DNA of 64,000 nucleotides, taken from an uncultured Verrucomicrobia subdivision 3 bacterium. GTDB lineage: Bacteria > Verrucomicrobiota > Verrucomicrobiia > Limisphaerales > UBA11358. Each line of letters opens with the position of its first letter. The first letter of the stretch is position 1. A program made the position numbers and the translations under genes. The stretch lies in the NCBI GenBank assembly GCA_903922735.1, contig CAIXUZ010000001.1, positions 1-64,000 of the forward strand, read 5' to 3'. Below, one piece after another: positions 1 through 64,000 of this stretch. The notes below the pieces were generated by a model. The model searched no databases. It had not been told where the DNA came from and saw nothing but the letters and a program-made list of their open reading frames with translations.

Positions 1-80
1 GAGTCACTTTTGGTTATTTTCATGGTGAAAAAAGGTAAAAAGCCGGTTTTTTGCCGTAATTGTAGGATTTTCCGCCGTTT

Positions 81-414
81 GAGGCGCGCCCCCAGCGGTT
101 TTTGCGCACCGAAAAATGCCTCGGGGCGCACCCCAATGGCCTGGGGCGACGGGAAAACCGTCCGGGGCAGAGGGAAAATGGCTGGGGGCAGACCCCGAAT
201 CCCGCGGGCACGACCCCAGCGGCATGGGGCGCACCCCGAATGTTGCGGGGCGCGCCCCCAGGCAAAAGGGCTGCGCCCCGCGGCGCGTTTGGGTGCGGAA
301 AAGCCGCGCGGGGCGCGCCCCATGTCATTTTTCCGCGCCGGAAAACCATCCGGGGCGGACGAAAACTCTGATGCCGGACACCCCAAAGGTAAAGTCGCAC
401 GCCCCGGACGGCGG
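81..414. repeat. Degenerate 21-bp tandem array, GC-rich
   Basis: About sixteen consecutive units of 20-21 bp can be laid end to end here. Many units begin with GGGGCGC.CCCC or a variant (for example at 123, 185, 226, 247 and 310), followed by a more variable, often A-rich half. Because 21 is a multiple of three, every frame gives heptad-like peptides (GAPR... on the minus strand). No frame has a convincing start, ribosome site or family match, so I treat the array as non-coding. The whole 1-596 stretch contains no gene I can support. The function is unknown; it could be a structured RNA, a protein-binding array or a dispersed repeat. Confidence 0.75.
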
Positions 415-491
415 CCGGAGTTGCTGGCGACACGTCCTCCCTCGCCTTGATTTCAATGACGTATGCCGATCCGTTTGCCTGCCAATTTTGA

Positions 492-571
492 GCGGTCGCG
501 CGAAGAACGCGAAGGCGGCGAAGGAAACGCTTTTCCTCTTCGTTTTTTCTTCGCGAACTTCGCGCGACCGC
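492..571. repeat. Long inverted repeat of GCGAAG words
   Basis: The outer arms GCGGTCGCGCGAAG (492-505) and CTTCGCGCGACCGC (558-571) are perfectly complementary. The interior continues with repeated CGCGAAG/GGCGAAGG words on the left and their inverted forms on the right, so the whole 80 bp can fold into one long imperfect hairpin. It lies beyond the terminator of the prepilin-like gene. It resembles the other stutter-word elements of this window (32487, 44697, 54068). Confidence 0.6.
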
Positions 572-596
572 CGGCTTTTCAAATGAGACTGCCAAT

Positions 597-630
597 AAAA
601 AAACGAGGCCATCTTGCGATGGCCTCGTTT
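597..630 (-). terminator. Rho-independent terminator of the prepilin-like gene
   Basis: Read on the minus strand, a perfect 9-bp stem (CGAGGCCAT / ATGGCCTCG, 6-nt loop), extendable with A-T pairs, is followed directly by a run of seven T. It sits 16-49 bp downstream of the stop codon of the minus-strand prepilin-like gene, the expected place. Confidence 0.85.
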
Positions 631-645
631 GCGGATAAAAACGGA

Positions 646-1446
646 TTAGTAAATGAAGTTAAAATACGGCTTGGCCACGGTGGTGTTGGTGCCGAGGGCC
701 ATCGCATCCTTCAACCCCTGAATGGAGAGCTGCTGGACGCTGCCATCAGTCACCAGAATGTTGCCGGCCTTCTGGTGCATATCGCTCGAAGTCCAAGCCA
801 TGTTATATCCGGTATTGGCGTTAATATCCCATTGCCGCATGTGGGGCGGACCCACATTGGGGTCAGCATAGCGGTAGGTGGCCGGGCCATTACCCGCAGT
901 GCCGTTCCCAATACTGGCGTCACCGGTCACAATCATCGCCGGCTCGGATTCCATGGCATCGCCCGCCACAAAATAGCTGATTTTGTTTTGTGTAGTAAAT
1001 GAATTGGCCGTAGCGTTGCCGCCGCCACCCAGAAAATCAGCGTCGGCGAAGTTGGTGGCATAACCTCTGCCAGAGATGTGCATATTGTCACTGGGGCAAA
1101 ACACAACCTTGGGCGTGCTCAATTCGTTGGACATCACCTGAAAGGCTTTGCCGGGCATGTATCCAGCAGTGGGTTGTGTTGCCACATTGGCTACGTTATA
1201 GGCCAGGAAATTTTGCACGCCATTGTAGTTGGTGGCGAGTTGCATGGGGAATTTGTCCCCGTTGTCGCCTTCCCAGATGCGGAAGGCGAGGCCGACCTGC
1301 TTGAGATTGTTGACGCAGCTGATGCGCTGGGCGCGTTTCTTGGCCGCCGCGAGCGCGGGGAGGAGCATGGCGGCGAGAATCGCGATGATCGCGATCACGA
1401 CGAGCAGCTCAATGAGTGTGAATGCTTTTTTATTTTGTGGTTTCAT
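646..1446 (-). CDS. Type IV prepilin-like / pseudopilin secreted protein
   Basis: The N-terminus [18 protein letters not shown], with a run of hydrophobic residues after it, is a class III (prepilin) signal. A short basic leader is cut before Phe by a prepilin peptidase, and the hydrophobic helix anchors the product in the inner membrane or a pseudopilus. After the helix comes a conserved '[31 protein letters not shown]' type block (only short parts quoted: [17 protein letters not shown]), and near the C-terminus [11 protein letters not shown]. This is typical of the very numerous prepilin-type cleavage/methylation proteins of Verrucomicrobia and Planctomycetes (DUF1559-like). A start at 1458 or 1500 is also possible; none has a good ribosome site. 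It stands alone, followed by a terminator. The exact role is unknown. Confidence 0.85.
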
Positions 1447-1500
1447 AATATTGGTCATTGGATGTGATGAGAGCCTATCATTCGCTCCCTCCGGCAACAA

Positions 1501-1516
1501 CTGCCCTTAGGGGCAG
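1501..1516 (-). terminator. Possible weak terminator of the two-component operon
   Basis: A perfect palindrome, CTGCCC-(4 nt)-GGGCAG, lies about 33 bp past the stop codon of the response-regulator gene. It is followed on the minus strand by TTGTTG rather than a clean T-run, so termination activity is uncertain. Confidence 0.35.
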
Positions 1517-1548
1517 CTTTGAGGTTGGGCGCAGGTGAGTCGGAAAAG

Positions 1549-2187
1549 TCACGGTGATTTGTCCCGTTTAAACAAACCGGCTTCCTCCGCCAACCGGGTC
1601 AATTCAGGCGCCGATTGCACCTGCAGCTTTCGCGTCAGATTGGTCCGGTGCAGTTTCACGGTGCGCATGGCGATTCCCAGGTTGGCGCTGATTTGTTTGT
1701 TCATTCCGCCGCGCACCACCTGTTCCAGCACCTCCAGCTCCCGCTCCGACAACCGCTCGAACCGCTCGCGTATTTTTTTCAACCGCTCGCGATCTTTCCG
1801 CTCCTGGGCGCCGCGTTCCAATGCCCGCCGGATGGCGTCCAGCAATTCCTCTTTGGAGCTGTGCTTGGTGATAAAATCCTCGGCGCCGCTGCGCATGGCC
1901 CGCACCGTCTTCGGAAGGTCCAGTTGGGCTGAAATAAAGACGACCGGCAAAGGGTTGGCCGATTTGGCCAGGGCCGCCTGCAATTCCAAACCGTTCAATC
2001 CAGGCATTTGCATATCCGACAGCACACAGCCCGACATTTCCGGGGCCAGCTGCTGGATAAAATTTTCCGCCGATTCAAAAGTCTGCACCGGGTAACCCGA
2101 GGCCCGAAGAAATCGCGAGATTGACTTCAGGAAGGAGGCGTCGTCATCGACAATATAAATTGTCCCTGGCTCAGGTGGGGGAATCAT
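1549..2187 (-). CDS. FixJ/NarL-type response regulator
   Basis: The receiver domain covers about residues 9-125: acidic pocket D14-D16, phospho-acceptor Asp58 in LSDMQMPG, and conserved Lys108 in ITKH. A basic helical linker leads to a LuxR/FixJ helix-turn-helix at about residues 143-205 (LSERELEVLEQVVRG ... RTVKLHRTNLTRKL). It should be a DNA-binding transcription factor switched on by phosphorylation. Its ATG overlaps the stop codon of the upstream histidine kinase (ATGA), so the two are translationally coupled and the kinase is the obvious partner. The regulon is unknown; the neighbouring prepilin-like gene is a possible but unproven target. Confidence 0.92.
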   Translation of the reverse strand: MIPPPEPGTIYIVDDDASFLKSISRFLRASGYPVQTFESAENFIQQLAPEMSGCVLSDMQMPGLNGLELQAALAKSANPLPVVFISAQLDLPKTVRAMRSGAEDFITKHSSKEELLDAIRRALERGAQERKDRERLKKIRERFERLSERELEVLEQVVRGGMNKQISANLGIAMRTVKLHRTNLTRKLQVQSAPELTRLAEEAGLFKRDKSP

Positions 2188-4214
2188 AAATGGTCCGGCA
2201 CGGGTGGCAGGGTGAATTTAAAAACCGCCCCGCGCCGGGCATGGTTTTCGCCACCGATGGTTCCCCCATGCGCATCAATGATTGTTTTTGAAATGGCCAG
2301 TCCCATGCCCATGCCTTCCGGCTTGGTCGTGAAGAACGGTTCGAACAATTGTTTCAATTTGTCCGGCGGAATTCCCGTTCCGCAATCGCTGACCATGACT
2401 TCGATATGCCCGTCTTTTTTGATTTCGGCGCCGATCGTCAATTGTCGCTCGCGCTTCTCAACCATCGCCATCGCCTCGATCCCGTTCAAAATCAGGTTCA
2501 GCAATACTTGCTGCAGATGAATGCGATCGCCGTATACGGGTGGCAGCTTGGGCGGCAGGTTTAAAATCAAATTGACTTCGCGCGCCCGCACATCGGATTC
2601 GGTCAGCGCAACGACCTCATGCAACAGTTCGCCGAGATCCAAAGCTTTAAGTTCGAGGCTGCGACGTTTTAACAACGATCGTAACTGGTCGATCACCCGG
2701 CTGGCGCGCTGGTCGTCCTTGCGGATGTCTTCCAGAATGCTGCGGATTTCCTCCCAATCCGGCGGTTTATTTTTAAGAAATATTTCCGCCGCCTCCGTAT
2801 TTCTCAAAATGGCTCCCAACGGATGGCCCAGCTCATGGGCCAGCATGGAGGTTAACTGCCCCAAAGTCGAAACGCGGGTTATATGCGCGAGCACCATCCG
2901 CTGCTCAAGAATTTCCTGCTCCGCCTCGTGGCGCCGCCTTCGCTGCGCGAGCAATCCGACGATGGTCGCGGTCTGGGTTAGAATCACCGCCAGGGAAAAT
3001 AAAATCAAATTTCTATGCAGGCCCCATAAAGTATCGGGACGGTATCGAATAATGCAATCTCCCGGGACACGATTGTCACTGATGTGCCAATGCTGCAGTG
3101 CGCGCCAGTCCACCATGGGTGTGCCTTTGGTTTCGACTTCCATGGGCACCGATTCAGGTTTGATGCCCCCCATCACCTTGAAAGCCAGTTGTCCGCTACG
3201 CCTGCCGAGGGTTTCTGAATCGGCCACGACTCCGCCGACCACCCCGCTCCCCACCGCCATTCCGCCCATGACATAAATCGGCACGCTGGCCAGCGGTGCC
3301 AGCATTTGAGCAACTTGCGGCGTAGAATAAGGCTCGCCACTCGCATCGCGGTGGAATGAACTCAATAATATGGTGGTGCCGGGCATCAACAGCTTTACGG
3401 TGAGCTGCAATCCGGGCAGCGGTAGATTCGTCCAGAATTTAAACTGGACTCCCTCCAACCCCTGCGCGGTCTTGATAATCCGGCCCAGCGATTTGCGATC
3501 CTCCTCCGAATTGCCGCCAATCACCACCACTTCATGCGTGTCCGGTTGTAAACGCATGATCAAGCCCAGTGTGCCGCGAACATCATAGCGCTGAATAATT
3601 CCGGTGACGCCGAGCTTGCTGATATCATAGGGCACGACCGAATCATTGACGGAGGCGAATACAACCGGCACCTCCGGAAACAATTTATCTGGCAATGCTC
3701 CGGCCAGCGTATAATCCCCGCTCGGAAAAACCATGATCAGGTCGAGATCTTTTTTGGTGTATTTCCGGCCGAGGTAATCTTGAAATATTTTAAAATCTTC
3801 CTTGTCAGAAACATGGCGCGTATAAAGATGCTCTTCAATAAAAATAACATGGTTCGTGCTGAGTTTCTCCAGTTCCATCTGAAACGCCTGTTGCATGGCG
3901 ATGTCACCGGGGGTGTCTCTCCCTTCGCTGAAAAGAATTAAAACCCGCTTGGGATTTAAATCTTTCCGGCCCCGCTTGCTTTGAGCCAGAGCGTCCAGCA
4001 TCCCGAAAGCGGTCAAAGCAAAAATTAAAAACAATACAATGCCCCGCCGGGTGGTTATTAAAAAATTATATTGTGGGCTTCGCAAGCGTAAGAAAAATAC
4101 CCGCCAGGTTCGAACTTTCAAGCTTAACCAATGGCGCCGGCCTTCCAAAACCTCAATGGGCAGTGTCCTGATTTCGGAGCGCGGCTCGGTGAGCCGCAGC
4201 CCGTCGCCCGGCAA
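2184..4214 (-). CDS. Sensor histidine kinase with periplasmic ABC-substrate-binding-like sensor
   Basis: A hydrophobic segment (GIVLFLIFALTAFG) precedes a periplasmic region of about 300 residues that resembles the ABC-transporter substrate-binding (periplasmic-binding-protein-like) fold. A second membrane helix follows (about residues 400-425), then a HisKA helix with His460 (MLAHELGHPLG), and a HATPase domain with N (LILNGIEAM), G1 (DCGTGIP), F (FEPFFTTK) and G2 (GMGMGLAIS) boxes. No PAS or receiver domain is visible. The ATP-grasping C-terminus is complete. The first 18 or so codons of the longest frame lie inside a palindromic repeat (4162-4266), so the true start is probably further in, for example TTG at 4121. 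It is coupled to the response regulator by ATGA overlap. Confidence 0.9.
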   Translation of the reverse strand: MPGDGLRLTEPRSEIRTLPIEVLEGRRHWLSLKVRTWRVFFLRLRSPQYNFLITTRRGIVLFLIFALTAFGMLDALAQSKRGRKDLNPKRVLILFSEGRDTPGDIAMQQAFQMELEKLSTNHVIFIEEHLYTRHVSDKEDFKIFQDYLGRKYTKKDLDLIMVFPSGDYTLAGALPDKLFPEVPVVFASVNDSVVPYDISKLGVTGIIQRYDVRGTLGLIMRLQPDTHEVVVIGGNSEEDRKSLGRIIKTAQGLEGVQFKFWTNLPLPGLQLTVKLLMPGTTILLSSFHRDASGEPYSTPQVAQMLAPLASVPIYVMGGMAVGSGVVGGVVADSETLGRRSGQLAFKVMGGIKPESVPMEVETKGTPMVDWRALQHWHISDNRVPGDCIIRYRPDTLWGLHRNLILFSLAVILTQTATIVGLLAQRRRRHEAEQEILEQRMVLAHITRVSTLGQLTSMLAHELGHPLGAILRNTEAAEIFLKNKPPDWEEIRSILEDIRKDDQRASRVIDQLRSLLKRRSLELKALDLGELLHEVVALTESDVRAREVNLILNLPPKLPPVYGDRIHLQQVLLNLILNGIEAMAMVEKRERQLTIGAEIKKDGHIEVMVSDCGTGIPPDKLKQLFEPFFTTKPEGMGMGLAISKTIIDAHGGTIGGENHARRGAVFKFTLPPVPDHL

Positions 4215-4266
4215 ATCCAGCCGCTGCGGGTCACCGACCCGCGCTCCGTATTCAAATTAGGACACT
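4162..4266. repeat. 105-bp imperfect palindromic element (copy 1)
   Basis: The left arm starts AGTGTCCTGATT and runs to GAGCCGCAGC (4162-4200). The right arm (4219-4266) is its near-complement, ending AATTAGGACACT. Shared core words are GGAGCGCGG and CCGCAGC. A second element with the same core and a similar length is at 60255-60363. It looks like a small non-autonomous palindromic repeat (REP/MITE-like). It overlaps the annotated 5' end of the kinase gene and lies between divergent genes, where it may affect expression. Confidence 0.65.
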
Positions 4267-4323
4267 ACCCCTCAATGCCCGGCATTGACACGGCTGCGCG
4301 CTTGACGAAAACTGTCTTTTCCT

Positions 4324-6432
4324 ATGGCCGAACCCAAAGAAAATTTGCAGATGGAAAAAATCGTGTCGCTGTGCAAGCGGCGGGGCTTCATTTTTCAGTC
4401 GTCGGAAATCTACGGCGGCATCAACGGTTTTTGGGATTACGGCCCGCTCGGCGCCGAGCTCAAGCGCAACGTCAAGGAACTCTGGTGGCACGCCATGACC
4501 CGCCAGCGCGACGACGTCGCCGGCCTCGAAGCCACCATCATCATGTCGCCGAAAATCTGGGAGGCATCCGGCCATGTGGATACGTTTGCGGATATGATGC
4601 GGGAATGTCCACTGACCAAGAAACGAGTTCGCGCCGATCAAGTTGAACCGCAAAGTGGAACTGTGATTCGCTATTCTGGTGCTTATAGTCGCAAACAAGA
4701 TGAAGGAAGCACCGAAGATGAAAAAAAATATTCTCGATTGTTTGACGAATTCGCACCGTCACTTACGAACAAAGAATCAATTACAAAATTGTTCGAAGAC
4801 AATATCAAAGATGACGAGGTGGAAAAGGAGATGGGAAAAATACTTGGTGTGATTCCAGATGGTAATAAGCTCGCATTTTATAGAAAAGTGCTTGCATTGG
4901 GGTTTTCCGAAAAAGTGTTCCAGCCTTTTTCCATATTGCTTCAGCAAGGAAAGCCAATGGAAAGTGCTCGAAAAATCGCAATTCAATATTACACTGAAAA
5001 TGGCTGTTCCAATCCCATTTTATTGGGAGAACGTGTTGATAAAGTTGAAAATTCCGTTGATTTTCATCCTGAAAGTGGCGTGGAGCTTTCAACAGCGCGT
5101 CCTTTCAATTTGATGCTCAAAACCATTACTGGCCCGCTTGATGTTCCACCGCTTGATTTTGATCCAATTACAGATTCGCGGAAGTGGAACGATTGGAAAC
5201 ATTCATTTGAGCAGAGTCAAAAAAACGTCGCCTATCTCCGCCCGGAAACCGCGCAGGCAATTTTCGCGCAGTTCAAGAACGTGCTGGAAACGTCGCGTCA
5301 GAAAGTCCCGTTCGGTATCGCTCAGGTTGGCAAGGCGTTCCGCAACGAAGTCACGCCACGCAATTTTACTTTTCGCTCGCGCGAGTTCGAGCAGATGGAG
5401 CTGGAATTTTTCATCAAGCCGGATGAAGTCATTGAAGCGATTCATGGTTCGGTGTTCAGGGTTCAGGGTTCAGGGCTGGCAAATGCCGAACCGGGAACTC
5501 TGAACCGGGAACCCCAACCCAATTGGGGTTGGGAAGCGTGGCATCAATACTGGGTCGAGGAGCGCGTGCGCTTCTACGAAGGCATCGGCCTGTCCCGCGA
5601 GACGCTGGGTTTTCACATCCAGACCAAGGAAGAGCTGGCGCACTACGCCCGCGCCTGCACGGATATTTTGTTCAAGTTCCCCTTCAGCAAGCAGGACGAG
5701 AGCGGCAACGTGAAGGGCGACGAACTGGAAGGCATCGCCGCGCGCAGCGATTTCGATTTGAGCCAGCACCAGCGTTTCTCCGGCAAGCCGATGGGCGTGT
5801 TTGACGACGAATTGCGCCAGGCGTGGGCGAAGTTGCCGAAAGAAAAGCAGGACGACCTGTGGCGTCGTTACTACGAGCACCGGAAGAATTATCTGACCAA
5901 GTCCGCCCGGCCGGACGAAACGGCGGAGCAGATCCAAAAGCAGGCGACCGACGACGCGAACGGACTGGCCAAGGGCCAATACATCCCGCACGTCATCGAA
6001 CCGAGCGCGGGCGTGGATCGTTTGATTCTCGCACTCATCGCCAATGCCTATTCCGAAACCACCGAAACGGACGCGAAAGGCAAACCCGAGACGACTTACA
6101 CGATGAAGTTCCATCCGCGGGTCGCGCCGATCAAGGTCGGTGTGCTGCCGTTGCTCAAGAACAAGCCGGAGCTGGTGAAGCAAGCCATCGCGGTCCGCGA
6201 CCTGCTGCGTCCGTGGATGAATGTCTATTATGACGACGGCGGCAGCATCGGCAAACGCTATGCCCGTCAGGACGAGGCCGGCACGCCGTTTTGCGTGACG
6301 ATTGATTTCGACACGCTCGGCGAAAAGCCGGAACTGCTCGGCACCGTGACCCTGCGCTACCGCGATGACGGCAAGCAGGAGCGTTTGAAAATTTCCGAAT
6401 TACGCGACTGGCTGTTGGCGCGGGTGCGCTGA
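4324..6432 (+). CDS. glyS: Glycyl-tRNA synthetase (eukaryote/archaeal-type, alpha2)
   Basis: Charges tRNA-Gly in the cytoplasm. The start ...MEKIVSLCKRRGFIFQSS, then YGPLGAELKRN, the class II motif-2 stretch around VGKAFRNE, and the motif-3 stretch around EPSAGVDRLILAL identify the class II GlyRS. The C-terminal anticodon-binding domain follows (APIKVGVLPL ... GKRYARQDEAGTPFC). Two oddities are present. Residues ~100-300 (DNA 4620-5220) are clearly AT-richer than both flanks and lack the CxxC zinc-ribbon cysteines common in this region. And an in-frame stutter-word insertion lies at 5446-5515. At 702 residues it is longer than compact bacterial GlyQS enzymes, consistent with added material. 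The frame is uninterrupted, so it is probably functional. Confidence 0.93.
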   Translation: MAEPKENLQMEKIVSLCKRRGFIFQSSEIYGGINGFWDYGPLGAELKRNVKELWWHAMTRQRDDVAGLEATIIMSPKIWEASGHVDTFADMMRECPLTKKRVRADQVEPQSGTVIRYSGAYSRKQDEGSTEDEKKYSRLFDEFAPSLTNKESITKLFEDNIKDDEVEKEMGKILGVIPDGNKLAFYRKVLALGFSEKVFQPFSILLQQGKPMESARKIAIQYYTENGCSNPILLGERVDKVENSVDFHPESGVELSTARPFNLMLKTITGPLDVPPLDFDPITDSRKWNDWKHSFEQSQKNVAYLRPETAQAIFAQFKNVLETSRQKVPFGIAQVGKAFRNEVTPRNFTFRSREFEQMELEFFIKPDEVIEAIHGSVFRVQGSGLANAEPGTLNREPQPNWGWEAWHQYWVEERVRFYEGIGLSRETLGFHIQTKEELAHYARACTDILFKFPFSKQDESGNVKGDELEGIAARSDFDLSQHQRFSGKPMGVFDDELRQAWAKLPKEKQDDLWRRYYEHRKNYLTKSARPDETAEQIQKQATDDANGLAKGQYIPHVIEPSAGVDRLILALIANAYSETTETDAKGKPETTYTMKFHPRVAPIKVGVLPLLKNKPELVKQAIAVRDLLRPWMNVYYDDGGSIGKRYARQDEAGTPFCVTIDFDTLGEKPELLGTVTLRYRDDGKQERLKISELRDWLLARVR
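5446..5515. repeat. In-frame stutter-word insertion (GTTCAGG) in glyS
   Basis: Three copies of GTTCAGG in tandem are followed, after about 12 nt, by the inverted words GAACCGGGAAC and TGAACCGGGAAC. Together they make an imperfect hairpin-capable unit. In frame it encodes a low-complexity peptide (FRVQGSGLANAEPGTLNREP) at a surface loop between IKPDEVIEAI and the WEAWHQYW segment, where family members have a shorter, variable loop. Confidence 0.65.
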
Positions 6433-6568
6433 AACCTAGATATTCAACGCCCATCGGGCCAGCCGCGTCCGCCGCGGCATTGTTCGGATGTTGTAGCGGC
6501 GTCCCGGCAGAGCGCCGCCATTAGATTGGAGGTTGAGTGTTGGTCTTTAAATGTTTTAATCTCCCCGC

Positions 6569-7537
6569 ATGAACCAGCCCGCCCGCATCTCCTACGCCAT
6601 CATGGCGGCGTTGCTGGTGCTCATCGCCGTGCTGCATCTCGGCACGCTGCTGCTGACGGCGCTGTTTGGATTCTTTGCGTTGCAAGTGTTCAGCTTTGGC
6701 CGGAGCAAGATCCTGGGGGTGTCCATCTATATCCTGATGGTGGCGCTCATCAGCTGGGGGATGATTTATTTTTCGCACCAGGCGTATCTCACCCTGCCCA
6801 GAATCGCGGAAACCACCATCCCCGCCGTCGCGACCTACGCCGAGCAGGAAGGCATCGAACTGCCTTTTTCGGATTATGCGAGCCTGAAAAAACTGGCCAT
6901 CAGCGAGGCGAAGGAGGACGTGGCCGGCTTCGGGCGGCACGCGCGGGCAACGGCGTTCAAGTTCGTGCAACTGCTCATCGGCCTCGTCGTGGCGACGAGC
7001 CTGTTTCTGAGCGCCCGCTGGGGTTCGGAGCACGAGCCGGGCTCGTCCCAGGACAGCCTTTACGCGACGGTGGTGCGGGAATTAAGCCAGCGGTTTCAGA
7101 CGTTCTTCCGCAGTTTCGCCAAGGTCATCGGCGCGCAGATCATCGTCTCTGCCATCAACACGGTGTTGACGTCCGCGTTTTTGCTTTGGAACGGTTACCC
7201 GTATGTCGCGGTCATCACGACGCTGACTTTTTTGTGCGGGCTGCTGCCCATCGTCGGCAATCTCATCAGCAACACCCTGATTGTGTTCGTCGCCTTCACC
7301 CTTTCGCCGCGCATGGCGCTGATGGCGCTGATTTTCCTGATGATCATCCACAAGCTGGAATATTTTCTGAACAGCAAGATCATCGGGGACCGCATCAAAA
7401 ATCCGATGTGGCTCACCCTCATCGGGCTGGTGCTGGGGGAAAAATTGATGGGCGTGCCGGGGATGATTCTGGCGCCGGTGGTGCTGCATTACATCAAAAT
7501 CGAGGCGTCGCAGAACAAAGTCTCGCCGCCGGCGTAA
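6569..7537 (+). CDS. AI-2E family (PerM/YdiK-like) membrane transporter
   Basis: A polytopic inner-membrane protein of 322 residues: two or three N-terminal helices, a soluble stretch at about 80-140, then a helix and a C-terminal bundle. The conserved AI-2E-family C-terminal features are visible: LLPIVGNLISN, then the LEYFLNSKIIGDRI segment, and VLGEKLMGVPGMILAPV at the end. Members of PF01594 have been linked to autoinducer-2 export or Na+/H+ antiport, but the substrate here is unknown. The next gene (DUF2127) starts 6 bp downstream, so the two are probably co-transcribed. Confidence 0.85.
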   Translation: MNQPARISYAIMAALLVLIAVLHLGTLLLTALFGFFALQVFSFGRSKILGVSIYILMVALISWGMIYFSHQAYLTLPRIAETTIPAVATYAEQEGIELPFSDYASLKKLAISEAKEDVAGFGRHARATAFKFVQLLIGLVVATSLFLSARWGSEHEPGSSQDSLYATVVRELSQRFQTFFRSFAKVIGAQIIVSAINTVLTSAFLLWNGYPYVAVITTLTFLCGLLPIVGNLISNTLIVFVAFTLSPRMALMALIFLMIIHKLEYFLNSKIIGDRIKNPMWLTLIGLVLGEKLMGVPGMILAPVVLHYIKIEASQNKVSPPA

Positions 7538-7543
7538 AACCTT

Positions 7544-8107
7544 ATGACCGCCGACGCCCCGCCCGCGCCCAAACCGAATCGCGCCCCCACGCTCCAACTC
7601 ATCGCCGGTTTCAAAATCGGCAAAGGATTCCTGTTGCTGCTGGCGGCGCTGGGCATTTTTGCGCTGGCGGGCAAGGATTTGTCCGATGCGTTCGACGATT
7701 TCCTGCGGCTGATCCAGCTCGATCCGGGGCGGAAAATTTTCATCAACGTCGGCCAGTGGCTGGACACCTTCACCCCGGCGAATGTCAAAGTCATCGCCTC
7801 GGGCACCCTGCTGTTCGGGCTGTTTTTGCTGACCAGCGGCGTCGGCCTGGCCTTGCGCGCCGCCTGGGCCATCTGGCTCGCCATCGGCGAATCGGCCTGC
7901 TTCATCCCCGTTGAAATATTTGAGCTCCTCCGCCGGCGGCTGCCGGCGACGGACGCGCACCGGATGTTCACCCATCCCCGCATCGCCCTCGGCGGGCTGC
8001 TGGCGGCAAATGTGTTCATCGTCTGGTATCTGTTCAAAAACCGGAAACGCCTGTTCCATCATCATCACCCTGTTGCCAAGACCGCCCCGACTGCGCTATC
8101 GCCATGA
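7544..8107 (+). CDS. DUF2127-like integral membrane protein
   Basis: A 187-residue protein with a Pro/Ala-rich N-terminus and about four membrane helices (around residues 18-40, 80-105, 108-125 and 145-165). The opening LIAGFKIGKGFLLLL and the order of helices match the DUF2127 family of unknown function. It ends in a His-rich tail (FHHHHP). It follows the AI-2E transporter gene by 6 bp. Function is not known. Confidence 0.7.
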   Translation: MTADAPPAPKPNRAPTLQLIAGFKIGKGFLLLLAALGIFALAGKDLSDAFDDFLRLIQLDPGRKIFINVGQWLDTFTPANVKVIASGTLLFGLFLLTSGVGLALRAAWAIWLAIGESACFIPVEIFELLRRRLPATDAHRMFTHPRIALGGLLAANVFIVWYLFKNRKRLFHHHHPVAKTAPTALSP

Positions 8108-8231
8108 TTTTGTAACGATTATTTCCTTGCCGCCGCCGCCGCAATGCCTTAATTAACGCCATCTTAAGAAATCGCCAGACGACAGTATTGATGCAATCTA
8201 TCACCGTTCAGTCTCAACCAGAGAGGGTCGC

Positions 8232-8957
8232 TTGAGCCGGCCTTTTGCCCCGCGCAATTCCAATCCTGCCTCGTTCATCCGGGTCAACGGAAAAATCCGT
8301 GCCCGCGAAGTCCGCGTCATCGGGGTGGACAACAAGCAGGTCGGCATCGTTCTGCTGAACGACGCAATCAACATGGCCCGCCAGCACGGCGTGGATCTCG
8401 TGGAGATTTCGCCGAACGCCGAGCCGCCCGTCTGCCGGCTGGTGGACTTCGGCAAGTTCCGCTACGAGCTCGCCAAGAAGGAAAAGGATTCCCGCAAGCA
8501 CCAGCACGCCTCGACCGTCAAGGAAGTGCAATTGAGTCCCCGCATCGACCCGCATGACCTCGGCATCAAGGTCCAGCATGCCGTGAATTTCCTCTGCGAA
8601 GACATGAAGGTGAAAGTCGCCCTGAAATTCCGCGGCCGCGAAATGCAGCACACGGAATACGGCTTCGAGGTCGTCAAAAAATTCATCGCCGAGATTGCGC
8701 CGTTCGGCCACCCCGATTTTCCGCCCAAGCTCATCGGCCGCGCCATCAACCTGATGATCAGCCCGCTGCCGCGCGCCAAACGCGCGAAAAATCCGCGCGC
8801 TGAAGACAAGGGTGAAATGCCGCCCGAAGCCCCGGCGAAGCAGAAAAACTCCGCCTCCCCGGCAGCGGCGCCCGCACCCAAGACCAGGGTTCCCGTCGCC
8901 GAAGAACCGCCGTCCGGCGGCCTGGGCACCCCGTTTGCCGGTCTGGAAATCAAATGA
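8232..8957 (+). CDS. infC: Translation initiation factor IF-3
   Basis: Binds the 30S subunit and checks start-codon/initiator tRNA pairing. The N-domain (IRVNGKIRAREVRVIGVD..QVGIV, quoted in part) and the C-domain (FGKFRYELAKKEK, VKEVQLSPRIDPHDL, KVKVALKFRGREM) are complete. The start is TTG, with GAGAG about 7 nt upstream; rare start codons are a hallmark of infC and fit its autoregulation. After residue ~180 there is an added tail of about 60 Pro/Ala/Lys-rich residues that is not part of the usual protein. The usual neighbours rpmI and rplT are not here. Confidence 0.95.
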   Translation: MSRPFAPRNSNPASFIRVNGKIRAREVRVIGVDNKQVGIVLLNDAINMARQHGVDLVEISPNAEPPVCRLVDFGKFRYELAKKEKDSRKHQHASTVKEVQLSPRIDPHDLGIKVQHAVNFLCEDMKVKVALKFRGREMQHTEYGFEVVKKFIAEIAPFGHPDFPPKLIGRAINLMISPLPRAKRAKNPRAEDKGEMPPEAPAKQKNSASPAAAPAPKTRVPVAEEPPSGGLGTPFAGLEIK

Positions 8958-8989
8958 CGGGCTTGGCGGCGTGAGGCGGTTCGGATTTT

Positions 8990-9808
8990 TTAACCCACGC
9001 TGCCTTCGCGTTCTGCGTGCGCCGCCTGTTCCGTTGCCGCCCAGCCGCGCACCAGGTCGGGGAACCGGCAGTCCGCGCACATCGCGTTCGAGTGCTCGCA
9101 AAAATCGCGGACAATTTGCATCAGCCCCTGTTGCTGCGCCGCGCTTTTCAAAATCCGGGCGCTGGCGGTGCCCAGCAAACGCTGCCGCGCCAGTTTCAAA
9201 ACGGAGTTGTCCGCCGCCGCCGGCCACCGGAAATATCGCCGGCTGATTTCCGCCTGCAGTTCTTCGTTGCCGCCTTCCTGCGCGCGAATCCACAGCCACG
9301 GCAGCACGACGTTCACCGCCAGATCCGTCACCCGCGCCTCGCCCAGCAAGGGCTGCGGCTGGGCCAGCCGCGCGGACTTGAACGTCCAGTGCCACGACCA
9401 GAAATCATCGCGCTCCACCTGGAGAATTTCGCGCAGCGAAGCGAGCAATTTCAGATCCGGCAGTTCCGCCGCGCACCAGGCTTCAATACTGGCCATCAGG
9501 TTTCCTGACGCCAGCCAGTGCGCCGCCAGCGCCAGCCGCCGCTGCGGGTGATTGGCCGGGCGCAGGCCGTGAAATTTCCAGGCTGCGCGCGGCAGGGTGC
9601 AGTCGGAAAATTCCTCGCGGTCGCGCCACCAGCCATCCCATGCACGGCGGAGAAAGGTGTCGGAGCTTTTTTGCGCCCGGGTCAAATCCGCCGGCAGCAG
9701 CCCGCTGACCCCCAGCAGCCGCGCCTGGATTTCAAAGACGGAATCCACGCCCCGCCGCCAGCGCGGTTTCGTCTCCGCGAGATTTTGCATCGGCCAGACG
9801 TTGTGCTT
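8990..9808 (-). pseudogene. DUF2851 family protein, 5'-truncated remnant
   Basis: The visible protein corresponds to the C-terminal half of DUF2851 proteins: a 'K HNVWPMQNLAE' type block, then KFHGLRPANHPQRRLALAA, and a C-terminal cysteine pair in FCEHSNAMCADC. An ATG exists at 9790, but the family-like reading runs on past it to about 9808, where an in-frame stop meets foreign sequence. Roughly the first 150-200 residues are missing. The break coincides with the left edge of the low-GC island. Function of the family is unknown. Confidence 0.75.
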
Positions 9809-9941
9809 CTACTACGTAGTGATATAACAAAATCAATGAAACGCTTGTGAAGATTGGCTTTTATTGCATTTCATGCCCCGATACCGCCCGACAAATGGCC
9901 CTTGCTCTGGCAAACCTTCTGGCCTTCAATGATAGGCCAAC

Positions 9942-11420
9942 GTGATGAGCCGCAGCCCATACATTTCAAAGTCCAAATTCCTTCACGGCCTGCAATGTCA
10001 CAAATTGTTGTGGTGCGACTACAACGCCAAGCATCTGTTCCCCGCAGTTGATGATTCCCTGCAAGCGGTGTTTGACCAAGGGCATGAGGTGGGAGCATTT
10101 GCCAAGAAAATGTTTCCCAATGGCGTTGAGATTGATACCGATCCCAAAGATTTCGAGGGCGCAATCCAGTTGACCCAAAAGCATCTTGCGTCACGGCGCC
10201 CAATCTTTGAGGCCACACTATCGGCCAACGGCGGATATGCTCGTGCCGATATTCTGAATCCCGTTGGCAAAAACGAATGGGACATCATTGAGGTCAAATC
10301 AACCACGTCGTTGAAGGATGCACACATCCCCGATGTCGCATTTCAGGTCTGGGTGTTTACGGAGGCTGGAATAAAAATTCGTCGCTGCTTCCTCTGCCAC
10401 ATCAATAATCAATTCGTCCGGCACGGGGAGATTGACCCGAAGGAATTTTTTACGCTCCGTGACGTGACGGCGGAAGTGGCTGAATACTCCCACGGCATTG
10501 AAGACCAGATCGGCGACATGGGAAAAGTCATTCGTGCCGCCAAATGTCCTGAAATCCAAATCGGGAAACAGTGTGATTCTCCATACACCTGTGCCCTGCA
10601 TGACCATTGCTGGAAATTCCTCCCACCGCAGAATGTTCTGGATCTTTACGACGATAAAAAGGGGCGTGGATGGGATTTGCTGAAACGTGGTGTGCTGCGT
10701 CTCGCTGACATCCCTGATGATTATTCGTTGTCGGCAAAGCAAGAGATTCAAAGGGAAGTGGCAATTAGCGGGAAACCATACGCCAAGAAAACCCAGATCC
10801 AGACCTTTTTGAAGGGACTGCAATACCCCCTGCATTTCTTGGATTTTGAAACATTTCAAATGGCGATCCCGATGTTTGATGGCACACGGCCATACCAACA
10901 AGTCCCATTTCAATTTTCACTTCACATCGTTCACAAGGCGGGAATGAAGCCCGAGCATCGTAAATTTCTGGCTGAGGGCAGGAACGATCCACGAGGGGAT
11001 TTCATGCGTCAGTTGAAATCTTCAATTGAACCTACCGGCTCCATCGTGGCTTTTAATGCGCCGTTTGAGAAAAGTCGGATGAAAGAATGTGCCGTGGTTT
11101 TGCCGGAATACGCATCATGGGTGACGGCGGTAAATGGCCGGGTCGTGGATTTGCTGAATCCATTCAAATCATTCACGTTTTATCATCCAGATCAGTGCGG
11201 CAGCGCATCAATGAAACTGGTTCTCCCAGCGTTGACGGGCAAGGATTACACGAGTTTGGAAATTCAAGAGGGTGGAGCGGCCAGCCGGGAATATCTGCGG
11301 GTAACTTTTGGCGATGTCAGCGAATCAGAACGGAAGCGGGTGCGTCGTGCCCTTGAGAAATATTGCGGTCAGGATACCGAGGGTATGGTTTGGATTTTGG
11401 ATGCGTTGAGACTGGTTTGA
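9942..11420 (+). CDS. DUF2779 protein: Cas4-like nuclease plus DEDD-exonuclease-like domain
   Basis: The N-terminal part (about 1-240) has a PD-(D/E)XK arrangement: ARADIL ... DIIEVKSTTS, and cysteines (QCDSPYTCALHDHC) placed like the Fe-S cluster of Cas4/AddB-type nucleases. The C-terminal part opens with LHFLDFETF, the first motif of RNase H-fold DEDD exonucleases, continues through IVAFNAPFEKSRM, and ends with YCGQDTEGMVWILDAL. This architecture is that of DUF2779. It probably cuts or trims nucleic acid; the biological role is unknown. Translation may start at GTG 9942 or the adjacent ATG 9945. Its last 70 bp are repeated twice downstream. Confidence 0.85.
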   Translation: MMSRSPYISKSKFLHGLQCHKLLWCDYNAKHLFPAVDDSLQAVFDQGHEVGAFAKKMFPNGVEIDTDPKDFEGAIQLTQKHLASRRPIFEATLSANGGYARADILNPVGKNEWDIIEVKSTTSLKDAHIPDVAFQVWVFTEAGIKIRRCFLCHINNQFVRHGEIDPKEFFTLRDVTAEVAEYSHGIEDQIGDMGKVIRAAKCPEIQIGKQCDSPYTCALHDHCWKFLPPQNVLDLYDDKKGRGWDLLKRGVLRLADIPDDYSLSAKQEIQREVAISGKPYAKKTQIQTFLKGLQYPLHFLDFETFQMAIPMFDGTRPYQQVPFQFSLHIVHKAGMKPEHRKFLAEGRNDPRGDFMRQLKSSIEPTGSIVAFNAPFEKSRMKECAVVLPEYASWVTAVNGRVVDLLNPFKSFTFYHPDQCGSASMKLVLPALTGKDYTSLEIQEGGAASREYLRVTFGDVSESERKRVRRALEKYCGQDTEGMVWILDALRLV

Positions 11421-11533
11421 TCAATCGCTTCCCCTCAGACGATTCTTATGGCTCTCATTCTTATAGCTAGTTAATTTTGGCTAACGCCACTGATTGAAAA
11501 ATCCGAATCATCATAAAGCTAGAAGGAAAATAT

Positions 11534-11995
11534 ATGGCCTCAAAATTTGGACATGAGCGTCTAAACAGGCAGGAGAAAGTATGGAAAGAGCCGAGTGGGT
11601 GCAGTGGTTCATTAGAGCAGTCTTTACCGTTTGAGTGGACTCCAGAAGAAGGTGTTCGTTATACACGTGTTGCCTTTGAAGATCAAAAGGAGAGGGAGTT
11701 CCGTGCGTTCTTGATGGAAAAACTAAAAGCTCGTTTCCCGGATAACATCTTTACGGTGAAGTTCCCGCCGAATTTCGGTCGTTCTTACAAGTTTGCTTTT
11801 GGCATGAACGCAAGGTCATTTTCAATGATCAACCGCTCAGGTTCGTTTGATAAAATTAGAGCAAGAGTGGCAACAATGTTGCCTATTCACAAAGCATATA
11901 AGCATGATGAGATTGGTAATTATGTGTTGGAATGCTCATGTAATCTTGACGCATTGGCTAAAAAATTTGGATTTTCAAAAATTAATTCACCTTGA
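11534..11995 (+). CDS. Hypothetical protein, first ORF after the DUF2779 gene
   Basis: A 153-residue soluble protein with a good ribosome site (GAAGGAAAA) before its ATG. I recognise no domain. Residues 40-80 (VAFEDQKEREFRAFLMEKL) look helical, with a basic central part. Its stop codon is formed at the first bases of the second copy of the DUF2779 3' end (CCTTGAG), so the ORF ends exactly as that repeat begins. The AT-rich codon use is similar to the rest of the island. Confidence 0.6.
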   Translation: MASKFGHERLNRQEKVWKEPSGCSGSLEQSLPFEWTPEEGVRYTRVAFEDQKEREFRAFLMEKLKARFPDNIFTVKFPPNFGRSYKFAFGMNARSFSMINRSGSFDKIRARVATMLPIHKAYKHDEIGNYVLECSCNLDALAKKFGFSKINSP

Positions 11996-12059
11996 GAAGC
12001 ATTGTGAACAGGACACCGAGGGTATGGTTTGGATTTTGGATGCGTTGAGTTTTCATTGA
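11990..12059 (+). repeat. Second copy of the DUF2779 3' end
   Basis: This 70-bp stretch matches 11351-11420 closely, including 31 consecutive identical bases from ACCGAGGG to GCGTTGAG. It encodes LEKHCEQDTEGMVWILDAL in the same register as the parent gene, then stops. It is a 3' remnant or attachment-type duplication, not a complete gene. Confidence 0.85.
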
Positions 12060-12060
12060 T

Positions 12061-12261
12061 ATGAAAATGACTTACACCATCTTTGGTCAACGGTCTGCTG
12101 GAGGATATTTTGGGCGAGTCAAAACTCGTCATGTGGATGCAGACGGCAAGGTGATTATCTTTCAAACCTACGAGGAAGCTGCGAAGCGTTGTGAGGAAAT
12201 GAATGCCAGCTTGGTGGATCGAAACCTCCATTATAGTGTAGAGCGGCGACTTATCAGCTAA
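12061..12261 (+). CDS. Small hypothetical protein
   Basis: A 66-residue soluble ORF that starts directly after the second DUF2779-end repeat. It is rich in aromatic and charged residues (YTIFGQRSAGGYFGRV) and has no recognised family. It is followed 4 bp later by a GNAT-like gene and may be co-translated with it. The coding case rests on island-like codon use and tight spacing, so it is tentative. Confidence 0.5.
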   Translation: MKMTYTIFGQRSAGGYFGRVKTRHVDADGKVIIFQTYEEAAKRCEEMNASLVDRNLHYSVERRLIS

Positions 12262-12265
12262 GTGT

Positions 12266-12760
12266 GTGAGGCGTATGTTAGAACGATTTAAGAAATCCAT
12301 TATCCACGACAAGCACGGGAGACCATACTTCGTGATTGCAAGCGATTTGGATTCGGAAATCTTCAAGCGATTCAACATTGAGCATCGTGGCCATCGTGTC
12401 GGTTACGTCAACTACCACATTGAAGGCGATGACGTTTTATACGTTGATGACTTTCACATATACGACAAAGCCCTGCGTCCTCCGTGGTTTTTTATAGATT
12501 TATTCATCTGGAATCTTGGCTCGTTTCCGCCGGAACGCTGGCGAATCACCAATTATCAAAAGCGTGGTCTTGGCACGGCGATGATTGAATTCTTAAAAGG
12601 TTTCGCAAAGTCGGAATCGTTGAAATGGATTGAGGGCGAAGTAAAGCAATACGACTTCAAGGACAATCCCGATTTGCCGGATTGGTATCGACGGAGAGGT
12701 TTTACCGTCTGCACGGACCCCAAATCCGCCGGGATCGCAAAGATTTCTTTGACGCTTTAA
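12266..12760 (+). CDS. GNAT-family acetyltransferase-like protein
   Basis: The acetyl-CoA pocket motif of GNAT enzymes is visible as NYQKRGLGTAMIEFL at about residues 94-108, followed by the helix FAKSESLKWIEGEV and the terminal WYRRRGFTV, which matches the GNAT 'FY...GF' ending. The first strands (RPYFVIASDL, GYVNYHI, LYVDDFHI) fit the fold. The start is GTG 12266 or ATG 12275. The substrate is unknown. The stop codon lies directly against the third DUF2779-end repeat. Confidence 0.75.
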   Translation: MRRMLERFKKSIIHDKHGRPYFVIASDLDSEIFKRFNIEHRGHRVGYVNYHIEGDDVLYVDDFHIYDKALRPPWFFIDLFIWNLGSFPPERWRITNYQKRGLGTAMIEFLKGFAKSESLKWIEGEVKQYDFKDNPDLPDWYRRRGFTVCTDPKSAGIAKISLTL

Positions 12761-12801
12761 TCACCGAGGGCATGATTTGGGTGCGTTGAGACGTGACTTG
12801 A
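12761..12801 (+). repeat. Third, decayed copy of the DUF2779 3' end
   Basis: The match runs from ACCGAGGG.ATG.TTTGG to TGCGTTGAGAC...TTGA of copy 1, with about 8 bp deleted in the middle. It starts immediately after the stop codon of the GNAT-like gene. It is more diverged than copy 2. Confidence 0.7.
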
Positions 12802-12802
12802 T

Positions 12803-13063
12803 TTAGCGTTTCTTTTTTATGCCGGATTTTTCCCGCCGCAAATCTTCTGCCTCTTGAATCAATTGGGATAACGGGACATCAAGTGCGTTGGCGAGAGAAT
12901 CGGCCAAGTTCAAACTGGGATTCCGAATAAAAGTTTCGATCCGCCCAATCATTTTCACATCAACATCCGCTCTCTCGCTTAATTTTTCTTGGGTCATTTT
13001 TACCGCTTTTCTGCGGTTGCGGAGCACGACGCCAAATGATTTCGCCAGATCTCTTTTTAGCAC
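12803..13063 (-). CDS. XRE-family helix-turn-helix regulator
   Basis: An 86-residue protein that is almost entirely one Cro/C1-type HTH: FGVVLRNRRKAVKMTQEKLS, then ERADVDVKMIGRIE, NPSLNLADSLANALDVPLSQL. The basic tail ends KKKR. It is a DNA-binding regulator, possibly of the island or as antitoxin-like control, though no toxin partner is adjacent. It is convergent with the GNAT-like gene and divergent from the lipoprotein gene at 13177. Confidence 0.85.
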   Translation of the reverse strand: MLKRDLAKSFGVVLRNRRKAVKMTQEKLSERADVDVKMIGRIETFIRNPSLNLADSLANALDVPLSQLIQEAEDLRREKSGIKKKR

Positions 13064-13176
13064 CCTACAACTTTGCCATTAACAAAATCGGTAATGACAG
13101 GGACTATAGTCCCCCTTTTATCTTGACGCATCTTCAGTCGTTTGGTGAGTTGGTTCAAAGCCATAATCATTCAGCC

Positions 13177-13554
13177 ATGAGCGCAATCATCAAAACAACT
13201 TTGCTCATCATTGCGCTTATGGCATTGGGCGCTGGTTGCGGGAAAAATCTTGGCTACACGCAGGAGGAAATGTCCGGCGTCTTTAAGAGTGACGGTTCCC
13301 CGACTTTAACATTGCATCTCAATGCTGACGGCACTTCGCTAACAGACTATGGCGAGGGCGGTAGATTTTCAGGCAAATGGGAGCGTGTGAGCGGTGATGG
13401 CATTTGCACGGTTTATGACGATCCCTCCTTCAATGTAAATCCAACGTTTTACACCATTCTCTCGAAAGACAAATTGAAACCTTTGAACAGGGAGGCGATT
13501 AAAATGGGCATTTCAAGTCCTATCTTTAATCGAGTCAAACAGCAAAATCACTGA
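13177..13554 (+). CDS. Small lipoprotein of unknown function
   Basis: From the ATG at 13177 the product has a basic start (MSAIIKTT), a hydrophobic stretch and a lipobox ending LGAGC, so it should be exported and lipidated at about Cys22. The mature part, about 100 residues, is a probable beta-rich domain: GVFKSDGSPTLTLHLNADGT, GGRFSGKWERVSG. Lipocalin-like small lipoproteins with such 'fraction-of-substance' beta repeats are common, but I cannot name a family. Confidence 0.7.
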   Translation: MSAIIKTTLLIIALMALGAGCGKNLGYTQEEMSGVFKSDGSPTLTLHLNADGTSLTDYGEGGRFSGKWERVSGDGICTVYDDPSFNVNPTFYTILSKDKLKPLNREAIKMGISSPIFNRVKQQNH

Positions 13555-13584
13555 CCGTAAAACCAACATAAAACATCAAGCACT

Positions 13585-13893
13585 ATGCAAACCGAAAATA
13601 TTCCTAACAACAAAAAACGCAATTGGGGATGGGGACTTCTCTGTATTGGGTTACTTATTATTTTGGCAAAGGGACACGATTATTTCGATCAAGAAGCCGC
13701 TTTGAAGGCAAAATTAAATTCGGCAAGTATGCAAACGGTCATGGAACTAAATTTGGGCGATAGGCAAAATCAAGATGCATTGCGTGCTAACATCAAAGAA
13801 GAAGCAGGCACCGCTTTGGGGGGAAGCTCAATCCTCATTGTTGTGGGAGCGTCCCTTCTGCTGATCCATTACAAAAGCAAACGGGTTGCATAG
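13585..13893 (+). CDS. Small membrane protein, hypothetical
   Basis: 102 residues with two membrane helices: about 15-28 (WGLLCIGLLIILA) and 80-95 (SSILIVVGASLLLIHY), separated by a charged helical region. No family recognised. It follows the lipoprotein gene by 30 bp and may share its transcript. The 220 bp after it hold no gene I can support. Confidence 0.55.
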   Translation: MQTENIPNNKKRNWGWGLLCIGLLIILAKGHDYFDQEAALKAKLNSASMQTVMELNLGDRQNQDALRANIKEEAGTALGGSSILIVVGASLLLIHYKSKRVA

Positions 13894-14110
13894 CCTCAAA
13901 ATAAGGCACCTCATATCCGTTTGACCTCTGGCGCATCCTGTTCCGTCTGGGTATTTTGCCATGTCCCAACGACCCTGACCGCTCCTGACCCCATCCGGCG
14001 AGCTTGGAAAGGGTTTGTGAACAGTATGCCACACCCCAACTTTGGGGACATTCGTGACGAATCTGCCAGTTTTGACCCGAAACACGTTGCGGTTTGTTGG
14101 AACCCTTTCG

Positions 14111-14845
14111 CTATCGAGAAATGCTAAGCCGATAAAACGCTTTCTGTTCCTCGGATGTATTGTGGATAATAACAGGATACCAATTTAAAAGGTCTATGGA
14201 TTTATCAACGCCAATTTGAAACGCACCGGTTGGACCTTGAATTAATTTTAATTCAGGCATAACCACTGAGTCTTCCTTGAAGAAATAAGGGTAAATCGCC
14301 ACGTAATTTGTATTAAATTGCGGCATAGGGTATTTAATATTGATGGAAAGTGGTCCGGTAAACTCTTCACCTCCATAAATCGAACTAGTAATTTCTCTTC
14401 CGCCGTTTTGAAAGGTAACATTTACAGAAATCTCTACGCTAGGCAGTGGCTGAGGATTTAAAAACTTTATTGTTTTTCCATTTGGAACAGATATGACATT
14501 CGTAGAATCGCTTGTCACAATTTCAGACCGTATCTGGCTACCAGTCAATATCTGATAGCTAATGATACGATTCCCTAAATTTGTCTTCAGTAATTGAATC
14601 GGACCAACTAAAACAGCCAGCGGTTGTGACTGGTTACCAAAAACCAATGGAAATACATTCGTTTTCCCATTGGCAATCAGCAACGGATAATCCGGCCCCG
14701 CATCCGTGGAATGATAAGAAACAAACGCAACTTGCCCTGTAGAAATATTCAAGCTGAACACTTCTCCAACGCCTGTAATTGACACTTCGGAATGGGCCAT
14801 TGATTGGAACAAAGCTGCAAAGATCAACAACAAGTATGATTTCAT
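14111..14845 (-). CDS. Secreted hypothetical protein with verrucomicrobial C-terminal signature
   Basis: From ATG 14845 the product begins with a signal peptide (MKSYLLLIFAALFQSMAHSE). The rest looks beta-rich and Asn/Ser/Thr-rich, without a recognised catalytic domain. The last 40 residues (FQIGVDKSIDLLNWYPVI ... KAFYRLSIS) match the 'S.DL.NW.PV ... FYRL' ending seen on many secreted verrucomicrobial proteins; it is probably a small beta domain. The longest frame starts at 14863, but the internal Met gives a better signal peptide. Confidence 0.65.
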   Translation of the reverse strand: MKSYLLLIFAALFQSMAHSEVSITGVGEVFSLNISTGQVAFVSYHSTDAGPDYPLLIANGKTNVFPLVFGNQSQPLAVLVGPIQLLKTNLGNRIISYQILTGSQIRSEIVTSDSTNVISVPNGKTIKFLNPQPLPSVEISVNVTFQNGGREITSSIYGGEEFTGPLSINIKYPMPQFNTNYVAIYPYFFKEDSVVMPELKLIQGPTGAFQIGVDKSIDLLNWYPVIIHNTSEEQKAFYRLSISR

Positions 14846-14964
14846 GGCGTTTAATTCTTGCACGGATTTAACGAGTCCCAGTAGGCTTTTATCAATCTAA
14901 TGGAACCATTTCTGGTATTTGAAGTCCAGCGGCATAATCGTCAGCGGGACGAATTCGGGCACTC

Positions 14965-15612
14965 GTGACTTTTTACCAAGGGGTTGCACTTGCCGCTACC
15001 GGCGATGATTGTTACGCTCGCTTCCCTATGGGTTGCACAGACAAAAAGGCATCTGGCAAAGCGAACATGCTCGCAGACATCGTGGCGGAATTCCTTGAGC
15101 AGGATGGATGTTGTCCCCGTGAGGAAATGGATATCTTTCGTGGATTAAAAATTGAGGATGCAATCAAAAGGGCAGCACAAGCTAGAGACCAAAACGGCAA
15201 ATTATTCGTTCATCAATGGAATTTAGAGTATCAACCCCAAGTTCCACAAAAAGCTGAGAAAATCCTGCTGGCATCCATTCCTGAGATTTTGGAATGCAAA
15301 GATTTTGATACGCTCCATGCACTCGTGAAATCAAAACTACAAATCCCCTTCGCTGGAGAATTGTATTGGTATGACACGGCATTCAGGATTGGCATCAGCA
15401 TGGGGATTTTTCCACAAAAGGTTTATCTGCACGCAGGAACACGAATGGGAGCAATCACTCTCGGAATTTATGAGAAGGGCAAAGAGATTTTAGAAATGTC
15501 TGATTTGGTAAAAAAGTATCCCGAATTTACAAAAATGAAGGCGCATCAAATTGAAGATTTCCTGTGCATTAAAGAAAAGCAGGGCGTATTACGAAAGGTC
15601 AAGCGGCTTTAA
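14965..15612 (+). CDS. Hypothetical protein of the island
   Basis: 215 residues from GTG 14965; an ATG at 15067 or another internal codon could be the true start. The C-terminal half (LYWYDTAFRIGISMGIFPQK, then VYLHAGTRMGA) is a well-structured motif that I have the impression recurs in uncharacterised bacterial proteins, and may include a helix-hairpin-helix-like element. No catalytic motif is evident. A membrane-protein gene follows at 23 bp. Confidence 0.6.
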   Translation: MTFYQGVALAATGDDCYARFPMGCTDKKASGKANMLADIVAEFLEQDGCCPREEMDIFRGLKIEDAIKRAAQARDQNGKLFVHQWNLEYQPQVPQKAEKILLASIPEILECKDFDTLHALVKSKLQIPFAGELYWYDTAFRIGISMGIFPQKVYLHAGTRMGAITLGIYEKGKEILEMSDLVKKYPEFTKMKAHQIEDFLCIKEKQGVLRKVKRL

Positions 15613-15634
15613 AATATCCACACTGTGACCCCAA

Positions 15635-16096
15635 ATGAAACCTCCAGAAATGACAGACGAGCAGAGAAAAAATCGTGCAGATATCATTGATCGGCGGTGG
15701 AAGCAGCTTTACGAGCTTGATAAAGAGACTGGGCAAACCGCCCTCCAACAACTTTTTCTCATAAACTCTGGCGGGGCAGCGACAACGCTTGCCTTCATTG
15801 GAGCCATTGGAGCGACAAAAATCGCTTCTGGAGTCAAAATCTCGTTAGCGTTCTTTATCATTGGCGTCATTCTGGTAGGAGTGAGCAGAGCAAAACAGTT
15901 CCACCACATGAGCAATTTGTTTAGAAATTGGAAAAAACTGGTTGAGGATTATTATTCAGGCGCAAATACTTGGGAGGAAATAATTAATTTGGACAATAGA
16001 TTGGCCAAAGAAGATTTTTGGGATTATGCGATTCCCTATGCTTCTTTCGCTTGCTTCATCATCGGTTCGATCATGGGTTTCATTGCGCTATGGTGA
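15635..16096 (+). CDS. Small integral membrane protein
   Basis: 153 residues: an acidic/basic N-terminal helix (EQRKNRADIIDRRWKQLYEL), two closely spaced membrane helices at about 50-82, an amphipathic segment, and a third helix at the C-terminus (ASFACFIIGSIMGFIAL). The layout recalls small membrane effectors found next to defence genes (SLATT-like), but no family assignment is safe. It is 30 bp upstream of the HEPN-like gene. Confidence 0.6.
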   Translation: MKPPEMTDEQRKNRADIIDRRWKQLYELDKETGQTALQQLFLINSGGAATTLAFIGAIGATKIASGVKISLAFFIIGVILVGVSRAKQFHHMSNLFRNWKKLVEDYYSGANTWEEIINLDNRLAKEDFWDYAIPYASFACFIIGSIMGFIALW

Positions 16097-16125
16097 CGGG
16101 TTGACGCCCTGCCGAGAGGATAAAA

Positions 16126-17406
16126 ATGGATTACAACAATCCTGCAAAATATGTTTTGGATGGGGTGCGATTTTCTTACCGAGGAGAAAGTTTTAAGGGG
16201 CAAGGATTTTTGACATGGGACCCCAAGACCGGGTTTCACATTGATGCACTTTTGGACAAAAACTTCGGCATCAAAGATTCACTCAAGCCTGTTAATCCCA
16301 TCATCATTAACACCAAGGAAGACACGTTCCCCATTTTCTTAGCTGTCAGGAATGTAGGTAGAGCTATCATTCCTAGAGCGTTTCCCGTTAGCCAGAAACA
16401 TTCGTTCCGACCGGATAATCACCTGTCAATGAACTTGGAGCGGGTGATATTTGTATCCAAAAGACCGAGAATCAATCAGACGCCATCAAAATACTGGTCA
16501 GGATCTGCTGAATTTCTGACCGCAGAGAAATTGGAATTCCCAGACCACCTTAATACGCATACCACTCTTGGAGGACAGCAACTAATCGATCATTACTCAA
16601 GCGGTCTATTTCATGATGACAAAGAGAATTGGAGTATTTCAGGGTATTCACCTGCAGATGGTAAATTTGAATTAAGCTGGGCATTGAACAAAAACCGTTG
16701 GGGCAGAAAAGATGCTTTGCGGCTTGGTGAAGCTGCTAGAAAAGCATTATCAATCATCTCATCGCAGACGGTATGGATAACGAAGCAAAATAATTTACGA
16801 GATGGTTCCGAGATTGAGGATTTGCACTGCCCGGAGGAGGCAAAAAGTCTCAACTATTTTTTTCAGCCTTTGCTTAACCAAGATATGGGCGTGATGGAAT
16901 GTTGGCATTTCAATAAAATCGCATTTTTGAAACTGACTGGATTTTTTCTTAAAGGCGGGATTTACGCTGAAACATCATGGAGAATTTTTCACCAGATGGT
17001 AGATGCGTCACTCCAAAAGACCGCACAAGCCCAGGAATTGCTATTGGCCACGATTCTTGAGGCAGTATTTCGCACCATCAATAATCGTCCATTTAAAGTT
17101 GGTGACTACTACCCCGAAAAAATGCGGAAGGCAGACATGGATAAATTCAGGGCAGAATATTTTTCTGAAAAATGGATTAAGGCATGTGACAAAGCATTGG
17201 ATTTGCATCGGGATCTACGACATCGTAACGCACATCCAGACTGGCTTACATCCGATGATGGCGGGATGTCAAAAGGGGAATTAATAAAATCTTACTCCAG
17301 CATCATTTTCTTAAGCCGGTTTTACGGCTACATGATATTGGGGATGGCTGGATTCAAAGATTTGGAGCCACGGTTTCCGGTTGTGCAGTTCGGCGACGAC
17401 AAGTGA
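16126..17406 (+). CDS. ApeA-like protein with C-terminal HEPN-type motif
   Basis: 426 residues. The C-terminal part is all-helical and contains DLRHRNAHPDW (about residues 364-374), which carries the R-x4-H signature of HEPN ribonucleases. The N-terminal part (KYVLDGVRFSYRGESFKGQG...) is beta-rich, and the order beta N-domain then HEPN resembles ApeA and related anti-phage proteins. If so, it would be an RNA-cleaving abortive-infection effector. The assignment rests on architecture and motif only. It is followed 14 bp later by an HNH-like gene and preceded by a small membrane protein, a typical accessory arrangement. Confidence 0.55.
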   Translation: MDYNNPAKYVLDGVRFSYRGESFKGQGFLTWDPKTGFHIDALLDKNFGIKDSLKPVNPIIINTKEDTFPIFLAVRNVGRAIIPRAFPVSQKHSFRPDNHLSMNLERVIFVSKRPRINQTPSKYWSGSAEFLTAEKLEFPDHLNTHTTLGGQQLIDHYSSGLFHDDKENWSISGYSPADGKFELSWALNKNRWGRKDALRLGEAARKALSIISSQTVWITKQNNLRDGSEIEDLHCPEEAKSLNYFFQPLLNQDMGVMECWHFNKIAFLKLTGFFLKGGIYAETSWRIFHQMVDASLQKTAQAQELLLATILEAVFRTINNRPFKVGDYYPEKMRKADMDKFRAEYFSEKWIKACDKALDLHRDLRHRNAHPDWLTSDDGGMSKGELIKSYSSIIFLSRFYGYMILGMAGFKDLEPRFPVVQFGDDK

Positions 17407-17419
17407 GCAGGCGAAATAA

Positions 17420-18259
17420 ATGAGCGGCAACAAACGAACAATCTGTGCCCTATGTCAGCAATCCCGGCCACTGAGGGAATCGCACATCATTCCAGAATTC
17501 CTCCACGCCCCACTTTACGAAGAAAATCCTCGCCGATTTAACACCTACGGACTTGATGGAAGGCCCCAATTAGGATTGCTACAAAAGGGGCAAAGAGAAC
17601 GGCTTCTCTGTGATGAATGCGAACAACGTTTCTGCGTTTACGAACGATGGGTTTCGGATTTTTACAGAGGATCTATCGCTGCCTTTTCCGACACGACCCG
17701 CTCAGAAATTCCTTACGGAAAGAAACTCAGGTTCTCCCGTATTGATTCCAATGGAAATCCAACAACGTCAGCAGTGCCAAGAAAACTCATAATAGAAGGC
17801 TTTGATTATGCAAAAATGAAGCTCTTCCTGCTTTCTCTTTTGTGGCGCATGGGGGTGTCACAATTGCATTTCTTCAGTGGGATCACGCTTGGTCATCAGG
17901 AAAAGAGATTGAGGAGAATGCTTTTGGATAACGACCCCGGAAGCGCAGAGCGATATGCTTGCCAACTTCGTTTGATTGAACTGGAAGGAAAACTGGTCGC
18001 TGATTATCAATCTCAACCCCGCCAATATGACTACTGCGGCAGAAAGTGTTGCCGTCTTTTCAGCACAGGTTTTAGATTTGATTTTATGGCCAGCAACCAC
18101 CCAGCGGACGATTATGACGTTGACCGTTATTGTGTCAAACCCCAGCCACGATACGAGTGCTGGGTTGATTCAATTCTCACCCACCCCGACCTTGCTGGCG
18201 AGTTGATGAAATTTGGAAAAGATATGAAGCGGACTGAGGCCGGAAATCTACAGGCATGA
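17420..18259 (+). CDS. Cys/His (HNH-like treble-clef) protein
   Basis: 279 residues. A zinc-binding knuckle CALC is followed by RESHIIPEFLH and then LLCDECEQRF: the CxxC - SHIIP - CxxC order matches HNH-endonuclease-like treble-clef proteins. The remaining 200 residues are mixed alpha/beta without a recognised domain. It could be a nuclease or a nucleic-acid-binding accessory. The small gap after the HEPN-like gene suggests co-transcription. Confidence 0.6.
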   Translation: MSGNKRTICALCQQSRPLRESHIIPEFLHAPLYEENPRRFNTYGLDGRPQLGLLQKGQRERLLCDECEQRFCVYERWVSDFYRGSIAAFSDTTRSEIPYGKKLRFSRIDSNGNPTTSAVPRKLIIEGFDYAKMKLFLLSLLWRMGVSQLHFFSGITLGHQEKRLRRMLLDNDPGSAERYACQLRLIELEGKLVADYQSQPRQYDYCGRKCCRLFSTGFRFDFMASNHPADDYDVDRYCVKPQPRYECWVDSILTHPDLAGELMKFGKDMKRTEAGNLQA

Positions 18260-18298
18260 CGGCGTGATTTTAGATCCGACACAATTGAGATTAAACCA

Positions 18299-18320
18299 AA
18301 CCCGCAACATGTTGCGGGTT
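18299..18320. terminator. Perfect 22-bp palindrome between convergent genes
   Basis: AACCCGCAACA and its exact complement form a perfect palindrome, midway between the ends of two convergent genes. No clear T-run follows on either strand, so it may be a bidirectional terminator hairpin or a protein site. Confidence 0.4.
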
Positions 18321-18372
18321 CAAATGCACCCGATCTTATTTTGGATGAATCGGGAAATTGTGCCGTTGTTTG

Positions 18373-19062
18373 TCAATTAAGCAGCCCTCTGTCTTTCGCA
18401 TCTTTTAGGGCCAAAATGATGTCATCACATAGTTCTTCCTGTGAAAATGGATAGCTCAAGTGGTAGCAGTCCAAAATTATACGTTTTCCGACTGCATAAT
18501 AATTACGATAGCTCTTCGGGTATGCGGTGGAGTTTTCGAGAAAACCATAATGCCTGAAAAAATCAATTGTTCCAGATGCGACAATGATTGTTGGATTCGC
18601 AATTTCAATTTGCCGCTTCACCACTGAACTAAATATTTCGACGTTCTGCCAAAATATTCCCCAATCTCTGACTCTGGCTCCACCCACAATTTTGCTGATG
18701 TTTGTAAAAGCTGTGTTGAGCAACATGTTTGATATATTTACATCCTCGTCAGAATTAGGAATGTCTTCGTAAAAAGTCAGATTATTATCCAGCGAATACT
18801 CCAGATACCTCATGGGATCAAAATATTTGCTGCGCCCAATCTTGTTTTTGCTCAACTTGTCAATTATGTCTTCTTTGTAGTCATAATCACCGCCTGAATC
18901 ATGTGGTTCACGTAAAATCCACGAAACTTTAATTGGTCTCAAAACGTAGTGCTCTGGCGAGATTACACCGTCATAAACAGCCTCAAATCCCAATCGGTCT
19001 GCAATGCGTTTTACTTCCTCATCAATCGCAGATTGTTCGTAAATAATTTGTTGTGCGTTCAT
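18373..19062 (-). CDS. Possible uracil-DNA-glycosylase-fold protein
   Basis: About 229 residues from ATG 19062 (TTG 19068 would overlap the upstream gene by 4 bp). The strand-loop KVSWILREPHDSGG at about residues 45-60 and the later IIVASGTIDFF and CYHLSYP stretches are placed like the motifs of UDG-superfamily proteins. The exact catalytic residues are not recognisable, so function is uncertain. It is directly coupled to the YpsA/SLOG-like gene upstream, suggesting they work together. Confidence 0.45.
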   Translation of the reverse strand: MNAQQIIYEQSAIDEEVKRIADRLGFEAVYDGVISPEHYVLRPIKVSWILREPHDSGGDYDYKEDIIDKLSKNKIGRSKYFDPMRYLEYSLDNNLTFYEDIPNSDEDVNISNMLLNTAFTNISKIVGGARVRDWGIFWQNVEIFSSVVKRQIEIANPTIIVASGTIDFFRHYGFLENSTAYPKSYRNYYAVGKRIILDCYHLSYPFSQEELCDDIILALKDAKDRGLLN

Positions 19063-19064
19063 AA

Positions 19065-19517
19065 TCAATACATCGCCAATATCTGCTTCACGAACTCGCC
19101 AATCTCCGGCTCTTTAGAACCACGTGAGCCGGCCACATTTAGAATCCGAATGCCATTTGAACGAATAAAATCCACAAGTAGTTCAGCGGGCTGTTCTGTT
19201 GCGCTGGAAATGTGAACCACGGGTTTTTTGTGCTTCTCAGCAAAATGGACGGTTCGTTTTGATCCACCCGAAAGAGTTGCTGCAATGGTGAACACAACCG
19301 TCCCGTCGCTGTCTCTGGCGTTCCATTCCGTCCGCTGAAGATAATCTTTGCTGGAAGATTCCGTCAGGTTGTAGCGTGAAGAAATTGGACCATCCTCTGC
19401 AAGTCGCCCCTTGGGGCACCAGCCGCCATGCGGAATGCCGTTTTCAATCGCCCAATCAAGGGCGGCACGGTCTGCGCCGGTTTGTCCACCGCTGACGATC
19501 TTTTCAATCAATGGCAT
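19065..19517 (-). CDS. YpsA-related SLOG / putative molybdenum carrier protein
   Basis: 150 residues, a complete single domain. The nucleotide-binding loop SGGQTGADRAALDWA at the N-terminus and GWCPKGRLAEDGPI next are diagnostic of PF12694, a Rossmann-like SLOG family. SLOG proteins bind or process nucleotides and nucleotide signals, and several are used in anti-phage or stress systems; the 'molybdenum carrier' name is by similarity only. First gene of a two-gene unit with the UDG-like gene. Confidence 0.8.
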   Translation of the reverse strand: MPLIEKIVSGGQTGADRAALDWAIENGIPHGGWCPKGRLAEDGPISSRYNLTESSSKDYLQRTEWNARDSDGTVVFTIAATLSGGSKRTVHFAEKHKKPVVHISSATEQPAELLVDFIRSNGIRILNVAGSRGSKEPEIGEFVKQILAMY

Positions 19518-19527
19518 AATCCTTCAA

Positions 19528-19749
19528 TCAGATCGCAGGAACCAGTGTCCAAATCTTCTCCAAATCAGGGTCGTCAAGGGCTTGAAGTCGGATGTCTTCG
19601 TCTTTTCCAGCAAGGGCAATCGCTTGCTTGAGCCGTTCCATTGCAATCTTTAGTTTTCCCATCACGCATGCGTAACACGCAAGGTTGTATCGGATGACCC
19701 ACAATTTCGGAAACAACTTTGCGGCTGGCAGCAACAAATCATATGCCTC
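19528..19749 (-). pseudogene. TPR protein, C-terminal remnant
   Basis: The frame AYDLLLPAAKLFPKLW, then IRYNLACYACVMGKL and ALDDPDLEKIW is the typical last tetratricopeptide repeat of small TPR proteins. There is no start codon in context: an in-frame stop lies just upstream at the island edge (19750-19752), so the N-terminal part has been lost. It overlaps the broken alginate-lyase frame by a few bases. Confidence 0.65.
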
Positions 19750-20605
19750 TTACCTCCACGCGATTGAATGGGTTTTGACCGGGGACCCGCAGCATGCGGA
19801 TAAAGCCATTGAGATAATCAATGCCTGGTCTTATACCCTGCAAACCATCCAAGGTTCGGACCAGCAACTCCTGGCCGGGATTGTCGGGTTTAAGTTTTGC
19901 AATGCGGCGGAATTAATCAAACACACTTCCAACCGGTGGCCGCCCGCCGCCCAATATCAGTTTAAAAAGATGATGCGGGAGGTTTTTTATCCGCTGATCA
20001 AAAGCTACAAGCCGGGGAGTAATGGCAACTGGGATGCCTCCATGATTCTGACCACCCTGTGCATCGGCATATTCACTGACGACCGTGGTATGTATGAAGA
20101 TGCGTTGAAGTATGCACAAACCGGAAAATCCAACGGGGCCATACCCAATTACATTGCCGCCTCAGGGCAATGTCAGGAAAGCGGGCGCGATCAGGCTCAT
20201 ACCCAGTTGGGCTTGGGATTCCTTGGCAACCTTTGCGAAGTGGCCTGGAAACAGGGGGATGACCTTTATGGCGCCTTCGACCATCGGGTGGCCGCCGGCT
20301 ATGAATATGCGGCCAGATACAATCTCAACTATGAGGTGCCGTATAATCCCGTTCCGGATGTTTTTGGCAACCACTTGAACAAAAAAATATCCAATGATAA
20401 GCGGGGTGAATTCCGGCCGGTTTATGAAATGGTTTACCACCACTACCACGACCGGATGGGCTTGGAGATGAAATACACCAGAATGGTTCTCGATAAAATC
20501 CGCCCCGAGGGATACCACTGGGATCATCCCTCTTTCAGTTCTCTGCTCTACGAAAATCTCCCGGTATTTCCCAAGGGATATGGCCGGCAAGAAAAGATTC
20601 CATGA
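19742..20605 (+). pseudogene. Alginate-lyase-family protein, 5'-truncated
   Basis: From about Y in KSYASYLHAIEW the frame matches the alpha/alpha-barrel core of PF05426 polysaccharide lyases: LTGDPQHADKAIEIINAW, then the helices leading to NGNWDASMI and GRDQAHTQLGLGFL, which carry the conserved His-containing stretch. The signal peptide and roughly the first 150 residues are absent, and the upstream codons come from island DNA. Composition is high-GC, like the chromosome to the right. Probably inactive. Confidence 0.75.
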
Positions 20606-20795
20606 ACTTGGGAAACGCTTTTTCGTCAGCCCAACCCTGATGGGCCAGAGCCACTGGGCACCGGAAACGGGTTTTATTTTGAACGCAACTCCGCCGGCAG
20701 CTGCCTGTTTAAGGAATGATGGTTGAACTTTTTGTTCGCCGCCGCCGGCATTTTCCGGCTATGCTGAGTTTGATTTTTCAACGGTTCGCAGCGTG

Positions 20796-21739
<944 letters not shown>

Positions 21740-21743
<4 letters not shown>

Positions 21744-22492
21744 AGATTTTCTGGACCCTGCTGCGGCGGGAATTGACGGCGGTTTTTCTTTCGCTGACGG
21801 GCTACGTCATCATCGCCGCCGTGACGCTGCTGACCGGTTTGAGCTTTGTGGTGCTGGTGCAAAACCTCGGCACCGACCCGTCGCCGATGCCGGTGACCGA
21901 GATGTTTTACCGCACTTATTTTTTCTGGCTGATCGTGCTGCTGGCCACGCCGGTGATCACCATGCGCCTCTTTGCGCTGGAAAAGGCGAGCGGCACGTTT
22001 GAAACGCTGATGACGACGCAGGTGGGCGATGCGCAGGTGGTGGCGGCCAAGTTTTTGGGCGCCCTGATTTTTTATCTGGTTGCGTGGCTGCCGCTGCTGG
22101 CCTGCCTGTTCATCATCCGGCATTTTACACAGCAAAATTCCGCGCTGGATGCCGGCACGGTGGGCGGGATGTTCCTCGGCATTTTGCTGACGGGCGGCCT
22201 GTTCCTGTCGCTGGGCTGTTTCGCGTCGTCGCTGACGCGGAGTCAGGTGGCGGCGGCAGTCATCAGTTTTGCGCTCGGCGTGAGCCTGTTCGCGCTGGGT
22301 TTTCTGGCGGCGGCCATGCCGTCCGCCGCGCAATGGCAGGCGCAGGTGATATCCTATTTCAACCTGTTTGAGCAGCTGCACGATTTTGCCCGCGGGGTGG
22401 TGGACACCCGTGCGGTGGTTTTTTATGTGAGCGCGACCTTTCTGTTTTTATTCCTGACGCTGCGCGTGGTGGAAAGCCGCCGGTGGAAATGA
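21740..22492 (+). CDS. ABC-2 type permease (GldF-like)
   Basis: 250 residues with six hydrophobic helices (starting LSLTGYVIIAAVTLLTGLSF), and the ABC-2 coupling segment EKASGTFETLMTTQV between helices 2 and 3, which is highly conserved in GldF/NosY-like permeases. It overlaps the ATPase gene by 4 bp and is followed 1 bp later by the Gldg-like gene, so the three form a translationally linked exporter unit. Confidence 0.9.
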
Positions 22493-22493
22493 C

Positions 22494-23975
22494 ATGAGCG
22501 ACGACCAAACATCCCGGGCCAGTTTTTCGGCGGCGAGCCGGATGAAGATCGCCCTTGATGTCGCACTGCGCACGGTCCTGGTGCTGGCGGTGGTGGTGAT
22601 GGTGAATTTCCTGGCCGCGAAGCTATTCCACCGGTTTTACCTGAGTTCCCAGACGCGCCTGGCGCTGTCGTCGCGCACGCTCAGCGTGCTGCATTCGCTC
22701 ACCAATCGTGTGAACGTGACCCTCTATTACGACCGCAAGGATGATTTTTATCCGGACATCGCGGCGCTCCTGAACGAATACCGCGCGGTGAATCATAAGA
22801 TTTCCATCCGCACGGTGGACTACGTCCGCGACGCCGGCGAAGCGGAGAAAGCCAAGGCGCAATACCGGCTGAACGCCGCGGCGGACAAGAACCTCGTCAT
22901 TTTCGAGTGCGACCAGCGGATCAAGACCATTCCCGGTGACGCGCTCACCCAATTCACGCTGGAGCGCATCGCACCGGAAAAACCGGACCAGAAAGAACTG
23001 GAATTCCGCCGCAAGCCGGTGGCGTTTAATGGCGAACAGGCCTTCACGGCCATGCTGCTGGCGCTGCAAAATCCGCAGCCGCTCAAGGCGTATTTTTTGC
23101 AAGGCCACGGGGAGGGATCGCTCACCGACAACGGAAATTTCGGTTTCCTGAAATTGGGCGCCCTGCTCGCCCAGAATTACATCAAGGTCACCAGCCTGGA
23201 ACTGGCCGGCGATGACGGCGTGCCGCTGGATTGTAATCTGCTGATCATTGCTGCGCCCGCCGCGCCGCTGCCCGCCGCGGAGTTGCAGAAAATTGAAAAG
23301 TATCTGGCGGAAGGCGGCCGGCTGCTGGCGCTGTTTAACTTCGCATCCGTCGAGCGGCCCACCGGCCTGGAACCCATCCTGCAGCATTGGGGCATCAACG
23401 TCGTGGCCGACTTCGTCAAGGACCGCACCCGCACCATCACCGGCGATGATCTGGCCGTCCGCAAATTCAGCTCGCATCCCGTCGTCAATCCGCTCACGCA
23501 GCTTTCCCTGCAGCTGATCCGCCCGCGCCCCGTCGCCAAAATCAATTTGTCCAGTGCGCCCGCCAATCTCCCGCAGGTGGAGGAACTGGCTTTCTCCAGC
23601 GAAAGCTCGACGCTCGCGGGCCATCCCGCCGAACGGCCGCAAAGCTATCCGCTCCTCGTCGCCGCCGAACAGAAGGCCGTCGCCGGCGTCATCCGCCCGC
23701 GCGGCAATGCGCGCCTCCTCGTGGCGGGCGACTCCGTGTTTCTTGGAAATTATTACATCGAAGGCGGCGGCAACCGCGATTTCGTCAGCTACGCGGCCAA
23801 CTGGCTGCTCGACCGGCCGCAGTTGCTGGAAGGCATTGGACCCCGGCCCGTCACCGAATTCCGCCTGCTCCTGTCCCGCCAGCAACAGCAGCAGTTGCGC
23901 TGGCTGCTGCTTGGCGCGCTGCCCGGCGGCGTGCTGTTTTTTGGCTGGCTGGTCTGGCTCGTCCGCCGAAAATGA
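22494..23975 (+). CDS. Gldg-like ABC-exporter auxiliary protein
   Basis: 493 residues: an N-terminal helix (about 20-45), a large extracytoplasmic part and a C-terminal helix (WLLLGALPGGVLFFGWLVWL). The middle part matches the ABC_transp_aux/GldG domain: VNVTLYYDRKDDFYPDIAALL, LKAYFLQGHGEGS, and GRLLALFNF. It is held in the inner membrane with its main domain outside, and is thought to connect the permease to its substrate. The downstream DUF4340 gene overlaps by 4 bp. Confidence 0.87.
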   Translation: MSDDQTSRASFSAASRMKIALDVALRTVLVLAVVVMVNFLAAKLFHRFYLSSQTRLALSSRTLSVLHSLTNRVNVTLYYDRKDDFYPDIAALLNEYRAVNHKISIRTVDYVRDAGEAEKAKAQYRLNAAADKNLVIFECDQRIKTIPGDALTQFTLERIAPEKPDQKELEFRRKPVAFNGEQAFTAMLLALQNPQPLKAYFLQGHGEGSLTDNGNFGFLKLGALLAQNYIKVTSLELAGDDGVPLDCNLLIIAAPAAPLPAAELQKIEKYLAEGGRLLALFNFASVERPTGLEPILQHWGINVVADFVKDRTRTITGDDLAVRKFSSHPVVNPLTQLSLQLIRPRPVAKINLSSAPANLPQVEELAFSSESSTLAGHPAERPQSYPLLVAAEQKAVAGVIRPRGNARLLVAGDSVFLGNYYIEGGGNRDFVSYAANWLLDRPQLLEGIGPRPVTEFRLLLSRQQQQQLRWLLLGALPGGVLFFGWLVWLVRRK

Positions 23976-25753
23976 AATCCAAAACCACTGTCATCTGGTT
24001 CGTGCTCGCCGGCTCGCTGGCGGCGTTCATCTGGATTTTTGAACACCACTTCCAGGCCGGGGCGCCGGCGGTTCCCGGTTTGCTGTCCGGCTTTCGCGCC
24101 GCCACGGTCGCCAGCCTGCAAATCATCCCCGCCGGCACCCGGGAAATCAGCGTCGTCCGCACCAACGGCGCCTGGCAATTGGAACGGCCGGTAGCTTATC
24201 CCGCGTCGGCCGCCGCCATCGAATCGGTGCTCGCCACCCTGGAAAAACTTTCACCCGCGCTCCGCCTCACCGCCGGCGAACTGCGCGGCCGCAAAAATTC
24301 CGATGCCGAATTCGGTTTCGAAACCCCGCGCTTTTCCATCGTCGCCGAAGCCGGTGAACAGCGCTGGCAATTGCTCGTCGGCAATCCCACCGCGCCCGGC
24401 GACCAGGTTTATGTGCGCGTCGTGGGCGTGGAGGGCGTGTTCATCACCGATACCGCCTGGCTGCCGCAACTGCCCCGGTCCGCCAGCGAATGGCGCGACC
24501 CCGCCCTGCTGGCGGCGGGGACGGACTGCGACTGGATTGTCATCACCAACGGCACCAAGGCCATCGAACTCCGGCAGGACGCGACCAATCATCTCTGGCG
24601 CATGACGCGGCCGCTGCTGGCTCGCGCCGATGGCGCGCGCATCACGGCCGCGCTGCAGCAATTGCGCACCGCCCGCGTGGCGCAGTTTGTCTCCGATGAT
24701 GCCAAAGCCGACTTGGCCACTTTCGGATTGCAGCCCGCCGAGCTGGATGTCTGGCTCGGGCACGGCACCAATCTCCTGGCCGCCGTTCACGCCGGCAAAA
24801 TCGCCCCGGAAAATCCGGAGCTGGTTTTTGCGCGCCGCGAGGGCTGGAGCGCCGTGGTGGCGCTCGCCAAAAGCGCCTTCACGCCGTGGCGCGGCACGGT
24901 GAACGATTTTCGGGACGCGCACCTGCTGGAATTCTCCCGGCCCGTGTCGGAAATCGAAGTGCGCGGCGAAAGCAGCTTCATCCTCCGGGAGCGCGGTTCC
25001 AATGACTGGGCGCTGGTCGGTGAAAAATATCCCGCCGACGCCGGCAGCGTGCAGGCGATGCTCCAGTCGCTGGCCGGTTTTCGCACGGTGGAATTCGTGA
25101 AGGATTTGAACACCGGCGCGGATTTGAAGAGCTTCGGCCTTACCACGCCGGTCCGTCAAATCATCCTGCGCGCCGCGCCGGGCGCCACGAACGGCGTCAT
25201 CGCGCAGTTGCTGTTTGGCGCCAGTGAGACCAACCGGATTTTTGTGAAGCGCGCGGACGAGGATTATGTCTATGCGCTGGCGCTGGCAGATTTCGACCGG
25301 TTGCCCGATAATGGCTGGGAATTCCGTGACCGGCGCGTGTGGAATTTCAGCACCAACGACGTGGCGCAAATGACCATCCGTCAGAACGGCAGGACCCGGC
25401 AGCTGATCCGCGACGCCGCCGGAAAATGGTCGCTGGCGGGCGGCTCGCCGGGTGTGTTCGATGCGCGCTGGATGGAAATGATCGTCCGGCAGTTCGGGGA
25501 AATGACCGCTGCCCGCTGGGTGGCGCGCAATGTCACCGCGCCCGAAAAATTCGGCCTCGCGCCGGAGGGATTCCAAGTGGCGATTGAATTGAAGGATGGG
25601 AAAAAACAGGCCGTGGACTTCGGCACGGAACTGCCCTCGCAGGCCGGTCTGGCCGCCGTGACCATGGAGGGCGAACGCTGGGTGTTTGTCTGTCCTTCCG
25701 CGCTTTACCAATTCGCCAAGTTGTATCTGGTGATTCCGCCCAACGCCCCGTGA
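23972..25753 (+). CDS. DUF4340 domain protein
   Basis: 593 residues with one N-terminal membrane helix (VIWFVLAGSLAAFIWIFEHH). The rest is outside the membrane and consists of repeated beta-rich DUF4340 units (for example WQLERPVAYPASAAAIES and later RRTRQL-type strands). DUF4340 proteins almost always follow GldG-like exporters, as here, and probably complete the exporter's periplasmic part. The reading frame overlaps the previous gene by ATGA. Confidence 0.85.
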   Translation: MKSKTTVIWFVLAGSLAAFIWIFEHHFQAGAPAVPGLLSGFRAATVASLQIIPAGTREISVVRTNGAWQLERPVAYPASAAAIESVLATLEKLSPALRLTAGELRGRKNSDAEFGFETPRFSIVAEAGEQRWQLLVGNPTAPGDQVYVRVVGVEGVFITDTAWLPQLPRSASEWRDPALLAAGTDCDWIVITNGTKAIELRQDATNHLWRMTRPLLARADGARITAALQQLRTARVAQFVSDDAKADLATFGLQPAELDVWLGHGTNLLAAVHAGKIAPENPELVFARREGWSAVVALAKSAFTPWRGTVNDFRDAHLLEFSRPVSEIEVRGESSFILRERGSNDWALVGEKYPADAGSVQAMLQSLAGFRTVEFVKDLNTGADLKSFGLTTPVRQIILRAAPGATNGVIAQLLFGASETNRIFVKRADEDYVYALALADFDRLPDNGWEFRDRRVWNFSTNDVAQMTIRQNGRTRQLIRDAAGKWSLAGGSPGVFDARWMEMIVRQFGEMTAARWVARNVTAPEKFGLAPEGFQVAIELKDGKKQAVDFGTELPSQAGLAAVTMEGERWVFVCPSALYQFAKLYLVIPPNAP

Positions 25754-25754
25754 T

Positions 25755-27935
25755 ATGCCCGGCTTCTGGCGCCAATGCCGTCTCACCTTCCGCTGGTTCC
25801 GCCGGGCGGTCTGGCTGGCGGTGCTCGCCGTGCTGGCCGCGCTGCTCTGGCTCAACCGCGTCGGCTTGCCGGATTTCGTAAAAACGAGCCTTGTCGCCGA
25901 CCTCCACGCCCGCGGCGTGGCTTTGGAATTTTCCCGGATGCGCCTGCACTTCGTCCATGGCGTCGTTACCGAAAATGTCCGCCTCGGCCAGCCCCAAACC
26001 CCCGACAGCCCCGTCTTCTCGGCGCGCGAGGTGCGCTTGCGGCTGAATTATTCCGAGCTGCTCCACCGCCGCCTGCAAGTGGACGGCCTCGTGCTGCGTG
26101 ATGGAAAATTCACGCTGCCGCCCTCGCCGACGAACCGGCTGGCGCTGACCAATCTCCAGGCGGAATTGCGGTTTGGCACGAATGACACCTGGACCCTCGA
26201 CCATTTCAGCGCCCATTTTCACGGTGTACGGATTCTGTTTTCCGGCGAAGTGACGCATGCGCCGGAAGTCCGCCATTGGCAGCTGTTCTCCGCCCCCGCC
26301 GCCAGCGGTTCTGGTGCGACCGGCCCCGCCGGCGGGACCGGCGGGACCGGCGACGTGCTGCGGAATTTTTCCGACACGCTGGCCACCATCAAATTTGGCG
26401 GGCAGTCCCAGTTGACCCTGCGGCTGACCGCCGACGGAAACGATGTGCGTTCGCTGGCCTTGCGCGGCGAGCTGGTGCTGGCCGGCACGGTGGCGCGCGG
26501 CCTGGCCATTGACCGGTTGCGGACGCATTTCTTGTATTCCAATCAGGTCTGGCGCGTGCCGGATTTGAATCTGACGCAGGCGCGAACACGGCTGCGGCTG
26601 AACGGCGAGGTGGATACCACCACCCGGAATTTCCGCGGCCGGCTTGACGGTTCCTTGGATGCGGCGAGTGTGCGGCCGTTTTTGACCACGAGCAATGCGG
26701 TGCGGGGGTTTCAGCATTTAAGCTTTCACGATCCGCTGGCCTTGACGCTGGCGGCCTCGGGCAATCTGACGGATTTCCGCCAGCTCGCGGCGGGCGGGCG
26801 GCTGGGGCTGAAAGATTTTGCGATTCGCGGCCAGACGGTGGACACGCTGGCGGCGGATTTCACTTATTCCAATCTGACGGCGGAATTTTTTCATCCGCAA
26901 ATTTCGCGGGCGCAAGGGGCGCAGACTTTTGCGGCGGAAAAACTGACGCTGGACCTCGCGGGCCAGAAGTTAATTTTTGCCGGCGGCGCGGGAAATGTGG
27001 ACCCCATCGTGGTGGGGCGGGCCATCGGGCCAAAGACCGCCGTGGCGATGGAGCCGTATCAGTTTTTAGCCATCCCCACGGCACAGGTGAACGGCCTCGT
27101 GCCGCTGCGGCATGATGCGGAGGGTGAACTGGTCATTGATGACGCGGACCTGCGTTTTGATATTGTCGGCGACACGCCGTTCCGCTGGCGGAAGTTTGAG
27201 ACGCCGCGCATCCGGGGCACGATTCACTGGCTGGGGAACTACCTGGTTATCACCAACGCGGTGGCGGAGACCTACGGCGGCCAGACCCGCGGCTGGGGAA
27301 AATTTGATTTGAAAACGCCGGGCGCGGGCACGGAGTTCAGTTTTTTCATGAGCGGCACGAACACTGATTTGCACCGGATGGGACTGGCGCTGTGGTCCTC
27401 GACGAACCTGCTGGAGGGGGCGTTGTCCGGCGAAATCCTGGTGACCCGCGCGAATTCGGATGACTGGCGGACGTGGAATGGCTTGGGCGCGCTAAAGATG
27501 CGGGATGGCTTGCTGTGGAACGTGCCGATTTTCGGGCTGCTTTCGCCGTTGCTGAACAAGCTGACCCCGGGCTGGGGCAACAACCGGGCGACGGAGGCGG
27601 CGGGCCAGTTCACGATGACCAACGGCGTGATTTACACCGACTCGCTGAAAATCCACACCGCTCTGGCCCAGTTGGCGTACTATGGCACGGTGGATCTGGC
27701 GGAAAATGTGAACGCACGGGTGACGGCGCAGTTGATGCGCGCCACGCCGCTGTTCGGCTCGCTGTTCAGCACCGTCTTATGGCCGGTAAGCAAGGCATTT
27801 GAATGCAAGGTGACCGGCACGCTGGGGCAGCCCAGGCCGACGCCGGTTTATATTCCCAAACTGCTGCTGGTGCCCCTGCATCCGATTCAAAGTTTGGAGG
27901 AACTGCTGCCTTCGTCCGATAAGCCCAAGGGGTAA
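25755..27935 (+). CDS. AsmA-like periplasmic protein
   Basis: 726 residues. One N-terminal helix (AVWLAVLAVLAALLWL) is followed by a long beta-rich region with many short alternating strands; the C-terminal 150 residues (IFGLLSPLLNKLTPGWG ... TSLF region) match the AsmA/YhdP C-terminal domain. Such proteins lie under the outer membrane and are linked to lipid or envelope transport. It starts 1 bp after the DUF4340 stop, closing the exporter operon. A Gly/Ala/Thr-rich insert (GPAGGTGGTGD) is near residue 190. Confidence 0.75.
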   Translation: MPGFWRQCRLTFRWFRRAVWLAVLAVLAALLWLNRVGLPDFVKTSLVADLHARGVALEFSRMRLHFVHGVVTENVRLGQPQTPDSPVFSAREVRLRLNYSELLHRRLQVDGLVLRDGKFTLPPSPTNRLALTNLQAELRFGTNDTWTLDHFSAHFHGVRILFSGEVTHAPEVRHWQLFSAPAASGSGATGPAGGTGGTGDVLRNFSDTLATIKFGGQSQLTLRLTADGNDVRSLALRGELVLAGTVARGLAIDRLRTHFLYSNQVWRVPDLNLTQARTRLRLNGEVDTTTRNFRGRLDGSLDAASVRPFLTTSNAVRGFQHLSFHDPLALTLAASGNLTDFRQLAAGGRLGLKDFAIRGQTVDTLAADFTYSNLTAEFFHPQISRAQGAQTFAAEKLTLDLAGQKLIFAGGAGNVDPIVVGRAIGPKTAVAMEPYQFLAIPTAQVNGLVPLRHDAEGELVIDDADLRFDIVGDTPFRWRKFETPRIRGTIHWLGNYLVITNAVAETYGGQTRGWGKFDLKTPGAGTEFSFFMSGTNTDLHRMGLALWSSTNLLEGALSGEILVTRANSDDWRTWNGLGALKMRDGLLWNVPIFGLLSPLLNKLTPGWGNNRATEAAGQFTMTNGVIYTDSLKIHTALAQLAYYGTVDLAENVNARVTAQLMRATPLFGSLFSTVLWPVSKAFECKVTGTLGQPRPTPVYIPKLLLVPLHPIQSLEELLPSSDKPKG

Positions 27936-28078
27936 AACGGCCGCGCGCCGCCCTCTGCCCAATGAATAATCCCGCCCGCCTCGGCGGCTCGCGATGGAAA
28001 TCAAGGAGGGGTGAGAGAGAAACATTATCTTCCTCCAAACGGCCACCGGTTCACCTGCCCCGCTCTAAACCAGCCCGC

Positions 28079-30496
28079 TCATTTTCCGCCGGAAATTATT
28101 TTGTCGCGGGCGGCAATATATTCCTTCTCAGTCATGTTGCCGGCGGTGTAACGGTTGAGCAGCGCGTCGAGCTTTTCCTGCTGGGCGGGGCTGGCGGCCT
28201 TCGTGCCGGCGGTCACTGCGGGGGGAACATTGGTTGGCATTGCCGGTTTTCCTGCTTGTGGCGCGGAACCGAAATTCGACGGTTGATTGGTTTCATCTTC
28301 CATCTTGATATTGAAAAAGCCATCGGCCGGACCGCCGGCTTTGGCCTTCTTCAGCTCTTTTTTCCGCTGGGCGTCAATGAGCTTGCGTTCATAAGCGGCA
28401 TCCTCGGCGGCCGCGCCGGAAATGCCGGGCAGGCGCTGGGATTCTTTGATGGTGTTTTTGGCGGCGATTTCCGGCGTCGCCAGAACCGTGGGGCGGATGA
28501 GCACAATCAACTCCTGCCGGTCCTTGGAGTCGCTGCGCTTTTTGAACAGGTTGCCCAGCACGGGAATGTCCGAGAGGAACGGCACGCCGGACTGGGTGTG
28601 GGATTTGTCCGATTTGATGAACCCGCCGAGCATGACGGTGTCGCGATCGCGAACGGAAATTTCGGCGTTTAGCGTGCGTTTGATGGTGTTGGGCACCTTG
28701 CCCACGCTGGCGATGTCGGTGTAGCCGTTGAGGTCGTCAATTTGCTGCTGGATTTGCATGACCACCAGCCCGTCCGGGTTGATGAAGGGCGTCACATCCA
28801 GTTCCACGCCGACGGACAACTGCGAATAGGAAACCCCGTTGCCGCCGTAGCCGCCATAGGAATTGCCGGTGACATAGGGCACGGTGTCGCCGACGAAGAA
28901 CTGTGCCGCCTTGGCCTGCGAGGTCTGGATGCGCGGCCGCTGGATGATGCTGGCGTTGTTGTCGCTTTGTGCCGCCGTCACCGCCACATCCCAGTTCGGC
29001 CCGATGTTGGCAAAATAACTGGCGCCGCCGGGCAGCGAGTTGTTAAAGGCCGAGGAGCTGTTTGATCCCAGGCCGGAGGAGAACGTGGACAAGCCGTTGG
29101 TGCTGATCGTTTGTACAAAATTGGCGAACGTGTTTCCATTATTCATGCCGCCGCCGCCGATGACCTTGCCGTTTTGCGCGGCGTTCTGCGCGGCCGAAAT
29201 TCCGAAATCAAACGTGCTGCCGATTTTCACGTTCATGATGACCGCTTCGATCAGCACCTGCGCCAGCGGCACGTCCAGCTTGGCGATGATTTCCTTGATC
29301 GCCTCCATGTCTTTGCGGGTGGCATAGATGAGCAGCGTGCTGCTGCTCAAATTCGGAATGATTTTGGTCTGGCCAAACAAGACGATCTGATCCTGGCCAT
29401 TGCCGCCGGCACCGCCGGTGCCACCGGCGCGATTGATGATATTATTCAACCGCGATGTAAACGAGCTGCCGGTGGTCGGCGTGCCGTTGGGATTGGCCGC
29501 GCCGGTGGTGCCCATGGTGCGGGTCTGGCCGCCATAGGCGCTGCTGCCCACTCCCATGCCGCCGGCGCCCCCCACGCTCCCCACGCCGCCCATGCTGCTG
29601 ATGCCGCCGCCCATGCCGCCACCCACGGAACTGGTGCGATTGGCCAGGCCGCTGATCGGGGTGCTGCTGGCCGAACTGCCGATGCTGACCGTCGCCCCGC
29701 CGCCGCTGCCGCCAAGGCTGTTCAGGGCCGAGGCGATTTCATCCACTTTCGCATAGCGGATCGGGATGACTTCCGAGATGAATTCCGCCGGGATGCTCAC
29801 GTCCACCTGTTCGATCATCTCCAGCATCCGCTTCACGTTTTCCGCGTAGTCGCGCAGGACGAGAATGCCGTTGCCGTCAATGGACAGAATGGAATTCGGC
29901 AGCTTCGCGAAGGGCGTGATGACCGGCATCATTTCGGTGGGCTTGACGTATTTCAACTGCACGATGTGGGTGATGTAGGAGCCGAGGCTCGGCAGATTGG
30001 TCGAGCCGCTGCGGTCCACTTCGCCGCCGGCGGCGCCCGCCTCGCCGGAGGGGACGACCTTCACAAATTTGTCGCCGATGTTGACCAGGGAAATGCCGTT
30101 CAACGCCAGCACCGCCTGCAACGCCTGGATGGTCTCCGTCTTGGTCAACGGCGTCTGCGTCTCCAGCACGATTTTCGCATCCGGCAGATTCGCCCGCAGC
30201 AGGGTCCGCCCCACCAATTGCGCGTAGATTTTCAAAACCTGGTTCAAATCCACGCCCTGAAAATTAATCTGGCCGGCGGGAAGCACATCTTCCGGTTCCG
30301 CCGCCACGAGCGCCTTCGCCCCGGCCGCAGCGGTGGCGGCCGCTGCGGCAGCCCCCGGCGGCTGCCCCTGCGGCGCAGCCGTGCCCAAGCGCGGCGTTCG
30401 GCGGACGGCGGGCGGCGCGGGAAAGGCGGGCGGCGATTGCGCCCAAAGTTCGAGGCCGGTCAGGACCAGCAGCAATGCGGTGAGGATGGTTTTCAT
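28079..30496 (-). CDS. Type II/IV secretin (GspD/PilQ-like)
   Basis: 805 residues with a signal peptide (MKTILTALLLVLTGLELWAQ). N0 (INFQGVDLNQVLKIYAQLVG), N1 and N2 are recognisable, then a Gly/Ser-rich insert (about 265-350), N3 (PNLSSSTLLIYATRKDME), and the secretin core with GVELDVTPFI and VPFLSDIPVLGNLF. The last 30 residues (DALLNRYTAGNMTEKEYIAA) resemble a SHOCT motif, an odd tail for a secretin. It should form the outer-membrane channel of a type II secretion or pilus machine together with the genes upstream on the same strand, which it overlaps by ATGA. Confidence 0.92.
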   Translation of the reverse strand: MKTILTALLLVLTGLELWAQSPPAFPAPPAVRRTPRLGTAAPQGQPPGAAAAAATAAAGAKALVAAEPEDVLPAGQINFQGVDLNQVLKIYAQLVGRTLLRANLPDAKIVLETQTPLTKTETIQALQAVLALNGISLVNIGDKFVKVVPSGEAGAAGGEVDRSGSTNLPSLGSYITHIVQLKYVKPTEMMPVITPFAKLPNSILSIDGNGILVLRDYAENVKRMLEMIEQVDVSIPAEFISEVIPIRYAKVDEIASALNSLGGSGGGATVSIGSSASSTPISGLANRTSSVGGGMGGGISSMGGVGSVGGAGGMGVGSSAYGGQTRTMGTTGAANPNGTPTTGSSFTSRLNNIINRAGGTGGAGGNGQDQIVLFGQTKIIPNLSSSTLLIYATRKDMEAIKEIIAKLDVPLAQVLIEAVIMNVKIGSTFDFGISAAQNAAQNGKVIGGGGMNNGNTFANFVQTISTNGLSTFSSGLGSNSSSAFNNSLPGGASYFANIGPNWDVAVTAAQSDNNASIIQRPRIQTSQAKAAQFFVGDTVPYVTGNSYGGYGGNGVSYSQLSVGVELDVTPFINPDGLVVMQIQQQIDDLNGYTDIASVGKVPNTIKRTLNAEISVRDRDTVMLGGFIKSDKSHTQSGVPFLSDIPVLGNLFKKRSDSKDRQELIVLIRPTVLATPEIAAKNTIKESQRLPGISGAAAEDAAYERKLIDAQRKKELKKAKAGGPADGFFNIKMEDETNQPSNFGSAPQAGKPAMPTNVPPAVTAGTKAASPAQQEKLDALLNRYTAGNMTEKEYIAARDKIISGGK

Positions 30497-31080
30497 TTTG
30501 CCTTTACAGTTGAAGGTTTGGTTTTCGCGGCCGGGGCCGACACCGGATTTTTCTGGTAGCTCGCCACGAGCCGGATGTTGGCGGAAAGCCGCTGGCGCGC
30601 CGGGTCGGGCTGCAATTCCAGGTCGCGCACGCGGATCATCGAGGCACCGGAGCCCAGCTTGTAGAGAAAGTCCACCAGTTGCTCCTCGGTGGCGGTGACG
30701 TTGATGTTTTGCACCTGCTCGATGAAAAAGACGTCGTTCGTCCGCGTCAGCTGGCGCGACGTGTTCGCGATGGCCACGCCGCTCGCCGAGGATTGCGACT
30801 GGATGGTGCGCATGAAATTGACGGACTGGTCCTCCAGCGCGACGAATTCGCCCTCGCTTTCAAATTTCTTCACCTCCGCCCGCAGCGCGGGGATTTTCGC
30901 CACGGCGGCCTGATTGCGGGCGAGTTCGCTCCGGGCCTTGGTCAGGCGCGTCTGCAAATTGCCCCAGTCCTTGAAGTGCGGCCAGATGAATACCGCGTTC
31001 AGCACGATCACCAACACCACCGCCACGCCGACCACGAGTCGGCGCTCCAGCGGACGCAATTGGGCAAAATATTTTTTCAT
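30493..31080 (-). CDS. PilO/GspM-like assembly protein
   Basis: 195 residues: short cytoplasmic start, a membrane helix at about 14-33 (RLVVGVAVVLVIVLNAVFIW), a coiled-coil stretch (LTKARSELARNQAAVAKIPAL), then a ferredoxin-like periplasmic domain (VQNINVTATEEQLVDFLYKL). This is the PilO/GspM plan. It should sit in the inner-membrane alignment complex between the PilM/N-like protein and the secretin; both neighbours overlap it by 4 bp. Confidence 0.85.
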   Translation of the reverse strand: MKKYFAQLRPLERRLVVGVAVVLVIVLNAVFIWPHFKDWGNLQTRLTKARSELARNQAAVAKIPALRAEVKKFESEGEFVALEDQSVNFMRTIQSQSSASGVAIANTSRQLTRTNDVFFIEQVQNINVTATEEQLVDFLYKLGSGASMIRVRDLELQPDPARQRLSANIRLVASYQKNPVSAPAAKTKPSTVKAK

Positions 31081-32477
31081 CGCGTCTCCCCCTCCGGATG
31101 CAGCAGTTCCAGGCTGAAATTCCAGGACACCTGATTGCCTGTCTGCCGGTAGGTGAGCTGCTCGCCGCTGTTGGGGTCAAAGACCGGCAGGCCGTTCAAT
31201 TTCACCTTCCGCAGCTTGTCGTAAAAATTGATGATGTTCGGGATGGCATCGGCAGCCACTTGTCCGTTGAGCGACACCTTCCGGCCGTCCACAAAACTGG
31301 AGCGCTGCAGCGAAATGCCTGGCGGCAGCTCCTGCGCCACCAGTTGCCAGCAGTCCAGCGCCGCGTATTTCAAAAGCTGCCGTTCCTTCAGCACCTCGTA
31401 GCGCGCCTTGAGCTGCATGGCCGTCGTGTAGTCGCCATTCCCCGCGACCACCTGTTTTTCCATCCGGCCCGTCTGAAAACCGAGCACCGCCACCGCGCCG
31501 AAATAAACGGCCACCGCCACTGCATAGGCGATGCCGGTGTAGGCGAGGGCGCGCAGCCATAGCCGGTCCACGAACTGCTGGTGATAACGCGTCGTGAATT
31601 CCGCCGGCAGCAAATTCGATTTTCCCGCCGCCGCCGCGCGTTTCGCCGTGCGCGCCGCGAGTTCCGCCGCCGCCGGCGGGGCCACGACCCGCACCGGCTC
31701 GCCCAGCGCGGCGCGCAGAACATTTTCCCACTCCGTCGCATTCACCGGGTCGGCGGCCAGGTGCCATTTCGTCGTCGTCGTCAGCCAGCCTTCAAGTTCG
31801 CCCGACCACGCGATGTGCGCGAGCTGCTCCTTCAATTCCTTCGCGCGGTCGCCGGCGGCTGGCAGCGTGACCAGGCTCAGATTGCGCAACGCGCCGCCGC
31901 CCCACCACGCCACCAGCGCGGCGTTCTGGCCGCCCAGCGAAAAGGGAAACAGCCACGCCCCATCATCCTTCGCGGCGACCGTTTCCAACTGGTCCAGCAT
32001 CGGCGTTTCCAGCCGGTCGGCGAGATAGCCGTCGCTCTCCAGCCGGCCGAGAAATTCTTCCACCACGCTGCGCTCCACGATGACCACCACCACCGTCTGC
32101 AAACTTTCCACCGCGCCGTCAGCCTTGGCGGGGCTTTGATGCGTTCCCAGAACGTGCAGCGTCCAGACGATTTGTGTGACCGGCAGCGGCGAAAGCTTTT
32201 CCAGCTGCAATTCCACCATGGACTGCGTTTCTTCGAAGTTGCTGGCCGGCAATTCGACCACGCGCAGAAAAACGTTTTCCAGCGGCAGCCAGGCGACGTT
32301 CAGTTTGGGCTGCCAGAGTGAAACCCAGTTTTTGGCGACGCCTTTGGCCGGCAGCGCCTCCGTGTGCGGCACGCGCTGCTCATGGTCCAGCACAAAGCCG
32401 CCGCCCTTGGCGTCGAATTGCCAGAGGCGCTTCGCGTCGGGGGCGACGTGCAGGATGTTGCAGGAATTCCAGCGCAT
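31077..32477 (-). CDS. PilM-PilN-like (GspL-type) inner-membrane platform protein
   Basis: 466 residues. The first ~290 residues are an actin-like PilM/GspL cytoplasmic domain (VAWLPLENVFLRVVELPASN, QLEKLSPLP). After a membrane helix at about 310-335 (ALAYTGIAYAVAVAVYFGAV) comes a PilN/GspL-like periplasmic part that begins with a coiled coil and ends with FYDKLRKVKLNGLPVF. It joins the cytoplasmic GspE ATPase to the envelope complex. It is separated from gspE by a 98-bp gap containing a stutter-word repeat, the only break in the cluster. Confidence 0.8.
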   Translation of the reverse strand: MRWNSCNILHVAPDAKRLWQFDAKGGGFVLDHEQRVPHTEALPAKGVAKNWVSLWQPKLNVAWLPLENVFLRVVELPASNFEETQSMVELQLEKLSPLPVTQIVWTLHVLGTHQSPAKADGAVESLQTVVVVIVERSVVEEFLGRLESDGYLADRLETPMLDQLETVAAKDDGAWLFPFSLGGQNAALVAWWGGGALRNLSLVTLPAAGDRAKELKEQLAHIAWSGELEGWLTTTTKWHLAADPVNATEWENVLRAALGEPVRVVAPPAAAELAARTAKRAAAAGKSNLLPAEFTTRYHQQFVDRLWLRALAYTGIAYAVAVAVYFGAVAVLGFQTGRMEKQVVAGNGDYTTAMQLKARYEVLKERQLLKYAALDCWQLVAQELPPGISLQRSSFVDGRKVSLNGQVAADAIPNIINFYDKLRKVKLNGLPVFDPNSGEQLTYRQTGNQVSWNFSLELLHPEGETR

Positions 32478-32486
32478 GAATTTTTG

Positions 32487-32557
32487 GATTTACGATTGAC
32501 GATGGACAGGCGATTCCGGCCGGCGACGTGTAAATCGTAAATCGTAAATCGTAAATG
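32487..32557. repeat. Inverted stutter-word element (GTAAATC) between gspE and pilM-like genes
   Basis: The word CGTAAAT occurs four times in tandem at 32531-32556, preceded about 30 bp earlier by inverted forms (ATTTACGATT, GACGAT). The two halves can pair. The element fills most of the only intergenic gap of the secretion cluster. Confidence 0.65.
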
Positions 32558-32575
32558 TGACGGTGAAATTCATGG

Positions 32576-34327
32576 TCAGCGCGTGATAAACTGGGTCTTG
32601 TCTTCGCCGCCGGCCAGCGATTCCATATGCTCTTCCATTTGCGTGACGCGCAAAATCTCCTCAATCGTCGTGGTGCCCGCCTTCACCTTGTTCCAGCCGT
32701 CCGTGCGCAGCGTGCGCATGCCCGCCTCCATGGCGCGCTGGGCGATCGTCGTGGCCGAGGCGCGGTTCATGATGAGCGGCCGCAGCGCCTCGGTGACGAT
32801 GAGCAGTTCGTAGATGCCTTTCCGGCCTTGATAGCCTTGCTGGCGGCAGTTTTCGCAGCCCGCGCCGTGCCAGAACTTCGCTGTCTCGATGTCCGCTTCG
32901 GGAAAACCGATCTTGCGCAGGTAATCGTGATCCACCTTCTGCTCGGTCTTGCAGTGCGGACAAATCGTGCGGATGAGCCGCTGCGCCTGCACCGCTTCGA
33001 CCGAGGACGCGATGAGAAACGGCTCGATCCCCATGTCCGTCAGCCGCGTGAACGCGCTCGGCGCGTCATTTGTGTGCAGCGTGGAGAAAACCAGATGGCC
33101 CGTGAGCGACGCGCGGATGGCAATGTCCGCCGTTTCGGAATCGCGGATTTCGCCGACCATCACCACGTTCGGGTCCTGGCGCAAAATGTGGCGCAGCCCC
33201 ATCGCGAACGTCAGGCCGATCTCCGGGCGCACCGCGATCTGGTTGATGCCCTTGAGCTCGTATTCGACCGGCTCCTCGACCGTGATGATGCGCTTGTGGA
33301 CCGAGTTGATGGCCGAGAGAAAGGCGTAGAGCGAGGTGGATTTGCCGGAGCCGGTCGGGCCGGTGACGAGAAAAATCCCGTGCGGCTTGATGATGATTTC
33401 GCGGATCGCCGCTTCTTCGAGCGGTGAAAATCCGAGTTTGTCGAGCGACAGAAAAATTTTCCCGCGCGTCAGCAGGCGCAGCGAGACGCTTTCGCCATAG
33501 ACCGTCGGCACGGTGGAAACGCGGATGTCAATTTCCTCGCCCTTGATGCGGACGTTGATGCGGCCGTCCTGCGGCAGCCGCTTTTCGGAGATATTCATCC
33601 CGCTCATCACCTTGATGCGCGAGATGATGGCGGATTGAAACCGCTTCAGTGTCGGCGGCAGCGGAATCTGGTGTAAAATGCCGTCAATGCGGTTGCGGAT
33701 GCGTAGCTCGTCTTCCTGCGGCTCGAAATGGATGTCTGTGGCGCGATCCTTGAACGCCTCCCAGATGATCTGGTTCACGAACTTGATGACGCTCGCCTCC
33801 TGGTCGCCCTCGGTGATTTCCTTGTCGTAGGCCAGCTCCAGTTCCATCGGCTCGCCTTCGCCCATTTCATCGAGCGTCTCGGCGCCGACGCCGTAATATT
33901 TTTTCAGCGCCTTCTCGATTTCGCTCCGCGTCGCCAGCGCGAAACTCACCGGCATCTTCGCATCGAAGCGGATCGCGTTCATCATCGCGGCATCAAACGG
34001 GTCGCTGATGGCGATCTGCAAAACGCCGTTCTTTAATTCAATCGGCAGGACCAGATATTGGAACGCGATTTTGGTGGAAATCTTGTTGCGCGTATCGTTT
34101 TCGATGGTGAGCTTCGGCAGATCGAGATACGGCCAGCCGAGCGCCGCCGCGAGTTTCTGGACGAAGACGTCTTCCGCCACGCCGCGTTCGCGCGCCACGA
34201 ACGTGAGCAGCGGCTCGGTCGAGCCGCCGTCCACCGCCGCGCGCCACGACTTGCGCCAATCGTCGAACTGCGCCGGTGACGCTTCCGCGACCGTCGCCAC
34301 GAGATTTCTGACCGGGCTGAATGCCAT
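32576..34327 (-). CDS. Type II secretion / type IV pilus assembly ATPase (GspE/PilB)
   Basis: 583 residues. An N-terminal MshEN-like domain (PYLDLPKL ... VLPIELKNGVLQIAISDP) precedes the ATPase core: Walker A GPTGSGKSTSLY, Asp box, Walker B GEIRDSETADIA, His box. A four-Cys zinc motif is complete: CPHC and CENC (with QGYQGRKGIYELL after it). It is a cytoplasmic hexameric ATPase that powers assembly or secretion. First gene of the cluster read on the minus strand; no prepilin peptidase or platform GspF gene lies in the window. Confidence 0.94.
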   Translation of the reverse strand: MAFSPVRNLVATVAEASPAQFDDWRKSWRAAVDGGSTEPLLTFVARERGVAEDVFVQKLAAALGWPYLDLPKLTIENDTRNKISTKIAFQYLVLPIELKNGVLQIAISDPFDAAMMNAIRFDAKMPVSFALATRSEIEKALKKYYGVGAETLDEMGEGEPMELELAYDKEITEGDQEASVIKFVNQIIWEAFKDRATDIHFEPQEDELRIRNRIDGILHQIPLPPTLKRFQSAIISRIKVMSGMNISEKRLPQDGRINVRIKGEEIDIRVSTVPTVYGESVSLRLLTRGKIFLSLDKLGFSPLEEAAIREIIIKPHGIFLVTGPTGSGKSTSLYAFLSAINSVHKRIITVEEPVEYELKGINQIAVRPEIGLTFAMGLRHILRQDPNVVMVGEIRDSETADIAIRASLTGHLVFSTLHTNDAPSAFTRLTDMGIEPFLIASSVEAVQAQRLIRTICPHCKTEQKVDHDYLRKIGFPEADIETAKFWHGAGCENCRQQGYQGRKGIYELLIVTEALRPLIMNRASATTIAQRAMEAGMRTLRTDGWNKVKAGTTTIEEILRVTQMEEHMESLAGGEDKTQFITR

Positions 34328-34520
34328 TTAGGTTAAAATTGAACAATCCGAGCCGCGAAAAGTTGCAGAAAATCTGAAGTTTATCAATGTAAACCGCCGC
34401 TCGCCCCCGCCTCCGCCTCCGCCTAATGCCCAATACTCTCGCCTCCTCCGTCGATTGTCTTCCCGTCGCGACAAAAAACCGTTGCCAAACCCGCCGCCGC
34501 CGCGTCTTATTTGCCAACGC

Positions 34521-36050
34521 ATGAACCGGTTTCATTCCCTTCTCGCCGCCGTTTGGCTGCTGGCCGCCCTGCGGTGCGGTGCGGATGCGGCTTATGTGCC
34601 GGGCACCGCCGCGGCGCCGCCGCCTGCGCGGGAATTTCGCGGCGCGTGGATTGCCACCGTCGCCAACATTGACTGGCCGTCCAAGTCCGGCCTGCCGGTC
34701 GCGCAGCAAAAGGCGGAGCTCATTTCCCTGCTCGACCGCGCGGCGCAGTTGCATCTGAATGCCGTGTTATTCCAGGTGCGGCCGGTGGCCGATGCGCTCT
34801 ATGCTTCGCCGCTCGAACCCTGGTCGGAATATCTCACCGGCACCCAGGGCAAAATGCCGTCGCCTTTTTACGATCCGCTCGCCCTCGCGGTCGCCGAGGC
34901 GCACCAGCGTGGATTGGAACTCCACGCGTGGTTCAATCCATTCCGTGCCGGCCATCCCGACGCCAAATCGCCGCCCGCGCTGAATCACGTCACTCGAACC
35001 CATCCTGAGCTCATCCGGCGTTACGGCAAACAGATCTGGCTCGACCCCGGTGAACCCGAAGCCCGGGCCCGCGCGCTGGCCGCCGTGCTCGACGTGGTGA
35101 AGCGCTACAACGTGGATGGCATCGTGTTCGACGATTATTTCTATCCGTATCCGGAAAAAAACTGGTCCGGCGGCACCCTCGAATTTCCCGATGACGCGAG
35201 CTGGAAAAAACGTCGCCTTCCTTCGACGATTGAAATTCCCCGTGATGATTGGCGGCGCGACAACATCAATCAGTTCGTCCAGAAAGTGTCGCAGTCCATC
35301 CACGCCGCGAAACCGTGGGTGAAATTCGGCGTCAGCCCGTTCGGCATCTGGCGTCCGGGCGTTCCTTCGGGCATCAGCCCCAAGGCGCTCGACGCTTACG
35401 GCAAACTTTACGCCGACGCCCGGCTCTGGCTCGCCAGCGGCTGGGTGGATTATCTGGCACCCCAGCTTTATTGGCCCATTGCCCAGCGCGAGTTGAGTTT
35501 TACCGCGTTGTTGCCATGGTGGCGCCAGCAAAATCCCAAAGGCCGCCACGTCTGGGCCGGATTATACGATGCCAAATTTCCGGCGGATGAAATCACCCGC
35601 CAGATCCAGGCGGTTCGCACCCAGACCGGCAACGGCGGGGCCATCCATTATCACCTCCGCAGCGTGCTGGAAAATGCCGCGCTTACCGCGTCCACCCGCG
35701 CGCAATACGCCCAGCCCGCGCTGATCCCCGCCACCCCCTGGCTGGATTCCACGCCGCCGGAAAAACCCCGGCTGACCGCGACAGCGGAAAAGTATTCCGC
35801 CCGCGCCCGCTGGGAAAACGAAGGCGCAGAACCGGCGCAATGGTGGCTGCTGCAAGTGTTGACCGGGGGCAATTGGCGCACGGAAATTCTGCCCGCCGGC
35901 CAGACGGCCCGCCGCTTTGATAATTTTTTGCCCGAGGCGATTTCGCTGCGCGCGGTGGACCGGCTGGGAAACTTGAGCCCACCGGCGGTTTTGGTCCCGC
36001 GAAAATCTTCAACCCCGGACACCAGCAAGGGCGCGGCAAAATTGAAGTAG
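34521..36050 (+). CDS. Secreted glycosyl hydrolase-like family 10 (DUF187/PF02638) protein
   Basis: From ATG 34521: signal peptide (MNRFHSLLAAVWLLAALRCG), then the GHL10 barrel with REFRGAWIATVANIDWPSK, LNAVLFQVRPVADALY, LELHAWFNPFRAG, VDGIVFDDYFYPYP and WVKFGVSPFGIW; the Asp pair FDDYFYP is part of the active site in this family. After residue ~400 there is an Ig-like/fibronectin-like domain. Probably acts on cell-wall or other glycans outside the cell. The frame extends 22 codons further upstream, but that part is not signal-like. Confidence 0.85.
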   Translation: MNRFHSLLAAVWLLAALRCGADAAYVPGTAAAPPPAREFRGAWIATVANIDWPSKSGLPVAQQKAELISLLDRAAQLHLNAVLFQVRPVADALYASPLEPWSEYLTGTQGKMPSPFYDPLALAVAEAHQRGLELHAWFNPFRAGHPDAKSPPALNHVTRTHPELIRRYGKQIWLDPGEPEARARALAAVLDVVKRYNVDGIVFDDYFYPYPEKNWSGGTLEFPDDASWKKRRLPSTIEIPRDDWRRDNINQFVQKVSQSIHAAKPWVKFGVSPFGIWRPGVPSGISPKALDAYGKLYADARLWLASGWVDYLAPQLYWPIAQRELSFTALLPWWRQQNPKGRHVWAGLYDAKFPADEITRQIQAVRTQTGNGGAIHYHLRSVLENAALTASTRAQYAQPALIPATPWLDSTPPEKPRLTATAEKYSARARWENEGAEPAQWWLLQVLTGGNWRTEILPAGQTARRFDNFLPEAISLRAVDRLGNLSPPAVLVPRKSSTPDTSKGAAKLK

Positions 36051-36177
36051 GAGACGACGTGAGGAGTCGCTCACTAACGCATATCTTGCCAATTCGCCGC
36101 TGGTGGGACGATTACGTTCAAGCAAGGCAGCACCCCGCGAATGACGACGATCAAACCATTCGATTCTGGGGCCGGTC

Positions 36178-36217
36178 TCATGGAGTTATGAAAGCACCTC
36201 GTGAATTTCCATCAAGA
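36178..36217. repeat. Direct repeat, copy 1 of 2
   Basis: TCATGGAGTTATGAAAG...GTGAATTTCCATCAAG closely matches 38072-38111 in the same orientation. The two copies enclose the two secreted minus-strand genes; the second copy covers the start codon of the 37283-38074 gene. It could be a duplication scar or a shared regulatory segment. Confidence 0.6.
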
Positions 36218-36250
36218 ATTATCACCGGTCATTGACCTCAATATCACAGT

Positions 36251-37210
36251 TCATTTATCAACCAGTTTCAGACTCAAGTTGCGCACCTGCATGTCCACAT
36301 CGAACGTGCCGGGCAGTTCCCATCCCATGTTCATGCCGCCAATGTAATAGTCGGCAGGATTTCTCAAGCCGGGCAAAAATCCCCTCGCCCAAGCGAGCGT
36401 CAGTGCCTCATGCATCAGCGGCAATAAATCCTTATCGAGAGTGATCCATTGTCCGTCGTGGGCGCTGTCCGGAGTGAAAGTGCTGCCGGCAGGCGTGAAA
36501 ATGAATTTCTCCGTCCCGCCAGAAACCTTGGGGTTGAAATCCTTGGCCTTGTGTTCTTTCGGAATGCGGTCGCGGTTGTCATAAACGGGAAGGCCAAACC
36601 AGAGCATATCCCCAAATCCAGGCGACTGCGGTTTGCGGTTCTGCACGGTGAAAAAAATCTGGAAATGGGCGCAATGGACTGCCGGTGAATAGTCGCCCTG
36701 GTGGAGATTGCGCGAGCGCAACCGCCGCGCTTCAAGATGGAATCTGGCGGCGCGCAGTTTTTCGATGGGCGCCGGCGGGTTGAATTCCTGCTCGGCCAGA
36801 AGATGAACCCAAGGATCGCCCGCCTTGCGGGCGGTTGCGCCATATTCAACAAAACTATTCGCTGCCAGGGACAGGTCCGCCTGGGGCGTGCCCGGCTTGC
36901 CGAGGGTGACCGTTTTGGCGGCATTGCTGCAAATCAGAACGCCGCCGGAGATCTCACGAAGCGCAGCGGTGTCGAGCGGAAACTTGCTGCTCCATTGCGC
37001 CAAGCCCCAAACGGGCTTGGTTCCGGCATCAAAGCCTTGCATTTCACCGTTGGCTACATGTTGCCCCGGCTTGGGCTTCCATAGGATAAATCCTTGGTGA
37101 AAATGATTGTCCAGAATCAGCTCGCGTTCCGGTTTGAGATCAGCCGCCGCGGCGTTAAACCTGATGAGGCACAGCAGCAAGGCGGCATTGAAAATACAAA
37201 TTGGTTTCAT
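36251..37210 (-). CDS. Secreted protein of unknown function
   Basis: 319 residues with a signal peptide (MKPICIFNAALLLCLIRFNAAAA). The mature part is beta-rich, with a Trp/His-containing first stretch (DNHFHQGFILWKPKPG) and later DMLWFGLPVYDNRD and YYIGGMNMGWELPG. The strand pattern suggests a jelly-roll carbohydrate-binding or lyase-like fold, but I cannot name a family. Next to another secreted gene and lying between polysaccharide-related genes, it may belong to carbohydrate use. Confidence 0.65.
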   Translation of the reverse strand: MKPICIFNAALLLCLIRFNAAAADLKPERELILDNHFHQGFILWKPKPGQHVANGEMQGFDAGTKPVWGLAQWSSKFPLDTAALREISGGVLICSNAAKTVTLGKPGTPQADLSLAANSFVEYGATARKAGDPWVHLLAEQEFNPPAPIEKLRAARFHLEARRLRSRNLHQGDYSPAVHCAHFQIFFTVQNRKPQSPGFGDMLWFGLPVYDNRDRIPKEHKAKDFNPKVSGGTEKFIFTPAGSTFTPDSAHDGQWITLDKDLLPLMHEALTLAWARGFLPGLRNPADYYIGGMNMGWELPGTFDVDMQVRNLSLKLVDK

Positions 37211-37282
37211 AACGTGACATTGCCTGAGGTCCAGAACCCGGCGCGGCGGGATGATATGGCGGCAGTTTGATTGAGATTTCGG

Positions 37283-38074
37283 TCATTTCACCGGAGATTG
37301 TTTATGCCCGGTGAAGGTCTCAAGCCCCAAGATGGCCAGGCAGGTGGTTTCCACATTTGCATCGCCAATCTTCTTGCCGGTCCCATCGTAATTCGTCACC
37401 CAACCACCCGAGTCGTCTTGCATTGTCAGCAACCTGGCTAACACGCTTGGCGGCGGTTCAGCCGGCGGCGATAAATGCCTCGCGGCCAGCAGAGCAAGAC
37501 CGAGCTTGTAAGTGGAATAACTTTGGTCGTGCCTGGCCGCTGCATCCATGAATCCCCTGCCGTCCCACATTCGCATGGCTGCTTCCCAATGCTGCCGTGC
37601 GGCCGATGGGTCTTTTTCCGTGAGGCAGGCCAGAAACAGCAGGTCGGCATATTTTTCCCAGCCTTCAAATAATCGGCTCGTCGCCACCTCTGTGCGGATG
37701 ACTTTTTTCCCGACCCGGCGCACATCTTTCAGTTGATGGTGACTAAAGGGCAGGGGTTCGGCTGATTCCCCAAATACCGCTTGAATCCTGCCCGACTTGT
37801 AAACTCCCTCCCGGTGGATGGCCGCCATGATCGTCCGGGCGATTTTTGGATGACTGACGGCCAGCACCTTTGCGGCCAGATAGTTGTCATGAAACAGCCA
37901 ATAGACGTTCGCACCGTGATATTCAGGCAACAGACCCATGTCGGAATCCAGAAGGTTCACCAAAAATGTCCGTCCGCTTTGAGGTGAATCAAGAGTTTCA
38001 GAGCCGGTCCATCCGTTTGGGGCAACCATAAATAGAGCCAGAATCACGGCGACTATGGTGCGTTGCCAAATCAT
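37283..38074 (-). CDS. Secreted alpha/alpha-toroid-like protein
   Basis: 263 residues; signal peptide MIWQRTIVAVILALFMVAPN. Helical pairs follow (GANVYWLFHDNYLAAKVL, YADLLFLACLTEKDP), and a QW-like end, LLTMQDDSGGWVTNYD ... VETTCLAILGL, as in (alpha/alpha)6 toroids such as pectate lyase or terpenoid-cyclase-like domains. Catalytic residues are not clear. Direct repeats flank this gene and its neighbour. Confidence 0.6.
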   Translation of the reverse strand: MIWQRTIVAVILALFMVAPNGWTGSETLDSPQSGRTFLVNLLDSDMGLLPEYHGANVYWLFHDNYLAAKVLAVSHPKIARTIMAAIHREGVYKSGRIQAVFGESAEPLPFSHHQLKDVRRVGKKVIRTEVATSRLFEGWEKYADLLFLACLTEKDPSAARQHWEAAMRMWDGRGFMDAAARHDQSYSTYKLGLALLAARHLSPPAEPPPSVLARLLTMQDDSGGWVTNYDGTGKKIGDANVETTCLAILGLETFTGHKQSPVK

Positions 38075-38111
38075 GGAGTCATGAAAGCGGGATTGTGAAT
38101 TTCCATCAAGG
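38072..38111. repeat. Direct repeat, copy 2 of 2
   Basis: Second copy of the 36178-36217 repeat, 1894 bp away in the same orientation. It includes the start codon of the toroid-like gene on the minus strand, so the repeat corresponds to that gene's 5' leader. Confidence 0.6.
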
Positions 38112-38173
38112 GTTATTCTCGCAACAAAATGTCAAAATCTAAAAAACCTCCATGCTGCTGCCAGTCAGAAAAA

Positions 38174-39325
38174 TCACGGCAGCGACTCGAAAAACCGGAC
38201 AAGCAAATCCTTCCCGCGCTCCAGTTCCGCCAGTGAAATCCATTCATCCGCCGTGTGCGCCTGCGCGATGTCGCCGGGGCCGAACACCACGCTCGGAATC
38301 CCGCCCGCCGCCAGCACCGCCGCGTCGCAAAAATAATCCACGCCCACCGGCCGCGTCTGTTTTGCCGCGCCCAGGAATTGCCGCACCAGCGGCAGCTTCG
38401 CATCCGTTTCCAGCGGCAGACACGGCGCGTGCTTGGTGCTGGAAAGTTTCGCCGAAAGTTTTTTGGCCCGCAGCAGCGCGGTGATTTCGCGGCGGACGGA
38501 AGCTTCTGATTCTCCCGGCAGCGTGCGCCGGTCAATTTCAATCACGCAGCGGTCCGGCACGATGTTCGGCTGGGTGCCGCCGGAAATTTTCCCCGTGTTC
38601 ACCGTGCCTGCGCCGAGCAGCTTGTGCTTTCGCCGCCGCAACTGCGCCGCGTAATCCGTCTCCAGCGCATCAACAATCCGGGCCATCTCGTGGACCGCAT
38701 TTTTGCCGAGGTGCGGCGTCGCCCCGTGCGCCGCGCGACCGCGCGTTTCGAGCTGAATCCACAGGCTGCCCTTGTGCGCCGTGACGACTTGCAGCTTCGT
38801 CGGTTCGCCCACGATGGCGAGGTCCGCCTTGAAACCGCTGGCCGCCAGTGCGCGGGAACCGGCCTGCGCGTTCTCCTCATCAATCAATCCGGCAAAGACG
38901 ATTTCCGTTTCCTGCGGTCTTGATTTGGCGGTGGCCAGTTCGCACAACGCGCCCAGCATGGCGGCGACGGAGCCTTTCGTGTCGCACGCGCCGCGCCCGT
39001 AAAGCCGGCCGTTTTTGCGCTGCGGAATGAATTTCGTTCCCTCCGCGCCGACGGTGTCTAAGTGCGGCGCCAGCAGGATGGTTTGCCGGATTTTGTTTCG
39101 CGGCCGTAACCGGGCAATGACATTGGCGCGGCTTGGTGTTTTATGGTGGCTGTCCGCAAGGACAACTTTTTGGAATTCCACTTCCAGTCCGGCGCGGGCG
39201 GCGGTCGCCGCCAGAAAATCCGCCACCTGCCGTTCGCCCGCGAGCGGATGGCGCGGCGGCAGAAATGCGGGATTCACGCTGGGCAGCGCAATGAGTTCGG
39301 CCAGAAGTTTTTCTGTGCGCGTCAT
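38174..39325 (-). CDS. M20-family metallopeptidase / deacylase (ArgE/DapE-like)
   Basis: 383 residues. Metal and catalytic positions of the M20 family are visible: LLAPHLDTVG, GRGACDTKGSVAAM, LIDEENAQAGS (general base Glu), and IVGEPTKL; the dimerisation domain follows (GRAAHGATPHLG), and the last metal His is in AQAHTADEW. Probably removes an acyl group in amino-acid metabolism (acetylornithine or succinyl-diaminopimelate type). The substrate cannot be chosen from sequence, and there is no arg or dap neighbour. Confidence 0.88.
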   Translation of the reverse strand: MTRTEKLLAELIALPSVNPAFLPPRHPLAGERQVADFLAATAARAGLEVEFQKVVLADSHHKTPSRANVIARLRPRNKIRQTILLAPHLDTVGAEGTKFIPQRKNGRLYGRGACDTKGSVAAMLGALCELATAKSRPQETEIVFAGLIDEENAQAGSRALAASGFKADLAIVGEPTKLQVVTAHKGSLWIQLETRGRAAHGATPHLGKNAVHEMARIVDALETDYAAQLRRRKHKLLGAGTVNTGKISGGTQPNIVPDRCVIEIDRRTLPGESEASVRREITALLRAKKLSAKLSSTKHAPCLPLETDAKLPLVRQFLGAAKQTRPVGVDYFCDAAVLAAGGIPSVVFGPGDIAQAHTADEWISLAELERGKDLLVRFFESLP

Positions 39326-39392
39326 GCAGCGGCAGCTTAATCGGCATCAGCTCGGGTGTCGAGGCTGGGTCGAATTGTGCAATGGGCCAATT

Positions 39393-39420
39393 TGGTGGAG
39401 CGAGCATCCTCGCGAGCCGC
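39393..39420. repeat. Dispersed repeat (TGGTGGAGCGAGCATCCTCG), copy 1
   Basis: The bases TGGTGG.GCG.GC.TCCTCGCGAGCCG occur here and at 56361-56387. Here the ends GGAGCG and CGCTCC can pair. Each copy lies directly beyond the 3' end of, or between, minus-strand genes. It is probably a short dispersed palindrome. Confidence 0.5.
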
Positions 39421-39546
39421 TCCTGGCGGTGGGTTGCCTCCCGCTGCGAGGAAAATCCGGCGCCGCGCGACCGGCTCCACCTCACCCGCAGGGTTCGCCG
39501 GCCTTTTTTGCCATGCGCCGGTATTAAGGCAACCGCAAGCCTGGCG

Positions 39547-41655
39547 TCATTTGACCCCAATCCGCTTCAAGAATGGCGCGATGGAACGTGGGCGGCCCAG
39601 AAACTTTTCGATGGATTCGTTCACATCCCGCGAGTCGCCGACTTCGTAGATTTCCTTCCGCAGTTTCATACCGGTGGCGATGTCGAGGTGGCCCTCGCGC
39701 GATTTTTCAAACACGGTGTCCATGTCCGCCGCAATCGCATCAGCCCACGCATAGCCGTAATAGCCGCCGCCGTAGCCGATAATGTGCCCGAAATATGCGA
39801 TGAACGCCGTGTCCGGCATCATCGGCAGGAAAACCTCGCCGAGCTTCTGGTTCGAGAGCGCGAGCGTGTTGGTGGCGTTCGCCGTGTTGATTTGCGTGTG
39901 CAGCGTCAAATCCATGAGCGCGAAGGAAAGTTGCCGGCGATAGCGCGTGCCTTCGGTGGCGAGTCGCGCGGCCTTTAGCTGGGCGAGGATGTCCGCCGGA
40001 ATTTTCTTGGACGGATCGCGGTAGTCGGCGGCGAAGGTGTCAAGAATAGTCTTATCCCATGGCCAGTTTTCCAGCATCTGCGACGGCGCTTCGACAAAAT
40101 CCTGCGGCACGCTGGTGCCGGCAAAGCGGGAGTATTTGGCGCGGGTCAGGATGGTGTGCATGGCGTGGCCGAATTCGTGGAAGATGGTTTCCACTTCATC
40201 ATGCGAGAGCAGCGACGGTTTGTCCGGCTGCGGCGGCGGGAAGTTGCAGACCAGCGCGCAGACGGGGCGCTGATAGTTGCCGTCCGGCAGCCGCTTGCCG
40301 TCAATGATGCCGAATTGCGCGAAGTGGTTGTATTTGCCTTCGCGCGGGAACATGTCGAGGTAGAACAATCCCAGCGGCTCGCCGGTTTTCGCATCGCTGA
40401 CGGAGTAAAGCTGGAGGTCGCCGATCCATTTGTAAGGCGGTTCCAGGCGCTCAAACTTCAGCCCGAAGATGTGCTGGTAAATCGTGAACATCCCGTCCAG
40501 CACGCGCTGGAACGGGAAATAGACGCGCAACTGCTCGGCGTCCACGTTGTATTTCTGTTTCTTTAGCTCATTGGAAAAATAGCGCCAGTCCCAGATGTTG
40601 ATTTGGGCATTGGGGTCGCCGGTCTGTGCGATTTTCAATTGCCGGAACTGTTCCAGTTCGGCGGCGAATTTCGGCTGCAAGCCGGTCTTCAAATCCTGGA
40701 GGAACTTGATGGCGGTGGCGGCGTTCTTAGTCATCTTCACTTCCGTGGTCAGATCCGCGTAGTTCGGGTAGCCCAGCTTTTTGGCGATGCGGTCGCGCAG
40801 GCTGAGAATTTTTTCCAGCAACGGCAGGTTGGCGGCGCGCGCCAGATTGTCGCGCTCGGCGAGAAATTTCTTGCGCGTGGCCTCGATGCTGCAATTGTCC
40901 ATCACGCTCAGCGTGTGCCAGGTGACGTTGGCTTTGACGGTGTATTCATCTTCGCCCGTCTTGATCTGGCTGAGAAAATCGTCCGGCACGCCGGCCAGTT
41001 CAGCCTTGGTGAACTTGATGGATTTTTCCGCCTTGGTGACGTTGTTTTGAAAATCGGTTTCAAGCGCGGTGAGTTCCTTGCGCATTTTTTCCACCTCGTC
41101 GCGCTGCGCTGGCGGCAGTTCCAATCCGGCGCGGCGATAATCGCGCAGTGTCTGGTCAAAAAGTTTTTTATCCTCGCCGGTCAACTTTGGGTTCTTGGCC
41201 GCAAAACTTTTCAACGCGTGGTAAACATCTTCACGGTAATCCACGCCGACGGCCCAGGCGGAAAGTTTCTTGCTGGCCTCGGTGGCGGCATCGCGCACGG
41301 CCGCGTTGGTGCTGGTCTGCTCAATCAACCCCAGCCGTCCGCTGGTCCGCCCGACCTGAAATAAAAAATCGTCCAGCGCAGCAATTGTATTGGCAAACGT
41401 CGCCTCGGCTGGCGTCACCTTGCCGATGCGGTCGAGCGCGGCATTGCCGGCGGTGATGGTTTTTTCCGCCGTCGCCGCGACCTGTTCCGGCGTCGTCTCA
41501 AATTCCGGCAGCGTGATGATGGAGTGATATTTCGCGGCGCGGGCCTGGAATGCGCGAAGCGGATCGGCGGCATCGTTGCCGCAATTGTTTTTTACGATAG
41601 CGCAGCCCGCCAGCGCCATGAGCGCGGCGGGAAGCAGTAGAATGGTCCAACGCAT
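39547..41655 (-). CDS. M3-family oligopeptidase, lipoprotein
   Basis: 702 residues from ATG 41655. The start MRWTILLLPAALMALAGCAI has a lipobox, so the enzyme should be attached to the envelope rather than cytoplasmic, unlike most M3 peptidases. The helical N-domain is followed by the zinc site FHEFGHAMH (HExGH) and a distal stretch YGYAWADAIAADM that completes the pocket. It should degrade short peptides. The open frame extends far upstream (to 42417), but that is antisense to the DegT gene and lacks a start context. Confidence 0.9.
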   Translation of the reverse strand: MRWTILLLPAALMALAGCAIVKNNCGNDAADPLRAFQARAAKYHSIITLPEFETTPEQVAATAEKTITAGNAALDRIGKVTPAEATFANTIAALDDFLFQVGRTSGRLGLIEQTSTNAAVRDAATEASKKLSAWAVGVDYREDVYHALKSFAAKNPKLTGEDKKLFDQTLRDYRRAGLELPPAQRDEVEKMRKELTALETDFQNNVTKAEKSIKFTKAELAGVPDDFLSQIKTGEDEYTVKANVTWHTLSVMDNCSIEATRKKFLAERDNLARAANLPLLEKILSLRDRIAKKLGYPNYADLTTEVKMTKNAATAIKFLQDLKTGLQPKFAAELEQFRQLKIAQTGDPNAQINIWDWRYFSNELKKQKYNVDAEQLRVYFPFQRVLDGMFTIYQHIFGLKFERLEPPYKWIGDLQLYSVSDAKTGEPLGLFYLDMFPREGKYNHFAQFGIIDGKRLPDGNYQRPVCALVCNFPPPQPDKPSLLSHDEVETIFHEFGHAMHTILTRAKYSRFAGTSVPQDFVEAPSQMLENWPWDKTILDTFAADYRDPSKKIPADILAQLKAARLATEGTRYRRQLSFALMDLTLHTQINTANATNTLALSNQKLGEVFLPMMPDTAFIAYFGHIIGYGGGYYGYAWADAIAADMDTVFEKSREGHLDIATGMKLRKEIYEVGDSRDVNESIEKFLGRPRSIAPFLKRIGVK

Positions 41656-41745
41656 ATCGGCGCAAGCTACCGCTGCCCGCGCGACATTCAAGCGGAATTG
41701 ACGTTTGATATTTCCAAAACCGGCCGTCATGGATAAATTATTCAG

Positions 41746-42855
41746 ATGTCTGAACCCGTCCCTTACCTCGACTTGCGCGCCCAGTTGAAACCGTTGCGCG
41801 CGGAACTTGACGCCGCCATCGCCCGCACCCTCGACAACTGCTCCTTCTGCCTCGGCCCCGATGTGGCGCAGTTTGAAAAAGATTTCGCCGTGTTTTGCGG
41901 CGCGCAGCACGCGCTCGGCTTCAACAGCGGCACTTCCGCGCTGCACGTCGCCATGCGTCTGCTCAACGTCGGCCCCGGCGACGAGGTCATCACCACGCCC
42001 TACACGTTCATCGCCACGAGCTGGGCGATTTCCTATTGCGGCGCCAAACCGGTCTATGTGGACATTGACGAGGCGACCTTCAATCTCGACCCGCAGCGGA
42101 TCGAACGCGCCATCACGCCGCGCACCAAGGCGGTTTTGCCCGTGCATCTTTACGGCCAGTCGTTTGACGTGGACGCGATTACCGCCATCTGCAAGAAACA
42201 TAAACTGCCGTTTGTCGAAGACGCCGCGCAAGCGCACGGCGCGAAATACCGGGGCAAAAGCATCGGCACGTTCGGCGCGGTTTCCTGTTTCAGTTTTTAT
42301 CCGGCAAAAAATCTGGGCGCGTGCGGCGAAGGCGGCGCGCTGGTGACGAACGATGCGGCGCTCGCCGCCCGCGCGAAATCGCTGCGCGAACACGGTTCCA
42401 CCGTGCGCTATCATCACGACGAAGTCGGCTATAATTACCGGCTCGAAGGCATTCAGGGCGCGGTGCTGGGCGTGAAGCTAAAGCATCTGGGCCAATGGAC
42501 GCGCGAGCGCCAGCGGGTCGCCGCTCGCTACGCGGAATTACTGGCGGACACGCCGCTGCAACTGCCGGCTGTGACGCCCGGCAGCGAAAGCGCGTGGCAT
42601 CTTTACACCGTGCGATCATCGCGCCGCGACGAGTTGAAAAAGCATCTCGATGCGAATGGCATCGGCAACGCGGTGCATTATCCCATGCCGCTGCACTTGC
42701 AAAAGGCCTACGCGCATCTGGGTCACCAGCCGGGCGATTTCCCGGTGGCGGAAAAGGCGAGCCGCGAGGTTTTGAGCCTGCCGATGTTCCCGGAATTGAC
42801 CGACGCGCAAATCCAGCGCGTGGCGGACGTGGTCAAAGGCTTTTTCGGACAATAA
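41746..42855 (+). CDS. DegT/DnrJ/EryC1/StrS-family sugar aminotransferase
   Basis: 369 residues, full family length. The opening VPYLDLRAQL, then FNSGTSALHVAMRLL, the PLP-binding region VEDAAQAHGA, and SFYPAKNLGACGEGG with the Schiff-base lysine are all present, as is YRLEGIQGAVL. It transfers an amino group to a keto-sugar nucleotide, probably for surface polysaccharide. It is divergent from the M3 peptidase gene, 90 bp apart. Exact sugar unknown. Confidence 0.92.
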   Translation: MSEPVPYLDLRAQLKPLRAELDAAIARTLDNCSFCLGPDVAQFEKDFAVFCGAQHALGFNSGTSALHVAMRLLNVGPGDEVITTPYTFIATSWAISYCGAKPVYVDIDEATFNLDPQRIERAITPRTKAVLPVHLYGQSFDVDAITAICKKHKLPFVEDAAQAHGAKYRGKSIGTFGAVSCFSFYPAKNLGACGEGGALVTNDAALAARAKSLREHGSTVRYHHDEVGYNYRLEGIQGAVLGVKLKHLGQWTRERQRVAARYAELLADTPLQLPAVTPGSESAWHLYTVRSSRRDELKKHLDANGIGNAVHYPMPLHLQKAYAHLGHQPGDFPVAEKASREVLSLPMFPELTDAQIQRVADVVKGFFGQ

Positions 42856-42861
42856 GTCCGT

Positions 42862-43041
42862 TCAGTCCGCTGAGACTTCTACGCCGACGATTTCGCCGGC
42901 CTTGCATTCCGCACGAATTTCAAGCGGACGGCAGCAGATCTCGCAGTCCGTCGTGAACGATTGATGTCGGACACTGGTGTCCACAACCACGTCGAACGAC
43001 TGGCCGCAAAACGGACATTGGATGGTGACGAATTCTTCCAC
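42862..43041 (-). CDS. CPXCG-motif cysteine-rich small protein
   Basis: 59 residues from GTG 43041. The sequence EEFVTIQCPFCGQSFDVVVD starts with the CPxCG knuckle and continues with CEICCRPLEI, making a rubredoxin-like zinc knuckle, as in PF14255. Members are small and of unknown function. It lies convergent to the DegT gene (6-bp gap) and divergent from cimA. Confidence 0.8.
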   Translation of the reverse strand: MEEFVTIQCPFCGQSFDVVVDTSVRHQSFTTDCEICCRPLEIRAECKAGEIVGVEVSAD

Positions 43042-43137
43042 TCGGCCAACCTAAGCGCATTCCGCCAAAGCGCAAATTCCAGATTTGCCACTTCCGCCGG
43101 ATTCAGAGATAGTATGCATCCGTTTTTACGGCCAATT

Positions 43138-44697
43138 ATGAAACCCCAAGTCGAAATCTACGATACGACGCTGCGCGATGGTTCGCAGGGCGAAGGCATC
43201 AATTTCTCGGTCGCGGACAAGCTCCGCATCGCTGAGAAGCTTGATGCTTTCGGGGTGCATTACATTGAAGGTGGCTGGCCGGGATCCAATCCCAAGGACA
43301 TCGAATTTTTCGCTCAGGCGAAGAAAAAGAAATTCAAGAACGCCAGGCTCGCGGCCTTCGGTTCCACGCGCAAGAAAGCGACGCCGGTGGAGCAAGATGA
43401 TCAAGTGCGCCTGCTCATCGAGGCTGGCACGCCGGTCGTGACGATCTACGGCAAAACCTCCATGCTGCATGTGAAGGAAGTCCTGCGCTGCACGCCGGAG
43501 GAAAATCTGGCGATGATCGCCGACACGGTGAAATTTCTGAAAGACCACGGCAAGTTTGTTATCTACGACGCCGAGCACGCCTTCGACGGCTATAAGCTGA
43601 ACGCCGAATATGCCCTCGACACCTGGCGCGCGGCGGAAAAGGCCGGCGCGGATTTTGTGGTGTTGTGCGATACGAACGGCGGCTGTCTGCCGGGCGAAAT
43701 CGCGGCCATCACCAGGACCGCCATCAGCAAATTGAATTGCAAGGTCGGCATCCACACGCATGATGACAGCGGGGTCGGCGTGGCGAACGCGCTGGCGGCG
43801 CTCGATGCGGGCGCATGCCACGTGCAAGGCACGGTCAACGGCTACGGCGAGCGCACGGGCAACTGCAATCTCATCAGCGTCATTCCGCTGGTGCACTTCA
43901 AGCAAAAGAAAACCTGCGTGCCTGCGAAGTCGCTGCTCAAGCTCAAGGAACTTTCCCTGTTCGTGGATGACGTCGCGAACATCCGCCACAACCCGCGCCT
44001 GCCGTGGGTTGGTTCGTCAGCGTTCGCGCACAAGGGCGGCACGCACGTCAACGCCGTTCAAAAACTGGCGTCCAGCTACGAGCACATCAATCCCGAACTT
44101 GTTGGCAACGCGCGCAACATCCTCATCAGCGACCTTGCTGGCCGCAGCAACATCGTGATGAAGGCCCATTCGCTCGGCTTCAAGCTGACGAACGACACGC
44201 CGGAATTGAAACCGATTCTAAATCGCATCAAGGAATTGGAAAATGCCGGCTACGAATATGAAGCCGCCGAAGGCTCGATGGCGCTGCTCATCAGCAAGGC
44301 GCTCAAGCACCGCGAACTGCCGTTCACAGTGGACACGTATCACGTTTCGATGCGCCGCGATGCGAAGAAATCCGTCTGTGCCGCCACCGTGGAAGTGCGC
44401 GTCGGCAAACGCCGCGCGCAGGCTGACGCCAAAGGTGACGGTCCGGTGAACGCGCTCGACGCCGCGCTGCGTCTCGCACTCGCTAAATTTTTCCCGCAGC
44501 TCAAAAAGATCACGCTCACGGATTACAAGGTGCGCATCCTTGACGGCGTGGCCGGCACGGCGGCGAAGACGCGCGTGCTCATCGAATCCACCGACGGTAA
44601 ACGCGAATGGGGCACCGTTGGCGTGAGTGAAAACATCATCGAAGCCAGCCTTGAAGCGCTGGTGGACTCGATGGAGTTCGCGCTGCTGAAGAAATGA
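43138..44697 (+). CDS. cimA: Citramalate synthase
   Basis: Condenses pyruvate and acetyl-CoA to (R)-citramalate, the threonine-independent route to isoleucine. The HMGL-like TIM barrel starts at once (VEIYDTTLRDGSQGEGI), with GIHTHDDSGVG (metal site) and GYGERTGNCNL; the LeuA-type regulatory domain is at the C-terminus (ITLTDYKVRILDGVAGTAA). At 519 residues it is the long CimA/AksA type rather than LeuA. The longer frame from 42961 reads through upstream DNA; ATG 43138 is the family start, with ATG 43114 as an alternative. Confidence 0.9.
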   Translation: MKPQVEIYDTTLRDGSQGEGINFSVADKLRIAEKLDAFGVHYIEGGWPGSNPKDIEFFAQAKKKKFKNARLAAFGSTRKKATPVEQDDQVRLLIEAGTPVVTIYGKTSMLHVKEVLRCTPEENLAMIADTVKFLKDHGKFVIYDAEHAFDGYKLNAEYALDTWRAAEKAGADFVVLCDTNGGCLPGEIAAITRTAISKLNCKVGIHTHDDSGVGVANALAALDAGACHVQGTVNGYGERTGNCNLISVIPLVHFKQKKTCVPAKSLLKLKELSLFVDDVANIRHNPRLPWVGSSAFAHKGGTHVNAVQKLASSYEHINPELVGNARNILISDLAGRSNIVMKAHSLGFKLTNDTPELKPILNRIKELENAGYEYEAAEGSMALLISKALKHRELPFTVDTYHVSMRRDAKKSVCAATVEVRVGKRRAQADAKGDGPVNALDAALRLALAKFFPQLKKITLTDYKVRILDGVAGTAAKTRVLIESTDGKREWGTVGVSENIIEASLEALVDSMEFALLKK

Positions 44698-44800
44698 ATT
44701 TTCAACATCGAACATTCAACATTCAACGCTCAACATCCAAGTACTCCCTCGCGGAAATCATTGGGTGTTCGATGTTGAATGTTGAGCGTTGAATGTTTCC
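44697..44800. repeat. Inverted stutter-word element (CATTCAA) between cimA and valS
   Basis: The left half repeats CATTCAA/CGCTCAA words; a 25-bp spacer follows; the right half repeats the inverted words (GTTGAATGTTGAGCGTTGAA). The halves match over about 30 bp and can form a long hairpin. It fills nearly the whole cimA-valS gap and contains no T-run, so it is not an ordinary terminator. Confidence 0.75.
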
Positions 44801-44810
44801 CCTTTGATTT

Positions 44811-47525
44811 ATGTCCGAGATTCCCAAAGCCTACGAGCCGCAGTCCGTCGAGGACAAATGGTATGACTTCTGGCTGAAGCAGGGTTGCTTCACCGCCGAT
44901 CCGAAGTCCGCCAAGCCCGCGTATTCCATCGTCATCCCGCCGCCGAACGTCACCGGGATGCTCCACATGGGCCACGTCCTCAACAACACCATCCAGGACA
45001 TCCTCAGCCGCAAGGCGCGCATGGACGGCAAGGAAGTCCTCTGGCTGCCCGGGACCGACCACGCCGGCATCGCCACGCAGGTGATGGTGGAAAAGCAGCT
45101 CAAGAAGGAGGAAAAGAAATCCCGGCACGACCTCGGCCGCGAGGAATTCCTCAAGCGCGTCTGGGCGTGGAAGGAAAAACACGGCGACATCATCATCAAC
45201 CAGCTCAAAAAGCTCGGGTGCTCGTGCGACTGGACGCGCGAACGCTTCACGATGGACCCGGAATATTCCCGCTGCGTACAAAAGGTGTTCGTGGAGCTTT
45301 ACAAAAAGAATCTGATCTACCGCGGTAAACGCATGGTGAACTGGTGCCCTGTGTCGCAGACTGCGCTCTCCGACGAGGAAGTGGAAATGAAGCCGCAGAA
45401 TGGTTTCATGTATCACTTCAAGGTGCAAGTCGCGGAAGCGCCGGACATCTGGCTCACCATCGCCACCACGCGGCCCGAGACGATTCCCGGCGACACCGCC
45501 GTGGCCGTGAATCCGAAAGACCCGCGTTACGCGCATCTCATCGGCAAACACATCGTGCGCCCGCTGCCCGCGGAATTGCCGCGCGCGCAGAAGCTCATCC
45601 CGATCATCGGCGACGAGCATGTGGATTTTGAATTCGGCACCGGCGTGCTCAAGGTCACGCCCGCGCACGACAAGGCGGATTTCGACATCGGCGTGCGCCA
45701 CCAGCTGCCGCTCATCGAAGTCATCAATGCCGACGGCACCATGAGCCCCTTAGCAGGGGGGCCACTATCCGGACTTGATAGATTTAAAGCCCGCAAGGTC
45801 GCCGTGGAACTGCTTACGGAACAGGGCGTGATGATTGAAGCCAAGCCTTACGAAAATAATGTCGGATTCAGCCAGCGCGCGGATGTGCCGATTGAACCGC
45901 GTTTGAGCGAGCAATGGTTTTTGAAATATCCCGCCGTGCCGGAATCCAAGGCCTGCGTGGCCGAGGGCCGGATGAAATTTCATCCCGACCGCTGGGCGAA
46001 GGTTTATGACCACTGGCTGACGAACATTCAGGACTGGTGCATCAGCCGCCAGCTTTGGTGGGGGCATCGGATTCCGGTGTGGTATCGCGGCACGGAAGTT
46101 TACTGTGGCCTTGAAGCGCCTACGGGTGAAGGCTGGACGCAAGACAACGACGTGCTCGACACCTGGTTCAGCTCCTGGCTGTGGCCGTTCGCCACGATGG
46201 GCTGGCCGGAGAACACCGGGACGTTGAAGAAATTTTATCCGACCACCGACCTCGTCACCGGGCCGGACATCATTTTCTTCTGGGTCGCCCGCATGATCAT
46301 GGCCGGCTACGAATACATGGGGGATTTGCCGTTCCAGAATGTCTATTTCACCGGCATCATCCGTGACAAACAAGGCCGCAAGATGTCCAAGACGCTCGGC
46401 AATTCGCCCGACCCGCTCGTGCTCATCGCCCAATACGGCGCGGATGCCCTTCGCTTCGGCACCATGCGCAGTGCGCCGCTCGGCCAGGACGTGCTCTTCG
46501 ACGAGAAGGACGTGGAGCTCGGCCGCAACTTCTGCAACAAGCTCTGGAACGCCTGCCGTTTCCGCCAGATGCAGGGCGGCGAAGTGCAGGGCGAGATCGA
46601 ACGCACGTTGCTCACGCCGGATGACAAATGGATTCTGCTCAAGCTCGATGCTGCCATCCGCGAAGTCACGGTGGCGCTGAACGAATACAAATTCAGCGAA
46701 GCCACTGCCGCGCTCTACAAATTTTTCTGGAACGAGTATTGCGACTGGTATGTGGAGGCGAGCAAAGCATCGCTGCCGCGCCCGCCCGCTGAGGCTGCGC
46801 CCGGTGAAGCGCCGATTGCCGCCGCCCTAAGCCCGGAAGTTGAAGCGCGCAAAGCCAACACCATCGCGGTGATTGATTTTGTGCTCTCGCACACGATCCG
46901 TTTGTTCCATCCGTTCGTGCCCTTCATCACGGAAGAACTCTGGAACGGCATGGGTTTTGCCACCGACATGCCGGACAATCAAGGCGGCAAGACCATCATG
47001 AACGCACCGTGGCCGCTGCCGTTCGACGACGATTTCAAAGGCCACTACGGTCTCGACGATTGCTATGTCGAGATGACGGACACGAAATACGAACTCGTCC
47101 GCCATGGCCGCGACCTGCGCCGCGCCGGCAACATCCAGGCGGCGAAGAAAGTGAAATACGTCTTCAAGCCCGCACAGCAGCTCACGCCGCACGACGCGGA
47201 AGTCATCAAGCTGCTGCTCAACGCGGAATCGCTCGAAGTGAACGCTGATTATCTGCCGCCGAAGGGCACGCCGGTCGTCGCCTCGCCGCTGGGAGAATTG
47301 TTCCTGCCGCTCGAAGGTTTGATTGACGTCGCCGCTGAGAAAATCCGCCTCACGAAGGAGGTTGAAAAGATTCAATCTGAAATTGTCAAGGTGGAGCAGA
47401 AGCTCGCGAACCCGAACTTTACCACAAAAGTTCCGCCCGCCGTGCTCGTCGAATATGAGCAGCGGCTCATTGAGTGGAAAACCAAACTGGCGCACACACA
47501 GGCTTCGCTGGATGCGCTGAGGTGA
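44811..47525 (+). CDS. valS: Valyl-tRNA synthetase
   Basis: 904 residues, class Ia enzyme that charges tRNA-Val. HIGH-type motif PPNVTGMLHMGH at the N-terminus, editing domain in the middle (TRPETIPGDTAVAV), KMSKTLGNSPDP near residue 525, anticodon-binding helices and the C-terminal coiled coil (LTKEVEKIQSEIVKVEQKL) typical of ValRS. Start ATG 44811 follows the stutter-word hairpin. A terminator lies downstream. Confidence 0.96.
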   Translation: MSEIPKAYEPQSVEDKWYDFWLKQGCFTADPKSAKPAYSIVIPPPNVTGMLHMGHVLNNTIQDILSRKARMDGKEVLWLPGTDHAGIATQVMVEKQLKKEEKKSRHDLGREEFLKRVWAWKEKHGDIIINQLKKLGCSCDWTRERFTMDPEYSRCVQKVFVELYKKNLIYRGKRMVNWCPVSQTALSDEEVEMKPQNGFMYHFKVQVAEAPDIWLTIATTRPETIPGDTAVAVNPKDPRYAHLIGKHIVRPLPAELPRAQKLIPIIGDEHVDFEFGTGVLKVTPAHDKADFDIGVRHQLPLIEVINADGTMSPLAGGPLSGLDRFKARKVAVELLTEQGVMIEAKPYENNVGFSQRADVPIEPRLSEQWFLKYPAVPESKACVAEGRMKFHPDRWAKVYDHWLTNIQDWCISRQLWWGHRIPVWYRGTEVYCGLEAPTGEGWTQDNDVLDTWFSSWLWPFATMGWPENTGTLKKFYPTTDLVTGPDIIFFWVARMIMAGYEYMGDLPFQNVYFTGIIRDKQGRKMSKTLGNSPDPLVLIAQYGADALRFGTMRSAPLGQDVLFDEKDVELGRNFCNKLWNACRFRQMQGGEVQGEIERTLLTPDDKWILLKLDAAIREVTVALNEYKFSEATAALYKFFWNEYCDWYVEASKASLPRPPAEAAPGEAPIAAALSPEVEARKANTIAVIDFVLSHTIRLFHPFVPFITEELWNGMGFATDMPDNQGGKTIMNAPWPLPFDDDFKGHYGLDDCYVEMTDTKYELVRHGRDLRRAGNIQAAKKVKYVFKPAQQLTPHDAEVIKLLLNAESLEVNADYLPPKGTPVVASPLGELFLPLEGLIDVAAEKIRLTKEVEKIQSEIVKVEQKLANPNFTTKVPPAVLVEYEQRLIEWKTKLAHTQASLDALR

Positions 47526-47539
47526 GCTTGGAATCTCAA

Positions 47540-47580
47540 CAACCCGCAGTTGGTATTTGCCGGCTGCGGGTTGTCTTTTT
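47540..47580 (+). terminator. Rho-independent terminator of valS
   Basis: The perfect 10-bp stem CAACCCGCAG / CTGCGGGTTG with a 14-nt loop is followed by TCTTTTT, 15 bp past the valS stop. Confidence 0.85.
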
Positions 47581-47629
47581 GGAAGCTTGCTACTGGCGGG
47601 TCTTGCGGTTTCAATGACGCCCATCTTCC

Positions 47630-48553
47630 ATGAACCGCAAACGGATTATTTTGGTTCTGTCGGCTGGGTTGCTGCTGATTGCCGGAATGGCAGCGGCTTT
47701 ATTTTTCCAATTTGCCCGGCCCGAGGGTAACGGCCCCGCCGGACCAAAAATTGCCCGCGAAACTTTTTCCCAACCTTGGAGCGATCGTCCTGTGCTGCTG
47801 GTCGGATTGGGCGACAGCGTCACGGCTGGGTTTGGTGCGCGCAAAGGATATGGCTATTTTGACCGGCTGATAAAAAATCCAACCGATGAATTTCCTGACT
47901 TAAAGAACGTCAGCTTGTCGGCAGTATTTCCTAATTTGTCCGCCACCAACCTGTCGGTTTCCGGCAGCACCTCGGGCGAGGTCGTTGGGCGACAACTGGC
48001 GCTGCTGTCTACCAATGATGTCGGCATGCGTGGCGTGGTGGTCATGACCACCGGCGGCAACGACCTCATCCACAACTATGGCCGCACGGCACCGCGCGAG
48101 GAGGCCATGTATGGCGCGACGTGGGAGCAAGCCCAACCGTGGGTGAAAAACTTCGCGCGCTGCCTGGAAGAAATCATCGCGCAAATCAAAAACCGTTTTC
48201 CCGGCGGCTGCGATATCTTTATGGCCAACATCTTTGACCCGACTGATGGTTTGGGCGATGCGGAGCGCGCCGGCCTGCCACATTGGCCAGATGCGATGAA
48301 GATTCTGGCGGCCTATAACGAGGTCATCCATAAAAACGCTGAAAAACATCCCGAGGTGCATCTGGTGGACATGCATCAGGCATTTCTGGGCCACGGCATC
48401 CATTGCCTGCAATTCTGGCGGGAATATTTTGACCGGCGCGACCCGCATTACTGGTTCTTCGCCAATCTCGAAGACCCAAACGAGCGCGGCTATGATGTCA
48501 TCCGGCGAATTTTTTTAACTGAAATCGCCAAGGTAAGAAATTCATTTCGCTGA
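47630..48553 (+). CDS. SGNH/GDSL-family esterase, membrane-anchored or secreted
   Basis: 307 residues; N-terminal helix (ILVLSAGLLLIAGMAAALFFQ) acting as signal anchor. Block I LVGLGDSVTAGFGA carries the nucleophilic Ser; NLSVSGSTSGE and TTGGNDLIHNYG are blocks II-III; the later DPHYWFFANLEDPNERGY may hold the final Asp/His. It probably removes acyl groups from glycans or lipids outside the cytoplasm. The preceding terminator suggests its own promoter. Confidence 0.8.
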   Translation: MNRKRIILVLSAGLLLIAGMAAALFFQFARPEGNGPAGPKIARETFSQPWSDRPVLLVGLGDSVTAGFGARKGYGYFDRLIKNPTDEFPDLKNVSLSAVFPNLSATNLSVSGSTSGEVVGRQLALLSTNDVGMRGVVVMTTGGNDLIHNYGRTAPREEAMYGATWEQAQPWVKNFARCLEEIIAQIKNRFPGGCDIFMANIFDPTDGLGDAERAGLPHWPDAMKILAAYNEVIHKNAEKHPEVHLVDMHQAFLGHGIHCLQFWREYFDRRDPHYWFFANLEDPNERGYDVIRRIFLTEIAKVRNSFR

Positions 48554-48656
48554 CCAGACCTGGTTGCTTCAACCACGACACCAGCAATGCCGTGGTGAAG
48601 CATTCAGTGGTAAAATAATGACAGACCGCAGTTGCGTTATCCCTTAATATATTCTG

Positions 48657-49436
48657 ATGAAAACTGTTTCGCTTCCGAAAGCCCTCGCCCTCGCCATCAA
48701 GGCCGCGCTTGCCGCCGGCAAAGTAATGCACGCCAACTGGCACAAGCCCAAGCGCGTAAATTCCGCCGAGGCCCACGACATCAAGCTCGAACTCGACGTG
48801 CGTTGTCAGGCGTTGATCGAGAAAATTCTGGCGGCGGAGTTTCCGCAGATTCCCGTCCTCGGCGAGGAAGGTGTCACCGGCGACGTGACGGCCGAATACC
48901 GCTGGGTCATTGACCCGATTGACGGCACGGTGAACTACGCTTTCGGCATTCCGCACGCCGCCACTTCGATCGCGCTCCAGCATCGCGAACAGTCGGTTGT
49001 GGGTGTTATTTATGATCCGTTTGCGGACGAATTGTGGACCACCGTTAAGGGCGGGCCGACGCGATTGAACGGGAAAGTTGTCCACGTCAGCAGCCGGACC
49101 AAGGTGGAAGATGCCATCCTCGCCTTCGGCTTCTCCAAGAGTCAGGACAATCTGGAAAAATGCCTGCCGCACTTCAACCGGCTCACCCGCCGCGCCAAAA
49201 AGGTGCGCGTCATGGGGTCCGCCGCCATCGAGTTGGCTTACGTGGCCTGTGGCCGGTTCGACGCTTATATCGAGCGCCGCATCAATCTTTGGGATGTGGC
49301 CGCCGGCAGCCTGCTGGTGGAAAATGCGGGCGGCGAATTTTTTACCGAGCCCGCGCCCGGCAAATACCGCTACGCCATGTGTGCCGACAATGGCAAGCTA
49401 AGAAAAAAACTTCAGGTCGGTAGTTTGTTGAAATAA
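48657..49436 (+). CDS. Inositol-monophosphatase family protein
   Basis: 259 residues, a complete FIG/IMPase domain: VLGEEG (metal ligand Glu), VIDPIDGTVNYAFGIPH (the WxDPxDGTxN-type motif) and NLWDVAAGSLLVENAGGE (C-terminal metal Asp). Substrates of bacterial members include inositol-1-phosphate, 3'-phosphoadenosine-5'-phosphate and fructose-1,6-bisphosphate, and cannot be chosen here. Its 3' end overlaps the convergent rdgB gene by 25 bp, unusual but clean. Confidence 0.88.
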   Translation: MKTVSLPKALALAIKAALAAGKVMHANWHKPKRVNSAEAHDIKLELDVRCQALIEKILAAEFPQIPVLGEEGVTGDVTAEYRWVIDPIDGTVNYAFGIPHAATSIALQHREQSVVGVIYDPFADELWTTVKGGPTRLNGKVVHVSSRTKVEDAILAFGFSKSQDNLEKCLPHFNRLTRRAKKVRVMGSAAIELAYVACGRFDAYIERRINLWDVAAGSLLVENAGGEFFTEPAPGKYRYAMCADNGKLRKKLQVGSLLK

Positions 49437-50101
49437 GCCTTCAGCTTCGCCAGCGCCTTGGCGCGGTGGCTCAATTTGTTTTTTACGTCTTCGCCCAGTT
49501 CGGCGAACGACTGGGTGAAACCGTCCGGTACAAACAGCGGATCGTAGCCAAACCCGCCCTGTCCGCGCGGTGAAGATCGAATCTGCCCTTCGCAAGCGCC
49601 GTCGAATAACTGCGCTTCAAGTTTATCTGCAAAACAAACGGGTGAGGCGTACTTTGTATTTCTCTCCGGGATGGGTGCCAGCGCAATCACGCAGCGGAAG
49701 CGCGCGGAACGCTTTTCCAGCGGCACCTCTTTCAGCAAACGGAGGAGCTTGGTGTTGTTGTCGGTGTCGTGGGCGTTTTCACTTTTGTCCAGCGCGGCGA
49801 AGCGCGCGGAATGCACGCCGGGCGCGCCGTTCAGCGCATCCACTTCCAGGCCGGAATCGTCGGCGAGCACGAAGTTGGGAGTTGGCTGTTGGCTGTTGGC
49901 TGTTGATTTTTCCCCCGCCCGCCACTTCGCCAGTTCCACGGCCTTCTTCGTCGCATTGCCGGCAAACGTGTCGGCATCTTCGATCACGGCGGGCGCGTCG
50001 GGAAATTCCTTGAGCGTGAGGCAGCGGAATTGCGCGCCGAGGATGGCTTGAATTTCACCGACCTTGTGGGCGTTGCGCGTGGCGATGAGCAGCGTCGTCA
50101 T
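49412..50101 (-). CDS. rdgB: Non-canonical purine NTP pyrophosphatase (RdgB/HAM1)
   Basis: 229 residues; hydrolyses dITP, XTP and similar to clean the nucleotide pool. LIATRNAHKVGEIQAIL, FAGNATKKA, FVLADDSGLEVDALNG, GQGGFGYDPLF and SHRAKAL are all present. The loop before LADDSG has an insert, KSTANSQQPTP, made by the GGCTGTT stutter repeat (49874-49908); it is in frame and at a position where family lengths vary. Confidence 0.9.
   Translation of the reverse strand: MTTLLIATRNAHKVGEIQAILGAQFRCLTLKEFPDAPAVIEDADTFAGNATKKAVELAKWRAGEKSTANSQQPTPNFVLADDSGLEVDALNGAPGVHSARFAALDKSENAHDTDNNTKLLRLLKEVPLEKRSARFRCVIALAPIPERNTKYASPVCFADKLEAQLFDGACEGQIRSSPRGQGGFGYDPLFVPDGFTQSFAELGEDVKNKLSHRAKALAKLKAYFNKLPT
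49874..49908. repeat. In-frame stutter-word insertion (GGCTGTT) in rdgB
   Basis: GTTGGGAGTTGGCTGTTGGC and further GGCTGTT words: the 7-bp word appears three times in tandem. The reading frame is maintained (peptide STANSQQPT). The same principle, with different words, is seen in glyS and leuS. Confidence 0.65.
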
Positions 50102-50171
50102 GCGCCAAGATTAGCGAAGTTTTTTTTGCTGGCGAGCTTGACGCGAAAAAATTCGCCGGCAAAATCACGCA

Positions 50172-51767
50172 ATGAAATCACGCCTTCTGCTTGCGCTTGC
50201 TTTGGGTCTTGCTTGGAACACCTTGCTCGCCGCTGACACCAATGCGCCCGCCACGCCTTACATCCTGACACCCGCCGCGCCCGCGACACCGCGCATCAAC
50301 GGCGCCAATGTCTTCGGCGTGCGCCCCGGCTCGCCGTTCCTGTACACGATTGCGGCGACGGGCGACCGGCCCATGAAATTCTCGGCCAGGAACTTGCCGC
50401 GCGGTTTGAAGCTGGATGCCAAAACCGGCCAGATCACCGGCATGTTGAAGTCCCAAGGCGAATTCATCGTCACCCTCGGCGCGAAGAATTCCCTGGGCGC
50501 GGCGGGAAAAATATTTCGCATTGTCTGCGGCGACCAGATCGCGCTGACGCCGCCGATGGGCTGGAACAGTTGGAACTGCTTTGCCCACGCCGTTTCCGCC
50601 GACCGGGTGAAGCGCGCGGCCGACGCCATGGTCAAGAGCGGCCTGATCAACCACGGCTGGACCTACATCAATGTTGACGACTATTGGGAAAATCACCGCT
50701 CCTCCAAAGACCCGACGCTGACCGGGCCGTTCCGCGATGCGAAGGGCTTCATTGTGCCGAACGTGCGGTTTCCCGACATGAAAGGGCTTGCGGATTATGT
50801 TCACGGTCTCGGTTTGAAAATCGGTTTGTATTCTTCGCCCGGCCCGTGGACTTGCGGCGGTTGTGCGGGCAGCTGGCAGCACGAACAGCAGGACGCGCAG
50901 ACCTATGCAAAATGGGGTTTTGATTATCTCAAATACGACTGGTGCAGCTACGGCGACGTGGTGTCTGGCCTGGTGACGAATGTGATGAAGGTCAAATCAA
51001 GCGGCACGCCCCACAAGACTGGGGACGAGGCGATTCACCCCTACCAGTTGATGGGCAAATTCCTGCGGGAACAAAAGCGCGATATTGTTTTCAGCCTTTG
51101 CCAATACGGCATGGACGATGTTTGGAAATGGGGCGGTTCGGTAAACGGCAATTGCTGGCGCACCACGGGCGACATCATTGATTTATGGGCGACGACGGAT
51201 CACAAATGGCAGGGCAGCGTCACCAGTATCGGTTTTAGTCAGGACGCGGCCGCGCCATTTGCGAAGCCCGGCAATTGGAATGATCCGGACATGCTGGTCG
51301 TGGGCGAAGTCGGCTGGGGCAAGACGCATCCCTCGCGCCTGACGCCGGACGAGCAATACACCCACATCAGCCTCTGGTGCCTGCTCGCCGCGCCGCTGCT
51401 CATCGGCTGCGACATGGAAAAGTTCGACGACTTCACGCTGAACCTCTTAAGTAACGACGAGGTGCTGGCCATCGATCAGGACGCGCTGGGCAAGGGGGCC
51501 ACCTGCGTCATCAATCACGGCGATGTGCGGATCTATGAAAAAGAACTGGAAGATGGCGGGCGTGCCGTCGGCTTTTTCAATCTTGGCGCCATGCCGGTGG
51601 AATTGAAATTCAACGAGTTCTCCCGCCTCGGCTTGGCCGGCAAACAAAATGCCCGCGACCTTTGGCGGCAGAAAGACGTCGTCGCCGTGGATACCGCGAA
51701 AGATTCATTGCCGCTCACCATTCCCGCGCACGGCGTGCTGCTTTATAAATTCACGGCGGCGAAGTGA
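50172..51767 (+). CDS. Secreted GH27 family alpha-galactosidase-like enzyme
   Basis: 531 residues: signal peptide (MKSRLLLALALGLAWNTLLA), a short Ig-like domain at about 40-115 (PMKFSARNLPRGLKLDAKTG, a putative-Ig 'He_PIG' pattern), then a GH27 barrel: LTPPMGWNSWNCFAH, INVDDYW, LGLKIGLYSSPGPWTC, FDYLKYDWCSYG (Asp nucleophile), and NWNDPDMLVVG. The C-terminal beta domain ends the protein. It should remove alpha-galactosyl or alpha-N-acetylgalactosaminyl residues from glycans. Confidence 0.9.
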   Translation: MKSRLLLALALGLAWNTLLAADTNAPATPYILTPAAPATPRINGANVFGVRPGSPFLYTIAATGDRPMKFSARNLPRGLKLDAKTGQITGMLKSQGEFIVTLGAKNSLGAAGKIFRIVCGDQIALTPPMGWNSWNCFAHAVSADRVKRAADAMVKSGLINHGWTYINVDDYWENHRSSKDPTLTGPFRDAKGFIVPNVRFPDMKGLADYVHGLGLKIGLYSSPGPWTCGGCAGSWQHEQQDAQTYAKWGFDYLKYDWCSYGDVVSGLVTNVMKVKSSGTPHKTGDEAIHPYQLMGKFLREQKRDIVFSLCQYGMDDVWKWGGSVNGNCWRTTGDIIDLWATTDHKWQGSVTSIGFSQDAAAPFAKPGNWNDPDMLVVGEVGWGKTHPSRLTPDEQYTHISLWCLLAAPLLIGCDMEKFDDFTLNLLSNDEVLAIDQDALGKGATCVINHGDVRIYEKELEDGGRAVGFFNLGAMPVELKFNEFSRLGLAGKQNARDLWRQKDVVAVDTAKDSLPLTIPAHGVLLYKFTAAK

Positions 51768-51768
51768 T

Positions 51769-52104
51769 TCACGCCAGCAGTTGGGCCAGCCGCGCGTGGG
51801 TCCGCTTGTATTCGGCGATCAAGCGGTCGTAGTGCCACATCTTGCGCAGCGCGCGGGTGGTCAAATACACCGCCAGCGCGATGAGGCCGAGATTGATCAG
51901 CACCAGCGGCACCAGCCAGTGCATGACCTCGCGCAGCTCGTAGGCTTTGGAGGTGGCGATGAGCACGCTCAAGACTGAGAGCGGGAAGGCGAAAATGGCA
52001 ATGCCCGTGCGCAACGTCGCCAGCGCCGTGCGCTTCTCCGCCAGCAGCAACTGCATTTCGTTTAGCACCAGCGCATCCATCGGCGGCTCCGGTTGGTCAT
52101 TCAT
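51769..52104 (-). CDS. DUF202-like small membrane protein
   Basis: 111 residues: LAEKRTALATLRTGIAIFAF is the DUF202 hallmark (two-helix protein family of unknown function), followed by SVLSVLIATS and a second helix (LVPLVLINLGLIALAVYLTT). A basic tail is cytoplasmic. It is convergent with the GH27 gene, stop codons almost touching. Confidence 0.7.
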   Translation of the reverse strand: MNDQPEPPMDALVLNEMQLLLAEKRTALATLRTGIAIFAFPLSVLSVLIATSKAYELREVMHWLVPLVLINLGLIALAVYLTTRALRKMWHYDRLIAEYKRTHARLAQLLA

Positions 52105-52163
52105 GGCTGAAGCAAACTTACCACAAGTCGCCTGAAGTGAAACGACTTTGCGCCGGCAAAATC

Positions 52164-52197
52164 AAAAAGGCGAACGGATGACTCCGTTCGCCTTTTG
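52164..52197 (-). terminator. Terminator of ahcY
   Basis: On the minus strand, AAGGCGAACGGA / TCCGTTCGCCTT form a strong stem with a 4-nt loop, followed by TTTTTGATTT, about 20-50 bp past the ahcY stop. The inverse strand also has T's, so it may work both ways. Confidence 0.85.
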
Positions 52198-52217
52198 TGT
52201 TTCAGATTTGAGTTCGC

Positions 52218-53684
52218 TTAGTAGCGATAGTGTTCCGGCTTGTAAGGACCTTCCACCGGCACGCCGAGGTATTCGGCCTGCGCCTTGGAAAGCTTGGTCA
52301 GCTTCACGCCGATCTTTTCCAGATGCAGGCGGGCGACTTCCTCGTCGAGTTTCTTGGGCAGACGATAGACGCCGATCTTCGCGGTGTCCTTGTTCTTCCA
52401 CAGGTCGAGCTGGGCCAGCACCTGATTGGTGAAGCTGTTGCTCATCACGAAGCTCGGATGGCCGGTGGCGCAGCCGAGATTCACGAGCCGGCCTTCCGCC
52501 AGCATGTATATGCTGTTGCCCTTGGCGAAGGTGTATTTGTCCACCTGCGGCTTGATGGTGAGTTTCTTCACGCCTTTGGCGTTGTTCAAGCGGTCCACCT
52601 GGATTTCGTTGTCGAAGTGGCCGATGTTGCAGACAATGGCCTGGTCTTTCATCTTCGCCATGTGTTCCAGCGTGATGATGTCCTTGTTGCCGGTCGTCGT
52701 GACGTAGAGATCGGCGGTCCCGAGCGTGTCTTCCACGGTCGTGACTTCAAAACCTTCCATCGCTGCCTGCAAGGCGTTGATCGGATCGATTTCCGTGACG
52801 ATGACGCGGGCGCCGAAGCCGCGCAGCGAATGCGCTGAGCCTTTGCCCACATCGCCGTAACCGCAGACGCAGGCGACCTTGCCGGCGACCATCACGTCGG
52901 TCGCGCGCTTGATGCCGTCGGCCAGCGATTCGCGGCAGCCGTAAAGGTTGTCAAATTTGGACTTGGTGACGGAGTCGTTCACGTTGATGGCGGGAACCAG
53001 GAGCTTGCCCTGTTCCAGCATCTGGTAAAGGCGATGCACGCCGGTGGTTGTCTCTTCGGAAACCCCTTTCCAATCTTTGACGACCGTGTGCCAGAAACCG
53101 GGGCGTTCCTTCGCCACTTTTTTCAATAGCGCCTTGATGACGGCCACTTCGTGGTTGTCGCTCGGCGTGTTGACCCACTTGTCGCCGTTTTCGAGTTCGT
53201 AGCCTTTGTGGATCAGCAGCGTTGCGTCGCCGCCGTCATCGACGATGAGCTGCGGGCCTTTGTTGCCGGGATGCGTGAGCGCGCGGAGGGTCAAGTCCCA
53301 GTATTCTTCGAGTGTTTCGCCTTTATGCGCGAAGACCGGAATGCCGGCGGCGGCAATCGCGGCGGCGGCGTGGTCCTGCGTCGAGAAGATGTTGCAGCTC
53401 GCCCAGCGCACCGAGGCGCCGAGTTCCACCAGCGTCTCGATGAGAATGGCCGTCTCGATGGTCATGTGCAGCGAGCCGGTGATGCGCACGCCCTTGAGCG
53501 GCTTCTGCTTGCCATACTTGGCGCGGATGGACATCAGGCCGGGCATTTCGTGCTCGGATACCTGAATCGTTTTGCGGCCCCACTCGGCGAGCGAGAGGTC
53601 GCGGACGGCAAAATCCTGCTTCGCGCTGGCGCTGGCGGATTTGACGATGGTTTTGCGGTGGGAGGATAATTTGATTGTAGCCAT
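52218..53684 (-). CDS. ahcY: Adenosylhomocysteinase
   Basis: Hydrolyses S-adenosylhomocysteine to adenosine and homocysteine, completing the activated-methyl cycle with MetK. 488 residues from ATG 53684 ([11 protein letters not shown]). [32 protein letters not shown], the NAD-binding [10 protein letters not shown] and [13 protein letters not shown] are present, as is the C-terminal KPEHYRY. The longer frame begins in a stutter repeat and is less likely. It is downstream of metK on the same strand, with a small inserted gene between them. Confidence 0.95.
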
Positions 53685-53692
53685 ATGTTTCA

Positions 53693-53720
53693 AGTTTTCA
53701 GTTTTCAGTTTTCAGTTTTG
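53693..53720. repeat. Stutter-word repeat (TTTTCAG), ahcY side
   Basis: AGTTTTC is repeated three to four times in tandem. On the minus strand the repeat codes the last residues (KLKTEN) and the stop of the four-helix-bundle gene and then reaches to within 8 bp of the ahcY start. The same word appears in inverted pairs on the other side of that gene (54068-54134). Confidence 0.75.
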
Positions 53721-54066
53721 GGGATAGGGAGCGGATAAGGCCTTGCAGCATGGCGGAGATTTCCTTGGTCTCGTTCACAAAGCTGTCGGCTTCATCTTTG
53801 GTCAGCAATTCAAGTTTCAAGGCGATGTAATTTTGAGTCCGCAGCTCGGCGGCAGAACCTTTGGCAATCCGCAGGAAACGGATGAAATCCTGCTTGCTGT
53901 CACGCTCCGAGCCTTCCGCGATGTTCGATGGAATCGAAATTGCGGCGCGCTGCATCTGGTCTTTGAGCACATACTGTTTTGACTTTGCGAGCGTCCGGCA
54001 GACATCCACCGCCAGCCGGCAGGCCCGCTTCCAAACTTCCAGTTTCTCAAACGACTGATAAGCCAT
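53698..54066 (-). CDS. Four-helix-bundle protein (S23/Avd-like)
   Basis: 122 residues, PF05635-like: [40 protein letters not shown] and [18 protein letters not shown] are the conserved blocks of bacterial 23S rRNA-intervening-sequence proteins, which form a pentameric four-helix bundle and are related to the Avd protein of diversity-generating retroelements. Such genes often travel as selfish inserts. Here it interrupts metK-ahcY, is co-directional with them, and is bounded by the same TTTTCAG word on both sides, with its own C-terminus encoded by that word. Confidence 0.9.
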
Positions 54067-54067
54067 A

Positions 54068-54134
54068 ACTCTAGTTTTCAGTTCCTAGTTTCAAATTTTC
54101 AGAACTGAAAACCGAACACTTGAAACTGAAAACT
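54068..54134. repeat. Inverted stutter-word element (TTTTCAG), metK side
   Basis: CTAGTTTTCAGTTCCTAGTT and AATTTTCAG, then CTGAAAACC, CACTTGAAAC and TGAAAACTC: forward words followed by inverted words, able to fold as a hairpin. Same word as 53693-53720, so the four-helix-bundle gene lies between matching borders. Confidence 0.75.
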
Positions 54135-54136
54135 CA

Positions 54137-55306
54137 TCATAACGCTTTCAACAGGGCTTCGACCTTGTTCGTCGCTTCCCACGTCAGATCCTTGTCGCTC
54201 TTGCCGAAGTGACCGTAGTTGGTCGTCTTGCCGTAAATCGGCCGGCGCAAGTTGAGCTGGTCGATGATGTCCGACGGCTGAAAGCTGAACACCTTGTTCA
54301 CGGCGCGGATGATCTTGATGTTGGAAACCGTGTTTGTGCCGAAGGTCTCCACGTGCACGCTGACCGGGTTCGGATGGCCGATGGCGTAGGCGAATTGGAG
54401 TTCGCAGCGCGCGGCGAGGCCGGCGGCCACGATGTTCTTCGCCACCCAGCGGCCCATGTAGGCGGCGCTGCGGTCCACCTTCGTCGGATCTTTGCCGGAG
54501 AACGCGCCGCCGCCGTGACGGCCCATGCCGCCGTAGGTGTCCACGATGATCTTGCGGCCGGTCAAACCGGTGTCGCCTTGCGGCCCGCCGACGACGAAAC
54601 GGCCCGTCGGGTTGATGAGGAATTCGGTCTGCTTGGTGAGCAGCTTCGCGGGGAGAACTTTCTTGATGATCTTCTCGATGCAGAACTTTTCGATCTCGGC
54701 GTGTTCCACATCCGCGCTGTGCTGCGTGGAGATGACGACGTTGGAAATGGCCACCGGTTTGTCGTTTTCGTAAACAACGGAGACCTGTGACTTCGCATCG
54801 GGGCGGAGCCACGCGGCGCCGCCGGCTTTGCGGATGCGGGTGAGTTCGCGGCCGAGGCGGTGCGCGAACATGATCGGCGCCGGCATGAGTTCGCGCGTTT
54901 CGTTGCACGCGTAGCCAAACATCAAACCCTGGTCGCCCGCTCCCTGCTTCGCGGTCTTCTTGCCTTTGGCTTTGCGGGCATCCACGCCCTGCGCGATGTC
55001 CGGCGACTGCTGGGTCACGATGACATTCACGAACACCTTGTCCGCATGAAACACATCATCATCATTGACGTAGCCGATTTCGCGGATGGCCTTGCGGGCG
55101 ATCGCCACGAAGTCGAGCTTGGCCTTCGTGGTGATCTCACCGCCGATGATGGCGATGTTGGACTTCACGTAGGTTTCGCAGGCGACGCGGCTGAATTTGT
55201 CCTGCGCCAGACACGCGTCCAGCACGGCATCAGAAATGGTGTCGGCCACTTTGTCCGGATGGCCTTCGCCGACGGACTCGGAAGAGAAGATGTAACGGTT
55301 GCTCAT
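54137..55306 (-). CDS. metK: S-adenosylmethionine synthetase
   Basis: Makes SAM from methionine and ATP. 389 residues from ATG 55306 ([19 protein letters not shown]). [16 protein letters not shown], the [17 protein letters not shown] loop and [19 protein letters not shown] confirm the family. The longest frame adds 26 unlikely residues upstream. It probably forms an operon with the four-helix-bundle gene and ahcY. The divergent ArsR-methyltransferase is a candidate regulator. Confidence 0.96.
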
Positions 55307-55338
55307 GGATTTATTTTTGGTTTTACGCCAACAACATA

Positions 55339-55361
55339 TTGACGTATCAAGATAGGATGAT
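55339..55361. promoter_or_regulatory. Candidate operator between metK and the ArsR-methyltransferase
   Basis: TTGACGTATCAA is a TTGA-N4-TCAA palindrome, and the overlapping ATCAAGATAGGATGAT has ATCA/TGAT ends. Dyads of this type and spacing fit ArsR-family binding. It lies in the 115-bp divergent intergenic region, 33 bp upstream of metK. Inference only. Confidence 0.4.
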
Positions 55362-55420
55362 ATAACCATTTTGAAGCGCGTCAAATGGAATTTCAGAATA
55401 ATTGAACGCGACCGGTAAAC

Positions 55421-56353
55421 ATGACCTCAACCTTGAAATCTTTGCGGGCCTTATCCGACCAGACGCGGCTGCGGATTGTCGCGTTGCTGGAGAAGGACGA
55501 ACTCTCGGTCAACGAACTTCAGGAAGTCACGCGCCTCGGCCAGTCGCGCATCTCGACCCACCTCGGTCTGCTTGCCGACTGTGCGCTGGTCAAATCGCGG
55601 CGCGAAGGCAAGCGCACGTTTTATCGGCTCAATCCCCACGCCGATGCTGTCGCGGGCGAATTCATCCAGCTCGCCATTCGCGGCGCAAAAGAGCTCGCCG
55701 AACACGCCAGCGACCAGATTAATTTGAAACGCGTCCTCGCCCGCCGCAAAGAACAGGCTCAGGTTTTCTTCAACCAGGTCGCTGGCCGCTTTGATCGCGT
55801 GTATGGTCCGGGCCGCTCCTGGCAGGCGTTCGGACATTTGCTGCTACGGATGCTGCCGGCCATCACCGTTGCGGATTTGGGTGCCGGCGAAGGTTTGCTG
55901 AGCGAACTCCTGGCGCGCCGGTGCAAAAAAGTAATCGCCGTGGATAATTCCGAAAAAATCGTGGCGTTCGGCGCGGCCAAGGCGAAGCAAAACGGCTTGA
56001 AGAATCTGGAATTCCGCCAGGGCGATTTGCAGAACCCGCCGATTGAAGCGAACAGCGTGGACCTGGTGATTTTGAGCCAGGCCTTGCACCACGCGGAAAA
56101 TCCGGCCGCCGCCCTGGCAAGCGCGGTGAAATTACTCAAAACCGGCGGACAGATTTTGATTTTGGATTTGCTCGCCCATAAGTTTGAAAAGGCGCACGAA
56201 CTTTATGGCGACCGCTGGCTTGGCTTTGCGGAAAGCGACCTGCATCGCTGGCTGGAAGCGGCCGGGTTCAGGAAGATCGAAATCAGCATCGTTGCCGCCG
56301 AGGAACAGCCGCCGCATTTTCAAACGATTCTCGCCAGCGCCGAGAAAGCCTGA
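55421..56353 (+). CDS. ArsR-family regulator fused to SAM-dependent methyltransferase (SahR-like)
   Basis: 310 residues. Residues 1-95 are an ArsR winged helix ([33 protein letters not shown]), and the rest is a Methyltransf_11-type Rossmann domain with [17 protein letters not shown] and [14 protein letters not shown]. Similar ArsR-methyltransferase fusions control methionine/SAM genes in proteobacteria by sensing SAM or SAH. It is divergent from metK and two genes from ahcY, so a role as SAM-cycle sensor fits, but it is not proven. No metal-site cysteines are present. Confidence 0.85.
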
Positions 56354-56360
56354 CCATTTT

Positions 56361-56387
56361 TGGTGGGGCGGGCGTCCTCGCGAGCCG
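56361..56387. repeat. Dispersed repeat (GGGCGGGCGTCCTCGCGAGC), copy 2
   Basis: Matches the copy at 39393-39420. It lies between the convergent ends of the ArsR-methyltransferase and leuS genes, just past the leuS stop. Confidence 0.5.
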
Positions 56388-56389
56388 TA

Positions 56390-59143
<2,754 letters not shown>

Positions 59144-59235
59144 AGAGCGTGGATTTTACTCGAAAAAGCGCGGGACTCAACCGTGGAATGATTGTTTGCT
59201 CGCAACTTTTCGCCGGTTTCCGGTTTAATACTGTT

Positions 59236-59751
59236 GTGCCAAGCGAGAATGAGCATCACCCCCACTGGCTGCGCGTGCTAGTAATTGGCCGGCGCCCTAA
59301 AGCCACGCTGATCCGCATTGCAGTGCTGGTGGTGACGTGCTTCGTCACGTTCAAGTTCATCCTGCTGCCTATCCGCATCGAAGGCATCTCGATGCTGCCG
59401 ACCTGTCACGAACACCAGTTCAACGCCGTCAATCGCCTTGCCTATCTGCGCCATGAACCGCGCCGGGGCGACATCGTCTCGGTGCGGCTGGCTGGCACGA
59501 GCATCATGTTCATGAAACGCATCATCGGGTTGCCCGGAGAAACGGTTTCTTTTCACGCTGGGCGCGCCCTCATCAACGGCCAGCCGCTCGCCGAGCCCTA
59601 TCTCAAATTACCCTGCAATTGGGAGCATGAACCAATTCAGTGCGGGCCAGCCCAGTATTACGTTGTCGGCGATAATCGTTCCATGCCGTTCGGTTTGCAC
59701 ACCCAGGGCCGGGCCGAACGCAATCATATCGTTGGAAAATTATTTCTATGA
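59236..59751 (+). CDS. Signal peptidase I family (S26) protein
   Basis: About 172 residues from GTG 59236 (ATG 59188 also possible). One membrane helix (TLIRIAVLVVTCFVTFKFI), then the S26 active-site Ser in RIEGISMLPTC, and the Lys in FMKRIIGLPGETV; the end has YYVVGDNRSMP. All boxes are present, so it should cleave signal peptides outside the membrane. It overlaps the next gene by 4 bp. Confidence 0.85.
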   Translation: MPSENEHHPHWLRVLVIGRRPKATLIRIAVLVVTCFVTFKFILLPIRIEGISMLPTCHEHQFNAVNRLAYLRHEPRRGDIVSVRLAGTSIMFMKRIIGLPGETVSFHAGRALINGQPLAEPYLKLPCNWEHEPIQCGPAQYYVVGDNRSMPFGLHTQGRAERNHIVGKLFL

Positions 59752-60251
59752 AAACCGCAATCCGTTTCGCGCTTCTGGTCGCCGCAGTTCTGCTCGGTTT
59801 GTGGCTTTGGAGTGTTTTCTTTCCCGCGCCGGAAAAACTGGTGTTCCGGAAAATGTCCCGCCTCGCGGCCAGCGCCACTTTCAAAGCCGACGACAGCAAC
59901 CTCACCCGCGTCGGCAAAGCCAATGCGCTCGTCAGTCTGTTTGCGCCGGAGGCCCAGATTATCATTGCCGTGAGCGGGAGCGGGCAGAGCGGTCGCACCT
60001 TTTCCGGGCGCGATGAAATCCGGGAGGCTGCTCTGGCCGGCTTTACCAGCCTGCCCGCGTTAAACGTCGAGTTTCTCGATGTCTCGGTCCGGCTCGGCGC
60101 GGACCGGCAGACGGCTGATGTCAGTTGCACGGCCAAGGTCAACGCTGGCGACCGCAAGGATTACGGCGTGCAGGAAATGCACTTTCAGTGGAAAAAAGTG
60201 GATGGCGACTGGCTTATCGTTCGCGCCGAAACTGTGAAGACATTGTCGTAG
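59748..60251 (+). CDS. SnoaL/NTF2-like membrane-anchored protein
   Basis: 167 residues: N-terminal helix (FALLVAAVLLGLWLWSVFF), then an NTF2-like fold: a helical start, ...SLFAPEAQIIIAVSG, GRDEIREAALAGF, and the last strands VQEMHFQWKKVDGDWLIVRAE. No catalytic residues are obvious. It overlaps the signal peptidase by ATGA, so the pair is co-translated. Confidence 0.7.
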   Translation: MKTAIRFALLVAAVLLGLWLWSVFFPAPEKLVFRKMSRLAASATFKADDSNLTRVGKANALVSLFAPEAQIIIAVSGSGQSGRTFSGRDEIREAALAGFTSLPALNVEFLDVSVRLGADRQTADVSCTAKVNAGDRKDYGVQEMHFQWKKVDGDWLIVRAETVKTLS

Positions 60252-60254
60252 GAC

Positions 60255-60363
60255 GAAGCGCGGCCGTCCCCGGCCGCAGCAAGGTGGTCAGACCATTCGT
60301 TTTGGCCCATGCCGGGCTGGCTGAAGCTGCGGATGTTGCTGCGCCCGGGGCCGGGCGCGCTCC
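60255..60363. repeat. 109-bp imperfect palindromic element (copy 2)
   Basis: Left arm GAAGCGCGGCCGTCC...CGGCCGCAGCAA (60255-60282) and right arm TTGCTGCGCCCGG...GGGCGCGCTCC (60336-60363) are near-complements. The core words match the element at 4162-4266. It lies between two convergent genes. Confidence 0.6.
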
Positions 60364-60370
60364 GGCAATT

Positions 60371-61690
60371 TCACTTCGGCGTAAAATCAATCGTCACCGC
60401 CGCGCGTTCAAAATCATTCGCCTCCATCAGCGGCTGTGGCTTCATCGCGCCGAGCTGCGCCACGTATCGCTCCGGCACGATTTCCAGCCGCGTGTTGTAG
60501 TGCGTGGCGATTTCGTTGAAGTAACTTCGCGCCAAGGCAATTCGCTGCTCGGTGTCGGCCAGGGTTTTTTGCAGCGCGAGAAATGATTCGTTCGCCTTCA
60601 GCTCCGGATAGCGCTCGGCGATGCCGATGATGACCTTGCTCACCGCGCCGTGATCCGGCCCGGCCACCCCCGGTGGCGTGGCCGCCAGCTGGTTTCGCAG
60701 TGCCGTGAGTTCCGTCTGCAACTGCGCCTCGTGGTCGCGGTATCCTGTCACGCAGTTTACCAGGTTGGGAATCAGGTCGAACCGGCGTTTCAACTGGATG
60801 TCCACGAGCGCCCACGCCGCCCGCACCCGCTGGCGCAGGTCCACAAGGCTGTTGAACACCATCCAGATCCACGCGAGCCCGCCGATGAAAAAATAGCCGG
60901 CACCGATGGCGGCATAGATGGCAATGCGGTTTTTCGGGTCAAGATTCAGCGCACTGTCGCGCCAGACCGTGCATCCAACTGCCGCCAGTAGGCCGAAAAT
61001 CGTCCAGCCGCGTGCGCCCCATTTCATGCCGCTGCTCACTTGTTCCTCGCTGCGCGTGGAGATCAGAAACATCGGCGCGTGTTCATCCGCCGCGATCTCG
61101 GGCGCGACGATGTCCTGCCGTTCCCGCGACTGGCCGACGATGTAGAGCTCCGCTTTCAGCGGGATGCTCATTTCGACAAACCGGCGGCGATGGTCGGAAT
61201 CCATGACGGCAGTTGCCGGCCCTTTTCCGTAGTAAAGCGGATCGCCGGGGCTGCAAGTCTCGTCAAATATTTTTACCGGCTCGATCTTCGCGCCGTCAGG
61301 CTGGATCAAAATCACGCCGTTATCATCCTGTAAATAAAACGGGATGGTCTCACCGCTCTTGGCCACTTGCGTCCAGCCGCTCTCGTGGCGGGTGACGATG
61401 CGCGTGTTGCCCTTGCTGTCCGTTTCGGTCGTGGTGACCGTGCGCGACCAGTGTTCCTCCACCGTCCAGGCATAATGGACGCAGGACTGCTCCGCGAGAT
61501 AGCTGGTCAGCGGTCCGGCCGATTCCGCCGTGCCTTTGAGTTCCACGAAGCCGATGAAGACGCCGGAAGTTTTGGAAGTGGGCAGATTGTCAATCAGCCG
61601 CCGCCGCCGCCCGTTGCGAAAGGCGCCCGCCAGACTCGCCAGCGCCAGCGCGGCGCCAATCAACGGTAGGAATGGGGCGAAATCATGCAT
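60371..61690 (-). CDS. GIDE-domain / LemA fusion membrane protein
   Basis: 439 residues. N-terminal helix, then a GIDE-type (PF12483, E3-ligase-related) domain: FVELKGTAESAGPLTS, HYAWTVEEHWS, then ISTRSEEQV, a pair of helices at about 225-285, and a LemA domain from residue ~290: LRQRVRAAWALVDIQLKRRF, DLIPNLVNCVTGY, and FLALQKTLADTEQRIALARS. LemA and GIDE proteins are often neighbours in bacteria; here they are one chain. There is no RING finger, so it is not a ubiquitin ligase. Function unknown, probably a membrane-scaffold or stress role. Confidence 0.8.
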   Translation of the reverse strand: MHDFAPFLPLIGAALALASLAGAFRNGRRRRLIDNLPTSKTSGVFIGFVELKGTAESAGPLTSYLAEQSCVHYAWTVEEHWSRTVTTTETDSKGNTRIVTRHESGWTQVAKSGETIPFYLQDDNGVILIQPDGAKIEPVKIFDETCSPGDPLYYGKGPATAVMDSDHRRRFVEMSIPLKAELYIVGQSRERQDIVAPEIAADEHAPMFLISTRSEEQVSSGMKWGARGWTIFGLLAAVGCTVWRDSALNLDPKNRIAIYAAIGAGYFFIGGLAWIWMVFNSLVDLRQRVRAAWALVDIQLKRRFDLIPNLVNCVTGYRDHEAQLQTELTALRNQLAATPPGVAGPDHGAVSKVIIGIAERYPELKANESFLALQKTLADTEQRIALARSYFNEIATHYNTRLEIVPERYVAQLGAMKPQPLMEANDFERAAVTIDFTPK

Positions 61691-61693
61691 GCA

Positions 61694-62440
61694 TCATTTT
61701 GCCAGCCTTGCCAGCCGCAGGCCCTCCAGGGTCAAGTCCGGCTCGACGGCGGAAATTTCCGGCAGTTTCGCCGCGATGAGTTTTGCGTAACCGCCCGTTG
61801 CGACGACCGGCAGTTTTTTCACGCGCAGCTCGCGTTTTAATTCCGCGATCAACTCGCGCACCAGTCCGCGATAGCCATGCACCGCGCCGACCAGCATGGC
61901 CTCTTCGGTGCTTTTGCCGATGGCGGATTTGATTTCGCGGATTTCAATTTTCGGCAGCAGCGCGGTTTTTTCGTGCAGATAATTCGTCATCGCCGCCAGC
62001 CCGGGTGCGATGATGCCGCCGACATAACTGCCCTTCGCATCCACCACGTCAAACGTCACCGCCGTGCCGAAATCCACGACCACTACCGGCGCCCCAAAAC
62101 GGGTTTTTGCCGCCAGGGCGTTTGCCAGCCGGTCCGGGCCGATGGAATCCGGCTTGGGATAATCAATGCCCACGCCGCGAATGGTCCGGGCGTTTACCTC
62201 GAGCGCCTCCAGCTTCCAAATGGCCCGCAGCGCCTTGTGCGCCAGCGGGGTCGCCCGCGGCACGACACTGCACAAGGTGGCTCCTTCGATTGGTTTTGCG
62301 CCGACAAATTTTTTAACCAGTGCCGCCGCGCCGCCGCCAAACCACGCGAGCGTGGGGATGTCGGTTTGTTTGATGACCCGCTGGCCATCGGCCAGGCCGA
62401 CGTGCGTGTGCGTGTTGCCGATGTCGAAGAGTAGAATCAT
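61694..62440 (-). CDS. coaX: Type III pantothenate kinase
   Basis: First step of coenzyme A synthesis. 248 residues: LLFDIGNTHTHVGLADG (phosphate 1 loop), VDFGTAVTFDVVDAKG (phosphate 2), GGIIAPGL and VATGGYAKLI (adenosine motif). Its ATG overlaps the stop of the GxxExxY gene (ATGA), so it is translationally coupled to it, in a birA-GxxExxY-coaX series. Confidence 0.93.
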   Translation of the reverse strand: MILLFDIGNTHTHVGLADGQRVIKQTDIPTLAWFGGGAAALVKKFVGAKPIEGATLCSVVPRATPLAHKALRAIWKLEALEVNARTIRGVGIDYPKPDSIGPDRLANALAAKTRFGAPVVVVDFGTAVTFDVVDAKGSYVGGIIAPGLAAMTNYLHEKTALLPKIEIREIKSAIGKSTEEAMLVGAVHGYRGLVRELIAELKRELRVKKLPVVATGGYAKLIAAKLPEISAVEPDLTLEGLRLARLAK

Positions 62441-62862
62441 ATTCCCGCCGATGGCGCAGATGAGCGCAGATGATTTTGGGTTTGGTGTTCTGGATGATTC
62501 AAGACCATCCGTTGATATTCAAGACTGGGCGCGCCAAAATTAATCAGCAAGGCGCGGGTTAATTTTGTGGCGTGGAGATAATTAATGACTTGGGCTTTTT
62601 CCGGATTGTCCAACTGCTCAATTGCTTTCAACTCCACCAGAATTTCCCCGTCGCAGATAAAGTCCGCTTTGTAGGCGCACGCCAATGGCTGCTTTTTATA
62701 CTCCACCTTGAGTGGAGCTTCCCTCTGAAACGAAATCTGGCGCGCGGCCAATTCCACTGCCAGAGCTTCCTGATAAACGGCCTCAAGAAACCCATGGCCC
62801 AATTCGCGATGCACTTCCATCGCCGCCCCAATGATGGCATAAGTCTGGGAATCGGAATTCAT
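62437..62862 (-). CDS. GxxExxY protein (PD-(D/E)XK nuclease-like)
   Basis: 141 residues: GHGFLEAVYQEAL has the GxxExxY signature, and KADFICDGEILVELKAI gives the D...ExK pattern of PDDEXK-type nucleases. The family (PF13366-like) is widespread, sporadic, and unassigned in function. The C-terminus (RSSAPSAG) and flanks are encoded by GCGCAGAT/ATCTGCG stutter words, which bound the gene on both sides. It separates birA from coaX, genes often adjacent, and is co-directional with them. Confidence 0.88.
   Translation of the reverse strand: MNSDSQTYAIIGAAMEVHRELGHGFLEAVYQEALAVELAARQISFQREAPLKVEYKKQPLACAYKADFICDGEILVELKAIEQLDNPEKAQVINYLHATKLTRALLINFGAPSLEYQRMVLNHPEHQTQNHLRSSAPSAGI
62441..62479. repeat. 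Stutter words (GCGCAGAT) at the coaX side of the GxxExxY gene
   Basis: CGATGGCGCAGATGAGCGCA and then GATGATTT: the word GCGCAGATG is repeated. It lies in the 3' end of the GxxExxY gene. Same word family as at 62871-62949. Confidence 0.65.
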
Positions 62863-62870
62863 GTTGCTGC

Positions 62871-62949
62871 CTGCAGATTACGCAAATTTCCAGATGCGAA
62901 CACAAGCCGTTTCAGAAATAAATCTGCGTCAATCGGCGAAATCTGCGGG
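62871..62949. repeat. Stutter words (AATCTGCG) at the birA side of the GxxExxY gene
   Basis: GCAGATTACGCAAATTTCC, then AAATCTGCGTCAATCGGCGA and AATCTGCGGG. The word (A)ATCTGCG occurs forwards and backwards, and CGCCGAT also occurs in both flanks. This is the second border of the GxxExxY unit, covering the whole intergenic gap to birA. Confidence 0.65.
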
Positions 62950-63927
62950 TTACTTTTCCAAAATCACGTCGCCGCCGGTGATGCGTTCCAGATGGCCATG
63001 TTCGGTGCGCACCAGCAGGGCGCCGTCGTCATCCAATGATTCCGCGCGGCCGCGAAATTTTCGGTTGCCGATATGGACGGTCACATTTCGTCCGATGGTT
63101 ACACAGGCGGCTTCCCATTCATCCGCTACTTCCGGAAATTTCCCCGTCCCGATCCGCGCGTAGTCCGTATCCAGTTCCCGGAGCACTTCCGTGGCGAGTT
63201 CAGCGCGGGAAATTTCATCCCCTGATTCCATTTTCAGCGAGGTGGCGATTGGGCGCAGTTCGCCGGGTAAATCACTGGCATCTTGGTTCACGTCCACGCC
63301 GATGCCGATGATGACATGGCGCACGCGGTCCGTTTCCGCGCTCATCTCCGTGAGAATGCCCGCGACTTTTTTCCCGCCCAGGAGCAGGTCGTTCGGCCAT
63401 TTGATGTCGGCGGACAAGCCGGTAACGGTCTTGATGGCGCGGCGCAAGGCGGTGGCGGAAATCACGGTCAACTGCGTGGTTTCCTGCGGCCGCAGATCCG
63501 GGCGCAGCAGCACGGAGAGCCAAAGCCCCTTGTGTGTCGGTGACGACCACTTGCGCCCCAGCCGCCCGCGCCCTTTGGTTTGCGATTCGGCGAAAACCAC
63601 CGCGCCTTCTTTGACCCCGTCGCGCGCGAGTCTTTCCACCACGTCGTTGGTGGAGGTGGTTTGCTCGAACACTTGGATATCGCGACCCACCACCTTGGTA
63701 TTGCCCAGCCGCGCCAGTAGATCATCCGCATGCAGCGCGTCCGGCGAACTCACGAGTTTGTAGCCGAAGTGCGGGCTGGCCTCGATGTCGTAGCCGACCT
63801 TGCGTAATTCATCCATGCGCGCCCAAACCGCCGCCCGGCTGATGGCCAGTTGTTCCGCCAGTTGCGCGCCGGAAACGCCGTCAGGGTTGGCGCGCAGCGC
63901 GGAAAGAATTTTGGCGTCCGTGGTCAT
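62950..63927 (-). CDS. birA: Biotin-[acetyl-CoA-carboxylase] ligase with HTH repressor domain
   Basis: 325 residues from ATG 63927. A winged helix comes first (ILSALRANPDGVSGAQLAE, ISRAAVWARMDELRKVG), then the ligase core: the adenylate loop ESQTKGRGRLGRKW, DIKWPNDLLLGGKK and VIIGIGVDVN, and a C-terminal SH3-like part. It attaches biotin to the carboxyl carrier protein and probably also represses transcription. The longest frame extends 14 codons further up. Confidence 0.93.
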   Translation of the reverse strand: MTTDAKILSALRANPDGVSGAQLAEQLAISRAAVWARMDELRKVGYDIEASPHFGYKLVSSPDALHADDLLARLGNTKVVGRDIQVFEQTTSTNDVVERLARDGVKEGAVVFAESQTKGRGRLGRKWSSPTHKGLWLSVLLRPDLRPQETTQLTVISATALRRAIKTVTGLSADIKWPNDLLLGGKKVAGILTEMSAETDRVRHVIIGIGVDVNQDASDLPGELRPIATSLKMESGDEISRAELATEVLRELDTDYARIGTGKFPEVADEWEAACVTIGRNVTVHIGNRKFRGRAESLDDDGALLVRTEHGHLERITGGDVILEK

Positions 63928-63929
63928 GA

Positions 63930-64000
63930 TTATTCGACCGGTGGAAACGGCGCGGGCAAAAGCTTCCATTCCAGCCCGGCGAAAAGTCCGCCGTCGGGAA
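63930..64000 (-). CDS. 3' end of an upstream gene, cut by the window edge
   Basis: The last 23 codons of a minus-strand frame end ...GLFAGLEWKLLPAPFPPVE and a TAA 3 bp before the birA start. The spacing and codon use are like a coding end, but it is too short to assign. Confidence 0.4.
   Translation of the reverse strand, partial: PDGGLFAGLEWKLLPAPFPPVE

Follow-up and report, generated by a model that had tools for sequence, protein, structure and literature searches.

Several described kinds of repeat come close to the DNA analysed here. The F plasmid sopC region consists of 43-bp repeats with inverted repeats, and in eukaryotic satellite DNA the monomer length is conserved and the letters are turned over in concert. 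PARCELs, which encode a 25-residue protein repeat, are tandem, dyad-symmetric and sequence-variable and have spread between and within genomes (PMC2996958), and REP/BIME and GTAG palindromes have been reported in Opitutus terrae, one of the Verrucomicrobia (PMC3733652). The array at the start of our window (the whole stretch of 64,000 nucleotides that was analysed) belongs to a dispersed class of Verrucomicrobiota arrays that conserves geometry, not sequence, and these arrays typically form the upstream module of a family of FN3-protein genes, here called gene A.

The window array lies at 76..408 on the minus strand, where dynamic segmentation recovered 16 units, 13 of 21 bp and three of 20 bp. 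This bears out an earlier, sequence-only reading of the locus, which had described units of 20–21 bp with a palindromic and a variable half, in phase over 330 bp. The autocorrelation peak expected at 21 bp is also present: across 81-414, lags 42, 21 and 62 gave z=6.3, z=5.1 and z=4.6, respectively, against a maximum over lags of <3.7 in 99% of 1000 dinucleotide shuffles. The proposed GGGGCGC.CCCC core was found in part of the units only, as GGGGYGYGCCCC-type units alternate or mix with units that have TTTTCC-type cores. A TRF run on the window did not report the array because its units are too divergent. Gene-proximal to it are A/T tracts (AAAA, AAAAAA and TTTTT at 36..75, minus strand, placed from the sequence and from flank statistics over 64 loci) and the start of the gene-A leader ORF at 1..23, minus strand (ATG AAA ATA ACC AAA AGT GAC TC, MKITKSD..). 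This ORF, with the array just upstream, is the partner of the array, and not the prepilin-like neighbour put forward earlier; the latter gene (646-1500) encodes an N_methyl/DUF1559 protein, does not lie beside the other arrays examined and is incidental. A long imperfect inverted repeat at 488-575 (GCGGTCGCGCGAAG...CTTCGCGCGACCGC) has related, REP-like copies elsewhere in the genome.

The window begins at a contig end (G000:C1), and its segment 7..430 has a 98% identical duplicate at the end of C40, which accounts for the contig break. Further copies in the same genome are found at C57 (84%) and, diverged, at C29, and contigs C46 and C66 terminate inside a window-type array. On the contigs with copies, the array (minus strand) runs into an ORF of the form M(K/R)I..DS.DPEM.FDNPNL.W..PSYLLEPGDPG. 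At C57 and C29 this leader extends into gene A (~290 aa), followed by a gene B; C46 and C66 have the leader only, the rest of gene A being absent. The leader in the window is cut by the contig end and continues on C46, where gene A is a remnant. The pairs C46-C1 and C66-C40 look like two assembly-graph forks broken at an 850-bp duplication; the gene that the duplicated array of the window precedes has decayed. An antitoxin/RelE-like pair, recognized by eye (L047:5409-5890), adjoins the duplicated array segment on C66; a deletion breakpoint is marked by its truncation in the C46 copy.

A genome-wide search with the consensus of the window array retrieved only the duplicates and one diverged relative, because that consensus is specific to this locus and its duplicates. 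The unit sequence therefore fails as the family signature it had been taken for: each locus has its own unit, and the signature is the geometry. The other arrays that had been anticipated do exist, both in the same genome and in related genomes. Scanning 861 kb of the window's own genome yielded 15 arrays of period 21, or ~80 per genome by extrapolation, and none at periods 16-20 and 22-29; five period-14 arrays in the same 861 kb are heptamer repeats, a different class. Most of the arrays in this genome are solo, that is, intergenic and beside ordinary genes, without A or B, and two solo arrays (L024 and L176) retain a gene-B remnant. One dyad-symmetric 21-bp array lies in frame within alaS (L029:402-785 and L188:11743-12079; G000:C49 ~21.7-22.1 kb) and codes for a GSTDKPIGSADNPAG-like insertion in alanyl-tRNA synthetase. 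Ten arrays were found in 181 kb of G018, which carries 14 copies of gene A, and three in 257 kb of four further A-bearing genomes; seven A-less genomes (844 kb) gave none, heptamer repeats and codon-bias matches having been set aside by inspection. Given the uneven sampling, this co-occurrence of arrays with gene A across genomes is suggestive. The scan was controlled by same-codon-phase comparison, a weaker control having given false matches from codon bias; matches at 29510-29678 of the window, within a secretin gene, and in the high-GC genome G048 were false for this reason. A secretin-like gene of the window (28079-30496, minus strand) has a Gly-rich stretch, coding low complexity that mimics a period-18/21 repeat. 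Heptamer (7/14-bp) repeats also occur in the window (32530-32556, 44701-44740, 49881-49905, 53688-53719 and 57345-57376); they resemble cyanobacterial heptanucleotide STRR repeats and are a separate class from the 21-bp arrays.

The association with gene A extends across the phylum. In the window's own genome, the A genes on C11, C72 and C53 and a leader remnant on C60 are likewise preceded by 21/42-bp arrays, whose units are unrelated (ATTGGAGGATTTGGTGGCGGG, CATCTGGTGGCACCGGTGGCG, ATCCGCGGATT-type and CTGCCCGGGCAG-type). A profile of A found relatives in 20/59 near genomes and 28/196 genomes of the order, where 64 of the 73 testable loci (near-full-length A with enough upstream DNA) have an array ≤650 bp upstream by a strict detector, compared with random-window rates of 1.2% in the own genome and 3.3% in G018. 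Among the nine misses are C57 and C29, where weaker arrays can be seen by eye (z >5), and four apparently true absences (L139, L140, L143 and L144). For other orders and classes of the phylum, gene A was found in 6/288 genomes (the own genome included), again with arrays upstream (for example TTTCCAATTGGAAA, GGGAGACGTCTCCC and the near-perfect TCCGTCAATCTGGCGTTGCCC); L274 and the fragment L281 have A without an upstream array. Two Verrucomicrobia subdivision 3 MAG contigs likewise carry arrays. Since arrays in G018 are found in front of a weak-fn3 protein and a third family as well, they are not tied to A alone. The two small-protein families directly 3' of G018 arrays (L207:3706-4449 and L202:699-1349, one of them weak fn3) have multicopy relatives in the genus. 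A Rhodocyclales match (L148) was false. By eye, putative REP-associated/IS200-type Y1 transposase ORFs were seen beside two array loci (L057:1855-2454 and L056:2527-3099).

The AlphaFold model of protein A (pLDDT 85) has two long helices, forming a helical hairpin, and a beta domain that matches FN3 domains; with a pTM of 0.46, the arrangement of these domains is uncertain. Searches of protein A against Pfam, NCBIfam, PHROG, PADLOC and PDB sequences gave no match of note, gene B had no family match, and neither protein matched a Rep in Pfam/NCBIfam. Gene A was not found in plasmids and had no match in phages or IMG/VR, where the viral-contig pattern scan used alignment A1, alignment A3 being too diverse. 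In gene B paralogs (L055:2293-2748, L046:207-662 and L049:1505-1960) the N-terminal, coiled-coil-like part is variable and the rest near-identical, a pattern that suggests recent gene conversion. Gene A was rejected as a reader of the arrays: it is FN3-like, and L116 and L117 share a 90% identical A gene yet have different arrays.

What the arrays have in common is their register. Pooled identity was 0.61, 0.66, 0.60, 0.64 and 0.56 at lags 21, 42, 63, 84 and 147, and ~0.30 one base off register, so there is no phase drift over 8 units; even multiples of 21 score above odd multiples, an alternation at 42. In column entropy the first harmonic is the dominant one, corresponding to one conserved and one variable half. 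Dyad symmetry exceeded that of column-permuted arrays (mean z +2.1 over 59 arrays; >2 in 58%), and arrays without it were L058/C11, L081, L100 and L118. A/T tracts of at least 4 cover 0.137 of the gene-proximal flank, 0.072 of the distal flank and 0.045 of background, and gene-proximal tracts are paired at distances of 10, 20, 30 and 40 bp (period 9.9, resultant 0.67 vs background 0.14). Phased A-tracts are known to bend DNA. Four arrays have a common conserved flank and differing units. From locus to locus, then, the period of 21, the alternation at 42, the dyad tendency and the 10-bp-phased flanking A/T tracts recur and the letters differ. The proposal that selection acts on spacing is strengthened by the restriction of own-genome arrays to period 21 and by their steady phase, which suggest that spacing rather than sequence is under selection.

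Homologous arrays show how the units change. Over 240-725 bp, the alignments of eight usable pairs contain 0-2 gap columns, or in one case exactly 21, and substitutions per site amount to 0.15 in conserved columns vs 0.35 in variable ones. Pooled column conservation correlates negatively with change (rho -0.22, p=1e-18); five pairs show this strongly, in C1/L046 it falls short of significance, and L125/L128 and L068/L092 do not show it. The pattern speaks for constraint on the unit core rather than free turnover, although gene conversion could contribute. At 15-39% array divergence there is almost no gain or loss of units, and unit numbers are mostly equal. At the paralogous loci L116/L117, the 5' flanks are 86% and the genes 90% identical, but only 7/21 consensus columns agree, GCCAGC..GCTGGC dyads having been replaced array-wide by other dyads; each of the two consensus units has dyad symmetry (7/8 and 8/8). 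As in L070/L091, the arrays are far more different than their flanks, and we conclude from these two pairs that the units of an array can change together, and more quickly than the DNA around them.

We tentatively favour, at somewhat less than an even chance, the reading that the array is a DNA-architectural or cis-regulatory platform. Dyads every two helical turns, together with an adjoining bent segment, would place matching sites on the same side of the helix, on which a putative dimeric or polymerising DNA-binding protein could assemble and wrap the region, and the wrapped region would control the downstream gene. If unequal exchange is slow and shifts arrays by multiples of 21 bp, and purifying selection preserves the dyad core, the units of an array may all drift together towards a sequence peculiar to that array. 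This mechanism, which we infer, is consistent with the period-21 excess, the 64/73 A loci, the absence of drift, the dyads and phased tracts, the lack of an RNA-strand signal (see below), the slower conserved columns and the switch of the L116/L117 arrays with dyads kept. Against it stand the dyad-less arrays, the mostly solo arrays by ordinary genes, the one inside alaS, the possible share of gene conversion in column conservation, and compensatory dyad changes that derive mostly from one pair. It is also hard to imagine one reader protein for ~80 unit sequences, unless it reads shape and not letters.

The main rival, possible but on balance unlikely, is that the arrays are neutral minisatellites shaped by slippage, unequal exchange and quasi-palindrome correction, and lie near gene A through co-copying. 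Solo arrays in ordinary intergenic places and in alaS would be expected on this account, as would the copying of array and gene as a block and the excess of array over flank difference in L116/L117 and L070/L091; a mutational route to perfect palindromes is known. However, the period stays at 21 for unrelated sequences across the phylum, conserved columns change less than variable ones, units are hardly gained or lost at the divergence given above, and the A-less relatives sampled have no arrays. If this rival were true, the arrays would be a variant within known repeat kinds.

Homology between unlinked copies spans the start of the array to the end of gene A and then stops (L065/L127, L058/L078, L125/L132 and L068/L092). 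Such blocks would suit a mobile unit of which the array is the 5' end and gene A the remainder, with the repeats read by a putative recombinase and solo arrays left as remnants, like solo LTRs; the gene-B remnants at L024 and L176, the 98% duplicate of the window array and the many copies per genome point the same way. We think this improbable, as no recombinase or transposase was recognised within the array and A unit, most solo arrays lack an A or B remnant and the letters differ between copies.

A transcribed 5' leader whose units fold as hairpins controlling gene A would account for the frequent dyad symmetry and for arrays that end 15-60 bp from the start codon. It is nevertheless very improbable: G.T:A.C mismatches at dyads numbered 314:436 in 47 arrays and 38:28 between homologs, so that neither arrays nor homologs show the wobble asymmetry (G.U-type over A.C-type) of a sense-strand RNA; some arrays have no dyads, and none matched the Rfam 15 covariance models at gathering score. 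We would give still less weight to a coding role, in which the units would specify heptapeptide repeats, either by themselves or as a fusion with gene A. In its favour are a unit length divisible by 3, the in-frame position of the array in alaS and an open frame from the C53 array into gene A, but over -360..-60 the frame of A is open at 31/71 loci vs 24/71 and 24/71 for the other frames, pooled column entropy has no codon-period signal, and no sense frame stays open in 14% of arrays. Given the lack of an RNA-strand signal and of a preferred frame, we would seek any function in the DNA itself. A CRISPR- or TIGR-like guide-RNA array is scarcely credible, for despite the AT-rich, leader-like flank and the division of units into conserved and variable halves, the variable part is only ~10 nt, the unit differs per locus, and the neighbours are FN3 genes with no PADLOC match.

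A bolder reading, which we regard as distinctly doubtful, is a sequence-free address system in which each array has its own dyad word, the same in all its units and distinct from those of the other arrays in the genome. If true, selection would act on mutual recognition, and dozens of FN3-gene loci would be handled separately by shape or pairing. More generally, if spacing is selected, the arrays offer a natural test bed for how bacteria read the shape and phase of DNA, and for the study of concerted evolution in prokaryotes, and they are a cis-element common to a multicopy FN3 family of unassigned role across the phylum. Because geometry and not sequence is conserved, profile searches cannot see the class, and it could easily be mistaken for scattered low-complexity ORFs.

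The earlier statement that no named family fits stands: Rfam and Pfam gave no match, PADLOC had none for A, B and two other downstream proteins, and literature searches found nothing on this repeat class. None of the known families accommodates the arrays, and what is new is the class of repeat, not a proven function. CRISPR loci have identical repeats, unique spacers and cas genes nearby, whereas the arrays are contiguous similar units without spacers; nor does gene A have matches in phages, as it would in a phage element. REP/BIME elements are likewise dispersed, palindromic and intergenic, but REPs keep a family sequence and a 5' tag, which the strictly tandem arrays lack. PARCELs share with the arrays their tandem, dyad-symmetric, sequence-variable and dispersed character between and within genomes; the arrays, in contrast, are mostly non-coding, with a 21-bp unit and no favoured frame. 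Plasmid iterons and sopC-type centromeres resemble the arrays in that their direct repeats lie about two or four helical turns apart and contain dyads, their neighbour is AT-rich and their letters are locus-specific. The two-turn phased direct repeats of iterons are thus found here without an adjacent rep gene: the arrays are chromosomal, number dozens per genome and have an FN3 neighbour, with no Rep/ParB gene recognised alongside. With bacterial minisatellites/VNTRs the arrays share tandem units of ~20 bp, within the 10-60 bp range, and unit-sized indels; unlike them, they hold the period at 21 across loci with unrelated letters, are conserved in front of one gene family and have slower-evolving conserved columns. 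Eukaryotic satellites offer an analogy only, in their conserved length and concerted letter turnover, the arrays being bacterial, 21 bp and gene-associated. Most bacterial repeat classes are defined and found by sequence, whereas the conserved property of these arrays is helical geometry.

Follow-up and report, generated by a model that had tools for sequence, protein, structure and literature searches.

How does the 3′ end of a protein-coding gene come to recur behind the intact gene, next to open reading frames (ORFs) that are unrelated to it? The question is raised by a low-GC accessory island (9880–20700; GC content 0.40–0.51 versus 0.58–0.66 outside) in the window, by which we mean the whole stretch of 64,000 nucleotides analysed here. 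The island opens with a full-length DUF2779 gene (9942–11420, + strand; PF11074, E=1.2e-40; PF01930, E=4.6e-6) and holds all the copies and ORFs of the window described below. By Pfam, the gene product combines an N-terminal Cas4-like nuclease domain with the RNase H-like DUF2779 domain, a clade of the RNase H-like superfamily predicted to be a 3′–5′ exonuclease (PMC3985635). The source genome is a draft of 4.48 Mb in 82 contigs with 5.6% contamination, and its named relatives are metagenome-assembled genomes of Verrucomicrobia subdivision 3. An earlier note on this DNA had proposed that segments insert again and again at the 3′ end of the gene and bring or regenerate a copy of it, as in a cassette array that uses a protein gene as attachment site.

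A repeat search delineated the 3′ end of the intact gene (copy 1; 11351–11421, + strand; RALEKYCGQDTEGMVWILDALRLV followed by the stop codon), which holds YxxxD, the predicted last catalytic motif of DUF2779. Copy 2 (11990–12059, + strand) is certain. In a BLAST comparison within the window, the last 60 bp of the gene (11351–11410) matched 11990–12049 at 54 of 60 positions (90%, E=6e-16), and the repeat search yielded 85% identity over a longer span of 71 bp. The identity between the two copies is mosaic: all six differences lie within the first 25 bp, the last 35 bp are perfect, and a usable stop codon is found at equal distance in both. Translated, copy 2 yields a DUF2779 C-terminus terminated by a stop codon of its own (LEKHCEQDTEGMVWILDALSFH; profile E=2.7e-7) and represents the 3′-end relic of a second allele, the ends being DALRLV and DALSFH in the window and DALRGTC in the near relative KTt_bin-0432 (denoted G034; contig CAIOIC010000097). 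Copy 3 (~12762–12812, + strand) is weaker than copy 2. It is a decayed, gapped remnant of 47 bp (~12763–12809) with a score of 45; among dinucleotide shuffles of the 150 bp around it, 0 of 2000 reached this score, as against 1 of 1000 for shuffles of 1 kb. No significant match was obtained for it at the protein level. Part of the copy 3 stretch is also present behind the corresponding gene in G034. A further full copy of the DUF2779 3′ end was not found in the 4.48-Mb genome. The recurrence at 11990 and, decayed, at 12761 that the earlier note had described is therefore borne out at the right coordinates, firmly at the first position and weakly at the second.

The ORFs between the copies had been counted as two, each ending exactly where the next copy begins; this is partly right. 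The orphan ORF153 (11534–11995, + strand; GC content 0.41) has its stop codon, TGA, inside copy 2 and is thus probably 3′-truncated there. Searches of 313 genomes of the order, of plasmids and of viral contigs returned no homologue of it, and the junction of ORF153 with copy 2 was likewise not found in viral contigs. The GNAT acetyltransferase-like gene (12266–12760, + strand) stops at its natural stop codon, with copy 3 immediately after it, and is complete, since the GNAT proteins of relatives end at the same residue. A third ORF that had been left out, ORF66 (12061–12261, + strand; 66 amino acids, no family), lies between copy 2 and GNAT, and its end does not coincide with any copy of the DUF2779 tail. 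Elsewhere in the genome, contig C22 carries a GNAT 3′ relic of 50 codons with 64% identity (G000:C22:51495–51644; L074 6496–6645), which adjoins type I restriction genes and a tyrosine integrase.

Comparison with G034 revealed which part of this arrangement is the younger one. There, DUF2779 runs straight into GNAT (…GCATTGAGGGGCACATGTTAGAACG…), with nucleotide identities to the window of 90% for DUF2779 and 88% for GNAT. A second DUF2779–GNAT pair of G034, diverged by 18%, is likewise directly adjoining (…GCGTTGAGGGGCGTATGTTAGAACG…). Relative to G034, blastn and the junction sequences delimit an extra segment of ~860 bp in the window (11411–12269, + strand) that comprises ORF153, copy 2 and ORF66; it begins right after GATGCGTTGAG and ends at GTGTGAG/GCGTATG. 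Because DUF2779 and GNAT adjoin at two G034 loci, we consider ORF153–copy 2–ORF66 a later gain in the window. The two genomes differ in a second place, at 12785–13886, where the blastn alignment jumps from 12784 to 13887. This segment, which is absent from G034, contains an HTH regulator (− strand), a lipoprotein-like ORF and an ORF of 102 amino acids; its left junction lies within copy 3. The difference may reflect either a gain by the window or a loss from G034, and it comes with a 4-bp microhomology, GTTG. A 137-bp non-coding stretch of the window (13887–14023) is 87% conserved in G034, where it directly follows copy 3, with flanks that otherwise differ.

Another gene of the island, encoding a TPR protein, also occurs as a 3′ relic in the window, consisting of the last 80 of 167 codons on the − strand (19531–19770; region 19528–19770). 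In G034, the DUF2779 block lies between an intact TPR gene (L075 15463–15966) and a second TPR 3′ copy (L075 19798–19900), of which at least 34 codons are present before the contig breaks off. Given these positions on opposite sides, the G034 island may have gene-end direct repeats as its flanks.

With moderate confidence, we favour the reading that copies 2 and 3 are relic 3′ ends of other DUF2779 alleles, left by repeated recombination at a DUF2779 anchor. An incoming block would consist of DUF2779 sequence and the cargo genes that follow it, and the resident DUF2779 gene would serve as the homologous anchor. Recombination between the two could proceed by a single crossover with a circle or by one-sided, homology-facilitated illegitimate recombination. 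The block would be added, not swapped, so that the 3′ end of the resident gene, with all that follows it, would be pushed downstream of the new cargo, where the displaced and useless gene end would decay or be trimmed. After repeats of the process, the intact gene would be followed by cargo and a relic end, and then by older cargo and an older relic. We infer the order of events at the locus accordingly: GNAT, together with ORF66, would be the older cargo and ORF153 the newer, and copy 2 would be the end of the allele that formerly headed GNAT. The natural candidate for the place of the crossover is the 35-bp identity block, as 35 identical bp following 6 differences in 25 bp are the pattern that a crossover between two alleles would be expected to leave. 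The 3′ relics of the TPR and GNAT genes would also count in favour of such displacement, and so would the spread of breakpoints among the DUF2779 relics of the order.

A process of this kind is known from rhs genes. In the model proposed for them, a resident gene recombines with an incoming fragment of the same gene, presumed to be a circle, whereby a new end and its followers are added and the old end is shunted downstream (PMC2935791); the outcome is strings of 3′ fragments of variable length in low-GC DNA (Jackson et al. 2009, PMC2935791). The window resembles the C-terminal displacement of Rhs and MafB in that 3′ fragments of a gene (copies 2 and 3), with different ends and with intervening genes, lie behind the intact gene in low-GC DNA, the fragment lengths varying among other genomes, and in that a relative preserves the older arrangement; a further likeness is that, as proposed here, homologous recombination adds new ends time after time and displaces the older ones. 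The two differ in their payload: in Rhs, the gene's own variable tip is exchanged, whereas DUF2779 has a conserved end and separate downstream genes would be the payload. The DUF2779 relics are also much shorter. Homology-facilitated illegitimate recombination could give the same displaced product from linear DNA (PMC3240628): one homologous anchor and one illegitimate joint add foreign DNA beside the resident gene. That process is known from experiments; for the present locus it is a proposal.

The earlier note had suggested inspecting what follows DUF2779 3′ ends in other genomes. A second copy of the gene's own 3′ end (E<1e-10) was found at 2 of the 38 DUF2779 loci tested, namely the window and G007:C190. 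In the latter, DUF2779 is followed by half of an HrgA-type HARE-domain gene, cut at 160 residues (intact homologues have 310–325 amino acids), and then by the tail of a second, divergent DUF2779 allele with its own stop (…VDSLRSFA). Two N's lie exactly at the junction between HARE gene and tail (L034 12407–12408), followed by 23 identical bases, so that an assembly or scaffolding join is possible there.

The clearest parallel is provided by Aliarcobacter plasmids, which represent a clean case in finished sequence and in a different phylum. Among 12 plasmid loci tested, one carried a second DUF2779 3′ copy. The closed Aliarcobacter faecis plasmid pAFAEC contains DUF2779, helicase/AAA cargo, two collinear pieces of a decayed DUF2779 C-terminus and dgt, and the closed plasmid pM830MA, 98.8% identical to pAFAEC in this region, has the same layout. 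The pAFAEC relic matches the tails of related plasmids with E=5e-6 (protein) and 2e-6 (DNA) and is closer to the DUF2779 of other plasmids (60% in the first block, E=5e-6) than to its own resident gene (47%, E=0.002). By a single DNA alignment score the relic does not rise above the AT-rich background, and it is convincing only with the tails of relatives as queries. No relic was seen before dgt in pACRY43158 or p133_LEO_107, both of which have other cargo there. Together with the adjoining pairs of G034, the relics of G007 and Aliarcobacter support the idea of the earlier note that DNA was gained serially at the DUF2779 3′ end and end copies were left behind.

A motif search of 320 genomes found further DUF2779 ends that stand alone; the 3′ relics are 42, 67, 84, 97 and 167 codons long, as compared with 22 codons in the window and G007. 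Breakpoints of DUF2779 relics are thus scattered over more than 140 codons. In addition, 5′ fragments and internal deletions were found across the order; at L150 (G106:C107, 1288–1617), an in-frame DUF2779 gene has lost ~385 internal codons, its first 25–30 codons being fused to the last 80. The window and G007 relics begin at almost identical codons, a coincidence that a random process would not require and that remains the strongest point in favour of a site. A fixed breakpoint was nevertheless rejected, as the scattered relics elsewhere outweigh this coincidence.

Some observations speak against repeated recombination at DUF2779. Copy 2, with its 60 bp, is short for a RecA-dependent crossover unless it was longer when formed. 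Searches for an intact donor block, DUF2779–ORF153 or DUF2779–ORF66, found none. The verrucomicrobial cases come from single draft genomes, and two N's interrupt the G007 junction.

An unlikely alternative is that the locus formerly had a second (and third) full-length DUF2779 gene in tandem downstream, of which deletions in place, requiring no special recombination, spared the 3′ end alone. Internal deletions or loss of the 5′ part of DUF2779 are indeed common in the order, and the pAFAEC relic retains two separate pieces of the gene. The earlier note had held that other DUF2779 parts visible upstream of each copy would refute its proposal: no such trace was detected between the copies in the window, although longer relics do exist in other genomes. 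Moreover, G034 has no second DUF2779 gene at the corresponding place, so that even under deletion in place the second allele must have arrived by insertion, and the 35-bp identity block is left without explanation.

Site-specific integration, in which a trans-acting recombinase inserts small cassettes at the DUF2779 3′ end and each cassette brings a new end as attachment site, is very unlikely. The 35 bp of perfect identity beside divergent sequence resemble an att core, the window relic and the G007 relic share roughly the same starting codon, and the window differs from G034 at two places, with junctions at GRTGC(GTTGAG). The genome also has 23 tyrosine recombinase matches outside the window contig, among them an integron integrase on contig C49 (G000:C49:1127–2050; 423 bits to TIGR02249). 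Against this, a profile search detected no PF00589 tyrosine integrase on the window contig, C1, and hence none of this class within or next to the putative element, where an integrative element would be expected to have one. Attachment sites of constant length and position across insertions are not seen either, despite the near-coincidence of window and G007, given the spread of relic breakpoints over more than 140 codons. ORF153 and the HARE gene of G007 are both cut short where they meet the copies, and there is one clear repeat pair only. The variant in which a recombinase acting in trans, for example one of the 23 tyrosine matches, recognises the DUF2779 3′ end and builds arrays of one-gene cassettes, with the protein gene as attachment site, is highly improbable.

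Two known systems sharpen this comparison. Insertion of prophage e14 into icd of Escherichia coli leaves an icd 3′ fragment. As at the present locus, insertion at the 3′ end of a protein gene supplies a new end and places the old one at the far side; unlike it, e14 spans many kb and has its own integrase, of which no PF00589 counterpart was found on the contig. Integron cassettes are likewise small and carry one gene each, followed by a site of ~60 bp, and this genome owns an integron integrase. In the window, however, the array lacks an attC consensus or fold, and its repeat is protein-coding sequence. No attC candidate (RYYYAAC/GTTRRRY) was found in 9500–20000, a scan that is weak on its own because the pattern, being strict, did not pick up the array next to the C49 integrase either, and single-strand folds of the DUF2779-end copies were no more stable than those of shuffles. 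An integron cassette array was therefore rejected. The C49 integrase lies near the contig start (G000:C49:1–2122, L158), with an apparent attI region and a cassette bounded by CCTAAC/GTTAGG, and its array appears to run off the contig end. No Rfam family was matched in 9500–20000. As for phage cargo, DUF2779 had no match in phage records, and DUF2779, GNAT and ORF153 had none in viral contigs. The missing PF00589 match, the lack of an attC-like site or fold, the scattered breakpoints and the truncated upstream ORFs thus tell against an attachment site, an integrase and a cassette array as the earlier note had envisaged them.

A metagenome assembly artefact, by which contigs of two strains would have been joined at the conserved end of the gene to create a false second copy, is very doubtful. 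In its favour are the state of the draft (82 contigs, 5.6% contamination), which is the single source of the window sequence, and the G007 parallel, whose junction is marked by NN followed by 23 identical bases. Against it, no N is present at the window junction, two closed plasmids, pAFAEC and pM830MA, independently show the same architecture, and copy 3 is partly common to another genome.

Taken together, DUF2779 appears to be a recurrent recombination anchor. On plasmids and in islands, the neighbours of DUF2779 genes include WYL, AAA, helicase, nuclease and restriction genes. Should DUF2779 genes serve as anchors for gaining neighbouring blocks, the relic ends would be datable scars of exchange that can be searched for across genomes. 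In that case, the displacement known for rhs and mafB would extend to an island nuclease gene with separate genes as payload. The locus is thus probably a record of swapped cargo in a lake bacterium, of the kind known for rhs, rather than a new integrase-driven cassette system.

Follow-up and report, generated by a model that had tools for sequence, protein, structure and literature searches.

How does a gene of the 23S rRNA-intervening-sequence-protein family (S23, PF05635), a family previously known mainly from insertions in rRNA genes, come to lie between metK and ahcY, with both of its flanks written in a single 7-bp word? We addressed this question in the window, i.e., the whole 64-kb stretch of Verrucomicrobiota DNA that was analyzed, and in S23 loci of related and distant genomes. 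S23 or "four helix bundle" genes are widespread and have no assigned function (PMC4990558). Heptamers are the most abundant class of longer simple repeats in many bacterial genomes, and slippage over the 7-nt polymerase footprint has been guessed as their source (PMC4679880). S23 genes, the intervening sequences (IVSs) of rRNA, and heptameric repeats were all known before; the tie between S23 and heptamers, at the level of the gene and of the genome, appears to be new, and it links two unexplained genome features in Verrucomicrobiota and Xanthomonadaceae.

Anatomy of the S23 unit in the metK-ahcY operon

The S23 ORF matches PF05635 over positions 1-106 of 106 in a profile search (124 bits vs a curated cut-off of 33.8, E 3e-36), and a PDB sequence search gave 2GSC (XCC0516) and 2RLD as the closest solved structures. 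With its word borders, the ORF forms a unit of ~440-460 bp (Table 1). On the ahcY side, three tandem copies of TTTTCAG/CTGAAAA (53695-53715) follow a TTTCAAG, and the array stops 3 bp short of the ahcY start codon. On the metK side, the word forms an inverted pair (54075 and 54096 on the plus strand, 54105 and 54126 on the minus strand), and the order in the sense direction is outer arm, short loop, inner arm, and S23 ATG. The outer arm is complementary to both the inner arm and the 3' array; the inner arm has the same orientation as the 3' array, so that direct repeats flank the ORF. The TGA stop (53698-53700), the last codons, and the KTEN tail of the protein are themselves composed of the word. 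An earlier note made from the letters of this DNA had described these flanks, tandem on one side and inverted on the other, and the word-built end of the gene, and both descriptions hold. The word occurs 23 times in the window, compared with 12.2 +/- 2.9 times in shuffles, and 7 of the 23 copies fall within 438 bp (53695-54132), where about 0.16 are expected, which rules out chance clustering at the unit. The predicted RNA fold of the 5' hairpin has a z of -4.55, and 0 of 200 shuffles were equally stable.

Table 1. The S23 unit, its host genes, and other heptamer-word features, in window positions
Feature	Position	Strand	Remarks
ahcY, S-adenosylhomocysteine hydrolase	52218..53684	-	downstream host gene; Pfam
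3' heptamer array	53688..53719	-	sense strand AAAACTG x3 + AAACTTG; TRF
S23 gene (PF05635)	53698..54066	-	122 aa
Inner 5' arm of heptamer hairpin	54070..54102	-	CTGAAAA words (sense), then S23 ATG
Outer 5' arm	54103..54135	-	TTTTCAG/TTTCAAG words (sense); directly follows metK stop
metK, S-adenosylmethionine synthetase	54137..55306	-	upstream host gene; Pfam
Hairpin without S23	44701..44797	.	CAACATT.../...AATGTTG, upstream of valS; same genome
Array in leuS coding sequence	57345..57376		GCGGAAA
Array in leuS coding sequence	58236..58267		ATTTGAA
Array in XTP/dITP pyrophosphatase-like ORF	49881..49905		CCAACAG (TANSQQPTP)
Heptamer-like inverted pair	5441..5513		TTCAGGG.. / ..GAACCGG, inside apparent coding region
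Array without S23	32530..32556		GTAAATC x4, inverted partner 22 bp off

Word borders, empty sites, and inheritance of S23 loci

Borders of the word type, which the earlier note had seen at one locus, mark most S23 loci. We locally aligned the 250 bp 5' of the S23 domain with the reverse complement of the 250 bp 3' of it; controls were 250 non-S23 genes from these genomes and swapped flanks of different S23 loci. The 75 S23 loci of relatives reached a median score of 17, compared with 8 for control genes (p 4e-33) and 8 for swapped flanks (p 2e-32), and 60% of them scored at least 16, a level reached by 0% of the 250 control genes and 2% of the swapped flanks. A wide sample of 78 loci, obtained by scanning GTDB species genomes (Clostridia, Bacteroidota, Proteobacteria, Planctomycetes, candidate phyla, and others), had a median of 15 vs 8 for control genes and 8 for swapped flanks (p 3e-27), and scores of at least 14 were found in 73% of loci, 3% of controls, and 1% of swapped flanks. 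The 31 Xanthomonadaceae loci had a median of 19, with 81% at 14 or above. Among periods of 4 to 14 in the flanks, strong enrichment was seen only at 7 (with its multiple 14); period 7 was present at 53% of S23 loci in relatives and 51% in the wide sample, compared with 6% and 9% of control genes. The terminal repeats are inverted, yet not conserved between copies: we counted about 95 distinct words, nearly every locus having its own, which rules out a fixed border sequence. What is general is thus the word border as such, and not TTTTCAG. G outnumbers C in the 5' arm at 144 of 160 S23 loci (p 6e-27). Clear inverted arrays were not found at some S23 loci (L003, L008, and others). At L003 (G000:C79:5201-8503), the word ATCGTAA lies mainly on one flank, and about 20 bp from the terminus of the upstream gene (GGGCGCGCGTAA) recur at the 3' end of S23, resembling a duplication made by insertion.

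The genome of the window (hereafter own) contains eight PF05635 genes, most with their own surrounding word, mostly mirror-imaged; these words include GCGGAAA/TTTCCGC, GACCTGA/TCAGGTT, GTGATGC/GCATCAC, ACATCCA/TGGATGT, and CATTCAA/TTGAATG. One conserved locus is present twice in a single MAG (L006 and L007, on G000:C20 and C60), with S23 85% identical and different words; this pair is probably contamination by a second species.

The unit is not common to all relatives, since empty metK-ahcY sites exist. The junction could be read in 30 genomes, and the gap is short in most of them, typically 20-50 bp; S23 with its words occupies the site in six (own, G001, G006, G020, G026, and G035), and in G041 the gap holds a word hairpin and no S23. 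In G003, whose MetK is 98.5% identical, the site is empty and has no array. A second own locus, C39, holds ~460 bp with four word copies at each end in own, G006, and G026, and its array adds a few residues to the upstream protein. The equivalent site is empty in G003 (which reads ..CAGAAGTAACCTATG..), G027, and G005, and no target-site duplication is visible when own is compared with these three. The search for empty sites by joined flanks covered part of the own S23 loci. As the empty sites lack arrays, the arrays come and go together with the S23 gene. The earlier claim of a ~440-bp element with its own borders is borne out: relatives either have the complete unit between the same genes or lack it completely. 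By inspection, the C39 gap of G012 (L268, C77) holds a different small insert of two genes, toxin-antitoxin-like, with a PIN-like protein.

Words also change between some orthologs. The C39 arrays are letter-identical in own, G006, and G026 despite S23 dS values of 1.0-1.9 between them. The metK-site word varies by species (TTTTCAG, TTTCAAG, GTGTTCA, TTTCAGG), and among the metK orthologs the match of the outer arm to the 3' array averages 17.7 within species vs 11.0 between species. Clear co-variation of words is seen only at metK; over all orthogroups it did not reach significance (p 0.11), given that the word is shared within most of them.

Several relatives have S23 at the same site as orthologs with 65-92% identity, and much of S23 history is therefore vertical inheritance and loss. 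With a dN/dS of about 0.1 among orthologs, mostly 0.07-0.25 where dS is unsaturated, S23 evolves under purifying selection. Outside the genus, its nearest relatives (51-69% identity) lie in various operons: again at metK-ahcY (L178), in Persicirhabdus between genes resembling nuoK and nuoL (L180), and next to capsule-type genes (L179; gene names by inspection), and a relative in a Neisseriaceae genome (L184) shares both the TTTTCAG word and the KTEN tail. S23 is co-directional with both neighbors at 65-70% of loci vs 37% for other genes, in agreement with the proposed entry into the operon in the same orientation. The relatives at unrelated loci and the co-directionality support insertion and horizontal transfer. 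The mobility proposed in the earlier note stands in part. Presence or absence of the whole unit and close S23 relatives (the same subfamily, 52-69% identity) at unrelated loci in other taxa speak for it; against it, no transposition event was caught among the loci compared, many S23 genes are orthologs at one fixed site in different species, and the words also occur without S23.

Heptamer arrays beyond S23 loci and their likely origin

The window contains five arrays of period 7 and zero or one of every other period from 4 to 12. The two leuS arrays (Table 1) are translated in frame, one of them reading ISNSESQ-like. The hairpin upstream of valS was considered as an S23 relic and rejected, since S23 is present at that place in 0 of 30 relatives. 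Several relatives have hairpins of other words at the valS site (CACAGAG, CACAGAT, and ACGCGAAT types, with a period not strictly 7), i.e., the position of the hairpin is kept and its word changes.

Arrays are also tied to S23 at the level of whole genomes. In sampled stretches of Verrucomicrobiota genomes, we counted 33 period-7 arrays in 787 kb of S23-containing genomes vs 2 in 713 kb of S23-free genomes (p 8e-8, kinship ignored), and periods 4, 5, 8, and 13 showed no such difference in these samples. A few of the 33 arrays flank S23 genes, and arrays also lie away from S23. An inverted partner was present within 700 bp of 8 of 27 sampled arrays vs 0 of 135 random segments; the other 19 had no good inverted partner nearby. 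PF05635 is present in 26 of 59 Xanthomonadaceae genomes, and the median number of GGGRNYC triple repeats is 184.5 with S23 and 1 without (p 1e-6, kinship ignored); thus, the GGGAATC repeats of Xanthomonas (PMC4692102) travel with S23. Many arrays were found in 3 of the 33 S23-free Xanthomonadaceae, and S23-containing genomes poor in GGGRNYC repeats have other words around S23. This genome-level co-occurrence is a correlation and could have a shared cause.

We consider it probable that the unit is an operon-dwelling S23 element, kin of the 23S rRNA IVS, with heptamer arrays as its ends and a protein that acts in trans on such arrays. The element consists of a single S23 gene (~120 codons) with a short array of a 7-bp word at each end, the two arrays being inverted relative to each other. 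It would insert in the sense direction, after one gene's stop codon and before the next gene's start codon, and would thereby ride on the host transcript and do little harm. S23, whose solved relative is a pentameric four-helix bundle, may act in trans on heptamer-array DNA and promote annealing and copying of complementary or tandem words, through template switching or strand annealing. Such copying would spread and homogenize words within the element and would seed S23-less arrays and hairpins across the genome, and the whole unit may reach new operon gaps by horizontal transfer or by rare ectopic events of this type. As the unit has no other gene, the enzymatic step is probably borrowed from the host. 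Transposition of the unit and its biochemical step are what we infer; a DNA-binding or annealing activity of S23 was not found in the open-access literature.

The resemblance of arms could also arise at the RNA level, if they form a stem in the polycistronic mRNA, RNase III cuts it and releases the S23 ORF, and selection acting on this RNA stem maintains the complementarity of the arms. The Coxiella IVS has the same layout: RNase III cuts its 28-bp terminal stem, and tandem GACAGAT heptamers precede the S23p ORF (PMC4990558). The sense orientation of S23 in operons, the arms that stay complementary among metK orthologs with different words, and the predicted fold of the unit (z -2.47), in which the 3' array pairs with the outer 5' arm, would all fit. 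In the whole unit, however, the outer arm is predicted to divide its pairing between the inner arm and the 3' array, and in metK-type units the long-range stem has to compete with a local hairpin. Moreover, G.U wobbles in the sense-strand arms are not in excess over A.C mismatches (190 vs 228), which speaks against RNA pairing as the selected trait behind the likeness of the arms, and arrays far from S23 in S23-containing genomes are left unexplained. We therefore regard this process as possible and rather unlikely. The lack of a G.U excess favors word copying at the DNA level, between the arms and elsewhere, possibly with S23 acting in trans. It is possible that RNase III excises the RNA of the unit in addition to the DNA-level process.

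It is improbable that polymerase slippage makes arrays everywhere and that S23 merely inserts into them or survives in them. S23-less arrays and word hairpins exist, and heptamers have long been noted as the commonest longer repeat class, with slippage proposed (PMC4679880, PMC4692102); nevertheless, arrays are missing from empty sites and nearly absent from S23-free members of the same phylum, and insertion into one array should leave direct flanks, whereas the observed flanks are inverted and of fixed polarity. Equally hard to sustain is a host regulatory module, here of the SAM cycle, because, despite strong purifying selection on S23, conserved positions in several orthogroups, arrays that adjoin start codons, and regulatory roles guessed for heptamers by earlier authors (PMC4679880, PMC2700814), presence at each site is patchy (at metK-ahcY, most genomes lack the unit) and the anatomy is identical in unrelated host operons.

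Returning to an S23 element with heptamer-array ends, we tentatively extend it to the claim that S23 proteins create and spread bacterial heptamer repeats. S23 may then be a minimal selfish element of one gene and no transposase, whose ends are a self-chosen 7-bp word, mirrored at either end, with both sides being rewritten jointly as time passes. On this view, the turnover of heptamer arrays should switch on when S23 is gained and off when it is lost. The effect in trans, if true, would give one-gene elements a novel means of marking their ends and of moving.

Relation to known systems

Avd of diversity-generating retroelements is described as a four-helix-bundle pentamer, related in fold to S23. 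The earlier note had drawn on this kinship, and the tie to retroelements was not supported. Unlike Avd, the S23 unit has no reverse transcriptase nearby and does not co-occur with RVT_1: RVT_1 genes are present in 19 of 59 relatives, unrelated to S23 presence, which rules out a dependence on reverse transcriptase, and the sole own RVT_1 match lies on contig C38, away from the metK-ahcY unit. The PDB sequence search with the S23 protein matched S23 structures and no Avd structure.

With IS/MITE and REP/RAYT (Y1_Tnp) systems, the S23 unit shares terminal inverted repeats, hairpins, and gene-less copies, and, as in IS/MITE, it is present or absent at orthologous sites (metK-ahcY, C39). It differs from them in having no transposase, no conserved terminal sequence, and no target duplication seen. 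Dependence on a Y1/RAYT transposase is ruled out, as Y1_Tnp is missing from some S23-containing genomes, such as G053, S23-rich ones among them.

Heptameric repeats have been reported as GGGAATC in Xanthomonas and Nostoc (Rehm 2015, PMC4692102), TAACTGA in Beggiatoaceae (MacGregor 2015), and GGGACCG at 49 places in Geobacter. The arrays of S23 units, tandem perfect or near-perfect 7-bp units, belong to the same class of bacterial simple repeats; both are intergenic and intragenic and sometimes form inverted pairs, and in Xanthomonadaceae the S23 genes are flanked by the published GGGAATC-type word. Beyond the remark on Coxiella (PMC4990558), we found no connection of S23 and heptamers in the open-access literature, including the papers on these heptamers. 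The arrays described here differ from the published ones in that they end a gene-carrying unit and track S23 at the genome level.

The closest likeness is to the 23S rRNA IVSs of Leptospira and Coxiella, in which an S23/PF05635 ORF likewise fills an insert of ~430-460 bp with complementary ends that is transcribed with the host RNA. As the Coxiella IVS carries heptamers, these may be an old property of the S23 family. In contrast to an IVS, the metK-ahcY unit lies between protein genes of an operon and not in an rRNA helix, and its end words are locus-specific. Because of its location outside rRNA, the unit is of the IVS kind and not an IVS proper.
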